The notes below the pieces were generated by a model. The model saw nothing but the letters and a program-made list of their open reading frames with translations, made no database searches and was not told the origin of the DNA. The position numbers were made by a program, and so were the translations under genes. DNA of 64,000 nucleotides from Kofleriaceae bacterium (lineage in GTDB: Bacteria; Myxococcota_A; Polyangia; Haliangiales; Haliangiaceae), in the NCBI GenBank assembly GCA_018058095.1, contig JAGPCO010000002.1:62001-126000 (forward strand), read 5' to 3'. Numbering within the stretch: position 1 is the stretch's first letter; the number at the start of each line of letters is the position of its first letter. Of the stretch, positions 1 through 64,000 are shown in pieces.

Positions 1-208
<208 letters not shown>

Positions 209-211
209 GGC

Positions 212-1690
<1,479 letters not shown>

Positions 1691-1711
1691 GGCGGGTCGG
1701 TCGCGGCCCGA

Positions 1712-2920
<1,209 letters not shown>

Positions 2921-2932
2921 GGAGGTGCGTTT

Positions 2933-4183
2933 CTATAACACGTCCGCGTCGGCCGCCGGCCCGGCCGCGGGCGCATCGGCGGCGGGGGCGAGGTCGACCA
3001 CGGCGGGTGCGCCACGCAGGTGTCGGCGCAGCCGGGCGGCGATGGCGGCGGCGACGCCGTCGCCGACGACGCGGGCGATCTCGGCCTGACGGGCGCGCCA
3101 GCGGGCCACGTCGCCGTCGCGGCGGCTCGGCCGGGCGTCGCCGCCGTCGCCGAGCCCGGGCGGCACGGCCAGCCGGGGGTCGACCGCGGCCAGCGCGGCC
3201 GGCAGGGCGAAGAACGCGGCGACGCCGCGCGGGCGGGTGCCGCCGCGGTCGGCCAGGGCGCCGGTGACGAGGGCCGACGCCTCGTCGGCGCGGGCCGGCT
3301 CGCCCAGCAGCAGCAGGGCCTGGAGGTGGACCAGGAACGCGGCGATGGCGCGCACGTCGGCCTCGGCCGGGCTGCGCTCGAGCATCTGCTCGAACGCCGC
3401 GGTCAACCGGGCCGGTCCCGACACGACGTCGGCCGGGTCGGTCGGGGCGCCGACGCCGGCGCCGGCGATCACCTGGTACGCCACGGCCCGGGCCAGCTCG
3501 GGGTCGCGCAGCGCAGCCGCCGCGTCCTCCCAGTGCACCGGCGGCGCGGCCGGGTGGGCCGTGACCAGCTGGGTCAGCGGCGTGCGCCGCACCAGCGCGG
3601 CGATCACCGGCGCGACGTCGGGCGCGGTCAGCAGCTCGTCGAAGCCGACCGTGGTGTGGTGCTCCTCGACCCGGCGCAGGCCGGGCCAGGCGGTCAGGCG
3701 GGCCGGCGCGGCCTGGCCGCGGAACACCGCGCTGCCGGTCCACCACGACACCTTGGTGTCGACGCGGCGCAGGTCGAACAGGTGGTGCAGGAGGGCGTGC
3801 CGGGCCAGCAGGCGGTCGCGCTGCGTGGTCAGCGGCTGCGCCACCAGCGACAGCGAGGTGTCGGCGACGCGGCGGCGGGCGCGGTCGGTCACCGTCCACC
3901 GATCGACCCGCGGGTGGGCCAGGAACAGCGCGTTGTGCAGCCCGGCGCACATCGCCAGCTGCTCCTCGTCGAGGAAGATCTCGGGCGGGCGCACGACCCA
4001 GGTCGAGGTCACCGCGGTGCGGGCGTCCTCGATGGCCATGGCCACGTCGGACGCGGCCTCGGCGGCGCGCGCCAGGTCGGCGACCTGGCCCTGGCGGATG
4101 GGGGCGCCGACGTGGACCTCGCCGCCGGCCACCAGCGGCAGCACGAAACGTTCGAGGAAGGCCCGGGCAGGGTCGTCGACCAT
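2933..4183 (-). CDS. uncharacterised helical protein of the MoxR-vWA cluster
   Basis: I do not recognise this 416-residue protein. It is alanine/arginine/leucine-rich and looks almost all-helical, with no signal peptide, membrane span or catalytic signature. A tryptophan-bearing segment around residues 140-150 (VSWWTGSAVFRG) and an HPRVDRW segment near 95 are its most distinctive parts. The C-terminal 30 residues are an Ala/Pro tail. I chose the ATG at 4183 because TACAGT lies just upstream, after a hairpin at 4235-4259; a longer open frame to 4642 would run into the next real gene. It sits between the MoxR gene (12 nt) and the 503-residue protein, so it is likely a component of the same system. 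Confidence 0.7.
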   Translation of the reverse strand: MVDDPARAFLERFVLPLVAGGEVHVGAPIRQGQVADLARAAEAASDVAMAIEDARTAVTSTWVVRPPEIFLDEEQLAMCAGLHNALFLAHPRVDRWTVTDRARRRVADTSLSLVAQPLTTQRDRLLARHALLHHLFDLRRVDTKVSWWTGSAVFRGQAAPARLTAWPGLRRVEEHHTTVGFDELLTAPDVAPVIAALVRRTPLTQLVTAHPAAPPVHWEDAAAALRDPELARAVAYQVIAGAGVGAPTDPADVVSGPARLTAAFEQMLERSPAEADVRAIAAFLVHLQALLLLGEPARADEASALVTGALADRGGTRPRGVAAFFALPAALAAVDPRLAVPPGLGDGGDARPSRRDGDVARWRARQAEIARVVGDGVAAAIAARLRRHLRGAPAVVDLAPAADAPAAGPAADADVL

Positions 4184-4234
4184 GGCGCGGCCCGACTGTA
4201 ACAGGCCAGGTCCGGCGCGGCGCGGGCACGCCTG

Positions 4235-4259
4235 GCAGGATGCCGAGGAAGCATCCTGC
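4235..4259. repeat. short hairpin of the GCAGGaTGC repeat family
   Basis: GCAGGATGC, a 7-nt loop, then GCATCCTGC: a perfect 9-bp stem. It lies between two co-directional minus-strand genes, just after the stop codon at 4266. The same core with a 12-bp stem is found at 61476-61506, and a GCAGGCTGC variant at 30560-30584. It could act as a terminator, an mRNA 3'-end stabiliser or a REP-like element separating the 503-residue gene from the rest of the cluster. Confidence 0.6.
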
Positions 4260-4265
4260 TGCCTG

Positions 4266-5777
<1,512 letters not shown>

Positions 5778-5783
5778 CGCCGC

Positions 5784-5789
5784 AGTCTA
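5784..5789 (-). promoter_or_regulatory. -10-like box of the MoxR-vWA operon
   Basis: TAGACT on the minus strand ends 6 nt before the GTG of the 503-residue gene. The same box, in nearly the same context (GGGTAGACT), precedes the double-FHA gene starting at 52657. No clear -35 box is seen. The spacing implies a leaderless or nearly leaderless transcript. Confidence 0.4.
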
Positions 5790-5871
5790 CCCGCGCCGGC
5801 ACCGCCCGGGTGCCGGGCCGGCCGAGGATCGTCCCAGGGGTCGGGCCTCGCGGCCTCGCAGCGGCGCTGAT

Positions 5872-6255
5872 TCAGCGGAGCAGGAAGCGCAGGGCGGCGT
5901 GGACCTGGGTCGCCAGGGCCGCGACCGGCTCGGCCGAGCCGGCGGTCCAGGTCAACCAGTCGCGCCCGTCGGCGTCGACCACGGCGCGAAAGCGGACCCG
6001 GCGCAGGGTGCCGCCGATCAGCACCAGCTCGTCGCCGGTCGACACCAGCGCGGCGTCGGTCTCGACGGCGCGGCCGTAGCGGGCCATGACCGTGGCCACC
6101 GCCGCCGCCGGCAGGTGCCCGCCCACGCCGTCGTCGCCGGTCAACTCGACCCGGGCCACGCCGGCCCCGTCGCTGCCGTCGCTCGTGGCCAGCAGGTAGG
6201 TCCGCACTGGCGCGCCGTCGTCGCCCAGGCGCTCGTCGAGCAGGAGGCGCGGCAT
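5872..6255 (-). CDS. small uncharacterised protein downstream of FHA-ATPase
   Basis: The 127-residue product is compact and mixed alpha/beta, with a central region VSTGDELVLIGGTLRRVRF followed by a tryptophan-bearing strand. There is no signal peptide or known motif. The ATG at 6255 follows the stop of the FHA gene by 2 nt, so the two are translationally coupled and likely act together. I do not recognise the family. Confidence 0.6.
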   Translation of the reverse strand: MPRLLLDERLGDDGAPVRTYLLATSDGSDGAGVARVELTGDDGVGGHLPAAAVATVMARYGRAVETDAALVSTGDELVLIGGTLRRVRFRAVVDADGRDWLTWTAGSAEPVAALATQVHAALRFLLR

Positions 6256-6257
6256 CG

Positions 6258-7385
6258 TCACTCCATCTGCGTCTTGCCGGGGCGCTTGCGCTTGCCGCCG
6301 CTGGCCGCGGCCGACGGATCGGTGGTCCCGAGCGCGAGCTGGCCTTCCTTCATCGTCGACTGCACGCCGTGGTTGACGGTGGGCTGGCCGGCGGCGAGGT
6401 GGCCGGCCTCGGATTCGAGGTCGTCGGACCGCAGCTCGGTCTTGCCGGCGCCGGCCAGCGCGGTCGCGGTGCGGGTCACGGCGCCGCGCAGCTCGCGCAG
6501 GTTGCCCGGCCACGGCCGCAGCAGCGCCTCCTCGATCAGGGTCGAGTGCACCGCCAGCGTGGGCGCCACCGCGCGCACGGTCATGGCTACCAGGTAACCG
6601 ACCTCGTCGAACCGGGACCGCAGCGGCGGCACGTCGATGACCTCGGCCGCCAGCGCGGCCACCAGCGGGCCGTCGAGCTCGCGCCACAGGTCGGGGTGCT
6701 CGGGGGCGAGCGACACCACGCCGAGCTCGCGCCGCCGACCGATGAGCTTGAGTAGCGCGACCTGGGCCGGCACCGGCAGCAGCTGCGGCTGCTCGATCAA
6801 GACCGAGGTGGTGCCACGCGGCAGGGCGTCGGGGATGACCGGGGTCCCGCCCTGGATGAGGACCTGGCCGCCGGCGCGCACCCGCAGGTAGGCGGCCGCG
6901 ACCAGGCGCTTGCCGCAGCCCGGCTCGCCGACGATGGCGACGTGGCGGCCGACCGCGCCGGCGGCGGCAGCGCGGGCGTACACCGGCGCGCTCGACGGCC
7001 CCATGACCCGGTCCGGCTCGACCACCACGGCGTGGCCCTCGTACCGGGTCACGTCGTCGACGATGACGCCGACCGTGCGCCCGGCCCGCAGCACACACGG
7101 GGCGGTCACCGTGATCTCGCGGTCGACGATGGCCTGGCCGCCGGCGTAGGTGCCGTTGCGGCTGCCGAGGTCGGTCACCGCGAAGCGGCCGCCGCTGTAG
7201 GTGACCTTGACGTGCCGGCGCGAGATACGGTCGTCGGTGCCGGTCGAGCCGAGCAGCTCGCGGCCGATGGTCAGGCCCTTGGCGCCGACGCGGAACGGCA
7301 TGAGGCACGGAGTGGCGCCGCTCCACACCACCAGCACTCCAGGCTCTGGATCGCCGCTCGCGCCGGCCGTGCGCCCCCCGTTCAT
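6258..7385 (-). CDS. FHA domain protein with degenerate sigma54-activator-like ATPase domain
   Basis: The protein has 375 residues. Residues 30-110 are an FHA phosphothreonine-binding domain (TIGR, then DRISRRHVKV, DLGSRNGTYAGG). Residues 140-320 resemble an NtrC-class AAA+ domain: a P-loop-like GEPGCGKR, a C-terminal PPLR segment and RPWPGNLREL, which matches the end of sigma54-activator ATPase domains. The GAFTGA loop that contacts sigma54 is missing, Walker B is replaced by VLIEQPQ, and there is no C-terminal helix-turn-helix. It is therefore unlikely to activate sigma54 and may be a phospho-dependent regulator or switch. The ATG at 7385 has TATAGT 9 nt upstream (7395-7400). A longer upstream frame crosses the divergent HAD gene and is rejected. 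Confidence 0.8.
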   Translation of the reverse strand: MNGGRTAGASGDPEPGVLVVWSGATPCLMPFRVGAKGLTIGRELLGSTGTDDRISRRHVKVTYSGGRFAVTDLGSRNGTYAGGQAIVDREITVTAPCVLRAGRTVGVIVDDVTRYEGHAVVVEPDRVMGPSSAPVYARAAAAGAVGRHVAIVGEPGCGKRLVAAAYLRVRAGGQVLIQGGTPVIPDALPRGTTSVLIEQPQLLPVPAQVALLKLIGRRRELGVVSLAPEHPDLWRELDGPLVAALAAEVIDVPPLRSRFDEVGYLVAMTVRAVAPTLAVHSTLIEEALLRPWPGNLRELRGAVTRTATALAGAGKTELRSDDLESEAGHLAAGQPTVNHGVQSTMKEGQLALGTTDPSAAASGGKRKRPGKTQME

Positions 7386-7394
7386 CGTCGGTGG

Positions 7395-7400
7395 ACTATA
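7395..7400 (-). promoter_or_regulatory. -10-like box for the FHA-ATPase operon
   Basis: TATAGT on the minus strand, 9 nt before the ATG at 7385. It shares a 72-nt divergent intergenic region with the HAD gene promoter. No convincing -35 hexamer is seen. Confidence 0.45.
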
Positions 7401-7442
7401 ACGAAGCGGTGGCGCGGAGGGTAGGGACCGGGGCCGCGCGGT

Positions 7443-7448
7443 TATGAT
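7443..7448 (+). promoter_or_regulatory. -10-like box for the HAD hydrolase gene
   Basis: TATGAT, 9 nt before the ATG at 7458. It faces away from the TATAGT box at 7395-7400, forming a divergent promoter pair. Confidence 0.4.
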
Positions 7449-7457
7449 GCGGCGGCG

Positions 7458-8180
7458 ATGCCGACGACGCGCCCGGTGGTGACCTTCGACGTCGGCCAGA
7501 CCCTGCTCGAGCTCGACGCCGCCTACCTGGCGGCCCGGCTGGCCAGCCAGGGCGTGGTGGTCACCGCGGCGGCGATCGACGCCGCCAGCGCCGGGGCCTG
7601 GGCCAGCTACGAGGCCGAGATCCGCGCCGGCGGCGAGCACCACCCGTGGAAGCTGCTGATGGAGCGCTGGCTGGCCGGGGCCGGCGTGGGCGCCGGCGCT
7701 GGCCCTGGCCGTCACGCGCTGGTCGAGTGGTTGTGGCAGGCCCAGCCGACCCACAACCTGTGGCGGCGGCCGGTGCCGGGCATGATCGACGTGGTCGACG
7801 CGCTGCGCGGGCGCGGTGTGGTGGTCGGCGTGGTGTCGAACTCCGAAGGCCACGTCGCCGAGCTGCTGGCCGAGGTCGGCTGGGGCGACCGCTTCGCCGC
7901 GGTGGCCGACTCCGGCCGCCTCGGCGTGGCCAAGCCGGATCCGGGCATCTTCGCCTGGGCCGCCGCCGCGCTCGGCGCCGATCCGGCCCGGTCGATCCAC
8001 GTCGGCGACTCCGACGCCGCCGACGTCGCTGGCGCCCGCGCGGCCGGGTGGAGCGCGCTGTGGTTCGGGCCGCAGGCGGCGGCGACGCGGGCCGCTGGCG
8101 CGCCGGCGCGGCCGGGCGTGCTCGTCGCCGCCGACGCTGACGAGGTCGCCGCCGCGCTGGCGACCTGGCCGGCGGCCTGA
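7458..8180 (+). CDS. HAD-superfamily hydrolase (subfamily IA, REG-2-like)
   Basis: The 240-residue protein has HAD motif I as FDVGQTL (residues 9-15), motif II in VVSNSEG, motif III lysine in GVAKPDPGIF and motif IV in IHVGDSDAADVAGA. The nucleophilic Asp is present. The second Asp of the usual DxD is replaced by Gly (DxG), as occurs in some FDxGGTL-type members, so the general acid/base step may differ. It probably hydrolyses a small phosphorylated metabolite; the substrate cannot be told. The gene stands alone on the plus strand between minus-strand blocks. Confidence 0.85.
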   Translation: MPTTRPVVTFDVGQTLLELDAAYLAARLASQGVVVTAAAIDAASAGAWASYEAEIRAGGEHHPWKLLMERWLAGAGVGAGAGPGRHALVEWLWQAQPTHNLWRRPVPGMIDVVDALRGRGVVVGVVSNSEGHVAELLAEVGWGDRFAAVADSGRLGVAKPDPGIFAWAAAALGADPARSIHVGDSDAADVAGARAAGWSALWFGPQAAATRAAGAPARPGVLVAADADEVAAALATWPAA

Positions 8181-8193
8181 GCGGCGCGCCGGC

Positions 8194-8904
8194 TCAGCGC
8201 CGGGCCGGTGGCAGGGCGGCGATGGCCAGGGCCAGGAGCAGCGCGATCTGCACCAGCACGGCCAGGGTGCCCGGCACCAGCATCAGCAGCGCGACCAGGC
8301 CGAGCACGGCGCCCACCACCGCGACCTTGCGGCCGATCGGCGTCCACGCCGCGGCCGGTCCGCGCGCGAGCACGTCGCCGGCGGCGTCGAGCCAGGTCCG
8401 GCCGGCCCGGGCCCGCTCCTCGGCCATGATCCGGGCGAAGGCCTCGTCGACGACGGCGGCCTTACGCGCCTGCTCGGCCGCGCTCAGCTCGGCCAGCTCG
8501 GCCTCGGCGCGGGCGGCGGTGGCGGCGCGGGCGGCGTCGCGCTCGGCCCGCTCGATCGCCCACAGCCGGGCGTTGAGGCGGCGCACCGCGGCGGTGGTGA
8601 GCGAGGCGCCGCAGTCGGCGCAGCGGGTCGCGAACTGGCCGCCGTCGACGCCGCACTCGAGGCAGCGGGTGACCGGCCGCCGCTCGTGGGTGTCGAGCTC
8701 GAGCAAGGTGGCCGGCTCGGGCGGCGGCGCGAAGCGGTCGGCCAGCGCGGCGTCGGGGCTGGCGGCGGCGCTCGCCTCCGGAGCGGCCGGCGGCGCCTCG
8801 ACGCGATCGAACCGGTCGCCCGGGCGCGGCGCCGGTGGTGGCGCGTCTGGCTCGCCGCCCTGGCGGCGCTCCTCGAGCAGGAGGAAGCGGCGCATGCGCC
8901 CCAT
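8194..8904 (-). CDS. zinc-ribbon membrane-anchored protein
   Basis: The 236-residue protein contains a C-x2-C...C-x2-C zinc ribbon at roughly residues 80-101 (CLECG then CADCG), a long charged Ala/Glu/Arg coiled-coil-like helix (about 105-165), and a hydrophobic C-terminus (about 190-228) long enough for one or two membrane spans. The start ATG overlaps the stop of the upstream AAA ATPase gene (TGATG), indicating translational coupling. It may tether or regulate the ATPase at the membrane; this is inferred from gene order only. Confidence 0.7.
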   Translation of the reverse strand: MGRMRRFLLLEERRQGGEPDAPPPAPRPGDRFDRVEAPPAAPEASAAASPDAALADRFAPPPEPATLLELDTHERRPVTRCLECGVDGGQFATRCADCGASLTTAAVRRLNARLWAIERAERDAARAATAARAEAELAELSAAEQARKAAVVDEAFARIMAEERARAGRTWLDAAGDVLARGPAAAWTPIGRKVAVVGAVLGLVALLMLVPGTLAVLVQIALLLALAIAALPPARR

Positions 8905-10457
8905 CAGGGCGCCTCGGCCAGCGCGCCGGCGTCGTCGTCGTCGGGCGAGGCCGGCCGGGTCCGGGTCTGGGCCCAGGCCCGCAGCCGGCCCAGGTCCTCG
9001 CGCATCGTCGCCGACAGCGGCGGGCTCTCGGCCAGGGCGGTGGCGACGTGGTGCTGGGCCAGGTCGGACCGCTCCTCGAACGCGGCGTACAGCCCGGCGA
9101 TGACCGCCTGCTCGAGCTCGGCGCCCGAGTAGCCCACGGCGGCGGCGGCCAGCGCCGGTAGATCGAACTTGCTCGGGTCGCGCCCGCGCCGCGACAGGTG
9201 GATGCGCAGGATGTCCTGCCGCTCGCGCGCCGACGGCAGGTCGATGAAGAAGATCTCGTCGAAGCGACCCTTGCGCAGCAGCTCGGGCGGCAGCTCGGCG
9301 ATGCGGTTGGCGGTGGCCACCACGAACACCGGCGCGGTCTTCTCCTGCATCCAGGTCAGGATGGTGGCGAACACCCGGGCCGTCACGCCGCCGTCGACGG
9401 AGCCGGAGCTGGTCGAACCCGACAGGCCCTTCTCGATCTCGTCGATCCACAGCACCGCCGGCGCCACGCTCTCGGCGATGCGGATGGCGCGCCGCACGTT
9501 GTCCTCCGACGAGCCGATCAGCCCGGCGAAGATGCGGCCGAGGTCGAGCCGGAGCAGCGGCAGGTGCCACTGGTTGGCGATGGCCTTGGCGGTCAGGCTC
9601 TTGCCGCAGCCCTGCACGCCGAGCAGGAGCAGGCCCTTGGGCTCGGGCAGGCCGAACCGGCGCGCCTCGTCGGAGAAGGCGGCGCCGCGCCGGGTCAGCC
9701 AGGCCTTGAGGTAGGGCAGGCCGCCGACGGTGGCCGCGTTCTCGCCCGAGCTGATGTACTCGAGCAGGCCGGTCTTGCGGATGATCTGCCGCTTCTCGGC
9801 CAGCACCAGGTCGATGTCCTCGGCGGCCAGCTTGCCGTCGGCGGCGATGGCCTTGGCGAAGGCGTTCTCGGCCTCGGCCAGGGTCAGGCCCTGGGCCGCG
9901 CGCAGCAGCAGCTCGCCGTCGCGGTTGGTCAGCTCGATGGTCGCCTTCTTGCTGGCGCGCACCACCTGCACGATCTCGCGCAGGAGGTCGCGCAGGTCGA
10001 GCACGTCGGGCAGCGGCACGTCGAGCACCGTCAGCTCCTTCTCCAGCTCGGGCGGCACCCGCAGCACCGGGGCCAGGATGACCACTGTCGAGAAGCTGGC
10101 CTTGATGAGCTGGCCGGCCTCGCGCAGGGCCCGCACCACCTCCGGCTGCTCGAGGTACGGGTGGAAGTCCTTGAGCACGATGAGCGATGGCTCCGGCAGC
10201 TTCTCGATCGCCTGCAGCGCCTTGATCGGATCGCGCTGGGCCTCGACCGGCGCCCCGCCGCGCACGCCGCCGGTGCGACGCAGGCCGCGGGTGACCGACC
10301 ACTCGAGCAGGTGCTTGCCGTGCTGCGTCGCCAGCTCCTCGAGCATGCCGTCGACCCGCGCCTCCTCCCACGACACCAGGTACAGCAGCGGGTACCGCGC
10401 CCGCACCAGCATGTCGAGCTCGCTGGTGAACGCGGTGGCGGCGCGCGGCGTGGACAT
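8904..10457 (-). CDS. Ycf46-like AAA+ ATPase
   Basis: The 517-residue protein has an N-terminal domain of about 240 residues starting with the hallmark [20 protein letters not shown], which is typical of Ycf46-type proteins of cyanobacteria, plastids and some proteobacteria. An AAA+ module follows with Walker [11 protein letters not shown] (280-289), Walker [11 protein letters not shown] (335-344), sensor-1 FVVATAN and an arginine-finger region [12 protein letters not shown]. Such ATPases are FtsH/ClpA-like remodellers of poorly known function. The start ATG at 10457 was chosen because the conserved N-terminus begins there; the frame extends upstream only into low-complexity sequence. It is co-translated with the zinc-ribbon membrane protein. 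Confidence 0.88.
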
Positions 10458-10530
10458 TGGCGTCAGTATACGTCGTCGCCGCAGGCGCCGTCCCCGGCGC
10501 CGGCGACGGCGTCTCGGCCTCGGGGCGCGC

Positions 10531-11247
10531 TCACCCCGCCGTGGCCGGGCGAGTCCAGCGAGCCGAGACCGTGGCGAGGGCGCCGGCGGCGAGCAGCGTG
10601 ATGGCGGCGGCGAGGCCAAGCCGGAGCCAGGTCAGGTTGCCGACGTACGCGAGGGCGGCGGGCTTGGGCTTCTTGATGAGCGCGGGCACCGACCAGCGCG
10701 CCAGCAGCGCGGCCACCAGCACGGTGGCCAGCACGATGCCGGCGCCGAGGGCGATGGCCACCCACGGGCGGGCCCGGGTCCGGGCCACCGAGTCGGCGAT
10801 GGCCGCCAGCGGGCGGCCGCCGTGGTCGGCGCCGGCCAGCGGCGCCAGCACGAACAGCCCGGCCACCATCAGGCCAGGAACACCGGCCGCCGGCAGCGTC
10901 AGCACCACGGTGGCCAGCACCGCCAGCGCCGGCACGATCGCCAGCACCAGGCCGCGGCCAGCGGCGACCAGCGCTCGCGCCGGCGACAGCGCCGCGCCAG
11001 CACGCGCCGCCGCCATCACCGGCGCGGTGGCCGCCGCCACCAACCCGGGCGCCAGCAGCAGGTACGGCAGCCAGGTCCACCAGCCGTGGGCGATGGTGCG
11101 CGCGGTGGCCGGGTTGATCGGCCGCCCGGTCAGGCGCCAGCTCGCCAGCGCCAGCGGCGCCAGCACCAGCGCCGTCGCCAGCACCAGCACCCAGCTGGCC
11201 CGCACCAGGGCCGCGCCTGACGACGACGGACCCGCTTCGGTGCTCAT
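10531..11247 (-). CDS. multi-pass integral membrane protein
   Basis: The 238-residue protein has about six hydrophobic helices spread over its length (around residues 15-35, 58-80, 95-125, 125-145, 165-185, 205-225), rich in Ala, Leu and Val, with few charged residues and no enzymatic motif. It could be a DUF-type membrane protein or a permease component. The start ATG is at 11247. There is no clear operon partner: 73 nt separate its stop from the start of the Ycf46-like gene. I do not recognise the family. Confidence 0.65.
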   Translation of the reverse strand: MSTEAGPSSSGAALVRASWVLVLATALVLAPLALASWRLTGRPINPATARTIAHGWWTWLPYLLLAPGLVAAATAPVMAAARAGAALSPARALVAAGRGLVLAIVPALAVLATVVLTLPAAGVPGLMVAGLFVLAPLAGADHGGRPLAAIADSVARTRARPWVAIALGAGIVLATVLVAALLARWSVPALIKKPKPAALAYVGNLTWLRLGLAAAITLLAAGALATVSARWTRPATAG

Positions 11248-11392
11248 GCCGGCACGGTAGCCAGCGCCGCCGGCCAGCGCAACCCGCCCGCGCGCCGGCT
11301 AGATCTCAACAGTGAAAAGGCGCGCGACGCTTCTAGAGGAGTCCGACTCCGTAACGACTTCGGATCGCCCCGGGGTCGGCCTTCGGCCTCGC

Positions 11393-11667
11393 GCTGTGGA
11401 CAGGCGCATGCCAGCCGCCCGCGCCACGCGAACCAAGGCGACGGCGCCTGCCCACAGCGGTCCCCCCGGGGACTATGGTGGCTTCCCAAGCGGATCCTTT
11501 CGAATCCGTCCCTGACCCAGACCCCACCCGACGAAGTCGGGTGTCTGGGTCCAGGGTGGAAATACCCTCAGGGTCCGCCTACCCAGGCCCGGGCGGACTG
11601 CTGTGGGCAGGCGCTCCCTCTCTCTACGCGCCGCGCCGCCCCTCCACGCCCTGCGCCTGTCCACAGC
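11393..11667. repeat. nested palindrome upstream of RAYT
   Basis: There are two nested pairs of arms. The outer pair (11393-11407 and 11653-11667) is an exact 15-nt inverted repeat, GCTGTGGACAGGCGC and its complement. The inner pair (11444-11458 and 11600-11614) is also exact, GCGCCTGCCCACAGC and its complement, and extends imperfectly by about 13 nt (GGTCCCCCCGGGG against AGTCCGCCCGGGC). Both pairs and the central hairpin share a centre of symmetry near 11530. The outer and inner arms are near-copies of each other, so four copies of one 15-mer are present. This is the architecture of clustered REP/BIME or IS200/IS605-like terminal structures. Confidence 0.75.
11514..11551. repeat. REP-like hairpin (central element)
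   Basis: Stem GACCCAGA...TCTGGGTC outside a 3-nt bulge, then CACCCGAC, loop GAA, GTCGGGTG. Weaker pairing continues outward to about 11502-11561. The core CCACCCGACGAAGTCGGGTG plus TCTGG (25 nt) recurs exactly inside the adjacent transposase gene at 12435-12459. Such hairpins are typical substrates of REP-associated transposases. Confidence 0.7.
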
Positions 11668-11787
11668 AGGAGGCTTCAGCCGACGCCCGGGCCGGTCCAC
11701 GCCGCACACCCCGCCGGGGTCTGCACCCTCGCCGCACGCCCGACGAAAACCCTTGGCTCGGCCGCCGCGATGATATATAAGCTCTAA

Positions 11788-12609
11788 ATGTTTCCATCCG
11801 CCGCCCGCCCGCGCAGCGGCAGCCGTCGCCGCGCCGTGCCGGCCGGGGCCCAGGTCACCTTCGACGACCTCATCCGCGGCATCACCACGCCACCACGGCG
11901 GCCGCGGCGGCGCCGGCGCGGCCGGCCGCCCATGCAGCACCGCAACTCGGTCAAGCGCTGCGCCAGGCCTCGCTTCGCGAGGACCACCGTCCACCACGTC
12001 AGCCTGCGCACCGTCGACACCCTGCCCAGGCTGCGCACCCACGCCGGCCGCGAGGTGCTCGAGCGCGCCCTGACCGGCGCGCGTGACCACACCCGCGTCA
12101 CCGGCTTCCGCGTCCTGCACTACGCCCTCGAAGGCAACCACCTCCACCTCATCGTCGAGGCCGACGATTACACCGCGCTCTCGCGCGGCATGAAGGGGCT
12201 AGCGATCCGCCTGGCCCGCGGCTGGAACAAGGCCTTCGCCCGGCGCGGCCGGGTCTTCGCCGACCGCTACCACGCCCGCCCGGTCACCTCGCCGACGCAG
12301 ATGCGCAACACCCTGCGCTACGTCCTGTTCAACCACGTGAGTCACTCCGTCCGGGATTGGCAGGCGAATCGCGGCCAGCTCCGTCAGCGCCTGCGGTTCT
12401 TCGAGCCCGACCGGTGGTCGTCAGGGCGATGGCTCCACCCGACGAAGTCGGGTGTCTGGCTCATCGACGGGTCTCCGCCTTCCGGCGGCGCCCCGTTGAG
12501 CGCCCCCGCCACCTGGCTCGCCCGCGAGGGCTGGCTCCGCGCCGGCGGGCCGATCGCCCCGGCCGAGTTGCTGGACCGACGGCCTCCACGCCCTCCACGC
12601 GCGCGATGA
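11788..12609 (+). CDS. REP-associated tyrosine transposase (RAYT, Y1/IS200-like)
   Basis: The 273-residue protein carries the HUH nuclease motif as HLHLIV (118-123) in YALEGNHLHLIVEADD, followed by RGRVFADRYHARPV and YVLFNHVSH, which are typical of RAYTs; the tyrosine in the latter segment is the likely nucleophile (about residue 178). RAYTs cut and move single-stranded REP hairpins and are usually single-copy, domesticated relatives of IS200/IS605 transposases. The N-terminal 50 residues are Arg-rich and the ATG at 11932 is an alternative start closer to the usual family length. The gene has a palindromic region upstream and a REP core inside its own C-terminal coding part. Confidence 0.9.
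   Translation: MFPSAARPRSGSRRRAVPAGAQVTFDDLIRGITTPPRRPRRRRRGRPPMQHRNSVKRCARPRFARTTVHHVSLRTVDTLPRLRTHAGREVLERALTGARDHTRVTGFRVLHYALEGNHLHLIVEADDYTALSRGMKGLAIRLARGWNKAFARRGRVFADRYHARPVTSPTQMRNTLRYVLFNHVSHSVRDWQANRGQLRQRLRFFEPDRWSSGRWLHPTKSGVWLIDGSPPSGGAPLSAPATWLAREGWLRAGGPIAPAELLDRRPPRPPRAR
12435..12459. repeat. REP core inside the RAYT coding sequence
   Basis: This is an exact 25-nt copy of the core of the upstream hairpin (11524-11548), including the 8-bp stem and GAA loop. It is translated as approximately LHPTKSGVW (residues 216-224), after the catalytic domain. It looks like an insertion of the element into the C-terminal coding region that kept the frame. Confidence 0.75.
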
Positions 12610-12678
12610 CGGTGCCGCGCTTCGACGGGGCCTGAGCGAGTCCGGCCTTCGCGGCGTCAGATTGCGGAGTCGGCCCCC

Positions 12679-13086
12679 CTAGCTGCCGATGCCGATGTCG
12701 AGCTGCGCGGTCTCCTCATCGAGGTGGATCGACTCGATGACCAGGTCGTCGATGACGTGGAAGGCGCGGCCGTAGTCGCCATCGACCAGCTTGTTCTCCA
12801 GGTTGGGGATGTCCTGCTGGCTCGCGCCCCGGTAGATCGTGCGATAGGCCTGCCGGATGGCATCGATGATCTGGCGCAGCGACGGCCCCGCGTCAGTGAT
12901 GATCTCGCCGTGGTACGGCCGGTCGAACGGGTAGTCGAGAGTGAAGGTCAGCCTCGACAACGCGCAGACCCGATCATCGAGGCCTTCGATGGGCGCCTCG
13001 GTCGACTCTTCCGAGTCCTGGTCGAACTGCGAGTGGGTGTAGTCGCTGGCGGCGACCGAAACGTTGCCTTCGTACAAGGTCCGCAT
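12679..13086 (-). CDS. hypothetical protein, 135 residues
   Basis: The protein is acidic, with an N-terminal polar segment (ASDYTHSQFDQDSEESTEA) and a mixed alpha/beta core. Its amino-acid use, with more Tyr, Ile, Asp and Ser than neighbouring genes, and its slightly lower GC suggest possible horizontal transfer, in keeping with its position next to the RAYT gene. No motif, signal peptide or membrane span is seen and I do not recognise it. Start ATG at 13086; 24 nt separate its start from the stop of the methyltransferase gene upstream on the same strand. Confidence 0.6.
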   Translation of the reverse strand: MRTLYEGNVSVAASDYTHSQFDQDSEESTEAPIEGLDDRVCALSRLTFTLDYPFDRPYHGEIITDAGPSLRQIIDAIRQAYRTIYRGASQQDIPNLENKLVDGDYGRAFHVIDDLVIESIHLDEETAQLDIGIGS

Positions 13087-13110
13087 GGACCAAGCGTAGC
13101 CGCGCCAACC

Positions 13111-14709
13111 TCACCGCCGCCAGCGCTCGAGGGCGGCCTGGTAGCCGCCGAGGTCGGCCAGCAGGCTGTGCTCGAGGTGGAGCCCGGCGGCGCGGGCGGC
13201 GGCGCCGATCCGCTCGGGCGCCGGGCTGACCCAGGTCAGGCGGCCGCCGGGTGCGAGCACGGTGGCGGCGTGGGTCACGAAGCGGGCCAGCAGGGCGGCG
13301 GCGTCGCCGCGGATGCGGCGGCCAAGCGGCGGGTTGCTGAGGATGCAGGTGACGCCATCCGGGGCGAGGACGCAGGCGTCGCCCTCCGACCAGGTGATGC
13401 GCGCCGCGACGTCAGGCCCGGCGGCGGCGGCGTTGCCGGCGGCGATGGCCAGCGCGCGCGGGTCGAGGTCGGTGCCGACCAGGCGCGCGGCCGGGCCGAG
13501 CCGGGCGCGCTCGATGAGCTCGGTGCCGGAGCCGCAGAACGGGTCCCACACCACGTCGTCGGCGCGCGGCTGGCTGAGCCGGGCCAGGGCGGCGGCGATG
13601 GTCGGGTGCGACGCCGCCGGCACGTCGCCGACGCGGTAGCCGAAGCGCGGGTCGTCCCAGCCCTTGGGCGTGAGCAGCAGGCGGCCGGCGTCGGGGTCGA
13701 CCACCACCTCCCACGCGCTCTCGGTCGGGTCGTTGACCAGCACCGGCGCCGCGGCCCGGACCGCCTGCGCGGTCTGCCACACCACGCCGCGGCGATGGCC
13801 ACCGCCGGCGAAGGCCAGGCGCCAGCGCAGCGGCCCGTCGGTGAGCGCACGCAGCGCCGCCACCGTCGCGGGCGCGGCCAGGGCGGCGGCGATGGCCGCT
13901 GGCAGGTCGCCCATCGGTAGTGGCACCAGCAGCCCGGTGACCAGGCCGAGCCGCGCCTGCGCCGCCGGCAGCAGCGCCGGCGCGGCCTCGACCCGGACCT
14001 CGCCGGTGGCCGCGCGCACCTCGCGCACGCCGAGCGTGCGCAGCTCCTCGGCCAGCAGCTCCTCGAGCCCGAGCCGGCACCGCACCACCAGCGGCCACGG
14101 CCGCGGCAGCGGGCGGGCCAGGTCGACCCGCGACGGCTGCGCGCGCTGGTCGTCGCGGCTGATCATCAGCTCGGCCCGCTGCCGGCGCCGCCGCAGCTCG
14201 GCGTCGGCGCCGTCGTCGAGCGTGGCCAGGCGGGCCGCGGCGTCGGCGCCGCCCAGCTTGCCGAGCGCCTCGACCAAGGCGCGCCGCTCGGCCGGGTCGA
14301 GGTCGGCGCCGGCGTCCCAGCGCGCCAGCAGCGCGGCGCGGGCGTCGTCGCCGCCGAGCTTGCCGAGGGCGATGACCGCCTCGCGCCGCAGCCGCACCGG
14401 CGCGCCGACGTCGCCGACCAGGGCCAGCAGCGGCGCCCGCGCCGCGGTGGCGCCGGCGCGCGCGACCCGGCCGAGCGCGCGCACCAGGTGTGGGCTCGGC
14501 TCGGGCTGGGCCAGCCGGGCCAGCAGCACCGGGGCCGCCGCCGCCGCCGCGCGGTCGAGCGCGCGCAGCACCAGGTCGAGCGGCGCGGGCGGGTCGACCG
14601 AGTCGCCGAGCAGGTCGACCAGCGCAGCGAGGTCGCCGGCGCCGGGGGTGTACCCGGCCTGGGCCAGGGCAGCGAGGAGCTGGTCGCGCGTGCGCGCCGA
14701 CCGGCCCAC
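13111..14709 (-). CDS. HEAT-repeat / RNA (or DNA) methyltransferase fusion
   Basis: The 532-residue protein has two parts. Residues 1-185 are HEAT-like helical repeats (REAVIALGKLGGDDARAAL, then ALVEALGKLGGADAAARL). Residues 205-310 may be a THUMP-like or substrate-binding segment beginning LVVRCRLGLEELLAEELR, as in RlmL/Trm14-type enzymes. The C-terminal Rossmann methyltransferase has the SAM motif DPFCGSGTELIERA (about 395-408), GTDLDPRALAIA, and ILSNPPLGRRI (NPPL motif IV), typical of N2-guanine or related base methylation. The best reading is an RNA guanine methyltransferase with a fused HEAT adaptor. Start GTG at 14709 immediately follows the ffh stop, with no gap, so it is co-expressed with SRP. 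Confidence 0.82.
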   Translation of the reverse strand: MGRSARTRDQLLAALAQAGYTPGAGDLAALVDLLGDSVDPPAPLDLVLRALDRAAAAAAPVLLARLAQPEPSPHLVRALGRVARAGATAARAPLLALVGDVGAPVRLRREAVIALGKLGGDDARAALLARWDAGADLDPAERRALVEALGKLGGADAAARLATLDDGADAELRRRRQRAELMISRDDQRAQPSRVDLARPLPRPWPLVVRCRLGLEELLAEELRTLGVREVRAATGEVRVEAAPALLPAAQARLGLVTGLLVPLPMGDLPAAIAAALAAPATVAALRALTDGPLRWRLAFAGGGHRRGVVWQTAQAVRAAAPVLVNDPTESAWEVVVDPDAGRLLLTPKGWDDPRFGYRVGDVPAASHPTIAAALARLSQPRADDVVWDPFCGSGTELIERARLGPAARLVGTDLDPRALAIAAGNAAAAGPDVAARITWSEGDACVLAPDGVTCILSNPPLGRRIRGDAAALLARFVTHAATVLAPGGRLTWVSPAPERIGAAARAAGLHLEHSLLADLGGYQAALERWRR

Positions 14710-16389
<1,680 letters not shown>

Positions 16390-16395
16390 GGCCGC

Positions 16396-16401
16396 TCTAT
16401 A
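16396..16401 (-). promoter_or_regulatory. -10-like box of ffh
   Basis: TATAGA on the minus strand, 6 nt before the GTG of ffh, in an otherwise GC-rich divergent region. It again suggests a nearly leaderless transcript. Confidence 0.4.
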
Positions 16402-16473
16402 TCATGGGCGCCCCCGGGGTACGATGAATGCCGGTCGGGGTGGTTCGTCTACCTCCCCACTCGAGGAGGCCCC

Positions 16474-17664
16474 ATGTCGCGTCGTAGCCTGTCCCTGGCC
16501 GTCCTGGCCGCCACCGTGACGCTCGGCCTGGCCGGGGCGGTCCGCCCGGCCGCCGCCGACGCCGGGCCCAAGCGCCTGCGGGTCGAGGCCCACGGCATCG
16601 AGCTCGACGTCCCCGCCGGCTGGAAGAAGCAGCAGCGCGGGTCGACCGTGTCGCTGGCCCCGGCCGAATTCAAGGGCCGCGGCATCGAGCTGTGGAAGCT
16701 TGGGGCCATGCCGGCCCCGACCGAGGATGGGCTGCGCTCGCTGCTGGGCACGGCCAAGCTCGAGGTCGAGAAGGCGAGCGAGCTCGACCGGGGCGGCGAG
16801 AAGCTGGTGGTGGCGCGCGGGCGCATCGTCAGCGCCAAGGGCCCCGGCCTCGACGTCAGCCTGCTGGTGGTGCCGGCCAAGGGCGGTGGCGCGGTCGCGC
16901 TCATCTCCTACATCCGGGCCGACCAGGACCCGATCGTGCGTCAGGCCAACGACGCCATCCTGGCCTCGGCCCGCCGGATCGGCCCGCGTATGCCGGTCAG
17001 CGCCGAGCCGCCCACCGCCGGCCTCATCGGCGCGCCCAAGGACCTGGTCACGTCGATGGCCAAGATGATCGGCGGCATCGATGCCCGGCTGCGCCTGCCG
17101 CGCCCGCTCGCCATCCGCTTCGTCAACTGCGGCAAGGTCAACGCGTTCTACAAGCCGGGCGAGCACAGCGTGACGATGTGCCACGAGCTGTTCGACGCCG
17201 CCGTGCGCGACTTCGCCGCCGCCGGCAAGCCCAAGGCCGAGGCCCTGGCCAGCGCGCGCGGCTTCTTCGTCACCGTCTTCTTCCACGAGTTCGGCCACGC
17301 CCTGGCCGGCGAGCTCAAGCTGCCCATCACCGGCAAGGGCGAGGACGCGGCCGACGAGCTGGCCGCGATCTTCCTGGCCGCGGCCGACGGCAAGAAGGCG
17401 GTCATCGCCGCCGCCGAGTACTTCCACCTCAAGAGCAAGAGCCGGCCGCAGACCATGTACTGGGACGAGCACTCGCTCGACGCTCAGCGCGCGGTCGGCT
17501 TCGTGTGCCTGCTGTACGGGACCGACCGCGGCTACGGCAAGGTCCTCAAGCTGCTCGGCGCCGACGACCGCCGCCTGGCCAAGTGCACCCGTGACTACGA
17601 GGCCCGGCGCGACGCCTGGAACCAGCTGCTGGCCCCGCACGCCCGCCCTCCGCTGCTGCGCTGA
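16474..17664 (+). CDS. secreted DUF4344-type putative zinc metallopeptidase
   Basis: The 396-residue protein begins with a signal peptide (MSRRSLSLAVLAATVTLGLA, cleavage near AAADA, about residue 30). Residues 35-175 are a lipoprotein/PsbP-like beta-rich region (HGIELDVPAGWKK). Residues 190-396 match the DUF4344 metallopeptidase pattern: FVNCGKVNAFYKPGEHSVTMCHEL, then the zinc motif HEFGHA (about 273-278) and an acidic residue in DAADELAA. It probably acts in the periplasm or outside the cell. The ATG at 16474 has an upstream GAGGAGG. It is divergent from ffh. Confidence 0.85.
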   Translation: MSRRSLSLAVLAATVTLGLAGAVRPAAADAGPKRLRVEAHGIELDVPAGWKKQQRGSTVSLAPAEFKGRGIELWKLGAMPAPTEDGLRSLLGTAKLEVEKASELDRGGEKLVVARGRIVSAKGPGLDVSLLVVPAKGGGAVALISYIRADQDPIVRQANDAILASARRIGPRMPVSAEPPTAGLIGAPKDLVTSMAKMIGGIDARLRLPRPLAIRFVNCGKVNAFYKPGEHSVTMCHELFDAAVRDFAAAGKPKAEALASARGFFVTVFFHEFGHALAGELKLPITGKGEDAADELAAIFLAAADGKKAVIAAAEYFHLKSKSRPQTMYWDEHSLDAQRAVGFVCLLYGTDRGYGKVLKLLGADDRRLAKCTRDYEARRDAWNQLLAPHARPPLLR

Positions 17665-17730
17665 CGGCGCGCGCGTCGCCGCCACCCACACCGGTTGTAT
17701 CGCCGGCGCCGGCGCGGTTCACTACCAGGC

Positions 17731-18396
17731 ATGGACTTCGTCTTCATGCTGACCCGCGCCGACCAGACCGTGGCCGACTGCCTGCAGGTGATGGATGACA
17801 TCGCCCCGGTCGGGCTGCGCCACGTCGGCTTCAAGGACGTCGGCGTGCCGCCCGAGGTGCTGGCCGAGCTGGCCCGGCGCATCAAGGCGAGCGGGGCCAT
17901 CAGCTACATGGAGGTGGTGTCGACCACGCGCGAGGCGTGCCTCAACTCGGCCCGGGTCGCGCGGGCGATCGGCGTCGATCGCCTGCTCGGCGGCACCCAC
18001 GTCGACGAGGTGCTGGCCATCCTGGCCGGCAGCGCGGTGGCCTACCACCCGTTCCCGGGGCGGCCGTTCGATCACCCGACCAAGCTGGCCGGCAGCGCGG
18101 CCGACGTCGAGGCCGATTGCCGCCGCTTCCGCCAGCTCGGCTGCGCCGGGGTCGACCTGCTGGCGTACCGGGCGACCGAGGCGCAACCGCTCGACCTGGT
18201 GCGGGCGGCCCGGCGCGGCACCGACGGCTACCTGCTGGTCGCCGGCAGCGTGACCCGGGCCTCGCAGATCCAGGCGCTGGCCGGCGCCGGCGCCGACGCC
18301 TTCACCATCGGCTCGGCCGCGTTCGACGGATCGTTCTCTCCGCTCAAGGGCTCGTTGCGGTCGCAGCTGACGGACATCCTCGATGCCTGCGCCTGA
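17731..18396 (+). CDS. TIM-barrel protein, HisA/triosephosphate-like fold, paired with G1P dehydrogenase
   Basis: The 221-residue protein shows alternating strands and helices of a small (beta/alpha)8 barrel, ending with a phosphate-binding-like pair GYLLVAGSVTRASQIQAL and AGADAFTIGSAAFDG, which resembles HisA/HisF, KDPG aldolase and related enzymes. A strand KDVG at about 30-33 and EVVSTTREA follow the same pattern. The substrate is unknown. The gene overlaps the next one (glycerol-1-phosphate dehydrogenase family) by 14 nt, so the two products probably act on the same or linked metabolites. ATG at 17731 was chosen over the upstream frame, whose extra residues are Arg-rich low complexity. 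Confidence 0.72.
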   Translation: MDFVFMLTRADQTVADCLQVMDDIAPVGLRHVGFKDVGVPPEVLAELARRIKASGAISYMEVVSTTREACLNSARVARAIGVDRLLGGTHVDEVLAILAGSAVAYHPFPGRPFDHPTKLAGSAADVEADCRRFRQLGCAGVDLLAYRATEAQPLDLVRAARRGTDGYLLVAGSVTRASQIQALAGAGADAFTIGSAAFDGSFSPLKGSLRSQLTDILDACA

Positions 18397-19738
18397 GCCG
18401 CCGGGCGGGCCGGGCCAGCCGGGTCGCGCGACCGATCCGATCGCCGCGCTGCTGGCCGGCACCTACCCCGACCCCGACGGCGGCGGGTCGCTTGGCACCT
18501 CGATCGCGGTGATCGAGGTGGCCGACAGCCTCGCCGGCGCCGAGGCCGAGCTGGTGGCGCGGGCCGGCCTGGGCGGACACCTGGTGGTGGTGAGCGACGT
18601 CGACACCGCGGCGGCGCTCGGGGACCGCGTCGCCGCCAGCCTGGCCGGCGCGGCGCGGGTGTCCCGGGTCACGCTGGGTCGGCGCCCGCACGCCGACGCC
18701 GACACGCTGGCCCGCCTGCTGGCGGCGATCGAGCCGGGCTGCGACGGCGTGGTCGCGGTCGGGTCGGGCACGATCAACGACCTGTGCAAGCTGGCGGCGC
18801 AGGCGCGCGCGCTGCCGCAGGTGGTGTTCGCGACCGCGCCGTCGATGAACGGCTACGCCTCGGTCAGCGCGTCGCTGGTCGAGGGCGGGCTCAAGCGCTC
18901 GATCCGGGCCCGGGCCCCGGTCGGGGTGTTCGTCGACCTCGCGGTGCTGGCGGCGGCGCCGACGCCGCTGCTGCGGGCGGGCCTGGGCGACAGCCTGTGC
19001 CGGCCGACCGCCCAGCGCGACTGGCTGCTGCAGCACCGGCTGCTCGGGCGGCCGTACCGGCGCGCGCCGTTCGCGCTGCTGGCCGCCGACGAGGCCGTGG
19101 TCATGGCCGGGGCGGCCGCGCTCCTCGCCGGCGACCTGGACGTGATGCGAGCGCTGGCGCGCACCCTCATCCTGTCGGGCCTGGGCATGACGCTGTGCGA
19201 CGGCAGCTTCCCGGCCAGCCAGGGCGAGCACCTCCTGGCCCACACGCTCGAGATGCTCGGCGCCGATCCGGTGCCGCCGCGCCTGCACGGCGAGCAGATC
19301 GGCGTGACGACGCTGACCATGGCGCGGCTGCAGGACCAGGTGCTGGCGCGGCCCGACCCGCCGGCGCTCGGCCGGCTCGCCACCGACGAGGCGGCGCTGG
19401 TGGCCTGGCTCGGGCCCGAGCTGGGCCCGACCTGCTGGGACCAGCTCGCTGGCAAGCGGCTCGACGGCGCGCGCCTCGACGCCGTCAACCACGCGCTGGC
19501 GACCGGGTGGGACGGGCTGCGGGCCGAGCTGGCCGGGCTCGGCCCCGGCGCCCCGGCGCTGGCGGAGATCCTGGAAGCCGCCGGGGCGCCGACCCACCCG
19601 GGGCAGGTCGGGTGGGCCGACGCGGCGTACCGCGACGCCGCCCGCGGCGCCCACCTCATCCGCGACCGCTTCACGTTCCTCGACCTGGCCGCCCTGGCCG
19701 GGGTCGCCTTCGATCCGCTGGGCGACCCGCGGCGGTGA
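18383..19738 (+). CDS. egsA: sn-glycerol-1-phosphate dehydrogenase / AraM family
   Basis: The 451-residue protein belongs to the iron-containing alcohol dehydrogenase/glycerol dehydrogenase superfamily, closest in motifs to AraM/EgsA: NAD-binding GVVAVGSGTINDLCKLAA (about 125-142), then ATAPSMNGYAS, metal-ligand region GLGDSLCRPTAQRDWLL, SQGEHLLAHTLEM and LHGEQIGVTTL (two histidines). It would reduce dihydroxyacetone phosphate to sn-glycerol-1-phosphate with NAD(P)H. Bacterial members are known, but the physiological use varies. Start ATG at 18383 inside the 3' end of the TIM-barrel gene. Whether it makes G1P for lipids, as in archaea, or serves catabolism cannot be told from the sequence. 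Confidence 0.82.
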   Translation: MPAPEPPGGPGQPGRATDPIAALLAGTYPDPDGGGSLGTSIAVIEVADSLAGAEAELVARAGLGGHLVVVSDVDTAAALGDRVAASLAGAARVSRVTLGRRPHADADTLARLLAAIEPGCDGVVAVGSGTINDLCKLAAQARALPQVVFATAPSMNGYASVSASLVEGGLKRSIRARAPVGVFVDLAVLAAAPTPLLRAGLGDSLCRPTAQRDWLLQHRLLGRPYRRAPFALLAADEAVVMAGAAALLAGDLDVMRALARTLILSGLGMTLCDGSFPASQGEHLLAHTLEMLGADPVPPRLHGEQIGVTTLTMARLQDQVLARPDPPALGRLATDEAALVAWLGPELGPTCWDQLAGKRLDGARLDAVNHALATGWDGLRAELAGLGPGAPALAEILEAAGAPTHPGQVGWADAAYRDAARGAHLIRDRFTFLDLAALAGVAFDPLGDPRR

Positions 19739-19782
19739 CCCGCTTGTGTGAATCCCGGCGCTGGCCGTACCGTCTACCGGCC

Positions 19783-20988
19783 ATGGCCGGGTGCCCCCGT
19801 CTCGTCGTCGTCGCCTCGTGGGTGCTGGTCGCGCTGGCCGTGGTCGGCCGCGCCCCCACCGCCGCCGCCGAGCCCAGCCACACCTGCGTGGCAGGGGAGG
19901 TCGACGTCGAGGTCGACGGCATGCTCGACGACTGGGACGGCGTGGCCAAGGCCCGCGTCGGCGGCAACAATGCGGACGCCAGCTACGACCTGTACTGCCT
20001 GTACGACGCGCAGCACCTGGCGCTGGCGTTCGACGTGCGCGACGACCGGGTCGTGCGTGTCGGCAAGGGCCCGGCGCGCGAGGACGTGATCGAGCTCAGC
20101 CTCGACGCCGGTGGCGGCCGCTGGCAGCTGCTGGCCTGGCCCGGCACCGCCGGGGTGCGGCCGCGCCGGGGCGCTGGCGCCGGCGGCAAGCAGGCGGTGC
20201 CACGCGGCGTGCGGATCGAGGACTCGCTGCGGCCGCGCGGCTTCGCGGTCGAGGTGGTCATCCCGCTGGCGCGCTTGCCGGGCTACTCGGCCGGCACCGC
20301 GGCGCTGCGGGCCAGCCTGGTGTTCCGCGACGCCGATCAGGCCGCGACCGGCACGCCCGAGCCGATCGAGTTCGTCGGCACGATCGCGCTCGGCGGCCAG
20401 AAGGATCTCCTGACCGACTTCCTGCGCGCGGTCCGGGCCCAGCCGGGCGACGTCAAGGTCGACCTCCAGGCCGACGTCGACCCGCGCCACGCCGGCAAGG
20501 AGCGGGTGGTGGTGGCCGGGACGGCGGTCGGGGTCCTGACCGACCGCTTCGTGTACACGACGCTGGCGGCGGCCAGCCCGGCCGACGTGCGCCGGGCCAC
20601 CGTGCTCGATCTCGGCGGCGGCCGGGTCATCGCCGCCGTCGTGCACCAGGCCGGGGTCGGCGCCGACGCCGGCAGCCGCGAGCTGCTGGTGCTGCTGGCG
20701 GTCGCCGGCGGCGCGATCACGCCGATCCTCACCGTCGAGATCGGCAAGGCGCTCGCCGGCCGAAGCCTGACCTCGAGCTGGAAGGTCGAGCCGCGCGGCA
20801 AGGGCCGCGAGCTGGTGGTGACCGCCGGTCCGGCGGTCGGCTGGGACGAGGAGACCTTCGCCGAGGCGCCGGCGCCAGGGCTGCACCCGATCCACCTGCC
20901 GTGGGACGAGGACCGCTGGGGCACCGCGTTCTGGCTCGAGCGCGGTGAGCTGCGCTCGCGCCCGCTGCCGCTGCCGAAGCGGCGATGA
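19783..20988 (+). CDS. secreted protein with CBM9-like sugar-binding domain
   Basis: The 401-residue protein has a signal peptide (about 1-31, ending AAAEP). Residues 40-210 show a carbohydrate-binding-family-9-like pattern: VDVEVDGMLDDWDGVAKARV, then LYCLYDAQHLALAFDVRDDRVV and a strand PRGFAVEVVIPLARL. The C-terminal half is beta-rich with no known motif. It probably lies in the periplasm or at the outer surface. The ATG at 19783 follows a possible TTGTGT-N18-TACCGT promoter by 8 nt. The stop overlaps the EamA transporter start (ATGA at 20985-20988). Confidence 0.7.
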   Translation: MAGCPRLVVVASWVLVALAVVGRAPTAAAEPSHTCVAGEVDVEVDGMLDDWDGVAKARVGGNNADASYDLYCLYDAQHLALAFDVRDDRVVRVGKGPAREDVIELSLDAGGGRWQLLAWPGTAGVRPRRGAGAGGKQAVPRGVRIEDSLRPRGFAVEVVIPLARLPGYSAGTAALRASLVFRDADQAATGTPEPIEFVGTIALGGQKDLLTDFLRAVRAQPGDVKVDLQADVDPRHAGKERVVVAGTAVGVLTDRFVYTTLAAASPADVRRATVLDLGGGRVIAAVVHQAGVGADAGSRELLVLLAVAGGAITPILTVEIGKALAGRSLTSSWKVEPRGKGRELVVTAGPAVGWDEETFAEAPAPGLHPIHLPWDEDRWGTAFWLERGELRSRPLPLPKRR

Positions 20989-21857
20989 CCGCGCTGTCGC
21001 CGCGGGCCGGGCGCTGGCTGCTGGTGCTGGCCATCGTCGCCATCTCGACCGCGGCGCCGTTCATCCGCTGGGCCGCGCCGGCCCCCGCCGCGTCGGTCGC
21101 CGCGCTGCGGGTGACGCTGGCGGCGCTGGTGCTGACCGCGCTGGCGCCGCGGGCCTGGCGGCTGGTGGCCGCGCTGCCGCGCCGGCAGCAGCTGCGGATC
21201 GTCGCCGCCGGCCTCCTGTTCGCGACCCACCTCGGGGTGTGGATCGCGTCGCTGGCGTTCACCTCGACCGCGGCCTCCGTCGCGCTGGTGGCGACCAACC
21301 CGGTGTTCGCCGCGCTGCTGTCGCCGCTGACCGGCGACCGCGTCGGGGCCCGGGCCTGGCTCGGCATCGGCGTGGCTGGCCTGGGCTGCGCGCTGCTGGC
21401 CGGCGGCGACTGGCGCGCCGGCGGCGACGCGCTGCTGGGTGACCTGCTGGCGCTGGCCGGCGCGGCCACGGCGGCCGGTTACCTCGCGGTCGGCCGTAGC
21501 CTGCGCGCGGCGCTGCCGCTCACCGCGTACCTGGCGGTGGTCAACCAGGTCGCCGCGCTCGGCCTGCTCGTCGCCGCGCTGCTCGCCGGCGCGCCGCTGC
21601 TGGCGCTGGCGCCGCACAGCTACCTGGCCATCGCCGGCGGCGCCGTCATCGCCTCGCTCGGCGGTCACACCCTGCTCAACCTGGCGGTGCGCTCGACCCC
21701 GACCCACCTGGTCGCGCTGGCCATCCTCGGCGAGCCGGTCGGCGCGACGCTCCTGACCTGGGCCCTCTTCGCCGAGGTGCCACCGGCGCACGCCGCGCTC
21801 GGCGGCGCGGTCATCCTGGGCGGCATCGTCGTCGGCATCACCGGCCGCCGGCGCTGA
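20985..21857 (+). CDS. EamA/DMT-family transporter
   Basis: The 290-residue protein has ten hydrophobic segments arranged as two EamA halves (about 10-135 and 150-285), with typical features such as AAPFIRWAAPAP in the first helix, ATNPVFAALLSPLTGDR at the end of the first half and LGEPVGATLLTWALFAEVP near the end of the second. It would be an inner-membrane exporter of metabolites such as amino acids or nucleotide sugars. It overlaps the upstream secreted-protein gene by 4 nt, so translation is coupled. The substrate is unknown. Confidence 0.88.
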   Translation: MTALSPRAGRWLLVLAIVAISTAAPFIRWAAPAPAASVAALRVTLAALVLTALAPRAWRLVAALPRRQQLRIVAAGLLFATHLGVWIASLAFTSTAASVALVATNPVFAALLSPLTGDRVGARAWLGIGVAGLGCALLAGGDWRAGGDALLGDLLALAGAATAAGYLAVGRSLRAALPLTAYLAVVNQVAALGLLVAALLAGAPLLALAPHSYLAIAGGAVIASLGGHTLLNLAVRSTPTHLVALAILGEPVGATLLTWALFAEVPPAHAALGGAVILGGIVVGITGRRR

Positions 21858-21915
21858 GGCCCCGCGCGCCGCGCCCACGGCTTGTCGGCGCCGGCGATCC
21901 GGGATACCAGGTGGA

Positions 21916-22347
21916 ATGAACCGCACCAGCACCGCCGTGTGGCAGGGCACCGGCGCCGACGGCCAGGGCCGGCTGTCGACCCAGTCGGGCGCCTTCGTCG
22001 ATCAGCCGTACTCGTTCAAGGCCCGCTTCCAGGCGGAGGACGGCAAGGCCGGGACCAACCCGGAGGAGCTGCTCGGCGCCGCCCACGCTGGCTGCTTCAC
22101 CATGGCGCTGGCGTTCCGCTGCGGCGCCGCCGGCCACCCGCCGAGCGTGCTCCGCACCGAGGCGCGGGTCGACATGGTCAAGACCGAGGGCGGCTGGACC
22201 ATCCCGTCGATCCACCTCACCTGCGTCGGCCAGGTGCCGGGCCTCTCCGCCGAGCGCTTCACCGAGCTGGCCGCCGACGCCAAGGCCAACTGCCCGGTGT
22301 CGAAGGCGCTGGCGGTGACCATCACGCTCGACGCCCGGCTGGCGTAG
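21916..22347 (+). CDS. osmC: OsmC-family peroxiredoxin-like protein
   Basis: The 143-residue protein matches OsmC: N-terminal [42 protein letters not shown], and a second cysteine in [11 protein letters not shown]. The two redox cysteines (about residues 60 and 125) reduce organic hydroperoxides. The motif [14 protein letters not shown] is well preserved. The start ATG at 21916 is 5 nt after a TTGTCG-N17-TACCAG promoter-like pair. It stands alone between the transporter and a TauE/SafE gene. Confidence 0.92.
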
Positions 22348-22357
22348 GTCGGCCGGC

Positions 22358-23098
22358 GTGCTGCCGCTCGGACTGGGGCTGGCGGCGCTCATCGGCGCGA
22401 TCGTCGGCTTGCTCGGCGGCGGCGGCGCCGCGCTCGGGGTGCCGCTGTTCCGCTACGTGTTCGCCCAGGACGCGCACACCGCCATCGCCAGCGCGCTGCT
22501 CATGGTCGCGGTCACCAGCGCCGCCGCCATCGTCCCGCACGCGCGGGCCGGGCGGGTCCAGCTCGGCGTCGCGGCCTGGTTCGGCTCGGCCTCCCTGGTC
22601 GGAGCCTACGCCGGCGGGCGGGTCGCTCGTCACCTGCCGGGCGAGCTGCTGCTGATCGGCTTCGCGCTGCTGATGGTGGTGACGGCGGCGACGATGTTGT
22701 GGCCGCGCCCGGCCACCACCGCGCCGGCGCCGGCGCGGGTGGCGGGCTGGGCGCTGGCGCCGATCGGCCTGGTCGTCGGTGCGATCGCCGGGCTGGTCGG
22801 CGCCGGCGGCGGGTTCCTGACCGTGCCGGTGCTGACCGGGCTGGCCGGGGTCGACATCACCGTCGCCATCGGCACCTCGGTGCTCATCACCTGCGCCACC
22901 TCGCTGGCCGGCTTCGCCGGCGCCATCGCCGGGGTCACGCTCGATCGTGTGCTGGTGGCCGAGTCCATCGGCTGCGCGGTGGTCGGCGCGGTCGCCGGCG
23001 CGCTCGGCAGCGGCCGGGTGCCGCGTGTGCGCCTGCGCCAGGCCTTTGGCTGGCTGGTGCTGGTCATCGCCGTGGTCGTGCTGGCGCGCGAGCTGTAG
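22358..23098 (+). CDS. TauE/SafE-family membrane permease
   Basis: The 246-residue protein has about seven to eight transmembrane helices in two related halves, each opening with a glycine-rich segment: [20 protein letters not shown] and [22 protein letters not shown]. These are the signature of the TauE/SafE (DUF81) family, which exports sulfite, sulfonates or related organic acids. Start GTG at 22358, 10 nt after the osmC stop, so it is likely co-transcribed with osmC. A link to sulfur or oxidative stress is plausible but not shown. Confidence 0.85.
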
Positions 23099-23131
23099 CC
23101 GCGCGCGCCGGCCTCGGGCGCCGCTAGCCTG

Positions 23132-24448
23132 CTACGGCGCGGCCGGCGGCGGCGCGGGCGCGGCGGCCTCGACCTCGCCCAGCCGGCGGCGCAGGAAGCG
23201 GCGCTCGGGCTCGCTGCTGACCAGCGCCAGCGCGGCCCGGTACGCCCGCGCGGCCTCGCCGGTGCGGCCGAGCCGGCGCAGCAGGTCGGCCCGGGTCGCG
23301 TGCAGCAGGTGGTAGCGGTCGAGCTCGGCCGCCACGGTGTCGGCGTGGGCCAGGCCGGCGGCCGGACCGTCGACCATGGCGATGGCCACCGCCCGGTTGA
23401 GTTCGATCACCGGCGACGGCGCGCGTGCGGCCAGCGCGGCGTACAGCCCGGCGATCTGGGCCCAGTCGGTCGCCGCCGCCGAGGCGGCCTGGGCGTGGAG
23501 CGCGGCGATGGCCGCTTGCACCGCGTACGCCGCCGGCGCGGCGCGCAGGGCCTCCTCGACCAGCGGCAACGCGCGCGCGATCTGGGCGTGGTCCCAGCGC
23601 GACCGGTCCTGATCCTCGAGCAGCACCAGGTCGCCGTCGTCGGTCTGCCGGGCCGGGCCGCGCGCGTCGTGCAGCAGCATCAGCGCCAGCAGCGCGCGCG
23701 GCTCGCCGTGGCCGATGGTGCGCCAGAACGCGGCGGCGCCGGGGCTGCGGGTGGCCGTGCGCTCGGCCGTGGTGGCGGCGACCGCGCTCAGCTCGACCAG
23801 CAGCTCGCCCAGGCGGATGGCCTCGCGCGCCAGGTCGCGCCGCAGCCAGGACTCTCCGCGGGTGGCGGCGTAGCCCTCGTTGAAGACGAGGTAGATGACC
23901 TCCATCACCGCGCCGAGCCGGCCCGGCAGCTCGTCGCCGGTCGGGACCTGGAACGGGATGCCGGCGGCCGAGATCTTGGTCTTGGCCCGGACCAGGCGCT
24001 GGGCCATCGTCGTCGGCTCGACCAGGAAGGCCCGGGCGATCTCGTCGGTGCCGAGCCCGCCGAGGGTGCGCAGGGTGAGCGCGACCTGGGCCTCCTGCGC
24101 CAGCGCCGGGTGGCAGCAGGTGAACAGCAGGCGCAGGCGATCGTCGCCGACGGGATCGTCGGGCCCGATCGCCGGCGCGCTGGCCTCGGCCGGCGCCGCG
24201 GCGACCACCCGGCGGTGCACCGCGGCGCGGCGGCCGGCGTCGATGGCCTTGAAGCGGGCGGTGGTGATGAGCCAGGCCCGGGGCTCGTCGGGCACGCCGT
24301 CGATCGGCCAGCGCTCGAGCGCGGTCGCGAAGGTGTCCTGCACGATCTCCTCGGCCCGCGCGAAGTCGCCGCCGCAGTGACGGATCGTCGTCGCCAGGAC
24401 GCGGGCCCGCTCGGTCCGGAAGATGCGATCGAGGACCGCGGCGTGCAC
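23132..24448 (-). CDS. ECF42-type RNA polymerase sigma factor with C-terminal TPR extension
   Basis: The 438-residue protein is an ECF sigma factor: region 2 (HCGGDFARAEEIVQDTFATALERW, PRAWLITTARFKAID), region 4 (LRTLGGLGTDEIARAFLVEP, RLVRAKTKI) and a long C-terminal extension with TPR-like helices (DUF6596 type; LFTCCHPALAQEAQVAL, VFNEGYAATRG, AELDRYHLLHATRADLLRRLG). This architecture defines the ECF42 group, whose activity is set by the C-terminal extension rather than by an anti-sigma factor, and whose genes are usually next to DGPF/YCII genes. Here the DGPF gene is 5.6 kb away (30047-30403). Start GTG at 24448; TAGGCT lies 6 nt upstream. Confidence 0.9.
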   Translation of the reverse strand: MHAAVLDRIFRTERARVLATTIRHCGGDFARAEEIVQDTFATALERWPIDGVPDEPRAWLITTARFKAIDAGRRAAVHRRVVAAAPAEASAPAIGPDDPVGDDRLRLLFTCCHPALAQEAQVALTLRTLGGLGTDEIARAFLVEPTTMAQRLVRAKTKISAAGIPFQVPTGDELPGRLGAVMEVIYLVFNEGYAATRGESWLRRDLAREAIRLGELLVELSAVAATTAERTATRSPGAAAFWRTIGHGEPRALLALMLLHDARGPARQTDDGDLVLLEDQDRSRWDHAQIARALPLVEEALRAAPAAYAVQAAIAALHAQAASAAATDWAQIAGLYAALAARAPSPVIELNRAVAIAMVDGPAAGLAHADTVAAELDRYHLLHATRADLLRRLGRTGEAARAYRAALALVSSEPERRFLRRRLGEVEAAAPAPPPAAP

Positions 24449-24513
24449 GGCCGCAGCCTACACCGGCGCGGCGGCGCACCCTCGGCGATCCCGCCGCGCA
24501 GCCCGCCTTCCGT

Positions 24514-25815
24514 TCACTTCTTGTCGAGGTACAGCACCTCGTCGCCCAGCCACAGCCCGTCCCGGCCGCGCAGCACGAACGTCGGCCGCCGCTCGACCAC
24601 GCCGCTGTCGTAGCGGAGCTCGAGGACGTAGCCGTCGACGCTGTAGCTGCCGGCGCGATCGGCCTTGGCCTTGTCGGACCGGCGGCTCGAGCCGCCGCCG
24701 ATGCTGGGCCCGCTGATCGCGGTGGCGCTGCCCTCGTCGTCCCACGCCGTGTGGACCACGACCTGGTCGGCCCCCACCCCGCCAGCGCCGGCGCCGCCGC
24801 TGGCCGAGCGCTCGAACCGTCCGTCGCGCGTGAGGTGGAGGCGCCGGGTCGACCACGAGCCGCCGAAGCCGGTGCCGTACGAGGAGCTCATGCTGAAGCT
24901 ACCGGCCAGGCGCGTGCCCCGTGGCGTCGGCCCGCGCAGCGTCTGGTTGGACGGCGTGGTCCAGCCGCGGCCCCAGTCGAGCTGGAGCTTGTCACCCGAG
25001 CGCCGCCACCGTCCCCACTCGGCCGGGGCCTCGTGCTGCTCGCGCGCGGCGTCGAGCTCGTCGAGCGCAAACGGCGGCAGGGCCCGGACCTGGCCGCCGC
25101 GCAGCAGCACCCAGGCCGAATGGTCCATCGAGCTGGCGGCGAAGGAGTAGCTCATCTCCCACGCGTGCAGGATGCCCTCGACCTGGCGGTCGGCGACGCC
25201 CTGGCCGACGCCGACCCGGAATTGCGCGGCGCGCTCGGCCGCGGTCGGCTTGCGGGCGGGCGCGGTCGCGGTGCGCGCGGGTGGGGTCGGCGCCCCGGCG
25301 CGATGATCGGCGCGGCCAGCAGGCTCGGTGGCGCTGGCCCCGGCCGGCGCGCGGCCACACGCGGTCAGCAGCGTGGTCAGCGCCGGCGGCAGGGTCGCCT
25401 GCAGCACGGCCTGGTCGGACGGACCCACCAGCTCGCCGTACACCGGCGCGCCGTGGACGTCGGCGCACGCGGCCGCGATGACCAGCACCTGGGCCCCGGC
25501 GCGGGTGCCGACGCCGAAGGCCAGGTGCACGCCTTGCTGCTCCTGCTCGCCGGAGAAGCCGGCCAGGGCCACGCCGTCGACCGGGCGGGTCCGGCGGGCC
25601 CGGAACCACGCACCCAGGTCGGCCGATGCGCGCGCCGGGGCCCACACCCGCAGCACCACGTCGCGACGGTCGCGCGGCGTGTAGGCCGCGACCGCCGCGG
25701 TCTGGGCCGCGTCGATCCAGCCCGGAGGGGCGCTCGGGTGAGCGGCGGCGCCCGCGGTGAGGCCGGTCAGCAGGCCGACGACGAGGGCAGGGGACAGCAG
25801 CGCGGCACCGTTCAT
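24514..25815 (-). CDS. secreted hypothetical protein, 433 residues
   Basis: There is a signal peptide (MNGAALLSPALVVGLLTGLT, cleavage near AAAHP). The N-terminal domain (25-170) has a single-domain texture with two cysteines in AACADVHG and LTACGRAP, then a Pro/Ala/Thr linker (170-200), then a beta-rich C-terminal domain with repeated tryptophan strands (WGRWRRSGDKLQLDWGRGW) ending LGDEVLYLDKK. No known family is recognised. The ATG at 25815 lies 6 nt after CGTCTA of a 34-nt motif (25822-25855) that is repeated upstream of the next gene (26421-26454), so the two are likely co-regulated. A longer reading frame upstream is not supported. Confidence 0.68.
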   Translation of the reverse strand: MNGAALLSPALVVGLLTGLTAGAAAHPSAPPGWIDAAQTAAVAAYTPRDRRDVVLRVWAPARASADLGAWFRARRTRPVDGVALAGFSGEQEQQGVHLAFGVGTRAGAQVLVIAAACADVHGAPVYGELVGPSDQAVLQATLPPALTTLLTACGRAPAGASATEPAGRADHRAGAPTPPARTATAPARKPTAAERAAQFRVGVGQGVADRQVEGILHAWEMSYSFAASSMDHSAWVLLRGGQVRALPPFALDELDAAREQHEAPAEWGRWRRSGDKLQLDWGRGWTTPSNQTLRGPTPRGTRLAGSFSMSSSYGTGFGGSWSTRRLHLTRDGRFERSASGGAGAGGVGADQVVVHTAWDDEGSATAISGPSIGGGSSRRSDKAKADRAGSYSVDGYVLELRYDSGVVERRPTFVLRGRDGLWLGDEVLYLDKK

Positions 25816-25821
25816 ACCGGC

Positions 25822-25855
25822 TAGACGATCGTCGCGCGCCGACCGTCGCATCGCC
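25822..25855 (-). promoter_or_regulatory. ECF-like promoter motif, copy 1
   Basis: On the minus strand: GATGCGACGGTC, then GATCGTCTA (TGCGAC-N17-CGTC), ending 6 nt before the ATG at 25815. It aligns without gaps to 26421-26454 at 29 of 34 positions. A -10 box CGTCTA is typical of ECF sigma promoters; the -35 TGCGAC is not the ECF42 consensus as I recall it. Confidence 0.5.
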
Positions 25856-25918
25856 GGGCGGACGCGGCCCGGTAGGCGGGGCAAGCCCTCGGAACCAGCC
25901 CGGCCGGCCCCGGGTGAG

Positions 25919-26395
25919 TCAGCGCCGGGCCCGCAGCGATCCCAGGGCGGCCTGCACCTCGGCGACGCGGGCCACGTCGAGATCGGGCCGCCAGAAGGCG
26001 ATGGCCAGGGCGACGCGCCCACCCACCCCGGCCAGCGCCACCCCGGCCAGCGCGACCTCGCGATCGCGGATGCGGGTCCGTCCGCTCCAGCGCAGGCCAC
26101 GCAGGCCGTGCTGGGCGTGGGGGGTCACCTCGGCGATGCGGGTGCTGGTGGTGTCGCGTCGGCCGTCGACCAGCGTGGCCAACGCTGCGGCCTGCGCCGC
26201 CGGCAGCTTGCTGAAGCTGTACACCTCGATGAAGGCGCCGCCGCGCTCATCGACGATCGTGAGCAGGCGATCCTCGGAGATCACCCGCCAGCCCTCGTCG
26301 GGTAGGCTGAGCTGGGCGCCGGCGTAGCTGACGGTGTCAGCCAGCGCGGCCGCGGGAGCGAGAACGAGCAGGAGCAGCACGAGCACGGTCTTCAT
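25919..26395 (-). CDS. small secreted hypothetical protein, 158 residues
   Basis: It begins with a clear signal peptide (MKTVLVLLLLVLAPAAALAD). The mature part (about 138 residues) is beta-rich with YAGAQLSLPDEGWRVIS at its start, resembling periplasmic beta-sandwich proteins, but no motif or cysteines are seen. The ATG at 26395 is 25 nt downstream of motif copy 2 (26421-26454). The gene lies between the 433-residue secreted protein and the divergent Ser/Thr kinase. Confidence 0.65.
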   Translation of the reverse strand: MKTVLVLLLLVLAPAAALADTVSYAGAQLSLPDEGWRVISEDRLLTIVDERGGAFIEVYSFSKLPAAQAAALATLVDGRRDTTSTRIAEVTPHAQHGLRGLRWSGRTRIRDREVALAGVALAGVGGRVALAIAFWRPDLDVARVAEVQAALGSLRARR

Positions 26396-26420
26396 GGTTG
26401 GTCTCCGCGAGGTTTCCCGG

Positions 26421-26454
26421 TAGACGATCCACGCGGCCCGACCGTCGCATCACC
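26421..26454 (-). promoter_or_regulatory. ECF-like promoter motif, copy 2
   Basis: This is the second copy of the 34-nt motif (TAGACGATC...GACCGTCGCATC on the plus strand, with two 2-nt and one 1-nt differences). It lies 25 nt before the ATG at 26395, in the 78-nt divergent region shared with the kinase gene starting at 26474. Confidence 0.5.
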
Positions 26455-26473
26455 TCCCGCTGTCGCCGACCGC

Positions 26474-29116
<2,643 letters not shown>

Positions 29117-29144
29117 CGCGGGCGGGCCACGCACGGCCGCAGGA

Positions 29145-29972
29145 TCACGGCGTCGGCGCGTCGAGGATCCGGCTGAGCGACAGGTCGACGTCGCGCTCGA
29201 GCGCGCGCACCACGGTCGAAAGGTCGTCCGGGCGGTCACCGAGGCGAGCCGCCAGCGCACCGCGCGTGGCCTCGGTCACCTGGGCGCGCGCCGTCGCCAG
29301 CGTGCGGGCCACGGTGGCCCGGTGGATACCGTACAGCGCCGCGATCTGCTCGAGGGTGAGCTCCTCGACGTAGACGTGGCGCAGGAACACTCGCTGGCGC
29401 GGCTCGAGCCCGGTCACCGCCGCGGCCAGGGCCTGCTTGAGCAGCGCGGTCAGGTCGGCGCCGACCAGGCCCGTGCGCGGGTCGGTGACCAGGTCGGTGT
29501 CCTCGAGGGCGCGGCTGGCCGCGTCGCGCCGGCCGCCCCGGGTCACGTCGACGAAGGTGCGCAGCGCCATGACCCGCAGCCAGCCGCGCAGGGGTCCGAG
29601 GCCGGCGTAGGCGCGGATCCGCGCCGGGCTGGCGCCGACCGGAAAGAACAGCTTGAGCCGCAGGTGCTGGCGCAGCTCATCCGCCGGCAGGCTGCGGAAC
29701 CGCGCGGTCGCCAGCGCCAGCTCGCCCGCGAACTCGGCCTCGAAAGTGGCCAGCGCGGCCGGCGCGCCCGACGCGCACCACCAGGCCAGGTACAGATCTC
29801 CGGCGTGGGTCGGCCCGGTCCAGCGCTCGCCGAGGTACCGCGCCAGCTCGTCGTCGGGGACGGGGCCGTCTGGCCAGCGCGTCCGGGCCGCCGCGATGGC
29901 CCGTTCGACCTCGGCCACGTCCGCGGCCGTCGCCTCCGGGCAGGCCTGCGCCAGCGCCGCGGCGAAGGTCAT
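29145..29972 (-). CDS. sigma-70-family factor, Myxococcales type
   Basis: The 275-residue protein has a region 4 helix-turn-helix (EELTLEQIAALYGIHRATVARTLATAR, about 205-232) and a preceding region-2-like segment (RGWLRVMALRTFVDVTRGG). The N-terminal 90 residues are longer than in ordinary ECF factors and are typical of the myxobacterial sigma family found beside Ser/Thr kinases. No anti-sigma factor gene adjoins. It converges with the zinc-finger kinase gene (28 nt between stops), suggesting phospho-control of this sigma factor, which is inference. Start ATG at 29972. Confidence 0.8.
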   Translation of the reverse strand: MTFAAALAQACPEATAADVAEVERAIAAARTRWPDGPVPDDELARYLGERWTGPTHAGDLYLAWWCASGAPAALATFEAEFAGELALATARFRSLPADELRQHLRLKLFFPVGASPARIRAYAGLGPLRGWLRVMALRTFVDVTRGGRRDAASRALEDTDLVTDPRTGLVGADLTALLKQALAAAVTGLEPRQRVFLRHVYVEELTLEQIAALYGIHRATVARTLATARAQVTEATRGALAARLGDRPDDLSTVVRALERDVDLSLSRILDAPTP

Positions 29973-30046
29973 GATCGCACCGGTCCCGCTTGCACGAGTT
30001 CAGCCTACACCGGCGGCATCGTGGGTGGCCGGTGGCGCCGTCCGTC

Positions 30047-30403
30047 TCACATGTTCGGTGTCGGCATGACCGGGCGTACCTCGATCGAGCCGATCCGCGC
30101 CGACGGGATACGGGCGGCGATGGCGCAGGCCTCGTCGAGATCCTTGGCCTCGACCAGGTAGTAACCGCCGAGCTGCTCGCGGGTCTCGGCGAACGGGCCG
30201 TCGGTGCGGGTGGTCGCTCCGGCGCGCACGCGAACGGTGGTGGCGGTCGACACCGGCTGCAGGGCGTCGCCGGCGATGAAGTGGCCGCTGGCGCGAAGGC
30301 CCTTGGTGAATTCCAGGTACTCACCGAACATCCGGCCTTGCTCGTCCTGGGGCATGTCGGACCACTTCTTCTCCTCGTCGTAGATCATCAGCAGGTACTG
30401 CAT
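30047..30403 (-). CDS. YCII/DGPF-domain protein (ECF42-associated)
   Basis: The 118-residue protein is a YCII-related dimeric alpha/beta protein: MQYLLMIYDEEKKW, then VRAGATTRTDGPFAETREQLGG (the DGPF signature at about 65-85) and GYYLVEAKDLDEACAIA. DGPF proteins are the hallmark targets of ECF42 sigma factors. The start ATG at 30403 is preceded by AAGGAG 9 nt upstream. The upstream region has TGTCGA-N17-CGAC at 30448-30474, matching the reported ECF42 promoter motif. The ECF42 gene is at 23132-24448. Confidence 0.92.
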   Translation of the reverse strand: MQYLLMIYDEEKKWSDMPQDEQGRMFGEYLEFTKGLRASGHFIAGDALQPVSTATTVRVRAGATTRTDGPFAETREQLGGYYLVEAKDLDEACAIAARIPSARIGSIEVRPVMPTPNM

Positions 30404-30447
30404 CACCTTCGCTCCTTGGCCACGCGGGCCGGTTGGGTTGACGGTAG

Positions 30448-30474
30448 GTCGAACCAGGCCGCCGCCGATCGACA
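30448..30474 (-). promoter_or_regulatory. candidate ECF42 promoter of the DGPF gene
   Basis: On the minus strand, TGTCGA (30469-30474), 17 nt, CGAC (30448-30451). The ECF42 group is reported to use TGTCGA at -35 and CG(A/T)C at -10, so both boxes and their spacing fit. It lies about 45 nt upstream of the DGPF start, which leaves room for the AAGGAG ribosome-binding site. Confidence 0.6.
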
Positions 30475-30559
30475 GGCCAGGTGAAAAAAGGCGCCTCGTC
30501 GCCACGCCGGCGGCGCGGGGCGTGTGAATTCGCTCAGTTCGGCGGCGCGTCCGGGCCTG

Positions 30560-30584
30560 GCAGGCTGCTGGAGAAGCAGCCTGC
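30560..30584. repeat. short hairpin, GCAGGCTGCT family
   Basis: GCAGGCTGCT, 5-nt loop, AGCAGCCTGC: a perfect 10-bp stem. It is adjacent to a long member of the same repeat family (30602-30670), as is also the case at 61392-61506. Confidence 0.6.
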
Positions 30585-30601
30585 TAGTCGCCTTCGATCT
30601 C

Positions 30602-30658
30602 GCAGGCTGCTGAGAACACGACGCCCGTCCCGTCGGCAGGAGCCGCCGGCACGGTTCT

Positions 30659-30670
<12 letters not shown>
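30602..30670 (-). repeat. long hairpin repeat (about 69 nt), copy A
   Basis: The ends GCAGGCTGCTGA...TCAGCAGCCTGC pair with each other, and the interior contains CCCGTCCCGTCGGCAG...GCCGGCAC, which folds again. On the minus strand it is about 90% identical to 49739-49807 and close to 61392-61461. Its end covers the stop codon of hflX (last codons and TGA). It is probably a terminator or a mobile REP-like element. Confidence 0.75.
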
Positions 30671-32368
<1,698 letters not shown>

Positions 32369-32417
32369 CTCGGATCGTGTGGGCGCGGCTACCGAACCAG
32401 GCCGCGGTGAAGGTCGC

Positions 32418-32445
32418 ACTATACCGGTGCGGCCCCGCCTGTCCA
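32418..32445 (-). promoter_or_regulatory. sigma70-like promoter of hflX
   Basis: On the minus strand TGGACA (32440-32445), 16 nt, TATAGT (32418-32423). It lies about 50 nt upstream of the chosen ATG at 32368, which supports that start over the one at 32446, since the box falls within the longer frame. Confidence 0.45.
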
Positions 32446-32562
32446 CCGGATCGTCGTCGGTGCGGCGGCCGGCGACGCGGGCCGCCGCGGGCGCCCGCGC
32501 CGGCGCGACCGGGCACGGGCGAAAGGCCGGCCCGGGCCTCGTCTCGGTCGCGCCACGCTCCC

Positions 32563-32568
32563 TATAAT
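32563..32568 (+). promoter_or_regulatory. -10 box (TATAAT) of the HD-GYP gene
   Basis: A perfect TATAAT, 6 nt before the GTG start at 32575. No clear -35 box. This suggests a leaderless transcript. Confidence 0.5.
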
Positions 32569-32574
32569 GACGCC

Positions 32575-33708
32575 GTGGGAAGGTTCCGCGCGCTCGTCGT
32601 CCACCCGCAGCCGGAGGCGCTCGGCGAGCTGGCCGAGCTGCTGCGCGACGCCGGCCTGATGGTCGAGACCGCGCGCACCGCGGTCGAGGCCGGCAACAAG
32701 GTCCGGGCCAACGTGCCGCACGTGCTGGTGGCCGGGCACCACCTGCCCGAGCTCGACGCGGTGGCCTTCCTCGAGGCGACCATCGTGCCGGCGCCCGAGG
32801 CCCTGCGGCTGGCGCTGGTCGGCTCGCCCGAGGACGCGGTCGAGCTCGACTACCGCCCGGCCCACGCCGGCACCATCATGCGCGTGGTGGCCCGACCGGC
32901 CGAGCGCAGCCGGCTGGTCGCGGTGGTGGGGGAGGGCATCAAGCTGCTGTCGCTGGTCGCCGAGCAGCGCGAGCTGGTCAAGAAGATCTCCACCGAGTAC
33001 CAGCGGCTGCAGCGGCGCGAGACCCTGCTCGACATGGTCGTGCGCGAGCGGACCAAGGAGCTGCAGGACAGCTACGAGAAGCTCAAGGCGGCCAACCGGC
33101 AGGCGCTGTTCGGCCTGGCCGAGGCGATCGAGGCCAAGGATCCGTACACCAAGGGCCACTGCGGTCGGGTCGCGGCCTACTCGCTGGTCCTGGCCCGCGA
33201 GGCCGGCTACCCGGTCGAGGGCCTCGAGACGCTCGAGTTCGGCGCGTTCCTGCACGACATCGGCAAGATCGGCATCCGTGACGCCGTGCTGCTCAAGGCC
33301 GGCCCGCTCGACGAGCCAGAGTGGGTCCACATGCGCGAGCATCCGGTCAAGGGCTGCGAGATCGCGTCGAAGATCGACATGCTGCACCCGATCATGCCGG
33401 CGGTGCGCAACCACCACGAGCGCTGGGACGGCACCGGCTACCCCGACCGGATGGTGGCCGAGGGGATCCCGCTGGTGGCGCGGATCGTCGCCATCGCCGA
33501 CGCCTACGACGCGATGTCGACCGAACGCCCGTACAAGGCCGCGCTGCCGCTCGACGAGTGCGAGGCCATCCTCGGCAAGACCGCCGGCAAGATGTACGAC
33601 CCCGACCTGATCAAGATCTTCGTCGACCGCCACCTCGGCGCCCTGTACCGCGAGGAATACGACGGCGAGCCGTACCCGGACGGGCTGGTCAGCTCCGCCG
33701 AGCGCTGA
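32575..33708 (+). CDS. HD-GYP domain response-regulator-like protein
   Basis: The 377-residue protein has an N-terminal receiver-like domain (1-120, [20 protein letters not shown]) that lacks the usual phospho-acceptor Asp in the [14 protein letters not shown] segment, a coiled coil (about 125-175), and a C-terminal HD-GYP domain: [42 protein letters not shown] and [19 protein letters not shown] domains hydrolyse cyclic di-GMP. The HD pair and GYP-type signature are intact, so the enzyme is probably active; the degenerate receiver may respond to partners rather than phosphorylation. Start GTG at 32575, after TATAAT. Confidence 0.9.
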
Positions 33709-33733
33709 CCGGTCGGGCCCAACCTGCTAGGCT
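33705..33733 (+). promoter_or_regulatory. sigma70-like promoter of the methyltransferase gene
   Basis: CTGACC (33705-33710), 17 nt, TAGGCT (33728-33733), then 10 nt to the ATG at 33744. The -35 box overlaps the stop codon of the HD-GYP gene. Confidence 0.4.
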
Positions 33734-33743
33734 CCAGCGCCGA

Positions 33744-34673
33744 ATGGACTGGCGGCTCAAAGGCCTGGTGCAGAAGGCGCTCGGCGTGGCTCCACGCGGC
33801 GAGCAGCTGCACTACTGGCTACAGAAGAAGGCTGGAGGCCTGCGCGGGTTCGAGCGCGAGTGCGACATCAAGGTCGACGACTTCGGCCTGATGGTCGGGC
33901 ACCTGCGCTCGGTCGGCTGGGAGGTCGCCGGCGCCCGGCTGCTCGAGATCGGCTCGGGCTGGTATCCGACGTTCCCGGTCTGCCTGCACCTGCTCGGCGC
34001 GACCCGGGTCGAGACGTTCGACCTGACCCGGCACATGCGGCCCGAGCTGGTCGCGGCCATGGTCGAGCGCCTGCGCCGCCACCTCGCCACCCTGGCCGCG
34101 CTCGGCCAGGTCGCGCTGGCCGAGGTCGAGCGCCGCCACCGGGTGCTGGCCGCCTCGATCGCCGACGGCGCCACCATCGAGGCGGCCAGCCGCGGCGGCA
34201 TCGTCTATCACGCGCCGGCCGACGCCGCGCGCACCGGCCTGGCGCCGGGCGCGGTCGACGTGGTGTTCTCCAACAGCGTCCTCGAGCACGTGCCGGGCCC
34301 GGTCATCGCCGCCATCTTCGAGGAGGCGCACCGGGTGCTGTCGCCGCGCGGCGTGATGTTCCACTCGGTCAACTGCGGCGACCACTACGCGTACGTCGAT
34401 CGGTCGATCGATCAGCTGCACTACCTGCAGTACTCGGAGGCGCGCTGGCGGTTCTGGAACAACGCCTTCCTGTACCAGAACCGGCTCCGGGCCGAGGACT
34501 TCACCCGCGCGGCCCGGGCGGCCCGGTTCACCATCGAGGTCGACACCTCGCGCCCGCACCCCGACCGCCTGCGCCAGCTGGACGCCATCACCGTCGATCG
34601 CCACTTCGCGCGCTACTCGCGCGACCAGCTGGCGATCACCAGCATCGACTTCGTGGCCCGGCCCGAGCGATGA
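33744..34673 (+). CDS. SAM-dependent class I methyltransferase
   Basis: The 309-residue protein has a SAM-binding motif LLEIGSGWYPTFPV (about 66-79), an acidic strand end VETFDLTRH, motif IV-like VDVVFSNSVLEHVPG, and SPRGVMFHSVNCGDH. Its long insert between strands and the DHYAYVDRSIDQLHYLQYSE segment are unlike small-molecule methyltransferases of primary metabolism; it may act on a glycan, lipid or natural product. The 3' end (FVARPER and stop) is the first part of an 84-bp tandem repeat. Confidence 0.82.
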   Translation: MDWRLKGLVQKALGVAPRGEQLHYWLQKKAGGLRGFERECDIKVDDFGLMVGHLRSVGWEVAGARLLEIGSGWYPTFPVCLHLLGATRVETFDLTRHMRPELVAAMVERLRRHLATLAALGQVALAEVERRHRVLAASIADGATIEAASRGGIVYHAPADAARTGLAPGAVDVVFSNSVLEHVPGPVIAAIFEEAHRVLSPRGVMFHSVNCGDHYAYVDRSIDQLHYLQYSEARWRFWNNAFLYQNRLRAEDFTRAARAARFTIEVDTSRPHPDRLRQLDAITVDRHFARYSRDQLAITSIDFVARPER

Positions 34674-34883
34674 GCGCCGGCCGTGCCCCGCACGGTCAGC
34701 TCGCGCCCGCGTCGCGGGCGCATCGCCTTCGCCTTCGTGGCCCGGCCCGAGCGATGAGCGCCGGCCGTGCCCCGCACGGTCAGCTCGCGCCCGCGTCGCG
34801 GGCGCATCGCCTTCGCCTTCGTGGCCCGGCCCGAGCGATGGGCGCGGGCCGCGCCCCGCAGCTCGCGCCCGCGTCGCGGGCGA
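34650..34883. repeat. 84-bp tandem repeat, about 2.8 units
   Basis: Units at 34650-34733 and 34734-34817 are identical; a third at 34818-34883 is diverged with a short deletion. The first unit includes the last seven codons and stop of the methyltransferase gene, so each later unit carries an out-of-context copy of the gene's end. The third unit ends just before the GNAT gene. A length of 84 (28 codons) keeps the reading frame. Confidence 0.9.
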
Positions 34884-34893
34884 GCGCGGGCAC

Positions 34894-35451
34894 GTGATCA
34901 CCACGCCGCCGATCGTCACGCCCCGGCTCGAGCTCCACGTCGTGCGGCCGGACGAGTACCGCCGGCTGGCGGTGGATCGCGCCGATCCGCAGCTGTGGGT
35001 CGACCGCGGCTTCACCAACCCGCACCGCCACCTCGTCGACGATCCAGGGCCGCTGCGCCACCGCATCCCGCGTGTCGCGGCCGACCCCGAGGCCGCCCCG
35101 TTCTACCTGCGCCTGGCCGTGCTGCGGGCCGACCACACGATCGTCGGTAGCGCCGGGTTCCACGACCGGCCCGACCGGCGCGGCATGGTCGAGGTCGGGC
35201 TCGGCGTGGTGCCGTCACAGCGCGGCCAGGGCCTGGCCCAGGAGCTGCTGCACGGCCTGTGGGGCTGGGTCGTGACCCAGCCCGGCGTCGAGGTGCTGCG
35301 CTACACCGTCGCCGTCAGCAACGCGCCATCGCAGGCCATCATCCGCAAGCTCGGGTTCGCCTGGTGCGGTCAGCAGGTCGATCCGGTCGACGGCACCGAG
35401 GACATCTTCGAGCTCGACGCTCGCGTGTACCGGGCTCGGCTCGGCGCCTGA
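34894..35451 (+). CDS. GNAT N-acetyltransferase, RimJ/RimL-like
   Basis: The 185-residue protein has the GNAT core: TPRLELHVVRPDEYRRL at the start, HDRPDRRGMVEVGLGVVPSQRGQGLAQELL (motif A, Q/RxxGxG/A), and SNAPSQAIIRKLGFAW (motif B), typical of the RimJ/RimL group that acetylates protein N-termini or small amines. Start GTG at 34894, immediately after the tandem repeat, so its promoter and ribosome-binding site lie in repeat-derived DNA or it is read through from upstream. Confidence 0.88.
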   Translation: MITTPPIVTPRLELHVVRPDEYRRLAVDRADPQLWVDRGFTNPHRHLVDDPGPLRHRIPRVAADPEAAPFYLRLAVLRADHTIVGSAGFHDRPDRRGMVEVGLGVVPSQRGQGLAQELLHGLWGWVVTQPGVEVLRYTVAVSNAPSQAIIRKLGFAWCGQQVDPVDGTEDIFELDARVYRARLGA

Positions 35452-35484
35452 GCGGCCGAGGCAGGCACGGGCGGCGCGCGGCGC

Positions 35485-37998
35485 TCAGGCGCGGGGCCGG
35501 GCCTGTGCGTCGCGCGGGCGCCGGCGCAGCGCCAGCAGCGCGACCAGACCGGCCATGAGCAGCGACGAGGTCGGGGTGCTCTGGGCGCCGCAGCAGCCGG
35601 CGCGCGGGCTGCGCGGCAGCGGGCCGACCGCGCCGCCGCCCATGGTCGCGTCTCCACCCCCTGGGGGCGCGCCACCGCTGCCGGCGTCGGCGTGGCCGGC
35701 CGGGTCGTCCGGCACGGGGTCGCCGGTCCCGACCGCGAGCGCACCGCTGCCGCTGCCAGCACCGCTGCCGCTACCAGGACCGGCGCCGCTGCCGCCGCCA
35801 GCGATCGCCGGATCGGGCCGGCCGCTGGTCATCCGCGCGTCGTCGCGCACCACGCAGGCGGCGTCGAGCGTGAACACCAGGGGCTTGCCGCCGAAGCGGC
35901 CGCCGGCCTTGATGGCCAGGTCACACGCGCCGGCCTGGGCCGAGGCCACGACGTCGGACAGGCCGCCCGACTCGGGGGCGCCGACCACGACGTAGCGCGC
36001 CGCCCGCGCCGGCACGGTGGTGCGGACGTCCTTGCCGGTCGCCTCGATCACCACCGCCGCCTCGCCGCCGCGCTCGAGCCAGACCGCACGGAAGCCGTCG
36101 CCCGGGCGGACCTCGGCCGTGGTCGCGGCCTCGCCGCGGCCGACCGCGTCGAGGACGTGGACCGCGCCCATGGTGGGCCCCGGCACCTCGAGGCGGAGGT
36201 CGCTGACCGGGAAGCGCGCGCCGTCGCAGTTACCGCGCGTGGTCGAGCTGCCGAAGCAGTCCTTGGCGCTCGGGGTGGCGAGCTCGGCCTTGCCACCGCT
36301 GAGGGCGAGCTGGGTCAGGTGCAGGGTCGAGTTGCCGAGCGTCGAGGTGGCCCGCTTGCCCTCGAGGTTCCAGCGCTCGGCGGCGCGGAAGCGCAGGTAC
36401 AGCGCGCGGTCGGCCGCGCCGGAGCGGGCCCGGTCGAGCACGACCATGCTGGCGTCGGCGCCGCCGCGCCACGGCACCAGCACGAGGTCGCGCACCGCCT
36501 CCGGGACGTCGGACGGCCGGTCCTGGAACTTGTACTGGTCGGCGTAGTTGCAGCGTCCGACGACGACGCCACCCTGGGTCTGGTGGGCCCACTCCCAGCG
36601 CGTCTTCTCGCTCCAGAAGGCCTGGCCCGGCACGTAGTCGGCCGGCAGCTGGCCCGACTTCACCGTCGGAGCGTTCGAGGTCATCGTCGACAGCGTGCCG
36701 TACGGCGACGGGTCGACCAGCAGGTGGTCGCCGCCGCGCGACAGCACCAGGTTGCCGGCGTTGGGGTGGAAGTGGTCGATGTCGACGGTCTTGGTGCACT
36801 GCATCACCGTCCACACCGCACGGGTGTCCCAGCGCGTGCGCGCGTACAGGTTGCCGATGCCGCGGGTCAGATACCAGGTCTGCCAGCTCGCGCGCGGCAC
36901 CGGCTTGGGCTCCTTGCCCAGGCCCTCGGCCAGGGCGGTGAACAGCAGCCAGTCGTTGCTGGTGAGGCGCAGGCGGTCGATCTCGGCCCGGGCCCAGGCC
37001 TGGCTGTCGTCGGGCGCGGCGCCGAGCGCGACCGCGGCCAGCATGTTGACCGGCACCGGCAGGTTGGCGCTCGGGACCTGGGTGTCACCGCCGACGAAGA
37101 TGGTGTCGTCGGGCGCGCTGCCGTAGACGTGGCGGAGCAGGATGCCGGCCAGGAACTCGCGCAGGCCGGCGACCTCGACGCCCTGCTCGGTCATGGCGCG
37201 CCCGGCCAGCGCGTACGAGGCCATCGACAGCGGCGCGTACTGGAAGCCCTCGCCCCAGTCGCCGCCATCGAGCACGCCGCCGCGCAGCGCCTTGGCCATG
37301 TCGCCCTTCCACAGATCGTCGGCGACGTGGCGCCACAGCCGGGCGCTGGCGTCGCCGCCCTCTCCGCCCTGGGCGACGGCGATGAGGGTCGCGGCCAGGA
37401 GGTAGCCGGCCTGGTAGTTGGTGCCCGGGCTGCGCGCGCGGTAGCCGCTCGCCAGGTACCAGGTGGTCCACGCCGCCCAGCGCTGCCGGGCCCGGGCCCG
37501 CAGCGCCGGCGTCATCTTCGGGTGGTCGTGCAGCCAGTCGTAGGCCAGCGCGGTGTACGGCCCCATGGCGCGGATGGCGAAGCCGCTGTCGCGCCGGGCC
37601 GCCTGGTCGCCACCCTTGCCGTCGCCGACGGTCTGCAGGTCGTCGATGAGGGCGGTGAAGTACTTGAGCGAGGTGTCGGCGTAGGCCGGGCGCTCGGTCG
37701 CGGCCCAGGCGACCAGGCACGCTTGCAGGTACTGGGCCCAGTCGAGGCCCATGTACAGGTCGCGCGCGAACCGGTCGGGCGCGCTGCCGAGCTCGTCGCA
37801 GCGGGCCACCGCCTTGGCGGTCGCGCTGCCGCGGATCGCGCCGAGCTTCTTCCAGCTGGCGCGCAGCGTCGGGGTCAGGACGATGCGCGGGTGGGCGCCG
37901 CGCGGCTCGGGCTGGGCCGTGGCGGGCGTCGGCGCGGAGGCGACGGCGACCAGCGCGGCGAGCAGGGCGGCGGTGACCAGCGCAGGCGAGCGAGGCAT
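35485..37998 (-). CDS. secreted heparinase II/III-like protein with MYXO-CTERM tail
   Basis: The 837-residue protein has a signal peptide (about 1-28, ending ATAQP), an all-helical alpha/alpha-toroid region (35-340, with YTALAYDWLHDHPKM and YQAGYLLAATLIAVAQ) and a beta-sandwich region (about 380-690, with TVDIDHFHPNAGNLVLSRGG), the layout of heparinase II/III polysaccharide lyases. A Gly/Ser/Pro-rich linker (715-795) leads to AGCCGAQS, a hydrophobic helix and RRRP, a MYXO-CTERM sorting signal. It is therefore a surface-anchored lyase or binding protein for a polysaccharide. Catalytic residues cannot be assigned with certainty. Confidence 0.8.
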   Translation of the reverse strand: MPRSPALVTAALLAALVAVASAPTPATAQPEPRGAHPRIVLTPTLRASWKKLGAIRGSATAKAVARCDELGSAPDRFARDLYMGLDWAQYLQACLVAWAATERPAYADTSLKYFTALIDDLQTVGDGKGGDQAARRDSGFAIRAMGPYTALAYDWLHDHPKMTPALRARARQRWAAWTTWYLASGYRARSPGTNYQAGYLLAATLIAVAQGGEGGDASARLWRHVADDLWKGDMAKALRGGVLDGGDWGEGFQYAPLSMASYALAGRAMTEQGVEVAGLREFLAGILLRHVYGSAPDDTIFVGGDTQVPSANLPVPVNMLAAVALGAAPDDSQAWARAEIDRLRLTSNDWLLFTALAEGLGKEPKPVPRASWQTWYLTRGIGNLYARTRWDTRAVWTVMQCTKTVDIDHFHPNAGNLVLSRGGDHLLVDPSPYGTLSTMTSNAPTVKSGQLPADYVPGQAFWSEKTRWEWAHQTQGGVVVGRCNYADQYKFQDRPSDVPEAVRDLVLVPWRGGADASMVVLDRARSGAADRALYLRFRAAERWNLEGKRATSTLGNSTLHLTQLALSGGKAELATPSAKDCFGSSTTRGNCDGARFPVSDLRLEVPGPTMGAVHVLDAVGRGEAATTAEVRPGDGFRAVWLERGGEAAVVIEATGKDVRTTVPARAARYVVVGAPESGGLSDVVASAQAGACDLAIKAGGRFGGKPLVFTLDAACVVRDDARMTSGRPDPAIAGGGSGAGPGSGSGAGSGSGALAVGTGDPVPDDPAGHADAGSGGAPPGGGDATMGGGAVGPLPRSPRAGCCGAQSTPTSSLLMAGLVALLALRRRPRDAQARPRA

Positions 37999-38047
37999 GA
38001 CCGGACTCTAGCAGCCCGGCGCCGGCGCTGCCGCCGGTGGTGGCGGG

Positions 38048-39817
38048 TCAGGCCAGCGCGTCGGCGACGTCGTCGTCGCTGCCGACCGGCTCGAACCCGG
38101 GCCGGGTCCGCGCGGTGAGCACGAACCGGACCAGCGCGCCGACGTAGCGCTCGAAGCGGGGGCAGGCCAGCCCGGCCGGCGCGAGCAGCTCGTCGGCGCT
38201 GGCGGTGTCGTAGTAGACGGGCCGGTCGAACCGGTCGACGAAGGCGCGCGGCGCCCGGGCCAGCTGGGCCAGGCCGGGCGCGCGCAGCAGCACGCGGGTC
38301 AGGCCGCCGGCGCGCGAGGCCCGCGGCGGCGGCGTGCCGGCCGCCTGCGCCACCAGCTCGAACACCCGCCGCGCCGGCAGCGCCTCGGGGTCGGTCAGGT
38401 GCACGGTGCGACCACGCGCGCGCGGGTCGGCCGCCAGGCGCCGGGTCGCGTCGATCACGTAGTCGATCGGCACCAGGTTGAGCGGGGCGTCGCCGCGGCC
38501 GGGCAGGGGCAGGCGCAGGCCCGAGCTGTTGGTCGCGATCAGCACCAGCAGGTAGTACGGCCCGTCGAAGCGGTCGATCTCGCCGGTGACGCTGTCACCG
38601 ACGATGAGGCTGGGCCGGACGATGGTGATCGGGAGGCGCCCGGCGGCGCCGGCGACCAGGCGCTCGGCCTCGAACTTGGTCCGCTCCGACGCGTTGTGGA
38701 AGGCCTGGCCGGCCACCAGCTCGTCCTCGCGCACCACCCCGCGCCGCTTGCCGGCGACCAGCGCGCTCGACCAGTGGATCATCCGCTGCAGGTGGGCGCA
38801 GTCGGCCGCCAGGTCGAGCGCGCCGCGGGTGCCACCGACGCCGAGGCGCTGCGCGCTGGCGGCGTCGAGGCCCGGGTAGTACGCCCCGGCCAGGTGGTAC
38901 AGCGTGGTGATCGATCGGGTCAGCGCCAGGTACTCGCCGCTGGGCAGCCCGAGGTCCATGTCGCACACGTCGCCGGTCACCACCTCGACCCGGGCCCCGG
39001 TCTCGGCCGCGACCTCGGCGGCGAAGCGGGCGGCGTCGTCGCCGAACTTGGCGCGCGCCAGCACCCGCACCGGCGTGGTCGGGTCGTGGCCGGCCAGCTC
39101 GCGCACCAGGCGCCGGGCGGTGAAGGCCGGGAAGCCAGTCACCAGCACACACGGCGCCGCTGCGCCGGCGCCGCGGCTCGGTCCGGCCTGGGCCGCTGCT
39201 GCCGCGATCGGCCCGAACCGCGCCTCGATCGCCGTGACCACGCGCTCGATCTCGTGCGCCAGCGCCGCCTCGTCCCCGTCGTTGTCGATGACCCAGGTCG
39301 CGACCGCCCGCTTGTCCGCCAGCGGCAGCTGCGCCGCCAGCCGGGCGTCGGCCTCGGCCGGGCTCAGGCCGTCGCGGCTGGCCATGCGCGCCCGCTGCAC
39401 CGCCGGCTCGGCGGCGACCACGACGGTGGCCGCCAGCGACGTGTGCAGCTTGTTCTCGATGAGCAGCGCCGCCTCGTAGAACACCACGCCGGCCCCGGCG
39501 GCGCCGTGGCGGGCGATCTCCTGCTGCGACAGCGCGGCGATGCGCGGGTGGGTGATCTGGCCGAGCCGGGCCCGGGCCACGGGATCGGCGAACACCCGCG
39601 CGCCGAGCGCCTTGCGATCGAGCCGGCCGTCGTCGGTCAGGATGCTGGTGCCGAAGTACGTGGTCAGCTCGGCCAGCGCCGGCTGGCCGGGCTCGACCAC
39701 GCGCCGGGCCAGCTCGTCGGCGTCGACCACGGCGGCGCCGCGGGCGCGCAGGGCGCGGGCCACCGTGCTCTTGCCGGAGGCGATGCCGCCGGTCAGCCCG
39801 ATGACGACGGGACTCAC
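38048..39817 (-). CDS. coaE: dephospho-CoA kinase fused to an extended SDR (reductase-like) domain
   Basis: The 589-residue protein is two enzymes in one. Residues 1-205 are CoaE, the last step of CoA synthesis: P-loop GLTGGIASGKST (8-19), DADELARRVVEPG and FYEAALLIENKLH. Residues 222-589 are an extended short-chain dehydrogenase/thioester-reductase-like domain (VLVTGFPAFTARRLVRELAG, TTLYHLAGAYYPG, SSALVAGKR, VRPSLIVGDSVTGEIDRFDG). Two features are odd: the glycine-rich turn reads TGFPAFTA, and the catalytic YxxxK is ASERTK, with Ser for Tyr. Start ATG at 39817 overlaps the rimI stop by 4 nt. Confidence 0.92.
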   Translation of the reverse strand: MSPVVIGLTGGIASGKSTVARALRARGAAVVDADELARRVVEPGQPALAELTTYFGTSILTDDGRLDRKALGARVFADPVARARLGQITHPRIAALSQQEIARHGAAGAGVVFYEAALLIENKLHTSLAATVVVAAEPAVQRARMASRDGLSPAEADARLAAQLPLADKRAVATWVIDNDGDEAALAHEIERVVTAIEARFGPIAAAAAQAGPSRGAGAAAPCVLVTGFPAFTARRLVRELAGHDPTTPVRVLARAKFGDDAARFAAEVAAETGARVEVVTGDVCDMDLGLPSGEYLALTRSITTLYHLAGAYYPGLDAASAQRLGVGGTRGALDLAADCAHLQRMIHWSSALVAGKRRGVVREDELVAGQAFHNASERTKFEAERLVAGAAGRLPITIVRPSLIVGDSVTGEIDRFDGPYYLLVLIATNSSGLRLPLPGRGDAPLNLVPIDYVIDATRRLAADPRARGRTVHLTDPEALPARRVFELVAQAAGTPPPRASRAGGLTRVLLRAPGLAQLARAPRAFVDRFDRPVYYDTASADELLAPAGLACPRFERYVGALVRFVLTARTRPGFEPVGSDDDVADALA

Positions 39818-40296
39818 CCGGCGGTGCTACCACGATCGCCGGGCGACCACACCATCACCAGCGCGTCCTCGCCGTTGTCGCCGTAGTAGGCCGACCGCAC
39901 CAGCAGGGTGCGGAAGCCGTGGGCCTGGTACAGGGCGATGGCGGCGGCGTTGCCGCGTCGGACCTCGAGCGTGACGACGCCCGGCCCGGCCGCCAGGACG
40001 TGCCGCAACAGGGCGGCGCCGACACCGGCCCGGCGATGCACCGGATCGGCGGCGATGGCCAGCAGCTGGATCTCGTCGCACACCACCCAGAAGTCGACGA
40101 AGCCGACCACCTCCCCGCCCACGCGCGCCACCGCCAGCCGGGCCCAGGCCCGGGTCAGCTCGGCCGCCAGCGCGGCCCGGCCCCACGGCCGCGGGAACGA
40201 CGCGGCCTCGATGGCGGCCACGCGATCCAGGGTGGCGTCGTCGCCGGCCGTGACCGGCTCGATCACCAGCGCGGCCGGGCCGGCCGGCGCGGTCAC
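39814..40296 (-). CDS. rimI: ribosomal-protein-alanine N-acetyltransferase RimI
   Basis: The 160-residue GNAT protein has EAASFPRPWGRAAL near the N-terminus, EIQLLAIAADPVHRRAGVGAALL (acetyl-CoA-binding motif), LEVRRGNAAAIALYQAHGF, and VRSAYYGDNGEDALVM at the end, all typical of RimI, which acetylates the N-terminus of ribosomal protein S18. It overlaps the coaE-SDR start by 4 nt and is preceded after one nucleotide by engB, forming a compact operon. Confidence 0.92.
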   Translation of the reverse strand: MTAPAGPAALVIEPVTAGDDATLDRVAAIEAASFPRPWGRAALAAELTRAWARLAVARVGGEVVGFVDFWVVCDEIQLLAIAADPVHRRAGVGAALLRHVLAAGPGVVTLEVRRGNAAAIALYQAHGFRTLLVRSAYYGDNGEDALVMVWSPGDRGSTAG

Positions 40297-40297
40297 G

Positions 40298-40909
40298 TCA
40301 GGCCTTGCCGCCCGACACGGCCGCGGCCGCGGTGGTGATGGCCCGCCACACCGCGTCGTGCCCGAGCTGGGCCTCGGTCGAGAACACGATGGGGGCGCCG
40401 GCGGCGGGCAGGGCGGCGCGGGCGGCGCGCGCGGTCGGCTCGCGCTTGTTCTTGGCCAGCTTGTCGCTCTTGGTCAGCACCATCCGTACCGGCAGCTGCT
40501 TGTCGGCCAGCCAGGCCACGAAGTCGCGCTCCTCGTCCTCGGGCCCGCGTCGCAGGTCGACCAGCAAGAGGATGAGGGCCAGGGTCGGCCGGTTCGACAG
40601 GTAGCTCTCGATGAGCGGCTGCCAGGCCGCGCGCAGGTCGCGCGACACCGCGGCGTAGCCGTAGCCGGGCAGGTCGACGAAGTTGACCGCGTTGCCGCGC
40701 TCGGGCACGACCCGGAACCAGTTGACCAGGCGGGTCCGGCCCGGCGTGCGCGAGGTGCGCGCCAGCGAGCCATGCCCGACCAGGGCGTTGATGAGGCTCG
40801 ACTTGCCGACGTTGGAGCGGCCGACGAAGGCGATCTCCGGCAGGTCGGCGGGCGGGAAGTCGCTGGCGGCGGCGGCGGAGATGACGAACTGGGCGTCGCG
40901 TGGGCGCAT
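40298..40909 (-). CDS. engB: ribosome biogenesis GTP-binding protein EngB (YihA/YsxC)
   Basis: The 203-residue protein has GRSNVGKSS (30-38), TPGRTRLVNWF (switch I region), DLPGYGYA (G3) and LTKSDK (G4), diagnostic for EngB. It assists 50S subunit assembly. The ATG at 40909 was chosen because the family begins close to QFVISAAAASDFPP; the stop of the upstream PEGA gene lies 2 nt away. Confidence 0.95.
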   Translation of the reverse strand: MRPRDAQFVISAAAASDFPPADLPEIAFVGRSNVGKSSLINALVGHGSLARTSRTPGRTRLVNWFRVVPERGNAVNFVDLPGYGYAAVSRDLRAAWQPLIESYLSNRPTLALILLLVDLRRGPEDEERDFVAWLADKQLPVRMVLTKSDKLAKNKREPTARAARAALPAAGAPIVFSTEAQLGHDAVWRAITTAAAAVSGGKA

Positions 40910-40911
40910 GA

Positions 40912-41772
40912 TCACTCGATGGTTCCGGTCACCGGCGCGCTGTCGTCGTCCCGGGTCACCGCGTAGATGGTGGCGCCGGTGGCTCCGGCGACGGCGGCGC
41001 CAGCGATGGCGACCACCCACCACCGCTGGTACCACGGCGGGGCGGCGCCGCGGCGGGCCAGCTCGGCCGCGACCGCCACCTCGCCATCGGGCTGGACCTG
41101 GATCGAGGCCGCGAACGGGACGAAGCCGGCCTTCTCGACCCGGACCGGGTACGTCGCCGGAGCCCGGACCAGGACCGGCGCGAGCGGGGTCGTGCCGCGG
41201 CGCTCGCCGCCGATGGAGACGATGGCGCCGCGCAGGTTGGCGGTGACGTGGATGGAGCCAAACCGCATGAAGTCGGTCGGTGGCAGGAGCCGGCCCAGGT
41301 ACTGGCCGAGCCCGGCCCGGTCGGGGCTCTCGCCGGGCGGCAGCGACTCGGCGACGCGGCTGGCGACCTTGCGGTCGGCCACCCGGATGCGCTGCAGCGT
41401 GAGGATGACGTCGCCCAGCTCGCTGACCCCGACCAGGACGACGTCGGCCACCCCGAGCTTGGCGCCGATGCCGGCCAGGCAGGTCGCCTCGCCGGCGCAG
41501 GCGGCGACCGCGCCGTCGAGGTCGGCCCCGAACGTCTGCCGGGCCGCGGCCCGGGTCACCAGCCGGAGCGAGGTCAGCCCAGCCACCTCGTCGGCGGTGC
41601 GATCGGCGATGCCGGGCAGCGCCGACGAGCCGGCCCGGAACTCGAGCACCACCACGCCGCGGCGCGGGTCGTCGTCGCCGCCGGCCCGGGCCGGCCGGAC
41701 CGTGGTCGACAGCAGGAGCACGATCGCCGCCGCCGCCGCCGCGCGCGGACCAGACCAGGCGGGGAGGGTCAT
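40912..41772 (-). CDS. PEGA-domain protein with signal peptide and C-terminal TM helix
   Basis: The 286-residue protein has a signal peptide (about 1-30, ending RPARAGG), a region with YfgG/Csg-like nucleotide of unknown function (VVVLEFRAGSSALPG, LVTRAAARQTFGADLDG), a PEGA motif region (SIHVTANLRGAIVSIGGERRGTTPL, PVRVEKAGFVPF, residues about 180-235) and a C-terminal membrane helix (WWVVAIAGAAVAGATGATIYAV). PEGA domains mediate surface interactions in myxobacteria. The ATG at 41772 overlaps the end of the upstream lipoprotein gene (ATGA). It probably works with that lipoprotein in the envelope. Confidence 0.75.
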   Translation of the reverse strand: MTLPAWSGPRAAAAAAIVLLLSTTVRPARAGGDDDPRRGVVVLEFRAGSSALPGIADRTADEVAGLTSLRLVTRAAARQTFGADLDGAVAACAGEATCLAGIGAKLGVADVVLVGVSELGDVILTLQRIRVADRKVASRVAESLPPGESPDRAGLGQYLGRLLPPTDFMRFGSIHVTANLRGAIVSIGGERRGTTPLAPVLVRAPATYPVRVEKAGFVPFAASIQVQPDGEVAVAAELARRGAAPPWYQRWWVVAIAGAAVAGATGATIYAVTRDDDSAPVTGTIE

Positions 41773-43319
41773 GGCGTCCCGAACAGGATGGTGGCCGAGC
41801 TGGGCGTGTACGCGCCGCCGACCGGGGCGTCGATCTCGGCGCGGTTGCGGCAGCTCCAGTCGGCCAGCCCGCCGGCCTCGAAGCTCACCTCGCACCGGGT
41901 CCGGACCCGCTGCACCACGCTGCCGCTGTCGGACACCAGCAGGTAGTAGGCCGACCGCCCGGTCATGGCCGGGATGAGCACGTCGATGCCGTCGGTGACC
42001 GACTCGCTGGCGAAGTCGCCGTGCAGCACGATCGCCAGCTGATCGCCGAGCGGGCCGACCGCGATCCCATCGACGACCACCGGGTTGGCGCCGAGCTCCT
42101 GGAACACGGTCTGCCCCTCGACCGAGGCGGTCACCAGCGCCTCGCCGTAGTCGAACGCGTCGATGACCCGGACCGCGCCGGCGCCGCCGTCGGTCAGCTC
42201 GATCCGCGCCACCCGTACCGCCGGCGCCACCTCGACGTTGTCGAACGGGCTGCCGGTCGGCCCCGGATCGACGAAGAACGGCTCGACCCCGACCGCCCAC
42301 ACCACCTCGCCGTGGACGGCCAGCCGACGCGCCCGCCACGGCGGCGCCAGCGCCCGCCGGTTGTCGATCTGGACCAGCTCGACCACGTCGCCGTCGAGCT
42401 CGTCGACCGCGCTGCGATCGGCCGGGGCCAGCAGCACCCGGCCGCTGGCCGACACCGCCAGGTCGACGACCGGACCGACCGCGCGAACGTCGTCAGCGCT
42501 CGGCGCCGCCGCCGTGGTCACCACGACCGACGACGGCGCGCACGGCGTCTGCGGGCAGGCGGCGAGCAGAACGGCGATGGTGGCACCGTCCTCCGACACC
42601 GCGACGCGATCCGGAGGGGTCGTGGTCGCCACGTCGGAGCGGGCGCCGCTGGCGCGGTCGATGACGACGAAGCCGGGGCTGGCCCCGCCGTGGCCGTACA
42701 CGGCGACGCGGCCGTCGCGCGAGGCGGCGGCGGTCCGGGCCGGGCCGGGCAGGGCGATGGTGCTCTCGGCGAACTGGTGGTCGGACGTGCGCAGGAGGCG
42801 GATCTGGTCGCCGTCGGCGACCGCCACCTCCTCACCGCCGATGGCCGCGACCAGGCCGGGCGTGAACGAGGTGGGGACCTGGCCCTGGTAGTCGGCGCGG
42901 TCGCGGGTCGGATCCATCGTCGCCAGCCGGTTGCTCGGCCCGGCCAGGTACACCATGGGCCGGCGCACCGGCACGGTCACGTCGGCCACCTCGCCGACGA
43001 TGACCGGGGCCGTCGCCACGCCGTACCCGACCAGCCGGTCGTTGTCGCCGCGCAGGAGCGCGCGCAGCGACGTCACCTCGCCGACCGGCAGGTCACCGAG
43101 GTCGAAGCTCGCGCCGTCGAGCGGGGCGGTGATGGTGATGGGCGCGGCGCCGGCCCGGCGCGCCTCGATCGTCACCGTCGCCGCCGAGTCGGGCGCCAGG
43201 GTGGAGTCGTCGGGCACGTCGAGGTGCAGCACCAGGCCGGTCGGCTGCGCGCAGGCCACGGCGGCGCCCGCCGCCAGGATGGCGGGCAGGACGGCACGTG
43301 ACACCGGCCAGGGCAACAT
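41769..43319 (-). CDS. lipoprotein, beta-propeller-like, partner of PEGA protein
   Basis: The protein begins MLPWPVSRAVLPAILAAGAA and has a lipobox-like AVAC (about residue 24). The remaining 490 residues are strand-rich with repeated patterns of V-A-V and GD-turns (for example ASRDGRVAVYGHG, SEDGATIAVLLA, VSASGRVLLAPADR), resembling a beta-propeller. ATG at 43319 was chosen because TTGAAC-N17-TAGCGT (43327-43355) ends 7 nt before it; an in-frame Met at 43355 would lie inside the promoter. It is co-transcribed with the PEGA gene (4-nt overlap) and engB. Confidence 0.75.
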   Translation of the reverse strand: MLPWPVSRAVLPAILAAGAAVACAQPTGLVLHLDVPDDSTLAPDSAATVTIEARRAGAAPITITAPLDGASFDLGDLPVGEVTSLRALLRGDNDRLVGYGVATAPVIVGEVADVTVPVRRPMVYLAGPSNRLATMDPTRDRADYQGQVPTSFTPGLVAAIGGEEVAVADGDQIRLLRTSDHQFAESTIALPGPARTAAASRDGRVAVYGHGGASPGFVVIDRASGARSDVATTTPPDRVAVSEDGATIAVLLAACPQTPCAPSSVVVTTAAAPSADDVRAVGPVVDLAVSASGRVLLAPADRSAVDELDGDVVELVQIDNRRALAPPWRARRLAVHGEVVWAVGVEPFFVDPGPTGSPFDNVEVAPAVRVARIELTDGGAGAVRVIDAFDYGEALVTASVEGQTVFQELGANPVVVDGIAVGPLGDQLAIVLHGDFASESVTDGIDVLIPAMTGRSAYYLLVSDSGSVVQRVRTRCEVSFEAGGLADWSCRNRAEIDAPVGGAYTPSSATILFGTP

Positions 43320-43326
43320 CCGCCGC

Positions 43327-43355
43327 ACGCTAGCAACCGGGTGCGGCTGGTTCAA
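43327..43355 (-). promoter_or_regulatory. sigma70-like promoter of the lipoprotein-PEGA-engB-rimI-coaE operon
   Basis: On the minus strand TTGAAC (43350-43355), 17 nt, TAGCGT (43327-43332), then 7 nt to the ATG at 43319. The genes from 43319 to 38048 overlap or abut, so it could drive all five. Confidence 0.55.
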
Positions 43356-43465
43356 CCAGCAACGGCGGCTCGTCGGCGCCGGCCCGAACCGGGTTCGCCC
43401 GGGTGATCACCGGCGCCGGCGCCGGCCCCGATCACGCCGGGGCGGACGTGATACGACCGGGGCTG

Positions 43466-45199
43466 ATGTCGCTCGAAACCCGCGAGGGAGAGCCGGCCGG
43501 GCCGGTCGGCTCCGAGCTGCCCGCGGTGTTCGGCCGGTACCTGCTGATCCAGCGCCTGTCGCGCGGCGGCATGGGCGAGATCTTCCTGGCCAAGCACGGC
43601 CTGGCCGGGTTCGAGAAGCTGGCGGTCATCAAGAAGGTGCTGGGGCACCTCAGCGCCAACCAGCAGTTCATCTCGCGCTTCATCGACGAGGCCCAGGTCG
43701 CGATCAAGCTGTCGCACGCCAACATCACCCAGGTGTTCGAGGTCGGCCGCATCGGCGACGAGTACTTCCTGGCCATGGAGTACGTCGAGGGCCGCGACCT
43801 GCGCCGGATCCTGGGCAAGCTCGAGCGCCTCGGCCGGCGCATGCCACCCGAGCTGGCGCTGCTCATCGGCCGTGAGCTCGCCAACGGCCTGGCGTACGCG
43901 CACCGCCGCACCGCCGCCGACGGTGGCGCGCTCAACCTGGTGCACTGCGACATCTCGCCGCCCAACGTGCTGGTGTCGTTCGAGGGCGAGACCAAGGTCA
44001 TCGACTTCGGCATCGCCCGCAGCGAGCTGCGCACCACCGACAGCGACCCGAAGATGGGCTTTGGCAAGTTCGGCTACATGGCGCCCGAGCAGCTCATCCG
44101 CGGCGCGACGATCGACCACCGGACCGACATCTACGCCGCCGGCGTGGTGATCTTCGAGTGCCTGACCGGGACCCGGCTGTACGAGCCGGGCCCGAGCCCC
44201 GACTACCGCACCCTGGCCCGCGCCGTGGCCCAGGGTGAGCACAAGCGCCCGTCGGAGATCGATCCGGCGCTGGCGGCCTACGACGAGCTGATCGTGCGGG
44301 CGCTGCGGCCGCGGCGCGACGACCGCTACCCGCTGGCGTCGGACCTGCGCGACGCCCTGCAGGCCGCCCTGGTGCAGTGCGCGCCGACGCTGTCGACCGA
44401 TCAGCTGGGCTCGTTCGTGCGCGAGCTGTTCGCCGACGAGACCGGCGCCGACCGCGAGCTGGCCGACCGGGTCGCGCGTGCCCACCTGGCCGACTACCAG
44501 GAGGCCCTGTCGACGCAGGCGATCGAGACGGTGTCGTTCGCCCTGGCCGGCGCCTCGGCCGCGACCACCGGCACGGCGCCGCCACCGGCGCCCGTCGTCG
44601 TGGCCGCGCCGGTAGCCCTGCCAGCGCCGGCCGCCCCGGCGCAGGTCGCGTCGGGGACGCAGCCGCTGTCAGGCACCGACCTGGTCGAGGTGTCGGAGCT
44701 CGGCGCGCTGGCGCCGGCGGCCGACCTCCACCGGCCGAGCACCGCCCGGCGCAGCGTGGTCCTGCCGGTGGTGCTCCTGGTGGTGGTGGGGGTGCTGGTG
44801 GCCGTGCTGGTGTGGCCGCGCAGCGGGGTCGCCCCGGTGTCCGGACCGGCCGACGCCGCGGTCTTGGCCGACGCCCGCCCCACCGCCGCGCCGGTCGATG
44901 CGGCGCCGGCCGATGCCGCGCCGGTGGTGGCCCAGGCCGACGCCAGCCGGGCCGACCGGCCCGACCGACCCCGGCCCCGGCCGGACGCCAGCACGTCCAC
45001 GGCCCCGGCCGGCGACGCGGTGCTCGAGCAGTTCCGCGCGGTGTCGCGGGAGTACCGTGCCTTCAAGGCCAAGTACGGGGACCGGCTGGAGGACGCCTGG
45101 AACGAGCTGGCCACCTTCGCCCAGTTCTCCAAGCAGGACCGGGCCGGGCTGGCCAGGAAGATCGACAGCTTCCGCGCCAAGATGCGAGCGGTCGAATAG
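43466..45199 (+). CDS. Ser/Thr protein kinase with TM helix and short C-terminal domain
   Basis: The 577-residue protein has a kinase domain at 24-300 (LSRGGMGEIFLAK Gly loop, AVIKKV lysine at about 56, catalytic loop HCDISPPN at 160-167, DFGIAR at 180-185, YMAPEQ). The catalytic loop is HCD instead of HRD, so it is not an RD kinase and may not need activation-loop phosphorylation. A Pro/Ala linker is followed by a TM helix (about 432-452), a low-complexity Ala/Asp segment and a small C-terminal helical domain (about 520-577). Start ATG at 43466. No operon partner: a hairpin (45229-45248) follows. Confidence 0.9.
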   Translation: MSLETREGEPAGPVGSELPAVFGRYLLIQRLSRGGMGEIFLAKHGLAGFEKLAVIKKVLGHLSANQQFISRFIDEAQVAIKLSHANITQVFEVGRIGDEYFLAMEYVEGRDLRRILGKLERLGRRMPPELALLIGRELANGLAYAHRRTAADGGALNLVHCDISPPNVLVSFEGETKVIDFGIARSELRTTDSDPKMGFGKFGYMAPEQLIRGATIDHRTDIYAAGVVIFECLTGTRLYEPGPSPDYRTLARAVAQGEHKRPSEIDPALAAYDELIVRALRPRRDDRYPLASDLRDALQAALVQCAPTLSTDQLGSFVRELFADETGADRELADRVARAHLADYQEALSTQAIETVSFALAGASAATTGTAPPPAPVVVAAPVALPAPAAPAQVASGTQPLSGTDLVEVSELGALAPAADLHRPSTARRSVVLPVVLLVVVGVLVAVLVWPRSGVAPVSGPADAAVLADARPTAAPVDAAPADAAPVVAQADASRADRPDRPRPRPDASTSTAPAGDAVLEQFRAVSREYRAFKAKYGDRLEDAWNELATFAQFSKQDRAGLARKIDSFRAKMRAVE

Positions 45200-45228
45200 C
45201 GGCTGGGCGCTTGTGGTGGAGGCCTGGA

Positions 45229-45248
45229 AACGCCTACACTTAGGCGTT
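45229..45248. terminator. perfect 8-bp hairpin after the kinase gene
   Basis: AACGCCTA, loop CACT, TAGGCGTT, 30 nt after the kinase stop codon and 43 nt before psd. There is no T-tract, so it could be a factor-dependent terminator or an operator rather than an intrinsic terminator. Confidence 0.4.
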
Positions 45249-45291
45249 CGGGGGGACGCGGTACGCTTCCTACCAGGCCAGGCCAACACGC

Positions 45292-46172
45292 GTGGACTTG
45301 TTGACGCTCGGTAATCGCATCGCAGGAGGTTCGGCCTGGGCTCCAGCCGGGCTGTACTCGCGCGTGGTCGCGACCGCGGCACGGGTCGAGCTGCCGTCGC
45401 CGTTGCGGCGGGTCGCCTGGTCGGCCTTCGCCCGGGCGGTCGGGGCCGATCTCGACGAGCCCGAGCAGCCGCTCGATGGGTACCGGACCCTGGGCGACTT
45501 CTTCGCCCGGCGCCTGCGCGCCGGCGCGCGGCCGGTGGCGTCCGATGCCGAGCTGGTGCAGCCATGCGACGGTGTGGTGCTGGCGACCGGGCAGTGCGAC
45601 GGGCAACGCGCGGTCCAGGCCAAGGGCCACGACTACACCTTGGCCGAGCTGCTGGCCGACGACACGCTGGCGCAGGAGCTCAGCGGCGGCACGTTCGCCA
45701 CCATCTACCTGTCGCCGCGCGACTACCACCGGGTGCACAGCCCGGTGGCCGGGCGCCTGGTCGGCTACCGCCACGTCCCGGGGCGGCTGTGGCCGGTCGG
45801 GCCGCGCTACGTCGAGAAGGTGCCCGACCTGTACACCCGCAACGAGCGGGCCATCGCGGTGATCGAGACGGCGTTTGGCCCGGTCGCGGTGGTGCTGGTC
45901 GGCACCGTCGGGGTCGGCAACCTGTGGCTGCGCTGGGCCGGGCGCGACGGCGCGACCACCGAGGCCCTGCGTGGCCAGCCGGGTCCGACCGACGTACCGT
46001 GTGCCGCGCCGGTGACCCTCGCCGCTGGCGACGAGCTCGGGGCGTTCCAGCTCGGCTCGACGGTGGTGGTGGTGTACCCGCCGGGCGCGGTCGAGCTCGA
46101 CGCCAGCCCGGGCCAGGTGGTGCGCTGCGGCGCCCGCGCTGGCCGGCGCGCCGGCGGGCACGGAGGGGGCCG

Positions 46173-46176
<4 letters not shown>
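45292..46176 (+). CDS. psd: phosphatidylserine decarboxylase
   Basis: The 294-residue proenzyme has GYRTLGDFFARRL near residue 63, VQPCDGVVLATGQ, the catalytic-region YLSPRDYHRVHSP (about 140-152) and the self-cleavage motif LGST (254-257), whose Ser becomes the pyruvoyl group. It converts phosphatidylserine to phosphatidylethanolamine at the membrane. Start GTG at 45292. The stop overlaps the start of a methyltransferase gene (ATGA at 46173-46176), so the two are translationally coupled, hinting that the methyltransferase may use PE or a related lipid. Confidence 0.93.
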
Positions 46177-48131
<1,955 letters not shown>

Positions 48132-48416
48132 CGCGCCGCTCGGCCCGCGCCGCTGCCGCCGCCGCGCGCGGGACACCGCCTGACGCCGCCGGTTGCGGCG
48201 CCGCCCTGGTGCCGGCCGTGGTGCGGCGTTGCCATCCGGTGTGCGCCCCGCCACGGCCGCAACTCCTCGGGATTGCTGCGGCAAGGCCCCGGGAAGGACC
48301 TGCCGCCCTGGCGGGTTATGGCGGCTACGCGACCGATCGTGTTCTCACCAAAACATTTTGGCTCGACTCGCGTCTGTAGCTGGAGGGGCCACGTGCCCCG
48401 GGATGAGGACCTGCCG
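48132..48416. other. 285-nt region upstream of the sigma factor gene
   Basis: There is no supported gene. It contains a low-GC palindrome CCAAAA-CA-TTTTGG (48348-48361), 55 nt before the sigma factor ATG, in an otherwise very GC-rich context. This is a possible operator. No clear promoter or ribosome-binding site was found. Confidence 0.5.
48348..48361. promoter_or_regulatory. palindromic operator candidate upstream of sigma factor gene
   Basis: CCAAAACATTTTGG: 6-nt perfect arms with 2-nt centre. It is one of very few AT-rich palindromes in the window and sits upstream of a sigma factor gene. Confidence 0.4.
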
Positions 48417-49738
<1,322 letters not shown>

Positions 49739-49739
<1 letters not shown>

Positions 49740-49807
49740 CAGGCTGCTGAAACACCGGGCCGGCGGCTCCTGCCGACGGGACGGGCGTTGTGTTTTCAGC
49801 AGCCTGC
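49739..49807 (+). repeat. long hairpin repeat (about 69 nt), copy B
   Basis: It starts at the last base of the sigma factor stop codon: GCAGGCTGCTGAAAC...TTTTCAGCAGCCTGC, with an interior CCGGCGGCTCCTGCCGACGG. Nearly identical to copy A (30602-30670, opposite strand) and related to copy C (61392-61461). It could serve as a terminator for the sigma gene and the convergent IPT/TIG gene. Confidence 0.75.
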
Positions 49808-49843
49808 CGAGATCGCAGTCGGCGCTCGGCCGCTCGCGGCCGC

Positions 49844-50251
49844 CTACTTCTTCTTGGTGCCGAGGTCGCCGACGCCGGCCCGCTGGGTCTCGACGAAGGT
49901 GTAGGCCTTGGGCACGACCAGCACGCCGCCCGGCTCGAAGTAGAACTTGATGTCGACCGTCTCGCCCTTGGGGCCGGGCGGCGAGGTGACCACGAACTCG
50001 TCGTCGCCGATGAACTTGTCGACCACCGCCTGGGTGCTACCGAAGTACACCTTGACGCTGCGGTAGCCATCGTCCTGGAAGCGGTTGCCGCGGACCGTGA
50101 CCTTCTGGCCACCGAGGAAGTCGCCCTTGCGCGGCTCGATGGCCGACACCCGCAGGACCTTGTCGTCCTTGCAGCCGGCGGCGGCGAGCGCCTGCGCGGC
50201 CACCACGGCGGCCAGGGTGAACGACGCGGCGGTGCGGGAGAGCTGGACCAT
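49844..50251 (-). CDS. IPT/TIG-domain lipoprotein
   Basis: The 135-residue protein has a signal sequence ending AAAGCKDD (lipobox-like, Cys about 27) and one IPT/TIG immunoglobulin-like domain (VSAIEPRKGDFLGGQKVTVRG, YRSVKVYFGSTQ, GPKGETVDIKFYFEPGGV). IPT/TIG domains bind surface molecules or link modules. It ends GDLGTKKK. It converges with the sigma gene across repeat copy B. Confidence 0.8.
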   Translation of the reverse strand: MVQLSRTAASFTLAAVVAAQALAAAGCKDDKVLRVSAIEPRKGDFLGGQKVTVRGNRFQDDGYRSVKVYFGSTQAVVDKFIGDDEFVVTSPPGPKGETVDIKFYFEPGGVLVVPKAYTFVETQRAGVGDLGTKKK

Positions 50252-50345
50252 GCCTACACGCTACCACAGGGCGCGCCGCTCCCGCCAATCGGGCCCCCTG
50301 GATCGGGCGCCTGGACGCAGCGAAGCCGGCCCGGCGTCGGCGCAC

Positions 50346-51611
<1,266 letters not shown>

Positions 51612-51661
51612 GTGATTCTCCCGGGCGGTCGAAGAGGCGGGGCGAGGCGAGCTGAGCGAGC

Positions 51662-52657
<996 letters not shown>

Positions 52658-52667
52658 GCTCACGGCG

Positions 52668-52696
52668 AGTCTACCCGCGCCGAAATCTACCGTCAA
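52668..52696 (-). promoter_or_regulatory. sigma70 promoter of the double-FHA pair
   Basis: On the minus strand TTGACG (52691-52696), exactly 17 nt, TAGACT (52668-52673), then 10 nt to the ATG at 52657. This is the best complete sigma70-type promoter in the window. Confidence 0.65.
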
Positions 52697-52765
52697 AATC
52701 GTGGCTTGTTGTCCCTGCCGGGCGCAATTCCACCGGGACCCGCACGGTGTCGCGACCTGGACCGC

Positions 52766-56854
<4,089 letters not shown>

Positions 56855-56880
56855 GGGGCCGGCGCCGGGCGCCGACCTCG

Positions 56881-56886
56881 ACTATA
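56881..56886 (-). promoter_or_regulatory. -10-like box of the TPR-HEAT gene
   Basis: TATAGT on the minus strand, 26 nt before the ATG at 56854. No -35 hexamer found. Confidence 0.4.
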
Positions 56887-56927
56887 ACGCGCGCCCGCGC
56901 CCGGGGCTCGTCGTGGCGTGCCTGGGA

Positions 56928-57305
56928 CTAGGACGCCAGGCGCACGCGCGACAGCAGCTGGGCCAGGGTCCCGCGCCGGGCCTCGACGCAGAAGTCGCGC
57001 AGCAGCCGGGCGTGCAGGCGGGCCATCGCCGTGAAGCGCAGGCCGAGGTCGGTGGTCAGGCCGTCGGCGCCGTCGTTGTGGTGCCGGCAGATCTCACCGG
57101 CAGCCCACAGGGTGTCGGTGGTGCCGGGTAGCTCGAGCTCGACGCCGACGACGGTGCCCGCCGGCGGCGCCACTCCGTGGACGGCGGTCATGCCGACGCC
57201 GGAGTCGCTGACGTCGCTGCACAACACGCGGACCGGCCGGTCGCGGACGTACGAGGTGCCGAACACGGTGAGCGGGATGCGAAAGCCAAAGCGTCGTTCG
57301 AGCAT
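56928..57305 (-). CDS. PilZ-domain protein (c-di-GMP receptor type)
   Basis: The 125-residue protein is a single PilZ domain: RRFGFR (RxxxR) at 4-9 and DVSDSGVGM (D/NxSxxG, about 31-39), the two c-di-GMP-binding elements. It could act as a c-di-GMP adaptor. Start ATG at 57305, with GGAGGGG 6 nt upstream and a palindrome (57329-57345) overlapping the likely -10 box. The divergent gene encodes an orphan SpoA/SctQ-like protein. Confidence 0.85.
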   Translation of the reverse strand: MLERRFGFRIPLTVFGTSYVRDRPVRVLCSDVSDSGVGMTAVHGVAPPAGTVVGVELELPGTTDTLWAAGEICRHHNDGADGLTTDLGLRFTAMARLHARLLRDFCVEARRGTLAQLLSRVRLAS

Positions 57306-57328
57306 GCCGACCCCTCCAGGTGCGAGAT

Positions 57329-57345
57329 GTAGGATATGATCCTAC
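57329..57345. promoter_or_regulatory. palindromic operator GTAGGAT-ATG-ATCCTAC
   Basis: Perfect 7-nt arms with a 3-nt centre, in the 149-nt divergent region between the PilZ gene (57305) and the SpoA-like gene (57455). On the minus strand it contains TATCCT, a possible -10 box of the PilZ gene; on the plus strand TAGGAT resembles the -10 box of the other gene (57439-57444). Confidence 0.5.
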
Positions 57346-57415
57346 GTCAGCCGCGGATCACCAACTTCTTGCCCGGCCGGCAGCCGGTCCGGTCGCCGGG
57401 GCCGCCGGGCCCGGT

Positions 57416-57444
57416 TTTTCAGCCGCCCTGAAGGCTGGTAGGAT
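57416..57444 (+). promoter_or_regulatory. promoter candidate of the SpoA-like gene
   Basis: TTTTCA (57416-57421), 17 nt, TAGGAT (57439-57444), then 10 nt to the ATG at 57455. The spacing matches the other promoters in the window; the -35 box is weak. Confidence 0.35.
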
Positions 57445-57454
57445 GCCGACACCG

Positions 57455-58477
57455 ATGGACTTTCCGCGCCTGTCCCGGTCGGCTGCCGAGCTGGAGTCGG
57501 CCCTGGCAGGCTGGCTCGGGGCCCGGCACGCGGAGCTGATGCGCGGCATCGGGGTTCGTCTGGACGTGCTCGGGGTGGCGCTGGCGCTGGTCGGGACCCG
57601 GGTCAGCCGGGTCGACGACCCCCAGGCCGCACGGCAGCGCCTGGCCGATCCGGGCGCGGCGGTGGCCCAGATCGCCACTCCGGTCGGGCTGGTCCGGATC
57701 GTCGGTGGTGGCCGCCTGGTCCGGGGTCTGACCCAGCTCGTCCTCGGCGGCCCCGACGAGCTGCCGCTGGCCCGCCCACCGACGCCGGCCGAGCAGGCGG
57801 TGTGGGCGCTGGCGCTGGCGGCCGCGCTCGAGGCGCTCGGCGCCGCCGGCGAGGTCGAGCCGACCGACCTGACCGGGCGCGAGGTGGCGCCGACGAACGG
57901 GGACGTGCTGATCGAGCTGGAGGTCCTGGGCAACGTCCGCGGGGTGGTCGTGGTCGTCGCCCCGGCCGCGCTGGTGATGGCCCGGCCGCGGCGCGGCCTG
58001 GCGACGGTGCCGACCGGTCCGGGCGCGGCCTGGCTCGACGAGGTGCTCGAGCTCCCGGTGCTGGTGGCGCGCTGCGTGCTGGCGGCCGACGAGGTCGCCG
58101 CGCTGCGCCCGCGCGACGTGCTGGTGCCGAGCTGGGCGGCCGGGCCGGGGCGGGGGCGGCTGGCGGTCGGGCGGGGTGGGGTCGACGTCGAGATGACCGC
58201 GGGCGAGGCCCCGCTCCGGGTCGCTTCGCGGTACCAACGGCTGGCCATGGACGAGCAGCTGGTCGACGATCTCGCGGTCGACGTCACGGTCGTGGCCGGC
58301 ACGGTTCGGGCGTCGGCGCGGCGCCTGCTCGAGCTGAGCCCGGGCCAGGTGCTGCCGCTGGGTCGGCGCACCGGGGATCGGGTCGAGTTGCGCGCCGGCG
58401 GCAAGGTCATCGGTGACGGCGAGCTGATCGACGTCGACGGTGAGCTGGCGGTCCGGGTCGTGCGGCTGGCGCCGTGA
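57455..58477 (+). CDS. SpoA-domain protein, FliN/SctQ-like (orphan)
   Basis: In the 340-residue protein, residues 265-340 form a SpoA (surface presentation of antigens) domain: VDVTVVAGTVRASARRLLEL, LSPGQVLPLGRRTGDRVELR, GELIDVDGELAVRVVRL, as in FliN, FliM and type III secretion SctQ C-ring proteins. The N-terminal 260 residues resemble the less conserved part of SctQ. No other flagellar or type III secretion gene is nearby. It is 149 nt from a divergent PilZ gene, which may link it to c-di-GMP control. ATG at 57455 chosen over 57443, which overlaps the putative -10 box. Confidence 0.75.
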   Translation: MDFPRLSRSAAELESALAGWLGARHAELMRGIGVRLDVLGVALALVGTRVSRVDDPQAARQRLADPGAAVAQIATPVGLVRIVGGGRLVRGLTQLVLGGPDELPLARPPTPAEQAVWALALAAALEALGAAGEVEPTDLTGREVAPTNGDVLIELEVLGNVRGVVVVVAPAALVMARPRRGLATVPTGPGAAWLDEVLELPVLVARCVLAADEVAALRPRDVLVPSWAAGPGRGRLAVGRGGVDVEMTAGEAPLRVASRYQRLAMDEQLVDDLAVDVTVVAGTVRASARRLLELSPGQVLPLGRRTGDRVELRAGGKVIGDGELIDVDGELAVRVVRLAP

Positions 58478-58502
58478 GCGGCCCCGGCGCTCCGCGCCGC
58501 CC

Positions 58503-58531
58503 TTGAACACCCGGGGACGGCGTGGTACCCG
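58503..58531 (+). promoter_or_regulatory. sigma70-like promoter of the FmdB-folD operon
   Basis: TTGAAC (58503-58508), 17 nt, TACCCG (58526-58531), then 9 nt to the ATG at 58541. Confidence 0.5.
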
Positions 58532-58540
58532 GCCTTCGCC

Positions 58541-58945
58541 ATGCCGGTCTATGAATACGGTTGTACTGCCTGCGGCAAGGAATTCGAGTACCAGCAGCGG
58601 ATGGCCGATCCGCCCAAGACGGTGTGTGAGGCCTGCGGCGGCGCGCTCGAGCGGCTCATCTCCCGCTCGGCGTTCCAGTTCAAGGGCGGCGGCTGGTACA
58701 AGGACCTGTACTCGTCGAGCAAGCCCGACGCCGGCGGCGGATCGTCGGCCGGTGCGACCAGCACGGGCACCGGCACGAGCGGCACCGGCACCGGCACCGG
58801 CACCGGCACCGGTGGCAGCGGCGGTGGTGATGGCGGCGGCGGCGGCGGCGGCGCGGCGCCGGCGGGCGGCGGCGGCGGTGGTGGCAGCACGCCGAGCGGC
58901 GGCAGCAGCGGCGGCGGCGGCGGCTCGGCGGCGAGCACGTCGTGA
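58541..58945 (+). CDS. FmdB-family zinc ribbon protein with Gly-rich tail
   Basis: The 134-residue protein has an FmdB-type zinc ribbon: MPVYEYGCTACG (C8, C11) and CEACGG (C29, C32), followed by a stretch FQFKGGGWYKDLYSS typical of the family. The rest (about 65-134) is Gly/Ser/Thr low complexity, including a TGTGTGTGTG run. FmdB-like proteins may act as regulators or nucleic-acid binders. The stop overlaps the folD start (GTGA). Confidence 0.85.
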   Translation: MPVYEYGCTACGKEFEYQQRMADPPKTVCEACGGALERLISRSAFQFKGGGWYKDLYSSSKPDAGGGSSAGATSTGTGTSGTGTGTGTGTGGSGGGDGGGGGGGAAPAGGGGGGGSTPSGGSSGGGGGSAASTS

Positions 58946-59799
58946 CCGCGCGTCTCCTCGACGGCGCCGCGCTGGCGGCGACCGTTCGCGCCGAGGTCGC
59001 GACCCGGGCCGCGGCGCTGCGGGCGCGCGGCCACGCGCCCACGCTGGCGGTGGTGCTCGTCGGCGACGATCCGGCGTCGGCGGTGTACGTCAAGGCCAAG
59101 ACCCGGGCCGCGCTCGAGGCCGGGGTCGACCCGGTCGATCATCGCCTGCCGGCCAGCACCAGCCAGGCCGAGCTGCTGGCGCTGGTCGCCACCCTCAACG
59201 CGGACCCCAGCGTCGACGGCATCCTGGTCCAGCTGCCGCTGCCGCGTGGCCTCGACACCGACGCGGTGATCGCGGCCATCGACCCGGCCAAGGACGTCGA
59301 TGGCCTGCACCCGATCAACCTCGGCCTGCTGGCGCAGGGCCGGCCGCGCTTCGTGCCGTGTACCCCACGCGGCTGCATGCACCTGCTGGCCCACGCCGGC
59401 GTCGACCTGACCGGCGCGCGCGCCGTCGTGCTCGGGCGCAGCGTCCTGGTCGGCAAGCCGATGGCGCTCCTGCTGACCAACAGCAACGCCACCGTCACCC
59501 TGTGCCACTCGCACACGCGCGGCCTGGCCGACGAGGTTCGCCGCGCCACCGTCGTCATCGCCGCGATCGGTCGCCCGCACATGGTCGAGGCCTCGTGGAT
59601 CGCCGACGGCGCCGTGGTGATCGACGTCGGCATCAACCGCACCGGTGACGGCAAGCTGGTCGGCGACGTCGCGCCGGCGGCGGTCGAACGCGCCGCGGCC
59701 GTGACGCCGGTGCCGCGCGGCGTCGGGCCGATGACCATCGCCTGCCTGCTCGAGAACACCGTCGACGCCTGCGCACGCCGACGCGGCCGACGCGGCTGA
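58942..59799 (+). CDS. folD: bifunctional methylene-THF dehydrogenase/methenyl-THF cyclohydrolase FolD
   Basis: The 285-residue protein has YVKAKTRAA (catalytic Lys of the YxxxK motif, about 49-57), DGILVQLPLP, PCTPRGCMHLL, the NADP-binding VVLGRSVLVGKPMALLL and GVGPMTIACLLENT, all diagnostic of FolD. It makes 10-formyl-THF for purines and initiator tRNA. Start GTG at 58942, overlapping the fmdB-like stop by 4 nt. Confidence 0.97.
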   Translation: MTARLLDGAALAATVRAEVATRAAALRARGHAPTLAVVLVGDDPASAVYVKAKTRAALEAGVDPVDHRLPASTSQAELLALVATLNADPSVDGILVQLPLPRGLDTDAVIAAIDPAKDVDGLHPINLGLLAQGRPRFVPCTPRGCMHLLAHAGVDLTGARAVVLGRSVLVGKPMALLLTNSNATVTLCHSHTRGLADEVRRATVVIAAIGRPHMVEASWIADGAVVIDVGINRTGDGKLVGDVAPAAVERAAAVTPVPRGVGPMTIACLLENTVDACARRRGRRG

Positions 59800-59811
59800 C
59801 GCGGCGCTCGC

Positions 59812-60501
59812 TCAGCGCACGGCGAGCGGTCGGCCGAGGGCGCGCACGATGGCCAGCTGCAGCTCGCTGAACGGAGGCGGGTTGGAGCACAGCTCGTCGG
59901 CGCCGGCGGCGCGGGCCTGGTCACGCAGGCGCTTGGACGAGGCCAGCGCCACCGTCGGGATGGGTGGCTGCACCGCCTTGGCCGCGCGCAGCGTGGCCAG
60001 CCCGCCCTCCTCGTCGAAGTCGAGGTCGATCACCGCGAGGTCGACCTCGCTGTTGAGGAGCGTCTCGGCGACCCGCGCGTCGGCGGCCTGGATGATCTCG
60101 GCGGTGGTGACGATGGAGCGCATCGAGCGCGCCAGGTTCGATCGATCCTGGCGGTCGCCCGACATCAGCAGCAAGGTCATCCCGGCGTAGCCGGCGACGA
60201 GGTGGTCGATGACCCCGCCCAGGCCGGGCGTGAGGTCGTGGAACTCGAGGCCGAGGCCGGGCGGGCCCTCCGGGTTCTCGCGCCCGCGTCGCCACGCCAC
60301 CACGCCGGCGACGGTGATCGGCCCGGCGCCGGGCACGGCGAAGCGCAGCTCGATCGGGCTGCCGACCGCGGCGTCCTGCTCGGTCTCGAGGAACAGCCCG
60401 CCGCGCGAGACGTTGACCGAGTACGCCATGAGGAACGACGACGCGGTCCGGTAGTGGACCTCGACGGCGTAGGGGATCCTCTGATGCTCCCGATCCGTCA
60501 T
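59812..60501 (-). CDS. PilZ domain + receiver-like domain protein
   Basis: The 229-residue protein has an N-terminal PilZ domain of the myxobacterial paralogous family (TIGR02266 type): MTDREHQRIPYAVEVHYR, YSVNVSRGGLFLET (NxSxxG), GLGLEFHDLTP. A receiver-like domain follows (about 105-225) with VDLAVIDLDFDEEG (an acidic pocket and Asp near 155) and VALASSKRLRDQARAAGADEL. It would couple c-di-GMP to a phosphorelay or partner. Start ATG at 60501 chosen; the frame extends upstream only in low-complexity sequence. It converges with folD. Confidence 0.85.
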   Translation of the reverse strand: MTDREHQRIPYAVEVHYRTASSFLMAYSVNVSRGGLFLETEQDAAVGSPIELRFAVPGAGPITVAGVVAWRRGRENPEGPPGLGLEFHDLTPGLGGVIDHLVAGYAGMTLLLMSGDRQDRSNLARSMRSIVTTAEIIQAADARVAETLLNSEVDLAVIDLDFDEEGGLATLRAAKAVQPPIPTVALASSKRLRDQARAAGADELCSNPPPFSELQLAIVRALGRPLAVR

Positions 60502-60773
60502 GGACGCGAGCGCAGTATCACGCAATCGGCGCCGACACACATGGGCGCAGGCGCGGATCCTTGGGGGCGCCGAGGGGTAACCGGCCGGGTGGTTGACAAC
60601 CGCGGGGTGATCACGTTGACCACGATGTGGCGCCAGCGCCACGCTCGCACCGGGCCGGTGCCGCCAGCGCCACACTCGCGTCGATGACGACCGGGTCAGC
60701 CGACGCGGCTCGGCAGCAGTTCCCGCCACCTGGGCCGGCCCACGCCGGCACGGTGCTTGCGACCTGCCGGCCC
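60502..60773. other. 272-nt divergent region with direct repeats
   Basis: It lies between the PilZ-receiver gene (start 60501) and the secreted protein gene (start 60774). It contains two 18-nt direct repeats, 60631-60648 and 60662-60679, that differ at one base (CGCCAGCGCCAC(G/A)CTCGC) and are 31 nt apart centre to centre. It also contains GGTTGACAACC at 60590-60600, a small palindrome with TTGACA in it. These may be regulator-binding sites. No gene is supported in it. Confidence 0.5.
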
Positions 60774-61388
60774 ATGTCGCGCCACGTCGTCGCCGCCGTC
60801 GCCACGTTGTTCACGCTGGCCGCGGCGCCCGGCCTGGCGCGCGCCGGGCGAGGTGGCGTGGTGCCACCGATGGAGTTCGAGGTGGGCCAGGCCACGCTGG
60901 CCTCCGAGGCCGGTCCGCGCGTCCTGGCCACCCAGCTGCAGGCCGGGTTGAGCTGGGCCGCGCTGATGCCGTCGCCCACGCCGGTCGACGTCACGGTCGG
61001 GTGGATCGCGATCCTCGGGCCCGGGTCCGACGCGGCCAGCGGCTCGGCGCCGATGGCGCGCGCCGCCGTGCCGGCGGTGCGCGACGCCCACGGCGCCTAC
61101 CTCGACGTCGCCGTGACCATCGGCCGGACCCGCCACGTCCGCGGCTGGCTGAGCGGGCGCGGCGAGGTGCTCACGGCCGGGTCGGCCGTGCTGACCGGGG
61201 TGGCGGCGCGGGTGCAGACCGAGCTGTGGGCGCCGGTGGCGACGACCCATCCGGGCTCGTTCATGGTCGGCACCTTCGGGCTGTCGCTGTGGGCCGAGCT
61301 CGGCGTGCGTGGGCGGGCCGGGGACCACCTCGGCGCGACCACGGCGGCCGGGCTCGGTGTGCGGCTGCCGTTCATCGTCGCGTACTAG
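60774..61388 (+). CDS. secreted hypothetical protein, 204 residues
   Basis: There is a signal peptide ([20 protein letters not shown], cleavage near ARAGR). The mature part is strand-rich with amphipathic segments ([47 protein letters not shown]-like pattern near the end) and ends in [10 protein letters not shown], a pattern resembling outer-membrane beta-barrel proteins with a terminal aromatic residue. No known family is recognised. ATG at 60774 chosen for the signal peptide. Repeat copy C follows its stop. Confidence 0.6.
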
Positions 61389-61391
61389 CTA

Positions 61392-61461
61392 GCAGGCTGC
61401 TGAAAAACCCGTGCCGGCGGCTCCAGCCGACGGGACGGGCTCCGTGTTTTCAGCAGGCTGC
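61392..61461 (+). repeat. long hairpin repeat (about 69 nt), copy C
   Basis: GCAGGCTGCTGAAAAACC...TTTTCAGCAGGCTGC, 3 nt after the stop of the secreted protein gene. It differs from copies A and B at a handful of positions. Followed after 14 nt by a short hairpin of the related family (61476-61506). Confidence 0.75.
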
Positions 61462-61475
61462 GAGATCAGAAATGA

Positions 61476-61506
61476 CTAGCAGGATGCTTCTTCAGCATCC
61501 TGCTAG
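61476..61506. repeat. short hairpin, CTAGCAGGATGC family
   Basis: CTAGCAGGATGC, 7-nt loop, GCATCCTGCTAG: a perfect 12-bp stem located 10 nt past the parB stop. Same core as 4235-4259. It may terminate parB transcription. Confidence 0.65.
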
Positions 61507-61516
61507 CGTCGGGCGG

Positions 61517-62455
61517 CTACAGGAGCTGATCGAGCAGGCGATCGAGGTGATCGAGATCGTGGTAGCGGATCTCGATGCGGCCGCCCTTGCCGGGCGCGTC
61601 CTCGTCGATGACGACCGGCCCGCCCAGGGCCCGGGTCAGGCGCTGCTCGAGGTCACGCACCGCCGCGCTCTTGCCGGCCGGCGCCGCCGCCTTGGTCGGT
61701 GCTGGTGCCGGCTTGCCCCAGCGCCGGACCAGGGCCTCGGTGGCGCGGACCGACAGCGCCTTGCCGACCACCTCGCGCGCCGCCGCCTCGAGGTCCTGCT
61801 CACGCGGCAGGGCGAGCAGGGCGCGGGCGTGGCCCATGCTGAGCCGGCCGTCCTCGACCAGGACCCGCACCGGCGGCGGCAGGCGCAGCAGGCGGATGGC
61901 GTTGGCCACGGTCGATCGGTCCTTGCCGACGCGGGCCGCGACCTGCTCCTGGCTCAGGCCGAACTCGGCGGTCAGGCGGTGGTAGGCGGCCGCCTCCTCG
62001 AGCGGGCTGAGGTCGGCCCGCTGCACGTTCTCGACGATGGCCCGCTCGAACGCCTCGCGCCCGTCGACCTGCTGCACCACCACCGGCACCTGGTGCAGGC
62101 CGGCCCGCTGCGACGCCCGCCAGCGCCGCTCGCCGGCGATGAGCAGGTAGCCGCCGGCGGCGCGCGGCCGCACCACCAGCGGGATGATGACGCCGTGGGC
62201 ACGGATGGACTCGGCCAGCTCGTCGAGCTCGGTGTCGGGGAAGCGCCGGCGCGGCTGGTCCGGGCTGGGGAAGACGTCCTCGATGTTGGCCTGGAAGTAG
62301 ACGCGCGGCGTGGCGCTGGCCGGCGCGGCCACCGGGGCCGAGGCGGCGCTGGCAGGGGCCGGGGCGGGCGCCGGGGCGGTGGGCGGGCGCGCCGGCGGGG
62401 CCGACGGCAGCAGCGCCGACAGGCCGCGACCCAGTCCGCGCTTCTTGTCGTTCAC
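61517..62455 (-). CDS. parB: chromosome partitioning protein ParB
   Basis: The 312-residue protein has the N-terminal LGRGLSALL motif, a Pro/Ala linker, the ParB/Spo0J core (QPRRRFPDTELDELAESIR, GERRWRASQRAG, ENVQRADLSPLEEAAAY), a KorB-like helix-turn-helix (LSQEQVAARVGKDRSTVANA) and a C-terminal dimerisation helix. It binds parS sites and spreads using CTP. Start GTG at 62455. 37 nt separate it from parA, so they form an operon. No obvious consensus parS (TGTTNCACGTGNAACA-like) was noticed in the window. Confidence 0.96.
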   Translation of the reverse strand: MNDKKRGLGRGLSALLPSAPPARPPTAPAPAPAPASAASAPVAAPASATPRVYFQANIEDVFPSPDQPRRRFPDTELDELAESIRAHGVIIPLVVRPRAAGGYLLIAGERRWRASQRAGLHQVPVVVQQVDGREAFERAIVENVQRADLSPLEEAAAYHRLTAEFGLSQEQVAARVGKDRSTVANAIRLLRLPPPVRVLVEDGRLSMGHARALLALPREQDLEAAAREVVGKALSVRATEALVRRWGKPAPAPTKAAAPAGKSAAVRDLEQRLTRALGGPVVIDEDAPGKGGRIEIRYHDLDHLDRLLDQLL

Positions 62456-62492
62456 GCCCGCCCTCCGCGCGAGGGCCCGTCGACGGCGGCGC

Positions 62493-63275
62493 TCACGCCG
62501 CGGCCTCCGGCGGCGGCATGCGGGCCAGGAACTCCTCGGCCACCGCCAGGTAGCTCTTGGTCCCCGGGCAGCGCAGGTCGTACAGGAGCGCCGGCTGGCC
62601 GTGGCTGGGCGCCTCGGACAGGCGGACGTTGCGCGGCACCGCGGTGGTGAAGACCTTGTCGCCGAAGAACGACGCGACCTCGCCGCGGACCTGGCCCGAC
62701 AGGTTGGTGCGGGCGTCGTACATCGTGAACAGCACGCCGTCGATGGTCAGGCCCGGGTTGTAGGCGGCGCGGACGCGGTCGATGGTGGCGGTCAGGGCCG
62801 ACAGCCCCTCGAGCGCGAAGTACTCGGCCTGCATCGGCACGATCACGCCGTGGGCGGCCACCAGCGCGTTGAGGGTGAGGATGCCCAGCGACGGCGGGCA
62901 GTCGATGACCATGTAGTCGTAGTCGGCGGCGACGGTGGCCAGGCAGTCGGCCAGGAACCGCTCGCGCCGATCGGCGCCGATGAGCTCGATCTCGGCGCCG
63001 ACCAGGTCGGTGGTGGCCGGCGCCACCCACAGCGTGGGCAGGTCGGTCGGGCGGATGACCTCGGCCAGCGTCGCGTTGCCGACCAGCGCGTCGTAGATGG
63101 TCAGCTCGACCTTGTCGCGCGGGTGGCCGACGCCCGAGGAGGCGTTGCCCTGCGGATCGAAGTCGACCAGCAGGACGCGGTAGCCACGCGTGGCCACGGA
63201 GGCGGCGAGGTTGATCGCCGTCGTGGTCTTGCCGACCCCGCCTTTCTGGTTCGCGACCGCGATGATCCGGGCCAT
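62493..63275 (-). CDS. parA: chromosome partitioning ATPase ParA
   Basis: The 260-residue protein has the deviant Walker A KGGVGKTT (11-18), DFDPQGNASSG (A'), VIDCPPSLG (Walker B) and FTMYDARTNLS. It is the ATPase that moves ParB-parS complexes over the nucleoid. ATG at 63275 chosen because the Walker motif is 11 residues in, as in chromosomal ParA; an upstream frame adds only low-complexity sequence. The divergent gene encodes a small AT-hook-like protein. Confidence 0.96.
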   Translation of the reverse strand: MARIIAVANQKGGVGKTTTAINLAASVATRGYRVLLVDFDPQGNASSGVGHPRDKVELTIYDALVGNATLAEVIRPTDLPTLWVAPATTDLVGAEIELIGADRRERFLADCLATVAADYDYMVIDCPPSLGILTLNALVAAHGVIVPMQAEYFALEGLSALTATIDRVRAAYNPGLTIDGVLFTMYDARTNLSGQVRGEVASFFGDKVFTTAVPRNVRLSEAPSHGQPALLYDLRCPGTKSYLAVAEEFLARMPPPEAAA

Positions 63276-63478
63276 GCCTCGCAGGTAACACGCGGCTGTG
63301 ACGGCGGGCAAACCCGCGTGGGGCCACACTGGCCGGCGCGCGTCCCAGGCCGCGCCATTCGCGCGGTCCGAGAAAAAAAGTTGGGTTCCGGATTGAGCTC
63401 GCGTACTTTGTGAGCAGATGTAGGACATGTGGGATAGAGCCGGGTGGCCGGCCCCCCACAAACCCCTCGGGAGGCGCC
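63276..63478. other. 203-nt divergent region between parA and a small AT-hook-like gene
   Basis: It contains a run GAGAAAAAAAG (63371-63381), rare in this GC-rich DNA, then a lower-GC stretch up to the small gene. Promoters of both genes must lie here, but no confident boxes were found. Confidence 0.4.
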
Positions 63479-63664
63479 ATGTCGTACGGAGTTCCGCGCG
63501 TTTACACGTCTTTTGCTGAGTTCGAGCGTGAGGAGTTGCGGCGGTTGGAGGGCCTCAACGTGTCGGTCGACGACTTCACCGAGGAGCGGTTCTCGGAGGA
63601 GCTCGAGTTCGGCGGCGGCGAGGCCCCGCGCAAGCGTGGCCGCCCGCGCAAGAACCCGCGCTGA
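63479..63664 (+). CDS. small protein with C-terminal AT-hook-like motif
   Basis: The 61-residue protein is MSYGVPRVYTSFAEFEREEL..., acidic and helical in the first 48 residues (SVDDFTEERFSEELEF), then ends KRGRPRKNPR, whose GRPRK core matches an AT-hook minor-groove DNA-binding motif. ATG at 63479 has GGGAGG 7 nt upstream. It is divergent from parA, suggesting a possible role in chromosome organisation. It also resembles the short acidic proteins with basic tails seen in other myxobacteria, but I cannot name a family. Confidence 0.75.
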   Translation: MSYGVPRVYTSFAEFEREELRRLEGLNVSVDDFTEERFSEELEFGGGEAPRKRGRPRKNPR

Positions 63665-63710
63665 CCTGCTCGTGATGATGCGCCGCCGGCCCCTGGCCTG
63701 GCGCCGCCGC

Positions 63711-63735
63711 GGGGGCCGCCGTGCTGGCGGCCCTC
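63711..63735 (+). terminator. GC-rich hairpin after the small AT-hook gene
   Basis: GGGGGCCGCC, 5-nt loop, GGCGGCCCTC with one mismatch, followed by ATTCGTTT. It could terminate the small gene and the convergent AraC-type gene. Confidence 0.4.
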
Positions 63736-63771
63736 ATTCGTTTCGGCGCCGGCGCCGACGATTGGCCGCCG

Positions 63772-64000
63772 TCAGCGCCGCAGCTGGCGCGGCGAGGCGT
63801 GGACGTGCTTGCGGATGACCCGCCCCAGGGTGCTGGCGTCGGCATAACCGACCCGGGCGCTCACCTCCTCGAGTGACAGCGAGGTCGTCTCCAGCAGGTG
63901 CACCGCCTGCTCGACCCGCAGGCGCTGGACGAAGCCGATCGGCGTGGTGCCGACCGCGGCGGCGAGCCGGCGCGCCAGGGTGCGCGGGCTGGCGCCGGCG
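63772..64000 (-). CDS. AraC-family regulator, C-terminal part (cut by window edge)
   Basis: The last 75 residues are visible: AGASPRTLARRLAAAVGTTP, then FVQRLRVEQAVHLLETTSLS, VSARVGYADASTLGRVIRKH, ASPRQLRR and a stop at 63772. This is the second helix-turn-helix of an AraC/XylS DNA-binding domain, in the style of the GlxA group. The effector domain is outside the window. Confidence 0.85.
   Translation of the reverse strand, partial: AGASPRTLARRLAAAVGTTPIGFVQRLRVEQAVHLLETTSLSLEEVSARVGYADASTLGRVIRKHVHASPRQLRR

Follow-up and report, generated by a model that had tools for sequence, protein, structure and literature searches.

The giant palindrome that lies upstream of a RAYT-like gene in the 64,000-nt stretch of Kofleriaceae DNA analysed here (the window) probably forms the left module of a RAYT-related Y1 (HUH single-tyrosine) transposon that is present in many copies, inserts at CTAG and uses the palindrome as a DNA assembly site. 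The palindrome belongs to one dispersed unit, in which the giant nested palindrome and the Y1 gene stand, in this order, between two terminal inverted repeats, with CTAG at both outer ends. The window copy of this unit measures about 1.35 kb from the left to the right CTAG (11333–12682, + strand), as delimited by the limits of its homology to other copies. RAYTs are known mainly as single-copy, domesticated enzymes, and it is not settled how they relate to REPs and true transposons. The RAYT-like gene described here appears to reside still inside an autonomous high-copy transposon, in a genome with hundreds of REPs that carry the same CTAG tag, and with both in one genome it can be tested directly whether REPs spread by the same chemistry by which RAYTs transpose.

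Architecture and conservation of the nested palindrome

The palindrome contains two exact 15-nt inverted pairs, which the first-pass annotation had described and which direct reading bears out. The outer pair comprises GCTGTGGACAGGCGC (11393–11407), the exact complement of GCGCCTGTCCACAGC (11653–11667), and the inner pair comprises GCGCCTGCCCACAGC (11444–11458), the exact complement of GCTGTGGGCAGGCGC (11600–11614); the two pairs share a centre at about 11529–11530. We denote the four arms A (GCTGTGGACAGGCGC, + strand), B (GCTGTGGGCAGGCGC on the − strand), B′ (GCTGTGGGCAGGCGC, + strand) and A′ (GCTGTGGACAGGCGC on the − strand). Four 15-mers are indeed present, but they are not four copies of one sequence, as had been proposed: there are two versions in two copies each, one base apart (A/G), with GCTGTGGACAGGCGC forming the outer pair and GCTGTGGGCAGGCGC the inner pair. 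As a single strand, 11362–11698 (+ strand) folds back into one long hairpin, larger than previously stated. This foldback has a z score of −9.2 as DNA and −11.5 as RNA, with none of 100 shuffled sequences equally stable, and the RNA fold reaches −222.7 kcal/mol. The gapped self-complementarity of the window copy is 61.7 bits and exceeds the 99th percentile (50.9 bits) of 457 control windows from the same genome; one of these controls scored 63.5 bits, above the window copy, and the copy-number evidence is therefore stronger than the score of the window copy alone. Among 29 copies from this genome scored in the same way, 18 exceed 50.9 bits and the weakest reach 30–43 bits.

Alignment of 26 copies revealed that the four arm blocks are nearly invariant, with loops between them that differ freely in length and sequence, and the arms are the most conserved non-coding part of the element. 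A small hairpin at 11491–11508 (+ strand), CGGATCCTTTCGAATCCG in the window and CGGATTCTTTCGAATCCG in most copies, is likewise nearly invariant (motif CGGATTCNTTCGAATCCG). We considered this hairpin (CCCGRCGAAGYCGGGTGTC) as a CGTC-tagged REP and rejected the assignment: the loop length and the A/T first pairs given in the available excerpts of PMC3733652 do not fit. The central hairpin CCCGACGAAGTCGGG, previously seen as the core of the structure, is present at 11527–11541 (+ strand) but sits in a variable loop rather than in a conserved core; at this position most of the aligned copies carry CCCGGCGAAGCCGGG, and CCCGACGAAGTCGGG occurs in the window copy and in L048. A second copy of CCCGACGAAGTCGGG lies within the transposase gene (12438–12452, + strand), where it encodes a PTKSGVW insert that is missing in 3 of the 17 intact genes and in the aligned relatives from other genomes. 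This small hairpin repeat, in frame in most transposase genes, also recurs in variable loops of the palindrome.

The two halves of the palindrome differ at fixed positions across the 26 copies of this genome (G000), and therefore the halves are not undergoing homogenisation there. A covariation test in the same genome found two-sided change in 1 of 96 pairs; because the arms hardly vary, it is uninformative on pairing.

Extent, copy number and probable CTAG targeting

Homology between the window copy and other copies begins at about 11337 and ends at about 12683–12690, and it starts and stops with terminal inverted repeats that are 19 bp long in the consensus (CTAGGAGTCCGACCCCGTA on the left, TACGGGGTCGGACTCCTAG on the right). 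In the window copy, copy comparison places the left repeat (GGAGTCCGACTCCGTA) at 11338–11353 (+ strand), and the right repeat (TTGCGGAGTCGGCCCCC, 12662–12678, − strand) is degenerate. Boundary analysis assigns the left CTAG, on the target side, to 11333–11336 and the right CTAG to 12679–12682, followed by C. No second long gene was recognised within the element besides the transposase.

The arm motif GTGGRCAGGCGC has 174 matches in the 7.57-Mb draft genome, versus 2 for a reversed-pattern control, and 0–15 matches in each of 35 related genomes. The first-pass annotation had named such a genome-wide count as the check on its reading, with the absence of further copies as the outcome that would speak against it; further copies are plentiful. 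The listed matches are mostly ordered +, −, +, − at spacings of about 50, 160 and 50. The palindrome or its left part is found at 46 or more places in the genome, at least 40 of them by BLAST with the palindrome and six (L199, L200, L201, L207, L208 and L212) through their left ends; as 40 of 179 BLAST candidates were scored, this count of palindromes is a minimum. A search with the transposase protein gave 58 matches in the same genome (another listing of the gene gave 34), including 18 that are full length without a stop, one that is full length with a stop and many others cut by contig ends. The DNA identity of the copies to the window copy is about 77–94%, and one copy, L202 (contig C162), is a 381-bp deletion derivative in which both terminal repeats but only half of the palindrome remain. 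All genome matches of the terminal-repeat motif GGAGTCSGACYCC but one fall at element ends, as assigned by comparing positions by eye; the exception (C9:33418) lies inside other DNA. Judged by position, these terminal repeats were not seen on any other element of the assembled genome, and in a 393-kb sample of it the palindrome core is not abundant as solo copies.

The palindrome thus belongs with the RAYT-like gene, and the option of an element end, one of those offered in the first-pass annotation, is the one that holds: it forms the left module of the roughly 1.35-kb transposon. From the dispersal of the copies we infer that the element moves. When flanks were searched for in 24 genomes each, relatives yielded nothing beyond short spurious matches, and no empty site was found because these relatives are too distant.

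At the left boundary, CTAG is present in 32 of the 50 loci taken as left ends and is preceded by G in 26 of these 32; the 18 presumed left ends that lack it are degenerate, or are matches of the left query to the mirrored part of the palindrome. At the right boundary, CTAG is present in 15 of 20 loci and is followed by C in all 15. The tetranucleotide is rare in this genome, with 73 sites outside the element in 393 kb (L118–L137), 38 of them preceded by G. Most of these sites (58 of 73; 79 of 146 strand tests) coincide with the stop codon that closes an open frame of 80 codons or more on either strand. Of the element ends with CTAG, 20 of 32 on the left and 10 of 15 on the right fall at such stop codons, about the same share as CTAG sites overall, and therefore CTAG targeting alone explains the landing of the element at gene ends.

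CTAG sites other than gene ends often mark the termini of members of a separate, CTAG-tagged REP family (CTAGCAGGNNGCTG), which has 232 motif matches in this genome and 0–10 in the 35 relatives. Its sequence differs from that of the palindrome, and only CTAG(C)AG is common to the REPs and the element ends. In the left flanks of L054, L199, L201 and L211, the REP sequence CAGCA(T/G/C)CCTG stands directly before CTAG, and the right flank of L077 begins with CTAGCAGGCTGCTG, which matches the same family. These flanking sequences suggest that CTAG was already present at the REP targets before insertion, and that the CTAG-tagged REP family may also serve as an insertion target of the transposon.

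The transposase and its expression

The transposase gene (11788–12609, + strand) encodes a 273-amino-acid Y1/HUH protein with an HUH motif (H118-L-H120) and a tyrosine at Y178, as indicated by a Pfam Y1_Tnp match (E 1.3e-5), alignment and fold match. The NCBIfam REP_Tyr_transpos match is weak (31 bits, below the cut-off of 80). Six residues (H118, H120, E124, N147, Y178 and N182) are invariant in 30 aligned sequences, and the tyrosine motif reads YVL(F/L/N)N, without NP. A profile search reaches the ISDra2 transposase and TnpAREP (E about 0.004–0.005), and Foldseek of a two-sequence AlphaFold model returns ISDra2, IS608 and TnpAREP (4er8 among the matches; E 3e-5 to 4e-4). This model has a mean pLDDT of 49.6, with block means of 65–82 at residues 71–170. 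Outside this core the pLDDT is below 50, and a DNA-binding domain for the arms is therefore only conjectural; the C-terminal part has no match to Bac_DnaA_C or an HTH domain at E values up to 5. Over 136 pairs of 17 intact genes (17 of the 18 full-length genes without a stop, C133 being left out), the median dN/dS is 0.24 (range 0.07–0.45), which clearly points to purifying selection on the transposase genes.

A TATATA element (11774–11779, + strand) is likely the −10 box, given its constant spacing to the start codon: in all 17 copies compared, it precedes the start by the same short distance. A consensus scan found neither a sigma-70 promoter nor a terminator. With an invariant TATATA near the start codon, transcription likely begins after the palindrome, and this sequence arrangement suggests that the palindrome is located upstream of the likely promoter and outside the mRNA leader.

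The position of the promoter weighs on the possibility that the palindrome is transcribed as a regulatory RNA ahead of the transposase gene, where it would either limit expression of the gene or act as a separate structured RNA partner. Such a role would agree with the very stable RNA fold and has a precedent in ISPpu9, whose transposase, according to the available excerpts of PMC8450116, is regulated through 5′-UTR structure and sRNAs. However, the message probably starts downstream of the palindrome, as the TATATA of all 17 copies indicates, the near invariance of the arms in sequence goes beyond what pairing alone asks for, and there is no credible Rfam match, all of which leaves a regulatory RNA unlikely. 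As for known structured RNAs, the single Rfam match was MIR820 (E 0.13, far under the gathering score), which we took as a chance product of the inverted repeat.

The terminal repeats raise a different possibility, in which a DDE transposase acting in trans (for example, an IS5-like enzyme) moves the unit and the Y1 gene is a passenger. IS5-like DDE elements can duplicate CTAG-like targets, and 19-bp terminal inverted repeats with CTAG on both sides resemble a DDE element with a 4-bp target duplication. The ends are equally compatible with either mechanism, since a 4-bp duplication yields the same sequence as Y1 insertion after CTAG, in which, as in IS200/IS605, a target tetranucleotide is joined by a copy at the right end of the element. 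The Y1 genes, however, are under purifying selection with HUH and Y kept, and by position no further element of the assembled genome was seen to carry these repeats. Compared with an IS5-like element that makes a CTAG-type 4-bp duplication, the unit has no recognised DDE transposase, and its terminal-repeat matches are, all but one, its own. We consider transposition by a DDE enzyme very unlikely.

Related genomes, known systems and proposed mechanism

Y1 genes of this kind are present in 26 of 36 genomes (54 of 289 at E 1e-20) and are often multicopy in the lineage. Giant palindromes occur upstream of Y1 genes in other genomes at 3 of roughly 100 loci (L106 and L167 in genome G011, and L240 in G007); the first set held 77 loci including the window, some fetched twice and several with short upstream stretches at contig ends, and 27 loci were added. 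The palindrome of L106 is 542 bp long with 78% self-complementarity (403 bits) and that of L167 is 495 bp long with 82% (478 bits), against the control 99th percentile of 50.9 bits from the 457 G000 windows, and that of L240 spans 260 bp (85 bits). They differ in sequence from the window palindrome but share the same architecture upstream of the same kind of gene, and searches for the G011 palindromes found them in that genome alone, apart from a single weak match in G015.

In G011, the halves within one copy are 86–88% alike, versus 82–84% for the same halves between two copies. Relative to L167, L106 and L220 have 11 and 15 two-sided compensated pairs, respectively, where independence predicts 1.8 and 2.2, and the counts fall to 0–6 when the partners are slid by 1–5. 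Pair-breaking two-sided changes number 6 and 4, and one-sided changes 24 and 35, for the same two loci. In this alignment L220 was taken in its better-aligning orientation rather than in gene orientation, and one row is the L167 place fetched twice. One motif changes jointly at four places, from GGATAACCGC to GGAGAACTGC. Base pairing or shared binding sites could be the cause of this co-change of the halves.

These comparisons bear on the view that an inverted duplication left the palindrome behind as a relic without function, carried along passively by the element. The fixed, unhomogenised differences between the halves in G000 would fit a relic, as would the deletion derivative L202, with both terminal repeats kept and half of the palindrome lost, and the weak palindromes of several copies (L051, L057, L060, L081 and L053). 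Yet the arms stay nearly invariant over 26 copies while loops and flanks change, and some related genes are also preceded by palindromes, different in sequence, whose halves co-vary in G011. A relic is accordingly highly improbable.

Under the preferred reading, a CTAG-inserting transposon whose palindrome acts as DNA, the transposase would cut at CTAG at both ends and join the element 3′ of a target CTAG, as IS200/IS605 elements do at their own tetranucleotides. Insertion would be steered to harmless sites, because CTAG is rare and is found mainly at stop codons and in CTAG-tagged REPs; aiming at a tetranucleotide kept mainly at stop codons would be a way for the element to spare its host. 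The palindrome would provide the assembly site, where inverted TGTGGRCAGGCGC copies are bound by the extra parts of the transposase or by a host protein, and arm binding would synapse the element or time transposition. The palindrome probably also keeps the promoter of the transposase gene under control. Against the palindrome as a general need stands its rarity elsewhere, with 3 examples among the roughly 100 Y1 loci from other genomes, and it is therefore not needed by every relative.

The arms also resemble DnaA boxes, with the consensus taken as quoted in PMC6006769: one arm of L167 contains a perfect TGTGGATAA, and near misses in related arms include TGTGGAGAA in L106 and TGTGGACAG in the window. 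This likeness may be due to chance. In a more far-reaching version of the preferred reading, the element would represent a distinct class of Y1 transposon, in which the giant palindrome serves as a DNA-level control and assembly centre, DnaA-box-like sites couple transposition to replication initiation or DnaA-like binding, and CTAG targeting turns gene ends and REPs into safe places to insert, tying the REP family to a live autonomous transposon; as a whole, we regard this version as quite unlikely.

With IS200/IS605 elements (IS608 and ISDra2), our element shares the catalytic core, the HUH motif, the single catalytic tyrosine and the fold, as well as a transposase as its sole gene. CTAG on both sides would agree with site-specific insertion beside a short tetranucleotide, as in those elements, though no empty site was found in the relatives searched. 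To our knowledge, long inverted repeats do not bound IS200/IS605 elements, which have small subterminal hairpins instead. In contrast, our element ends in long terminal inverted repeats and has a giant palindrome in its interior in place of two small subterminal hairpins, its transposase is longer and its copies are diverged.

The closest described kind is the TIRtron/TIRYT. In the available excerpts of PMC3733652, TIRtrons (TIRYT, TIR-associated tyrosine transposases; Di Nocera et al. 2013) are RAYT-like genes between inverted repeats, some of them repeated and some self-complementary, with a described consensus of GGGGWSAS. As in these TIRtrons, a RAYT-like Y1 gene lies here between terminal inverted repeats that are unrelated to GTAG REPs. 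Our element is set apart by its copy number (the whole unit, gene included, is present in dozens of copies), its internal palindrome (337 nt, nested, in the left part), its CTAG specificity, with CTAG bounding the unit, and its tyrosine motif. In working, the element resembles both the TIRtron and IS200/IS605, yet lacks a defining feature of each.

The excerpted parts of PMC6006769 (Quentin et al. 2018) state that subclass 2.1 of TnpAY1 probably corresponds to TIRYT, and place most TIRtrons there; the C-terminal helix-turn-helix of this subclass was not found in our transposase. Subclass 2.3, described there as multicopy and diverged (mean 3.9 copies, 74.8% identity) and without REPs, is similar to our element in having multiple, diverged copies. 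Class 2 shares the tyrosine motif Y---NP in that account, whereas our motif lacks NP and our protein has no Bac_DnaA_C match. A giant palindrome is absent from the TIRYT descriptions in the excerpts of PMC3733652 and PMC6006769, and a literature search at the level of titles and abstracts found no description of a giant palindrome upstream of a Y1 gene.

Like the RAYT/REPtron (TnpAREP with GTAG REPs, as excerpted from PMC8266576), our element combines a Y1/HUH transposase, with 4er8 among its structural matches, and palindromes with a tetranucleotide tag. It differs in that the tag is CTAG instead of GTAG, the gene is multicopy and the palindrome is about ten times the size of a REP. RAYT/REPIN systems have a single- or low-copy gene, compared with 58 matches here, and flanking GTAG REPs that are abundant as solo repeats, compared with a CTAG tag and genomic REPs of other sequence. 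A REPIN/BIME cluster beside a single domesticated RAYT that mobilises REPs genome-wide, which corresponds to the REPIN array offered as one option in the first-pass annotation, agrees with the RAYT-type protein (NCBIfam REP_Tyr_transpos), the hairpins and the CTAG-tagged REP family of the same genome, but has hardly any probability left, as the palindrome and its own transposase gene travel together in one transposon in dozens of copies, the arms come in four-arm units tied to the gene rather than, in the 393-kb sample, as abundant solo repeats, and the REPs have only CTAG(C)AG in common with the element ends.

Several further repeats and genes were observed in this genome. A second Y1-type gene family is present at five or more loci (L083, L085, L086, L088 and L089) and is distinguished by NHWH and YVLAHGVKEG motifs and long C-terminal parts; we rejected these five loci as the maker of the CTAG-REPs, as no CTAG-REP lies at their flanks in the stretches examined. 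The CTAG-REPs of this genome have the form CTAGCAGG. In the window, composite palindromic repeats with CTAG ends (CTAGCAGGCTGCTGAA... and CTAGCAGGATGCTTCTTCAGCATCCTGCTAG) are located at 30561–30670, 49736–49806 and 61389–61507, and are members of the REP/REPIN-like family with 232 exact motif matches. Runs of a CCCGTG unit (CCCGTGCCCGTGCC) are among the commonest 14-mers in the sample of this genome (for example, L125–L131), often beside CTAG repeats.

Follow-up and report, generated by a model that had tools for sequence, protein, structure and literature searches.

Organization of the Locus

The window, that is, the whole stretch of 64,000 nucleotides analyzed here, comes from a Kofleriaceae bacterium and carries on its minus strand, at positions 38048-39817, a gene made of a single frame open from end to end, with a GTG start, 589 codons and a stop codon at 38048-38050. 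Residues 1-205 (39203..39817) form a CoaE domain (Pfam CoaE, 2.9e-53; TIGR00152, 156.7 bits), which an Ala/Gly-rich linker at residues 206-222 (39152..39202) joins to a thioester-reductase-like extended SDR domain at residues 223-589 (38051..39151; Pfam NAD_binding_4, 1.8e-33; Foldseek top match 4u7w). In the Pfam search both domains scored above their curated cut-offs, CoaE over residues 5-182 and NAD_binding_4 over residues 226-457. The structure model of the fused protein has a mean pLDDT of 87.8, with values below 50 at residues 209-217 of the linker, and codon usage is alike in the two halves of the gene (GC3 of 0.985 and 0.981). These data agree with the initial annotation, which had described a complete CoaE joined in one frame to an extended SDR, and place the gene on the minus strand.

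Directly upstream of the fusion lies rimI, encoding the ribosomal protein S18-alanine N-acetyltransferase (39814..40296, minus; TIGR01575, 105.9 bits vs. a cut-off of 86.4), whose stop overlaps the GTG start of the fused gene (GTGA; junction GGGTGAGTCC). Upstream of rimI we found the engB/ysxC GTPase gene (40298..41035, minus; TIGR03598, 200 bits vs. a cut-off of 124.45), with its true start probably inside this open reading frame. Downstream of the fusion, an open reading frame of 837 amino acids without a Pfam match (35485-37998, minus) encodes at its C-terminal end a stretch rich in Gly and Pro, after which come a cysteine pair, a hydrophobic segment and a basic tail. Additionally, an 84-base unit is repeated 2.9 times with 93% matches at positions 34645-34882, at the 3' end of a 450-amino acid open reading frame (33321-34673) and past it.

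The CoaE Half

The first half of the protein has the P-loop GLTGGIASGKS at residues 7-17 and exceeds by far the cut-off of the NCBIfam equivalog for CoaE (TIGR00152, 65.55 bits). None of 44 near-invariant CoaE columns departs in the window protein, and the same absence of departures was found in the other three fused proteins whose SDR lacks the catalytic Tyr (L017, L021 and L018). In a structure search, the solved CoaE structures of E. coli, Burkholderia, Klebsiella and Thermus showed 35-39% identity to this half. Profile searches with Pfam and NCBIfam gave no match to a CoaD domain in the window protein, and a UPF0157 domain C-terminal to CoaE was not found, since PRK03333 reached 171.9 bits against a cut-off of 215 and covered residues 5-206 only. 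The best reading of these sequence features is that the first half is predicted to be a working dephospho-CoA kinase.

The SDR Half

The second half belongs to the Male sterility/thioester reductase group (PF07993, NAD_binding_4, 116.2 bits vs. a cut-off of 20.1), and its top match in the PDB is the reductase domain of MxaA, a myxalamid synthase (4u7w, E 2.6e-19, TMt 0.73). With the thioester reductase profile TIGR01746, it remained below the curated cut-off (81 bits vs. 213.35). Direct reading of residues 227-234 (39116..39139, minus) gives TGFPAFTA, as the initial annotation had it, a variant of the TGxxGxxG cofactor motif. Although this sequence deviates from the motif, it is common to Tyr-bearing SDRs of Polyangia, while Myxococcaceae have TGYPGFIG; its presence in Polyangia SDRs with an intact tetrad means that it is no mark of inactivity, and this part of the earlier interpretation does not stand.

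N-T/S-Y-K is the tetrad in 73 of 85 distinct SDRs, whereas the window protein has G-S-S-K. The Asn of NVxGT, which we take to be the tetrad Asn, is replaced in N326G (38840..38842), Ser351 is kept at the Ser/Thr position (38765..38767), the catalytic Tyr is replaced in Y377S (38687..38689, codon TCG) and Lys381 is kept (38675..38677), all on the minus strand. Residues 377-381 thus read S-E-R-T-K, that is, the SxxxK in place of YxxxK that had been reported earlier, when the loss of the second residue, Asn326, was missed. A single sequencing error as the source of the Tyr to Ser change was ruled out, because TCG is two bases away from either Tyr codon. A fungal carboxylate reductase loses its activity with Y844A and with K848A, and in another carboxylate reductase Y863F lowers activity drastically (PMC5826065). 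Because tetrad residues are gone and these mutants show that Tyr and Lys matter in this fold, reductase activity was likely lost, and the window SDR is not expected to reduce thioesters any longer through the SDR mechanism.

Distribution of the Fusion

The one-frame CoaE-SDR fusion was found in 20 further genomes, 19 of them from the window's family group and one in a record labelled Microthrixaceae (L040), which clusters with L002 and is probably a case of misbinning of a Kofleriaceae fusion. In the CoaE tree all fused proteins form one clade (support 99/97), and this single clade suggests that the fusion happened once. Among 80 named loci of Myxococcota, 16 are fused, 5 have no coaE in the stretch, 1 shows a gap of roughly 900 bases, and in the others the genes are adjacent. 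Outside the fused clade, coaE and the SDR gene are nearly always separate neighbors on the same strand, and in several unfused genomes they share a frame with one stop between them, so that loss of this stop would be a simple route to the fusion.

Some candidates did not hold. G174 and G180, which equal open-frame lengths had suggested as fusions outside Kofleriaceae, have separate adjacent genes; in G225, G391, G198, G256 and G122, picked for their long open frames, the coaE and SDR frames are separate; and in G383, another candidate of this kind, there was no coaE in the stretch examined. The literature searched, made up of open-licence texts, held no report of a CoaE-reductase fusion. CoaE-SDR is a new domain architecture built of known parts.

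Tetrad Loss, SDR Rate, and Probable SDR Loss after Fusion

Four proteins of the fused clade have a broken tetrad, namely that of the window (L001 in trees and locus comparisons), the sisters L017 and L021, and L018, which falls inside the other members of the window's genus. L001, L017 plus L021, and L018 occupy three separate places in this tree, and the sequences indicate three independent tetrad losses among fused proteins. With a broad, quickly built tree, a simpler count came to two changes in the whole phylum sample, because L018 was left out and L001 could be joined to L017/L021.

Tip lengths were compared on a fixed topology. Their SDR/CoaE ratio was 2.32, 3.32, 3.52 and 3.71 in the four Tyr-less fused proteins, whereas the 25 Tyr-bearing ones had a median of 0.94 (Mann-Whitney p = 0.001, an approximate value given that two of the four Tyr-less proteins are sisters and not fully independent). 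These values indicate, at the level of sequence, that the lineages with lost tetrads evolve faster as a group in the SDR relative to CoaE. Nevertheless, the groups overlap, as L003, which has an intact tetrad, reaches 2.38 on a very short branch and the window protein has 2.32, so that the acceleration of the window's own SDR is suggestive only.

A similar gradation was seen in the conserved columns. Of 94 near-invariant SDR columns, 24-33 depart in L017, L021 and L018 and only 5 in the window protein, the same number as in the most-departed intact protein of Kofleriaceae. In the first three, 27-30 of 34 near-invariant columns are kept in the nucleotide-binding half and 9-11 of 23 in the catalytic/substrate region (Fisher p 0.002-0.010), whereas the window SDR lacks such a contrast (32/34 and 22/23, respectively).

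In two genomes that the tree places within the fused clade at moderate support (G010 and G011), coaE stands alone, and CoaE ends soon after the domain. No SDR was found beside coaE or anywhere in these assemblies, which are 86% and 89% complete, and downstream of coaE no remnant of an SDR could be traced.

Tyr-less SDRs outside Kofleriaceae

In Sandaracinaceae-like and related genomes, SDRs with Tyr replaced by V or I and Lys by R also lie beside coaE, at L127 and L128 (from G225 and G391), L129, L060, L102 and L113. G225 and G391 are two closely related Sandaracinaceae-like genomes (group code f50), and the related locus L060 is labelled Sandaracinus. The Tyr-less SDR of this pair has a dN/dS of 0.079, compared with 0.090 for CoaE, which points to strong purifying selection, although both values are rough because the genes are very GC-rich. 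The strong conservation of these Sandaracinaceae-like proteins implies that an SDR without Tyr is not necessarily one without function.

In part of the Myxococcaceae and Archangium-like genomes, the SDR gene has a HadA-like dehydratase gene directly after it in gene order (e.g., L085, 7209-8042). As a phylum-wide clue to function this neighbor was rejected, since among matching loci it occurs near the SDR in these two groups only. One record titled Comamonas sp. KCTC 72670 (L097) falls inside Myxococcus in the tree and is probably mislabelled or mixed.

Fate of the SDR Domain

We lean, by a modest degree, toward a working dephospho-CoA kinase carrying a fused thioester-reductase-type SDR that became dispensable after fusion. 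The starting state would be coaE and the SDR as separate adjacent genes, as in most Myxococcota. The intervening stop would then have been lost in the common ancestor of a single clade of Kofleriaceae, giving one protein, and later, in the window lineage, Asn326 and Tyr377 would have disappeared from the SDR tetrad, and with them thioester reduction by the SDR mechanism. The CoaE half would continue its normal reaction and the SDR half would stay folded and tethered to it, with constraint on this domain relaxed, while in G010 and G011 the whole SDR domain would have been dropped after fusion. We infer fusion by stop loss, loss of SDR enzyme activity and SDR dispensability alike; dispensability is the simplest account of a domain that lost catalytic residues after fusion and that is missing altogether from two genomes. 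What counts against decay is that the window SDR is not far decayed, with few departures and a rate ratio below that of one intact protein, and that codon usage does not differ between the halves. The conserved Tyr-less SDRs of Sandaracinaceae-like genomes, and the incomplete assemblies and moderately supported placement of G010 and G011, likewise weigh against this reading.

The strongest rival is a kept pseudoenzyme, whose SDR half would bind NAD(P)(H), CoA or acyl-CoA without reduction and would regulate, feed or scaffold the CoaE half, a possibility that we regard as less likely. It would fit the better preservation of the nucleotide-binding half in L017, L021 and L018, the purifying selection on the Tyr-less SDR beside coaE in G225 and G391, and the span of the coaE-SDR pairing over the phylum. 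Rossmann residues may, however, persist for folding alone; moreover, the window protein lacks the contrast between halves, the SDR domain is missing from G010 and G011, and the Tyr-less SDRs of Kofleriaceae evolve faster as a group. Repeated tetrad loss, faster SDR evolution in those lineages and the absence of the whole domain from two relatives speak for a dispensable SDR no less than for one with a retained binding role. The proposal of the initial annotation that the SDR binds without reducing therefore fares unequally, a non-reducing SDR being likely and the binding role being rivalled by dispensability. Its link to fatty acyl or polyketide chemistry is supported only indirectly: the nearest solved structures are PKS/NRPS thioester reductase domains and the HadA-like gene comes after the SDR gene in part of the Myxococcaceae, but no gene of this sort adjoins that of the window.

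A broader version, which seems to us rather unlikely, is that the SDR across Myxococcota acts mainly as a non-catalytic partner of CoaE, sensing nucleotides or acyl-CoA and thereby tuning the final step in the making of CoA, with reduction being dispensable. If true, it would account both for the repeated loss of the tetrad and for the genes staying together or fusing.

It is improbable that the window SDR still reduces thioesters by means of the kept Ser351 and Lys381 and another proton donor. Both residues are present and 22 of 23 near-invariant catalytic/substrate columns are unchanged, but Asn326 and Tyr377 are both lost, and replacement of the equivalent Tyr in carboxylate reductases abolished or drastically cut activity. 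More doubtful still is that CoaE needs the C-terminal SDR as a folding aid, given that bacterial CoaE usually stands alone and that the nested relatives G010 and G011 have CoaE without SDR. The analogy comes from M. tuberculosis CoaE, whose N-terminal domain was insoluble alone and required its C-terminal partner, UPF0157 (PMC2765170). Finally, the fusion is not an assembly artefact, a source of error with a negligible chance even in a 7.57-Mb draft genome of 227 contigs, as the gene lies inside a 159,789-base contig and the identical open frame occurs in separate assemblies of 20 other genomes, which answers the earlier call to look for the fusion elsewhere and contradicts both an error-made junction and separate genes in all close relatives.

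The coaE-SDR pairing ties an unstudied SDR family to CoA synthesis in a testable way and across the phylum, including the genetically tractable Myxococcus. Tyr-bearing, Tyr-less, fused, unfused and SDR-free relatives provide natural comparisons for distinguishing whether SDR catalysis, binding or neither has an effect on CoaE.

Comparison with Known Systems

Stand-alone CoaE is the usual form in bacteria. The window protein shares with it a full kinase domain with a P-loop (TIGR00152, PF01121) and differs in the addition of a 367-residue C-terminal SDR. In the eukaryotic CoA synthase the partner of CoaE is CoaD, which is active and lies N-terminal to CoaE. The likeness in this case (CoaD-CoaE; 2f6r) is that of a CoaE inside a fusion. 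The initial annotation had named CoaD as the fusion partner of CoaE, but such fusions are not confined to it: known CoaE fusions are with CoaD in eukaryotes and with UPF0157 in mycobacteria, where this domain is C-terminal to CoaE (6n39; PMC2765170). The mycobacterial protein resembles that of the window in bearing an unrelated domain C-terminal to CoaE, but its extra domain is UPF0157, reported to be a folding aid, whereas that of the window is an SDR. Lastly, the terminal thioester reductases of PKS/NRPS (MxaA, 4u7w; TIGR01746) and the R domains of carboxylate reductases are alike in fold and include the nearest solved structures; unlike them, the window SDR is devoid of the tetrad Tyr and Asn and has no synthase attached.
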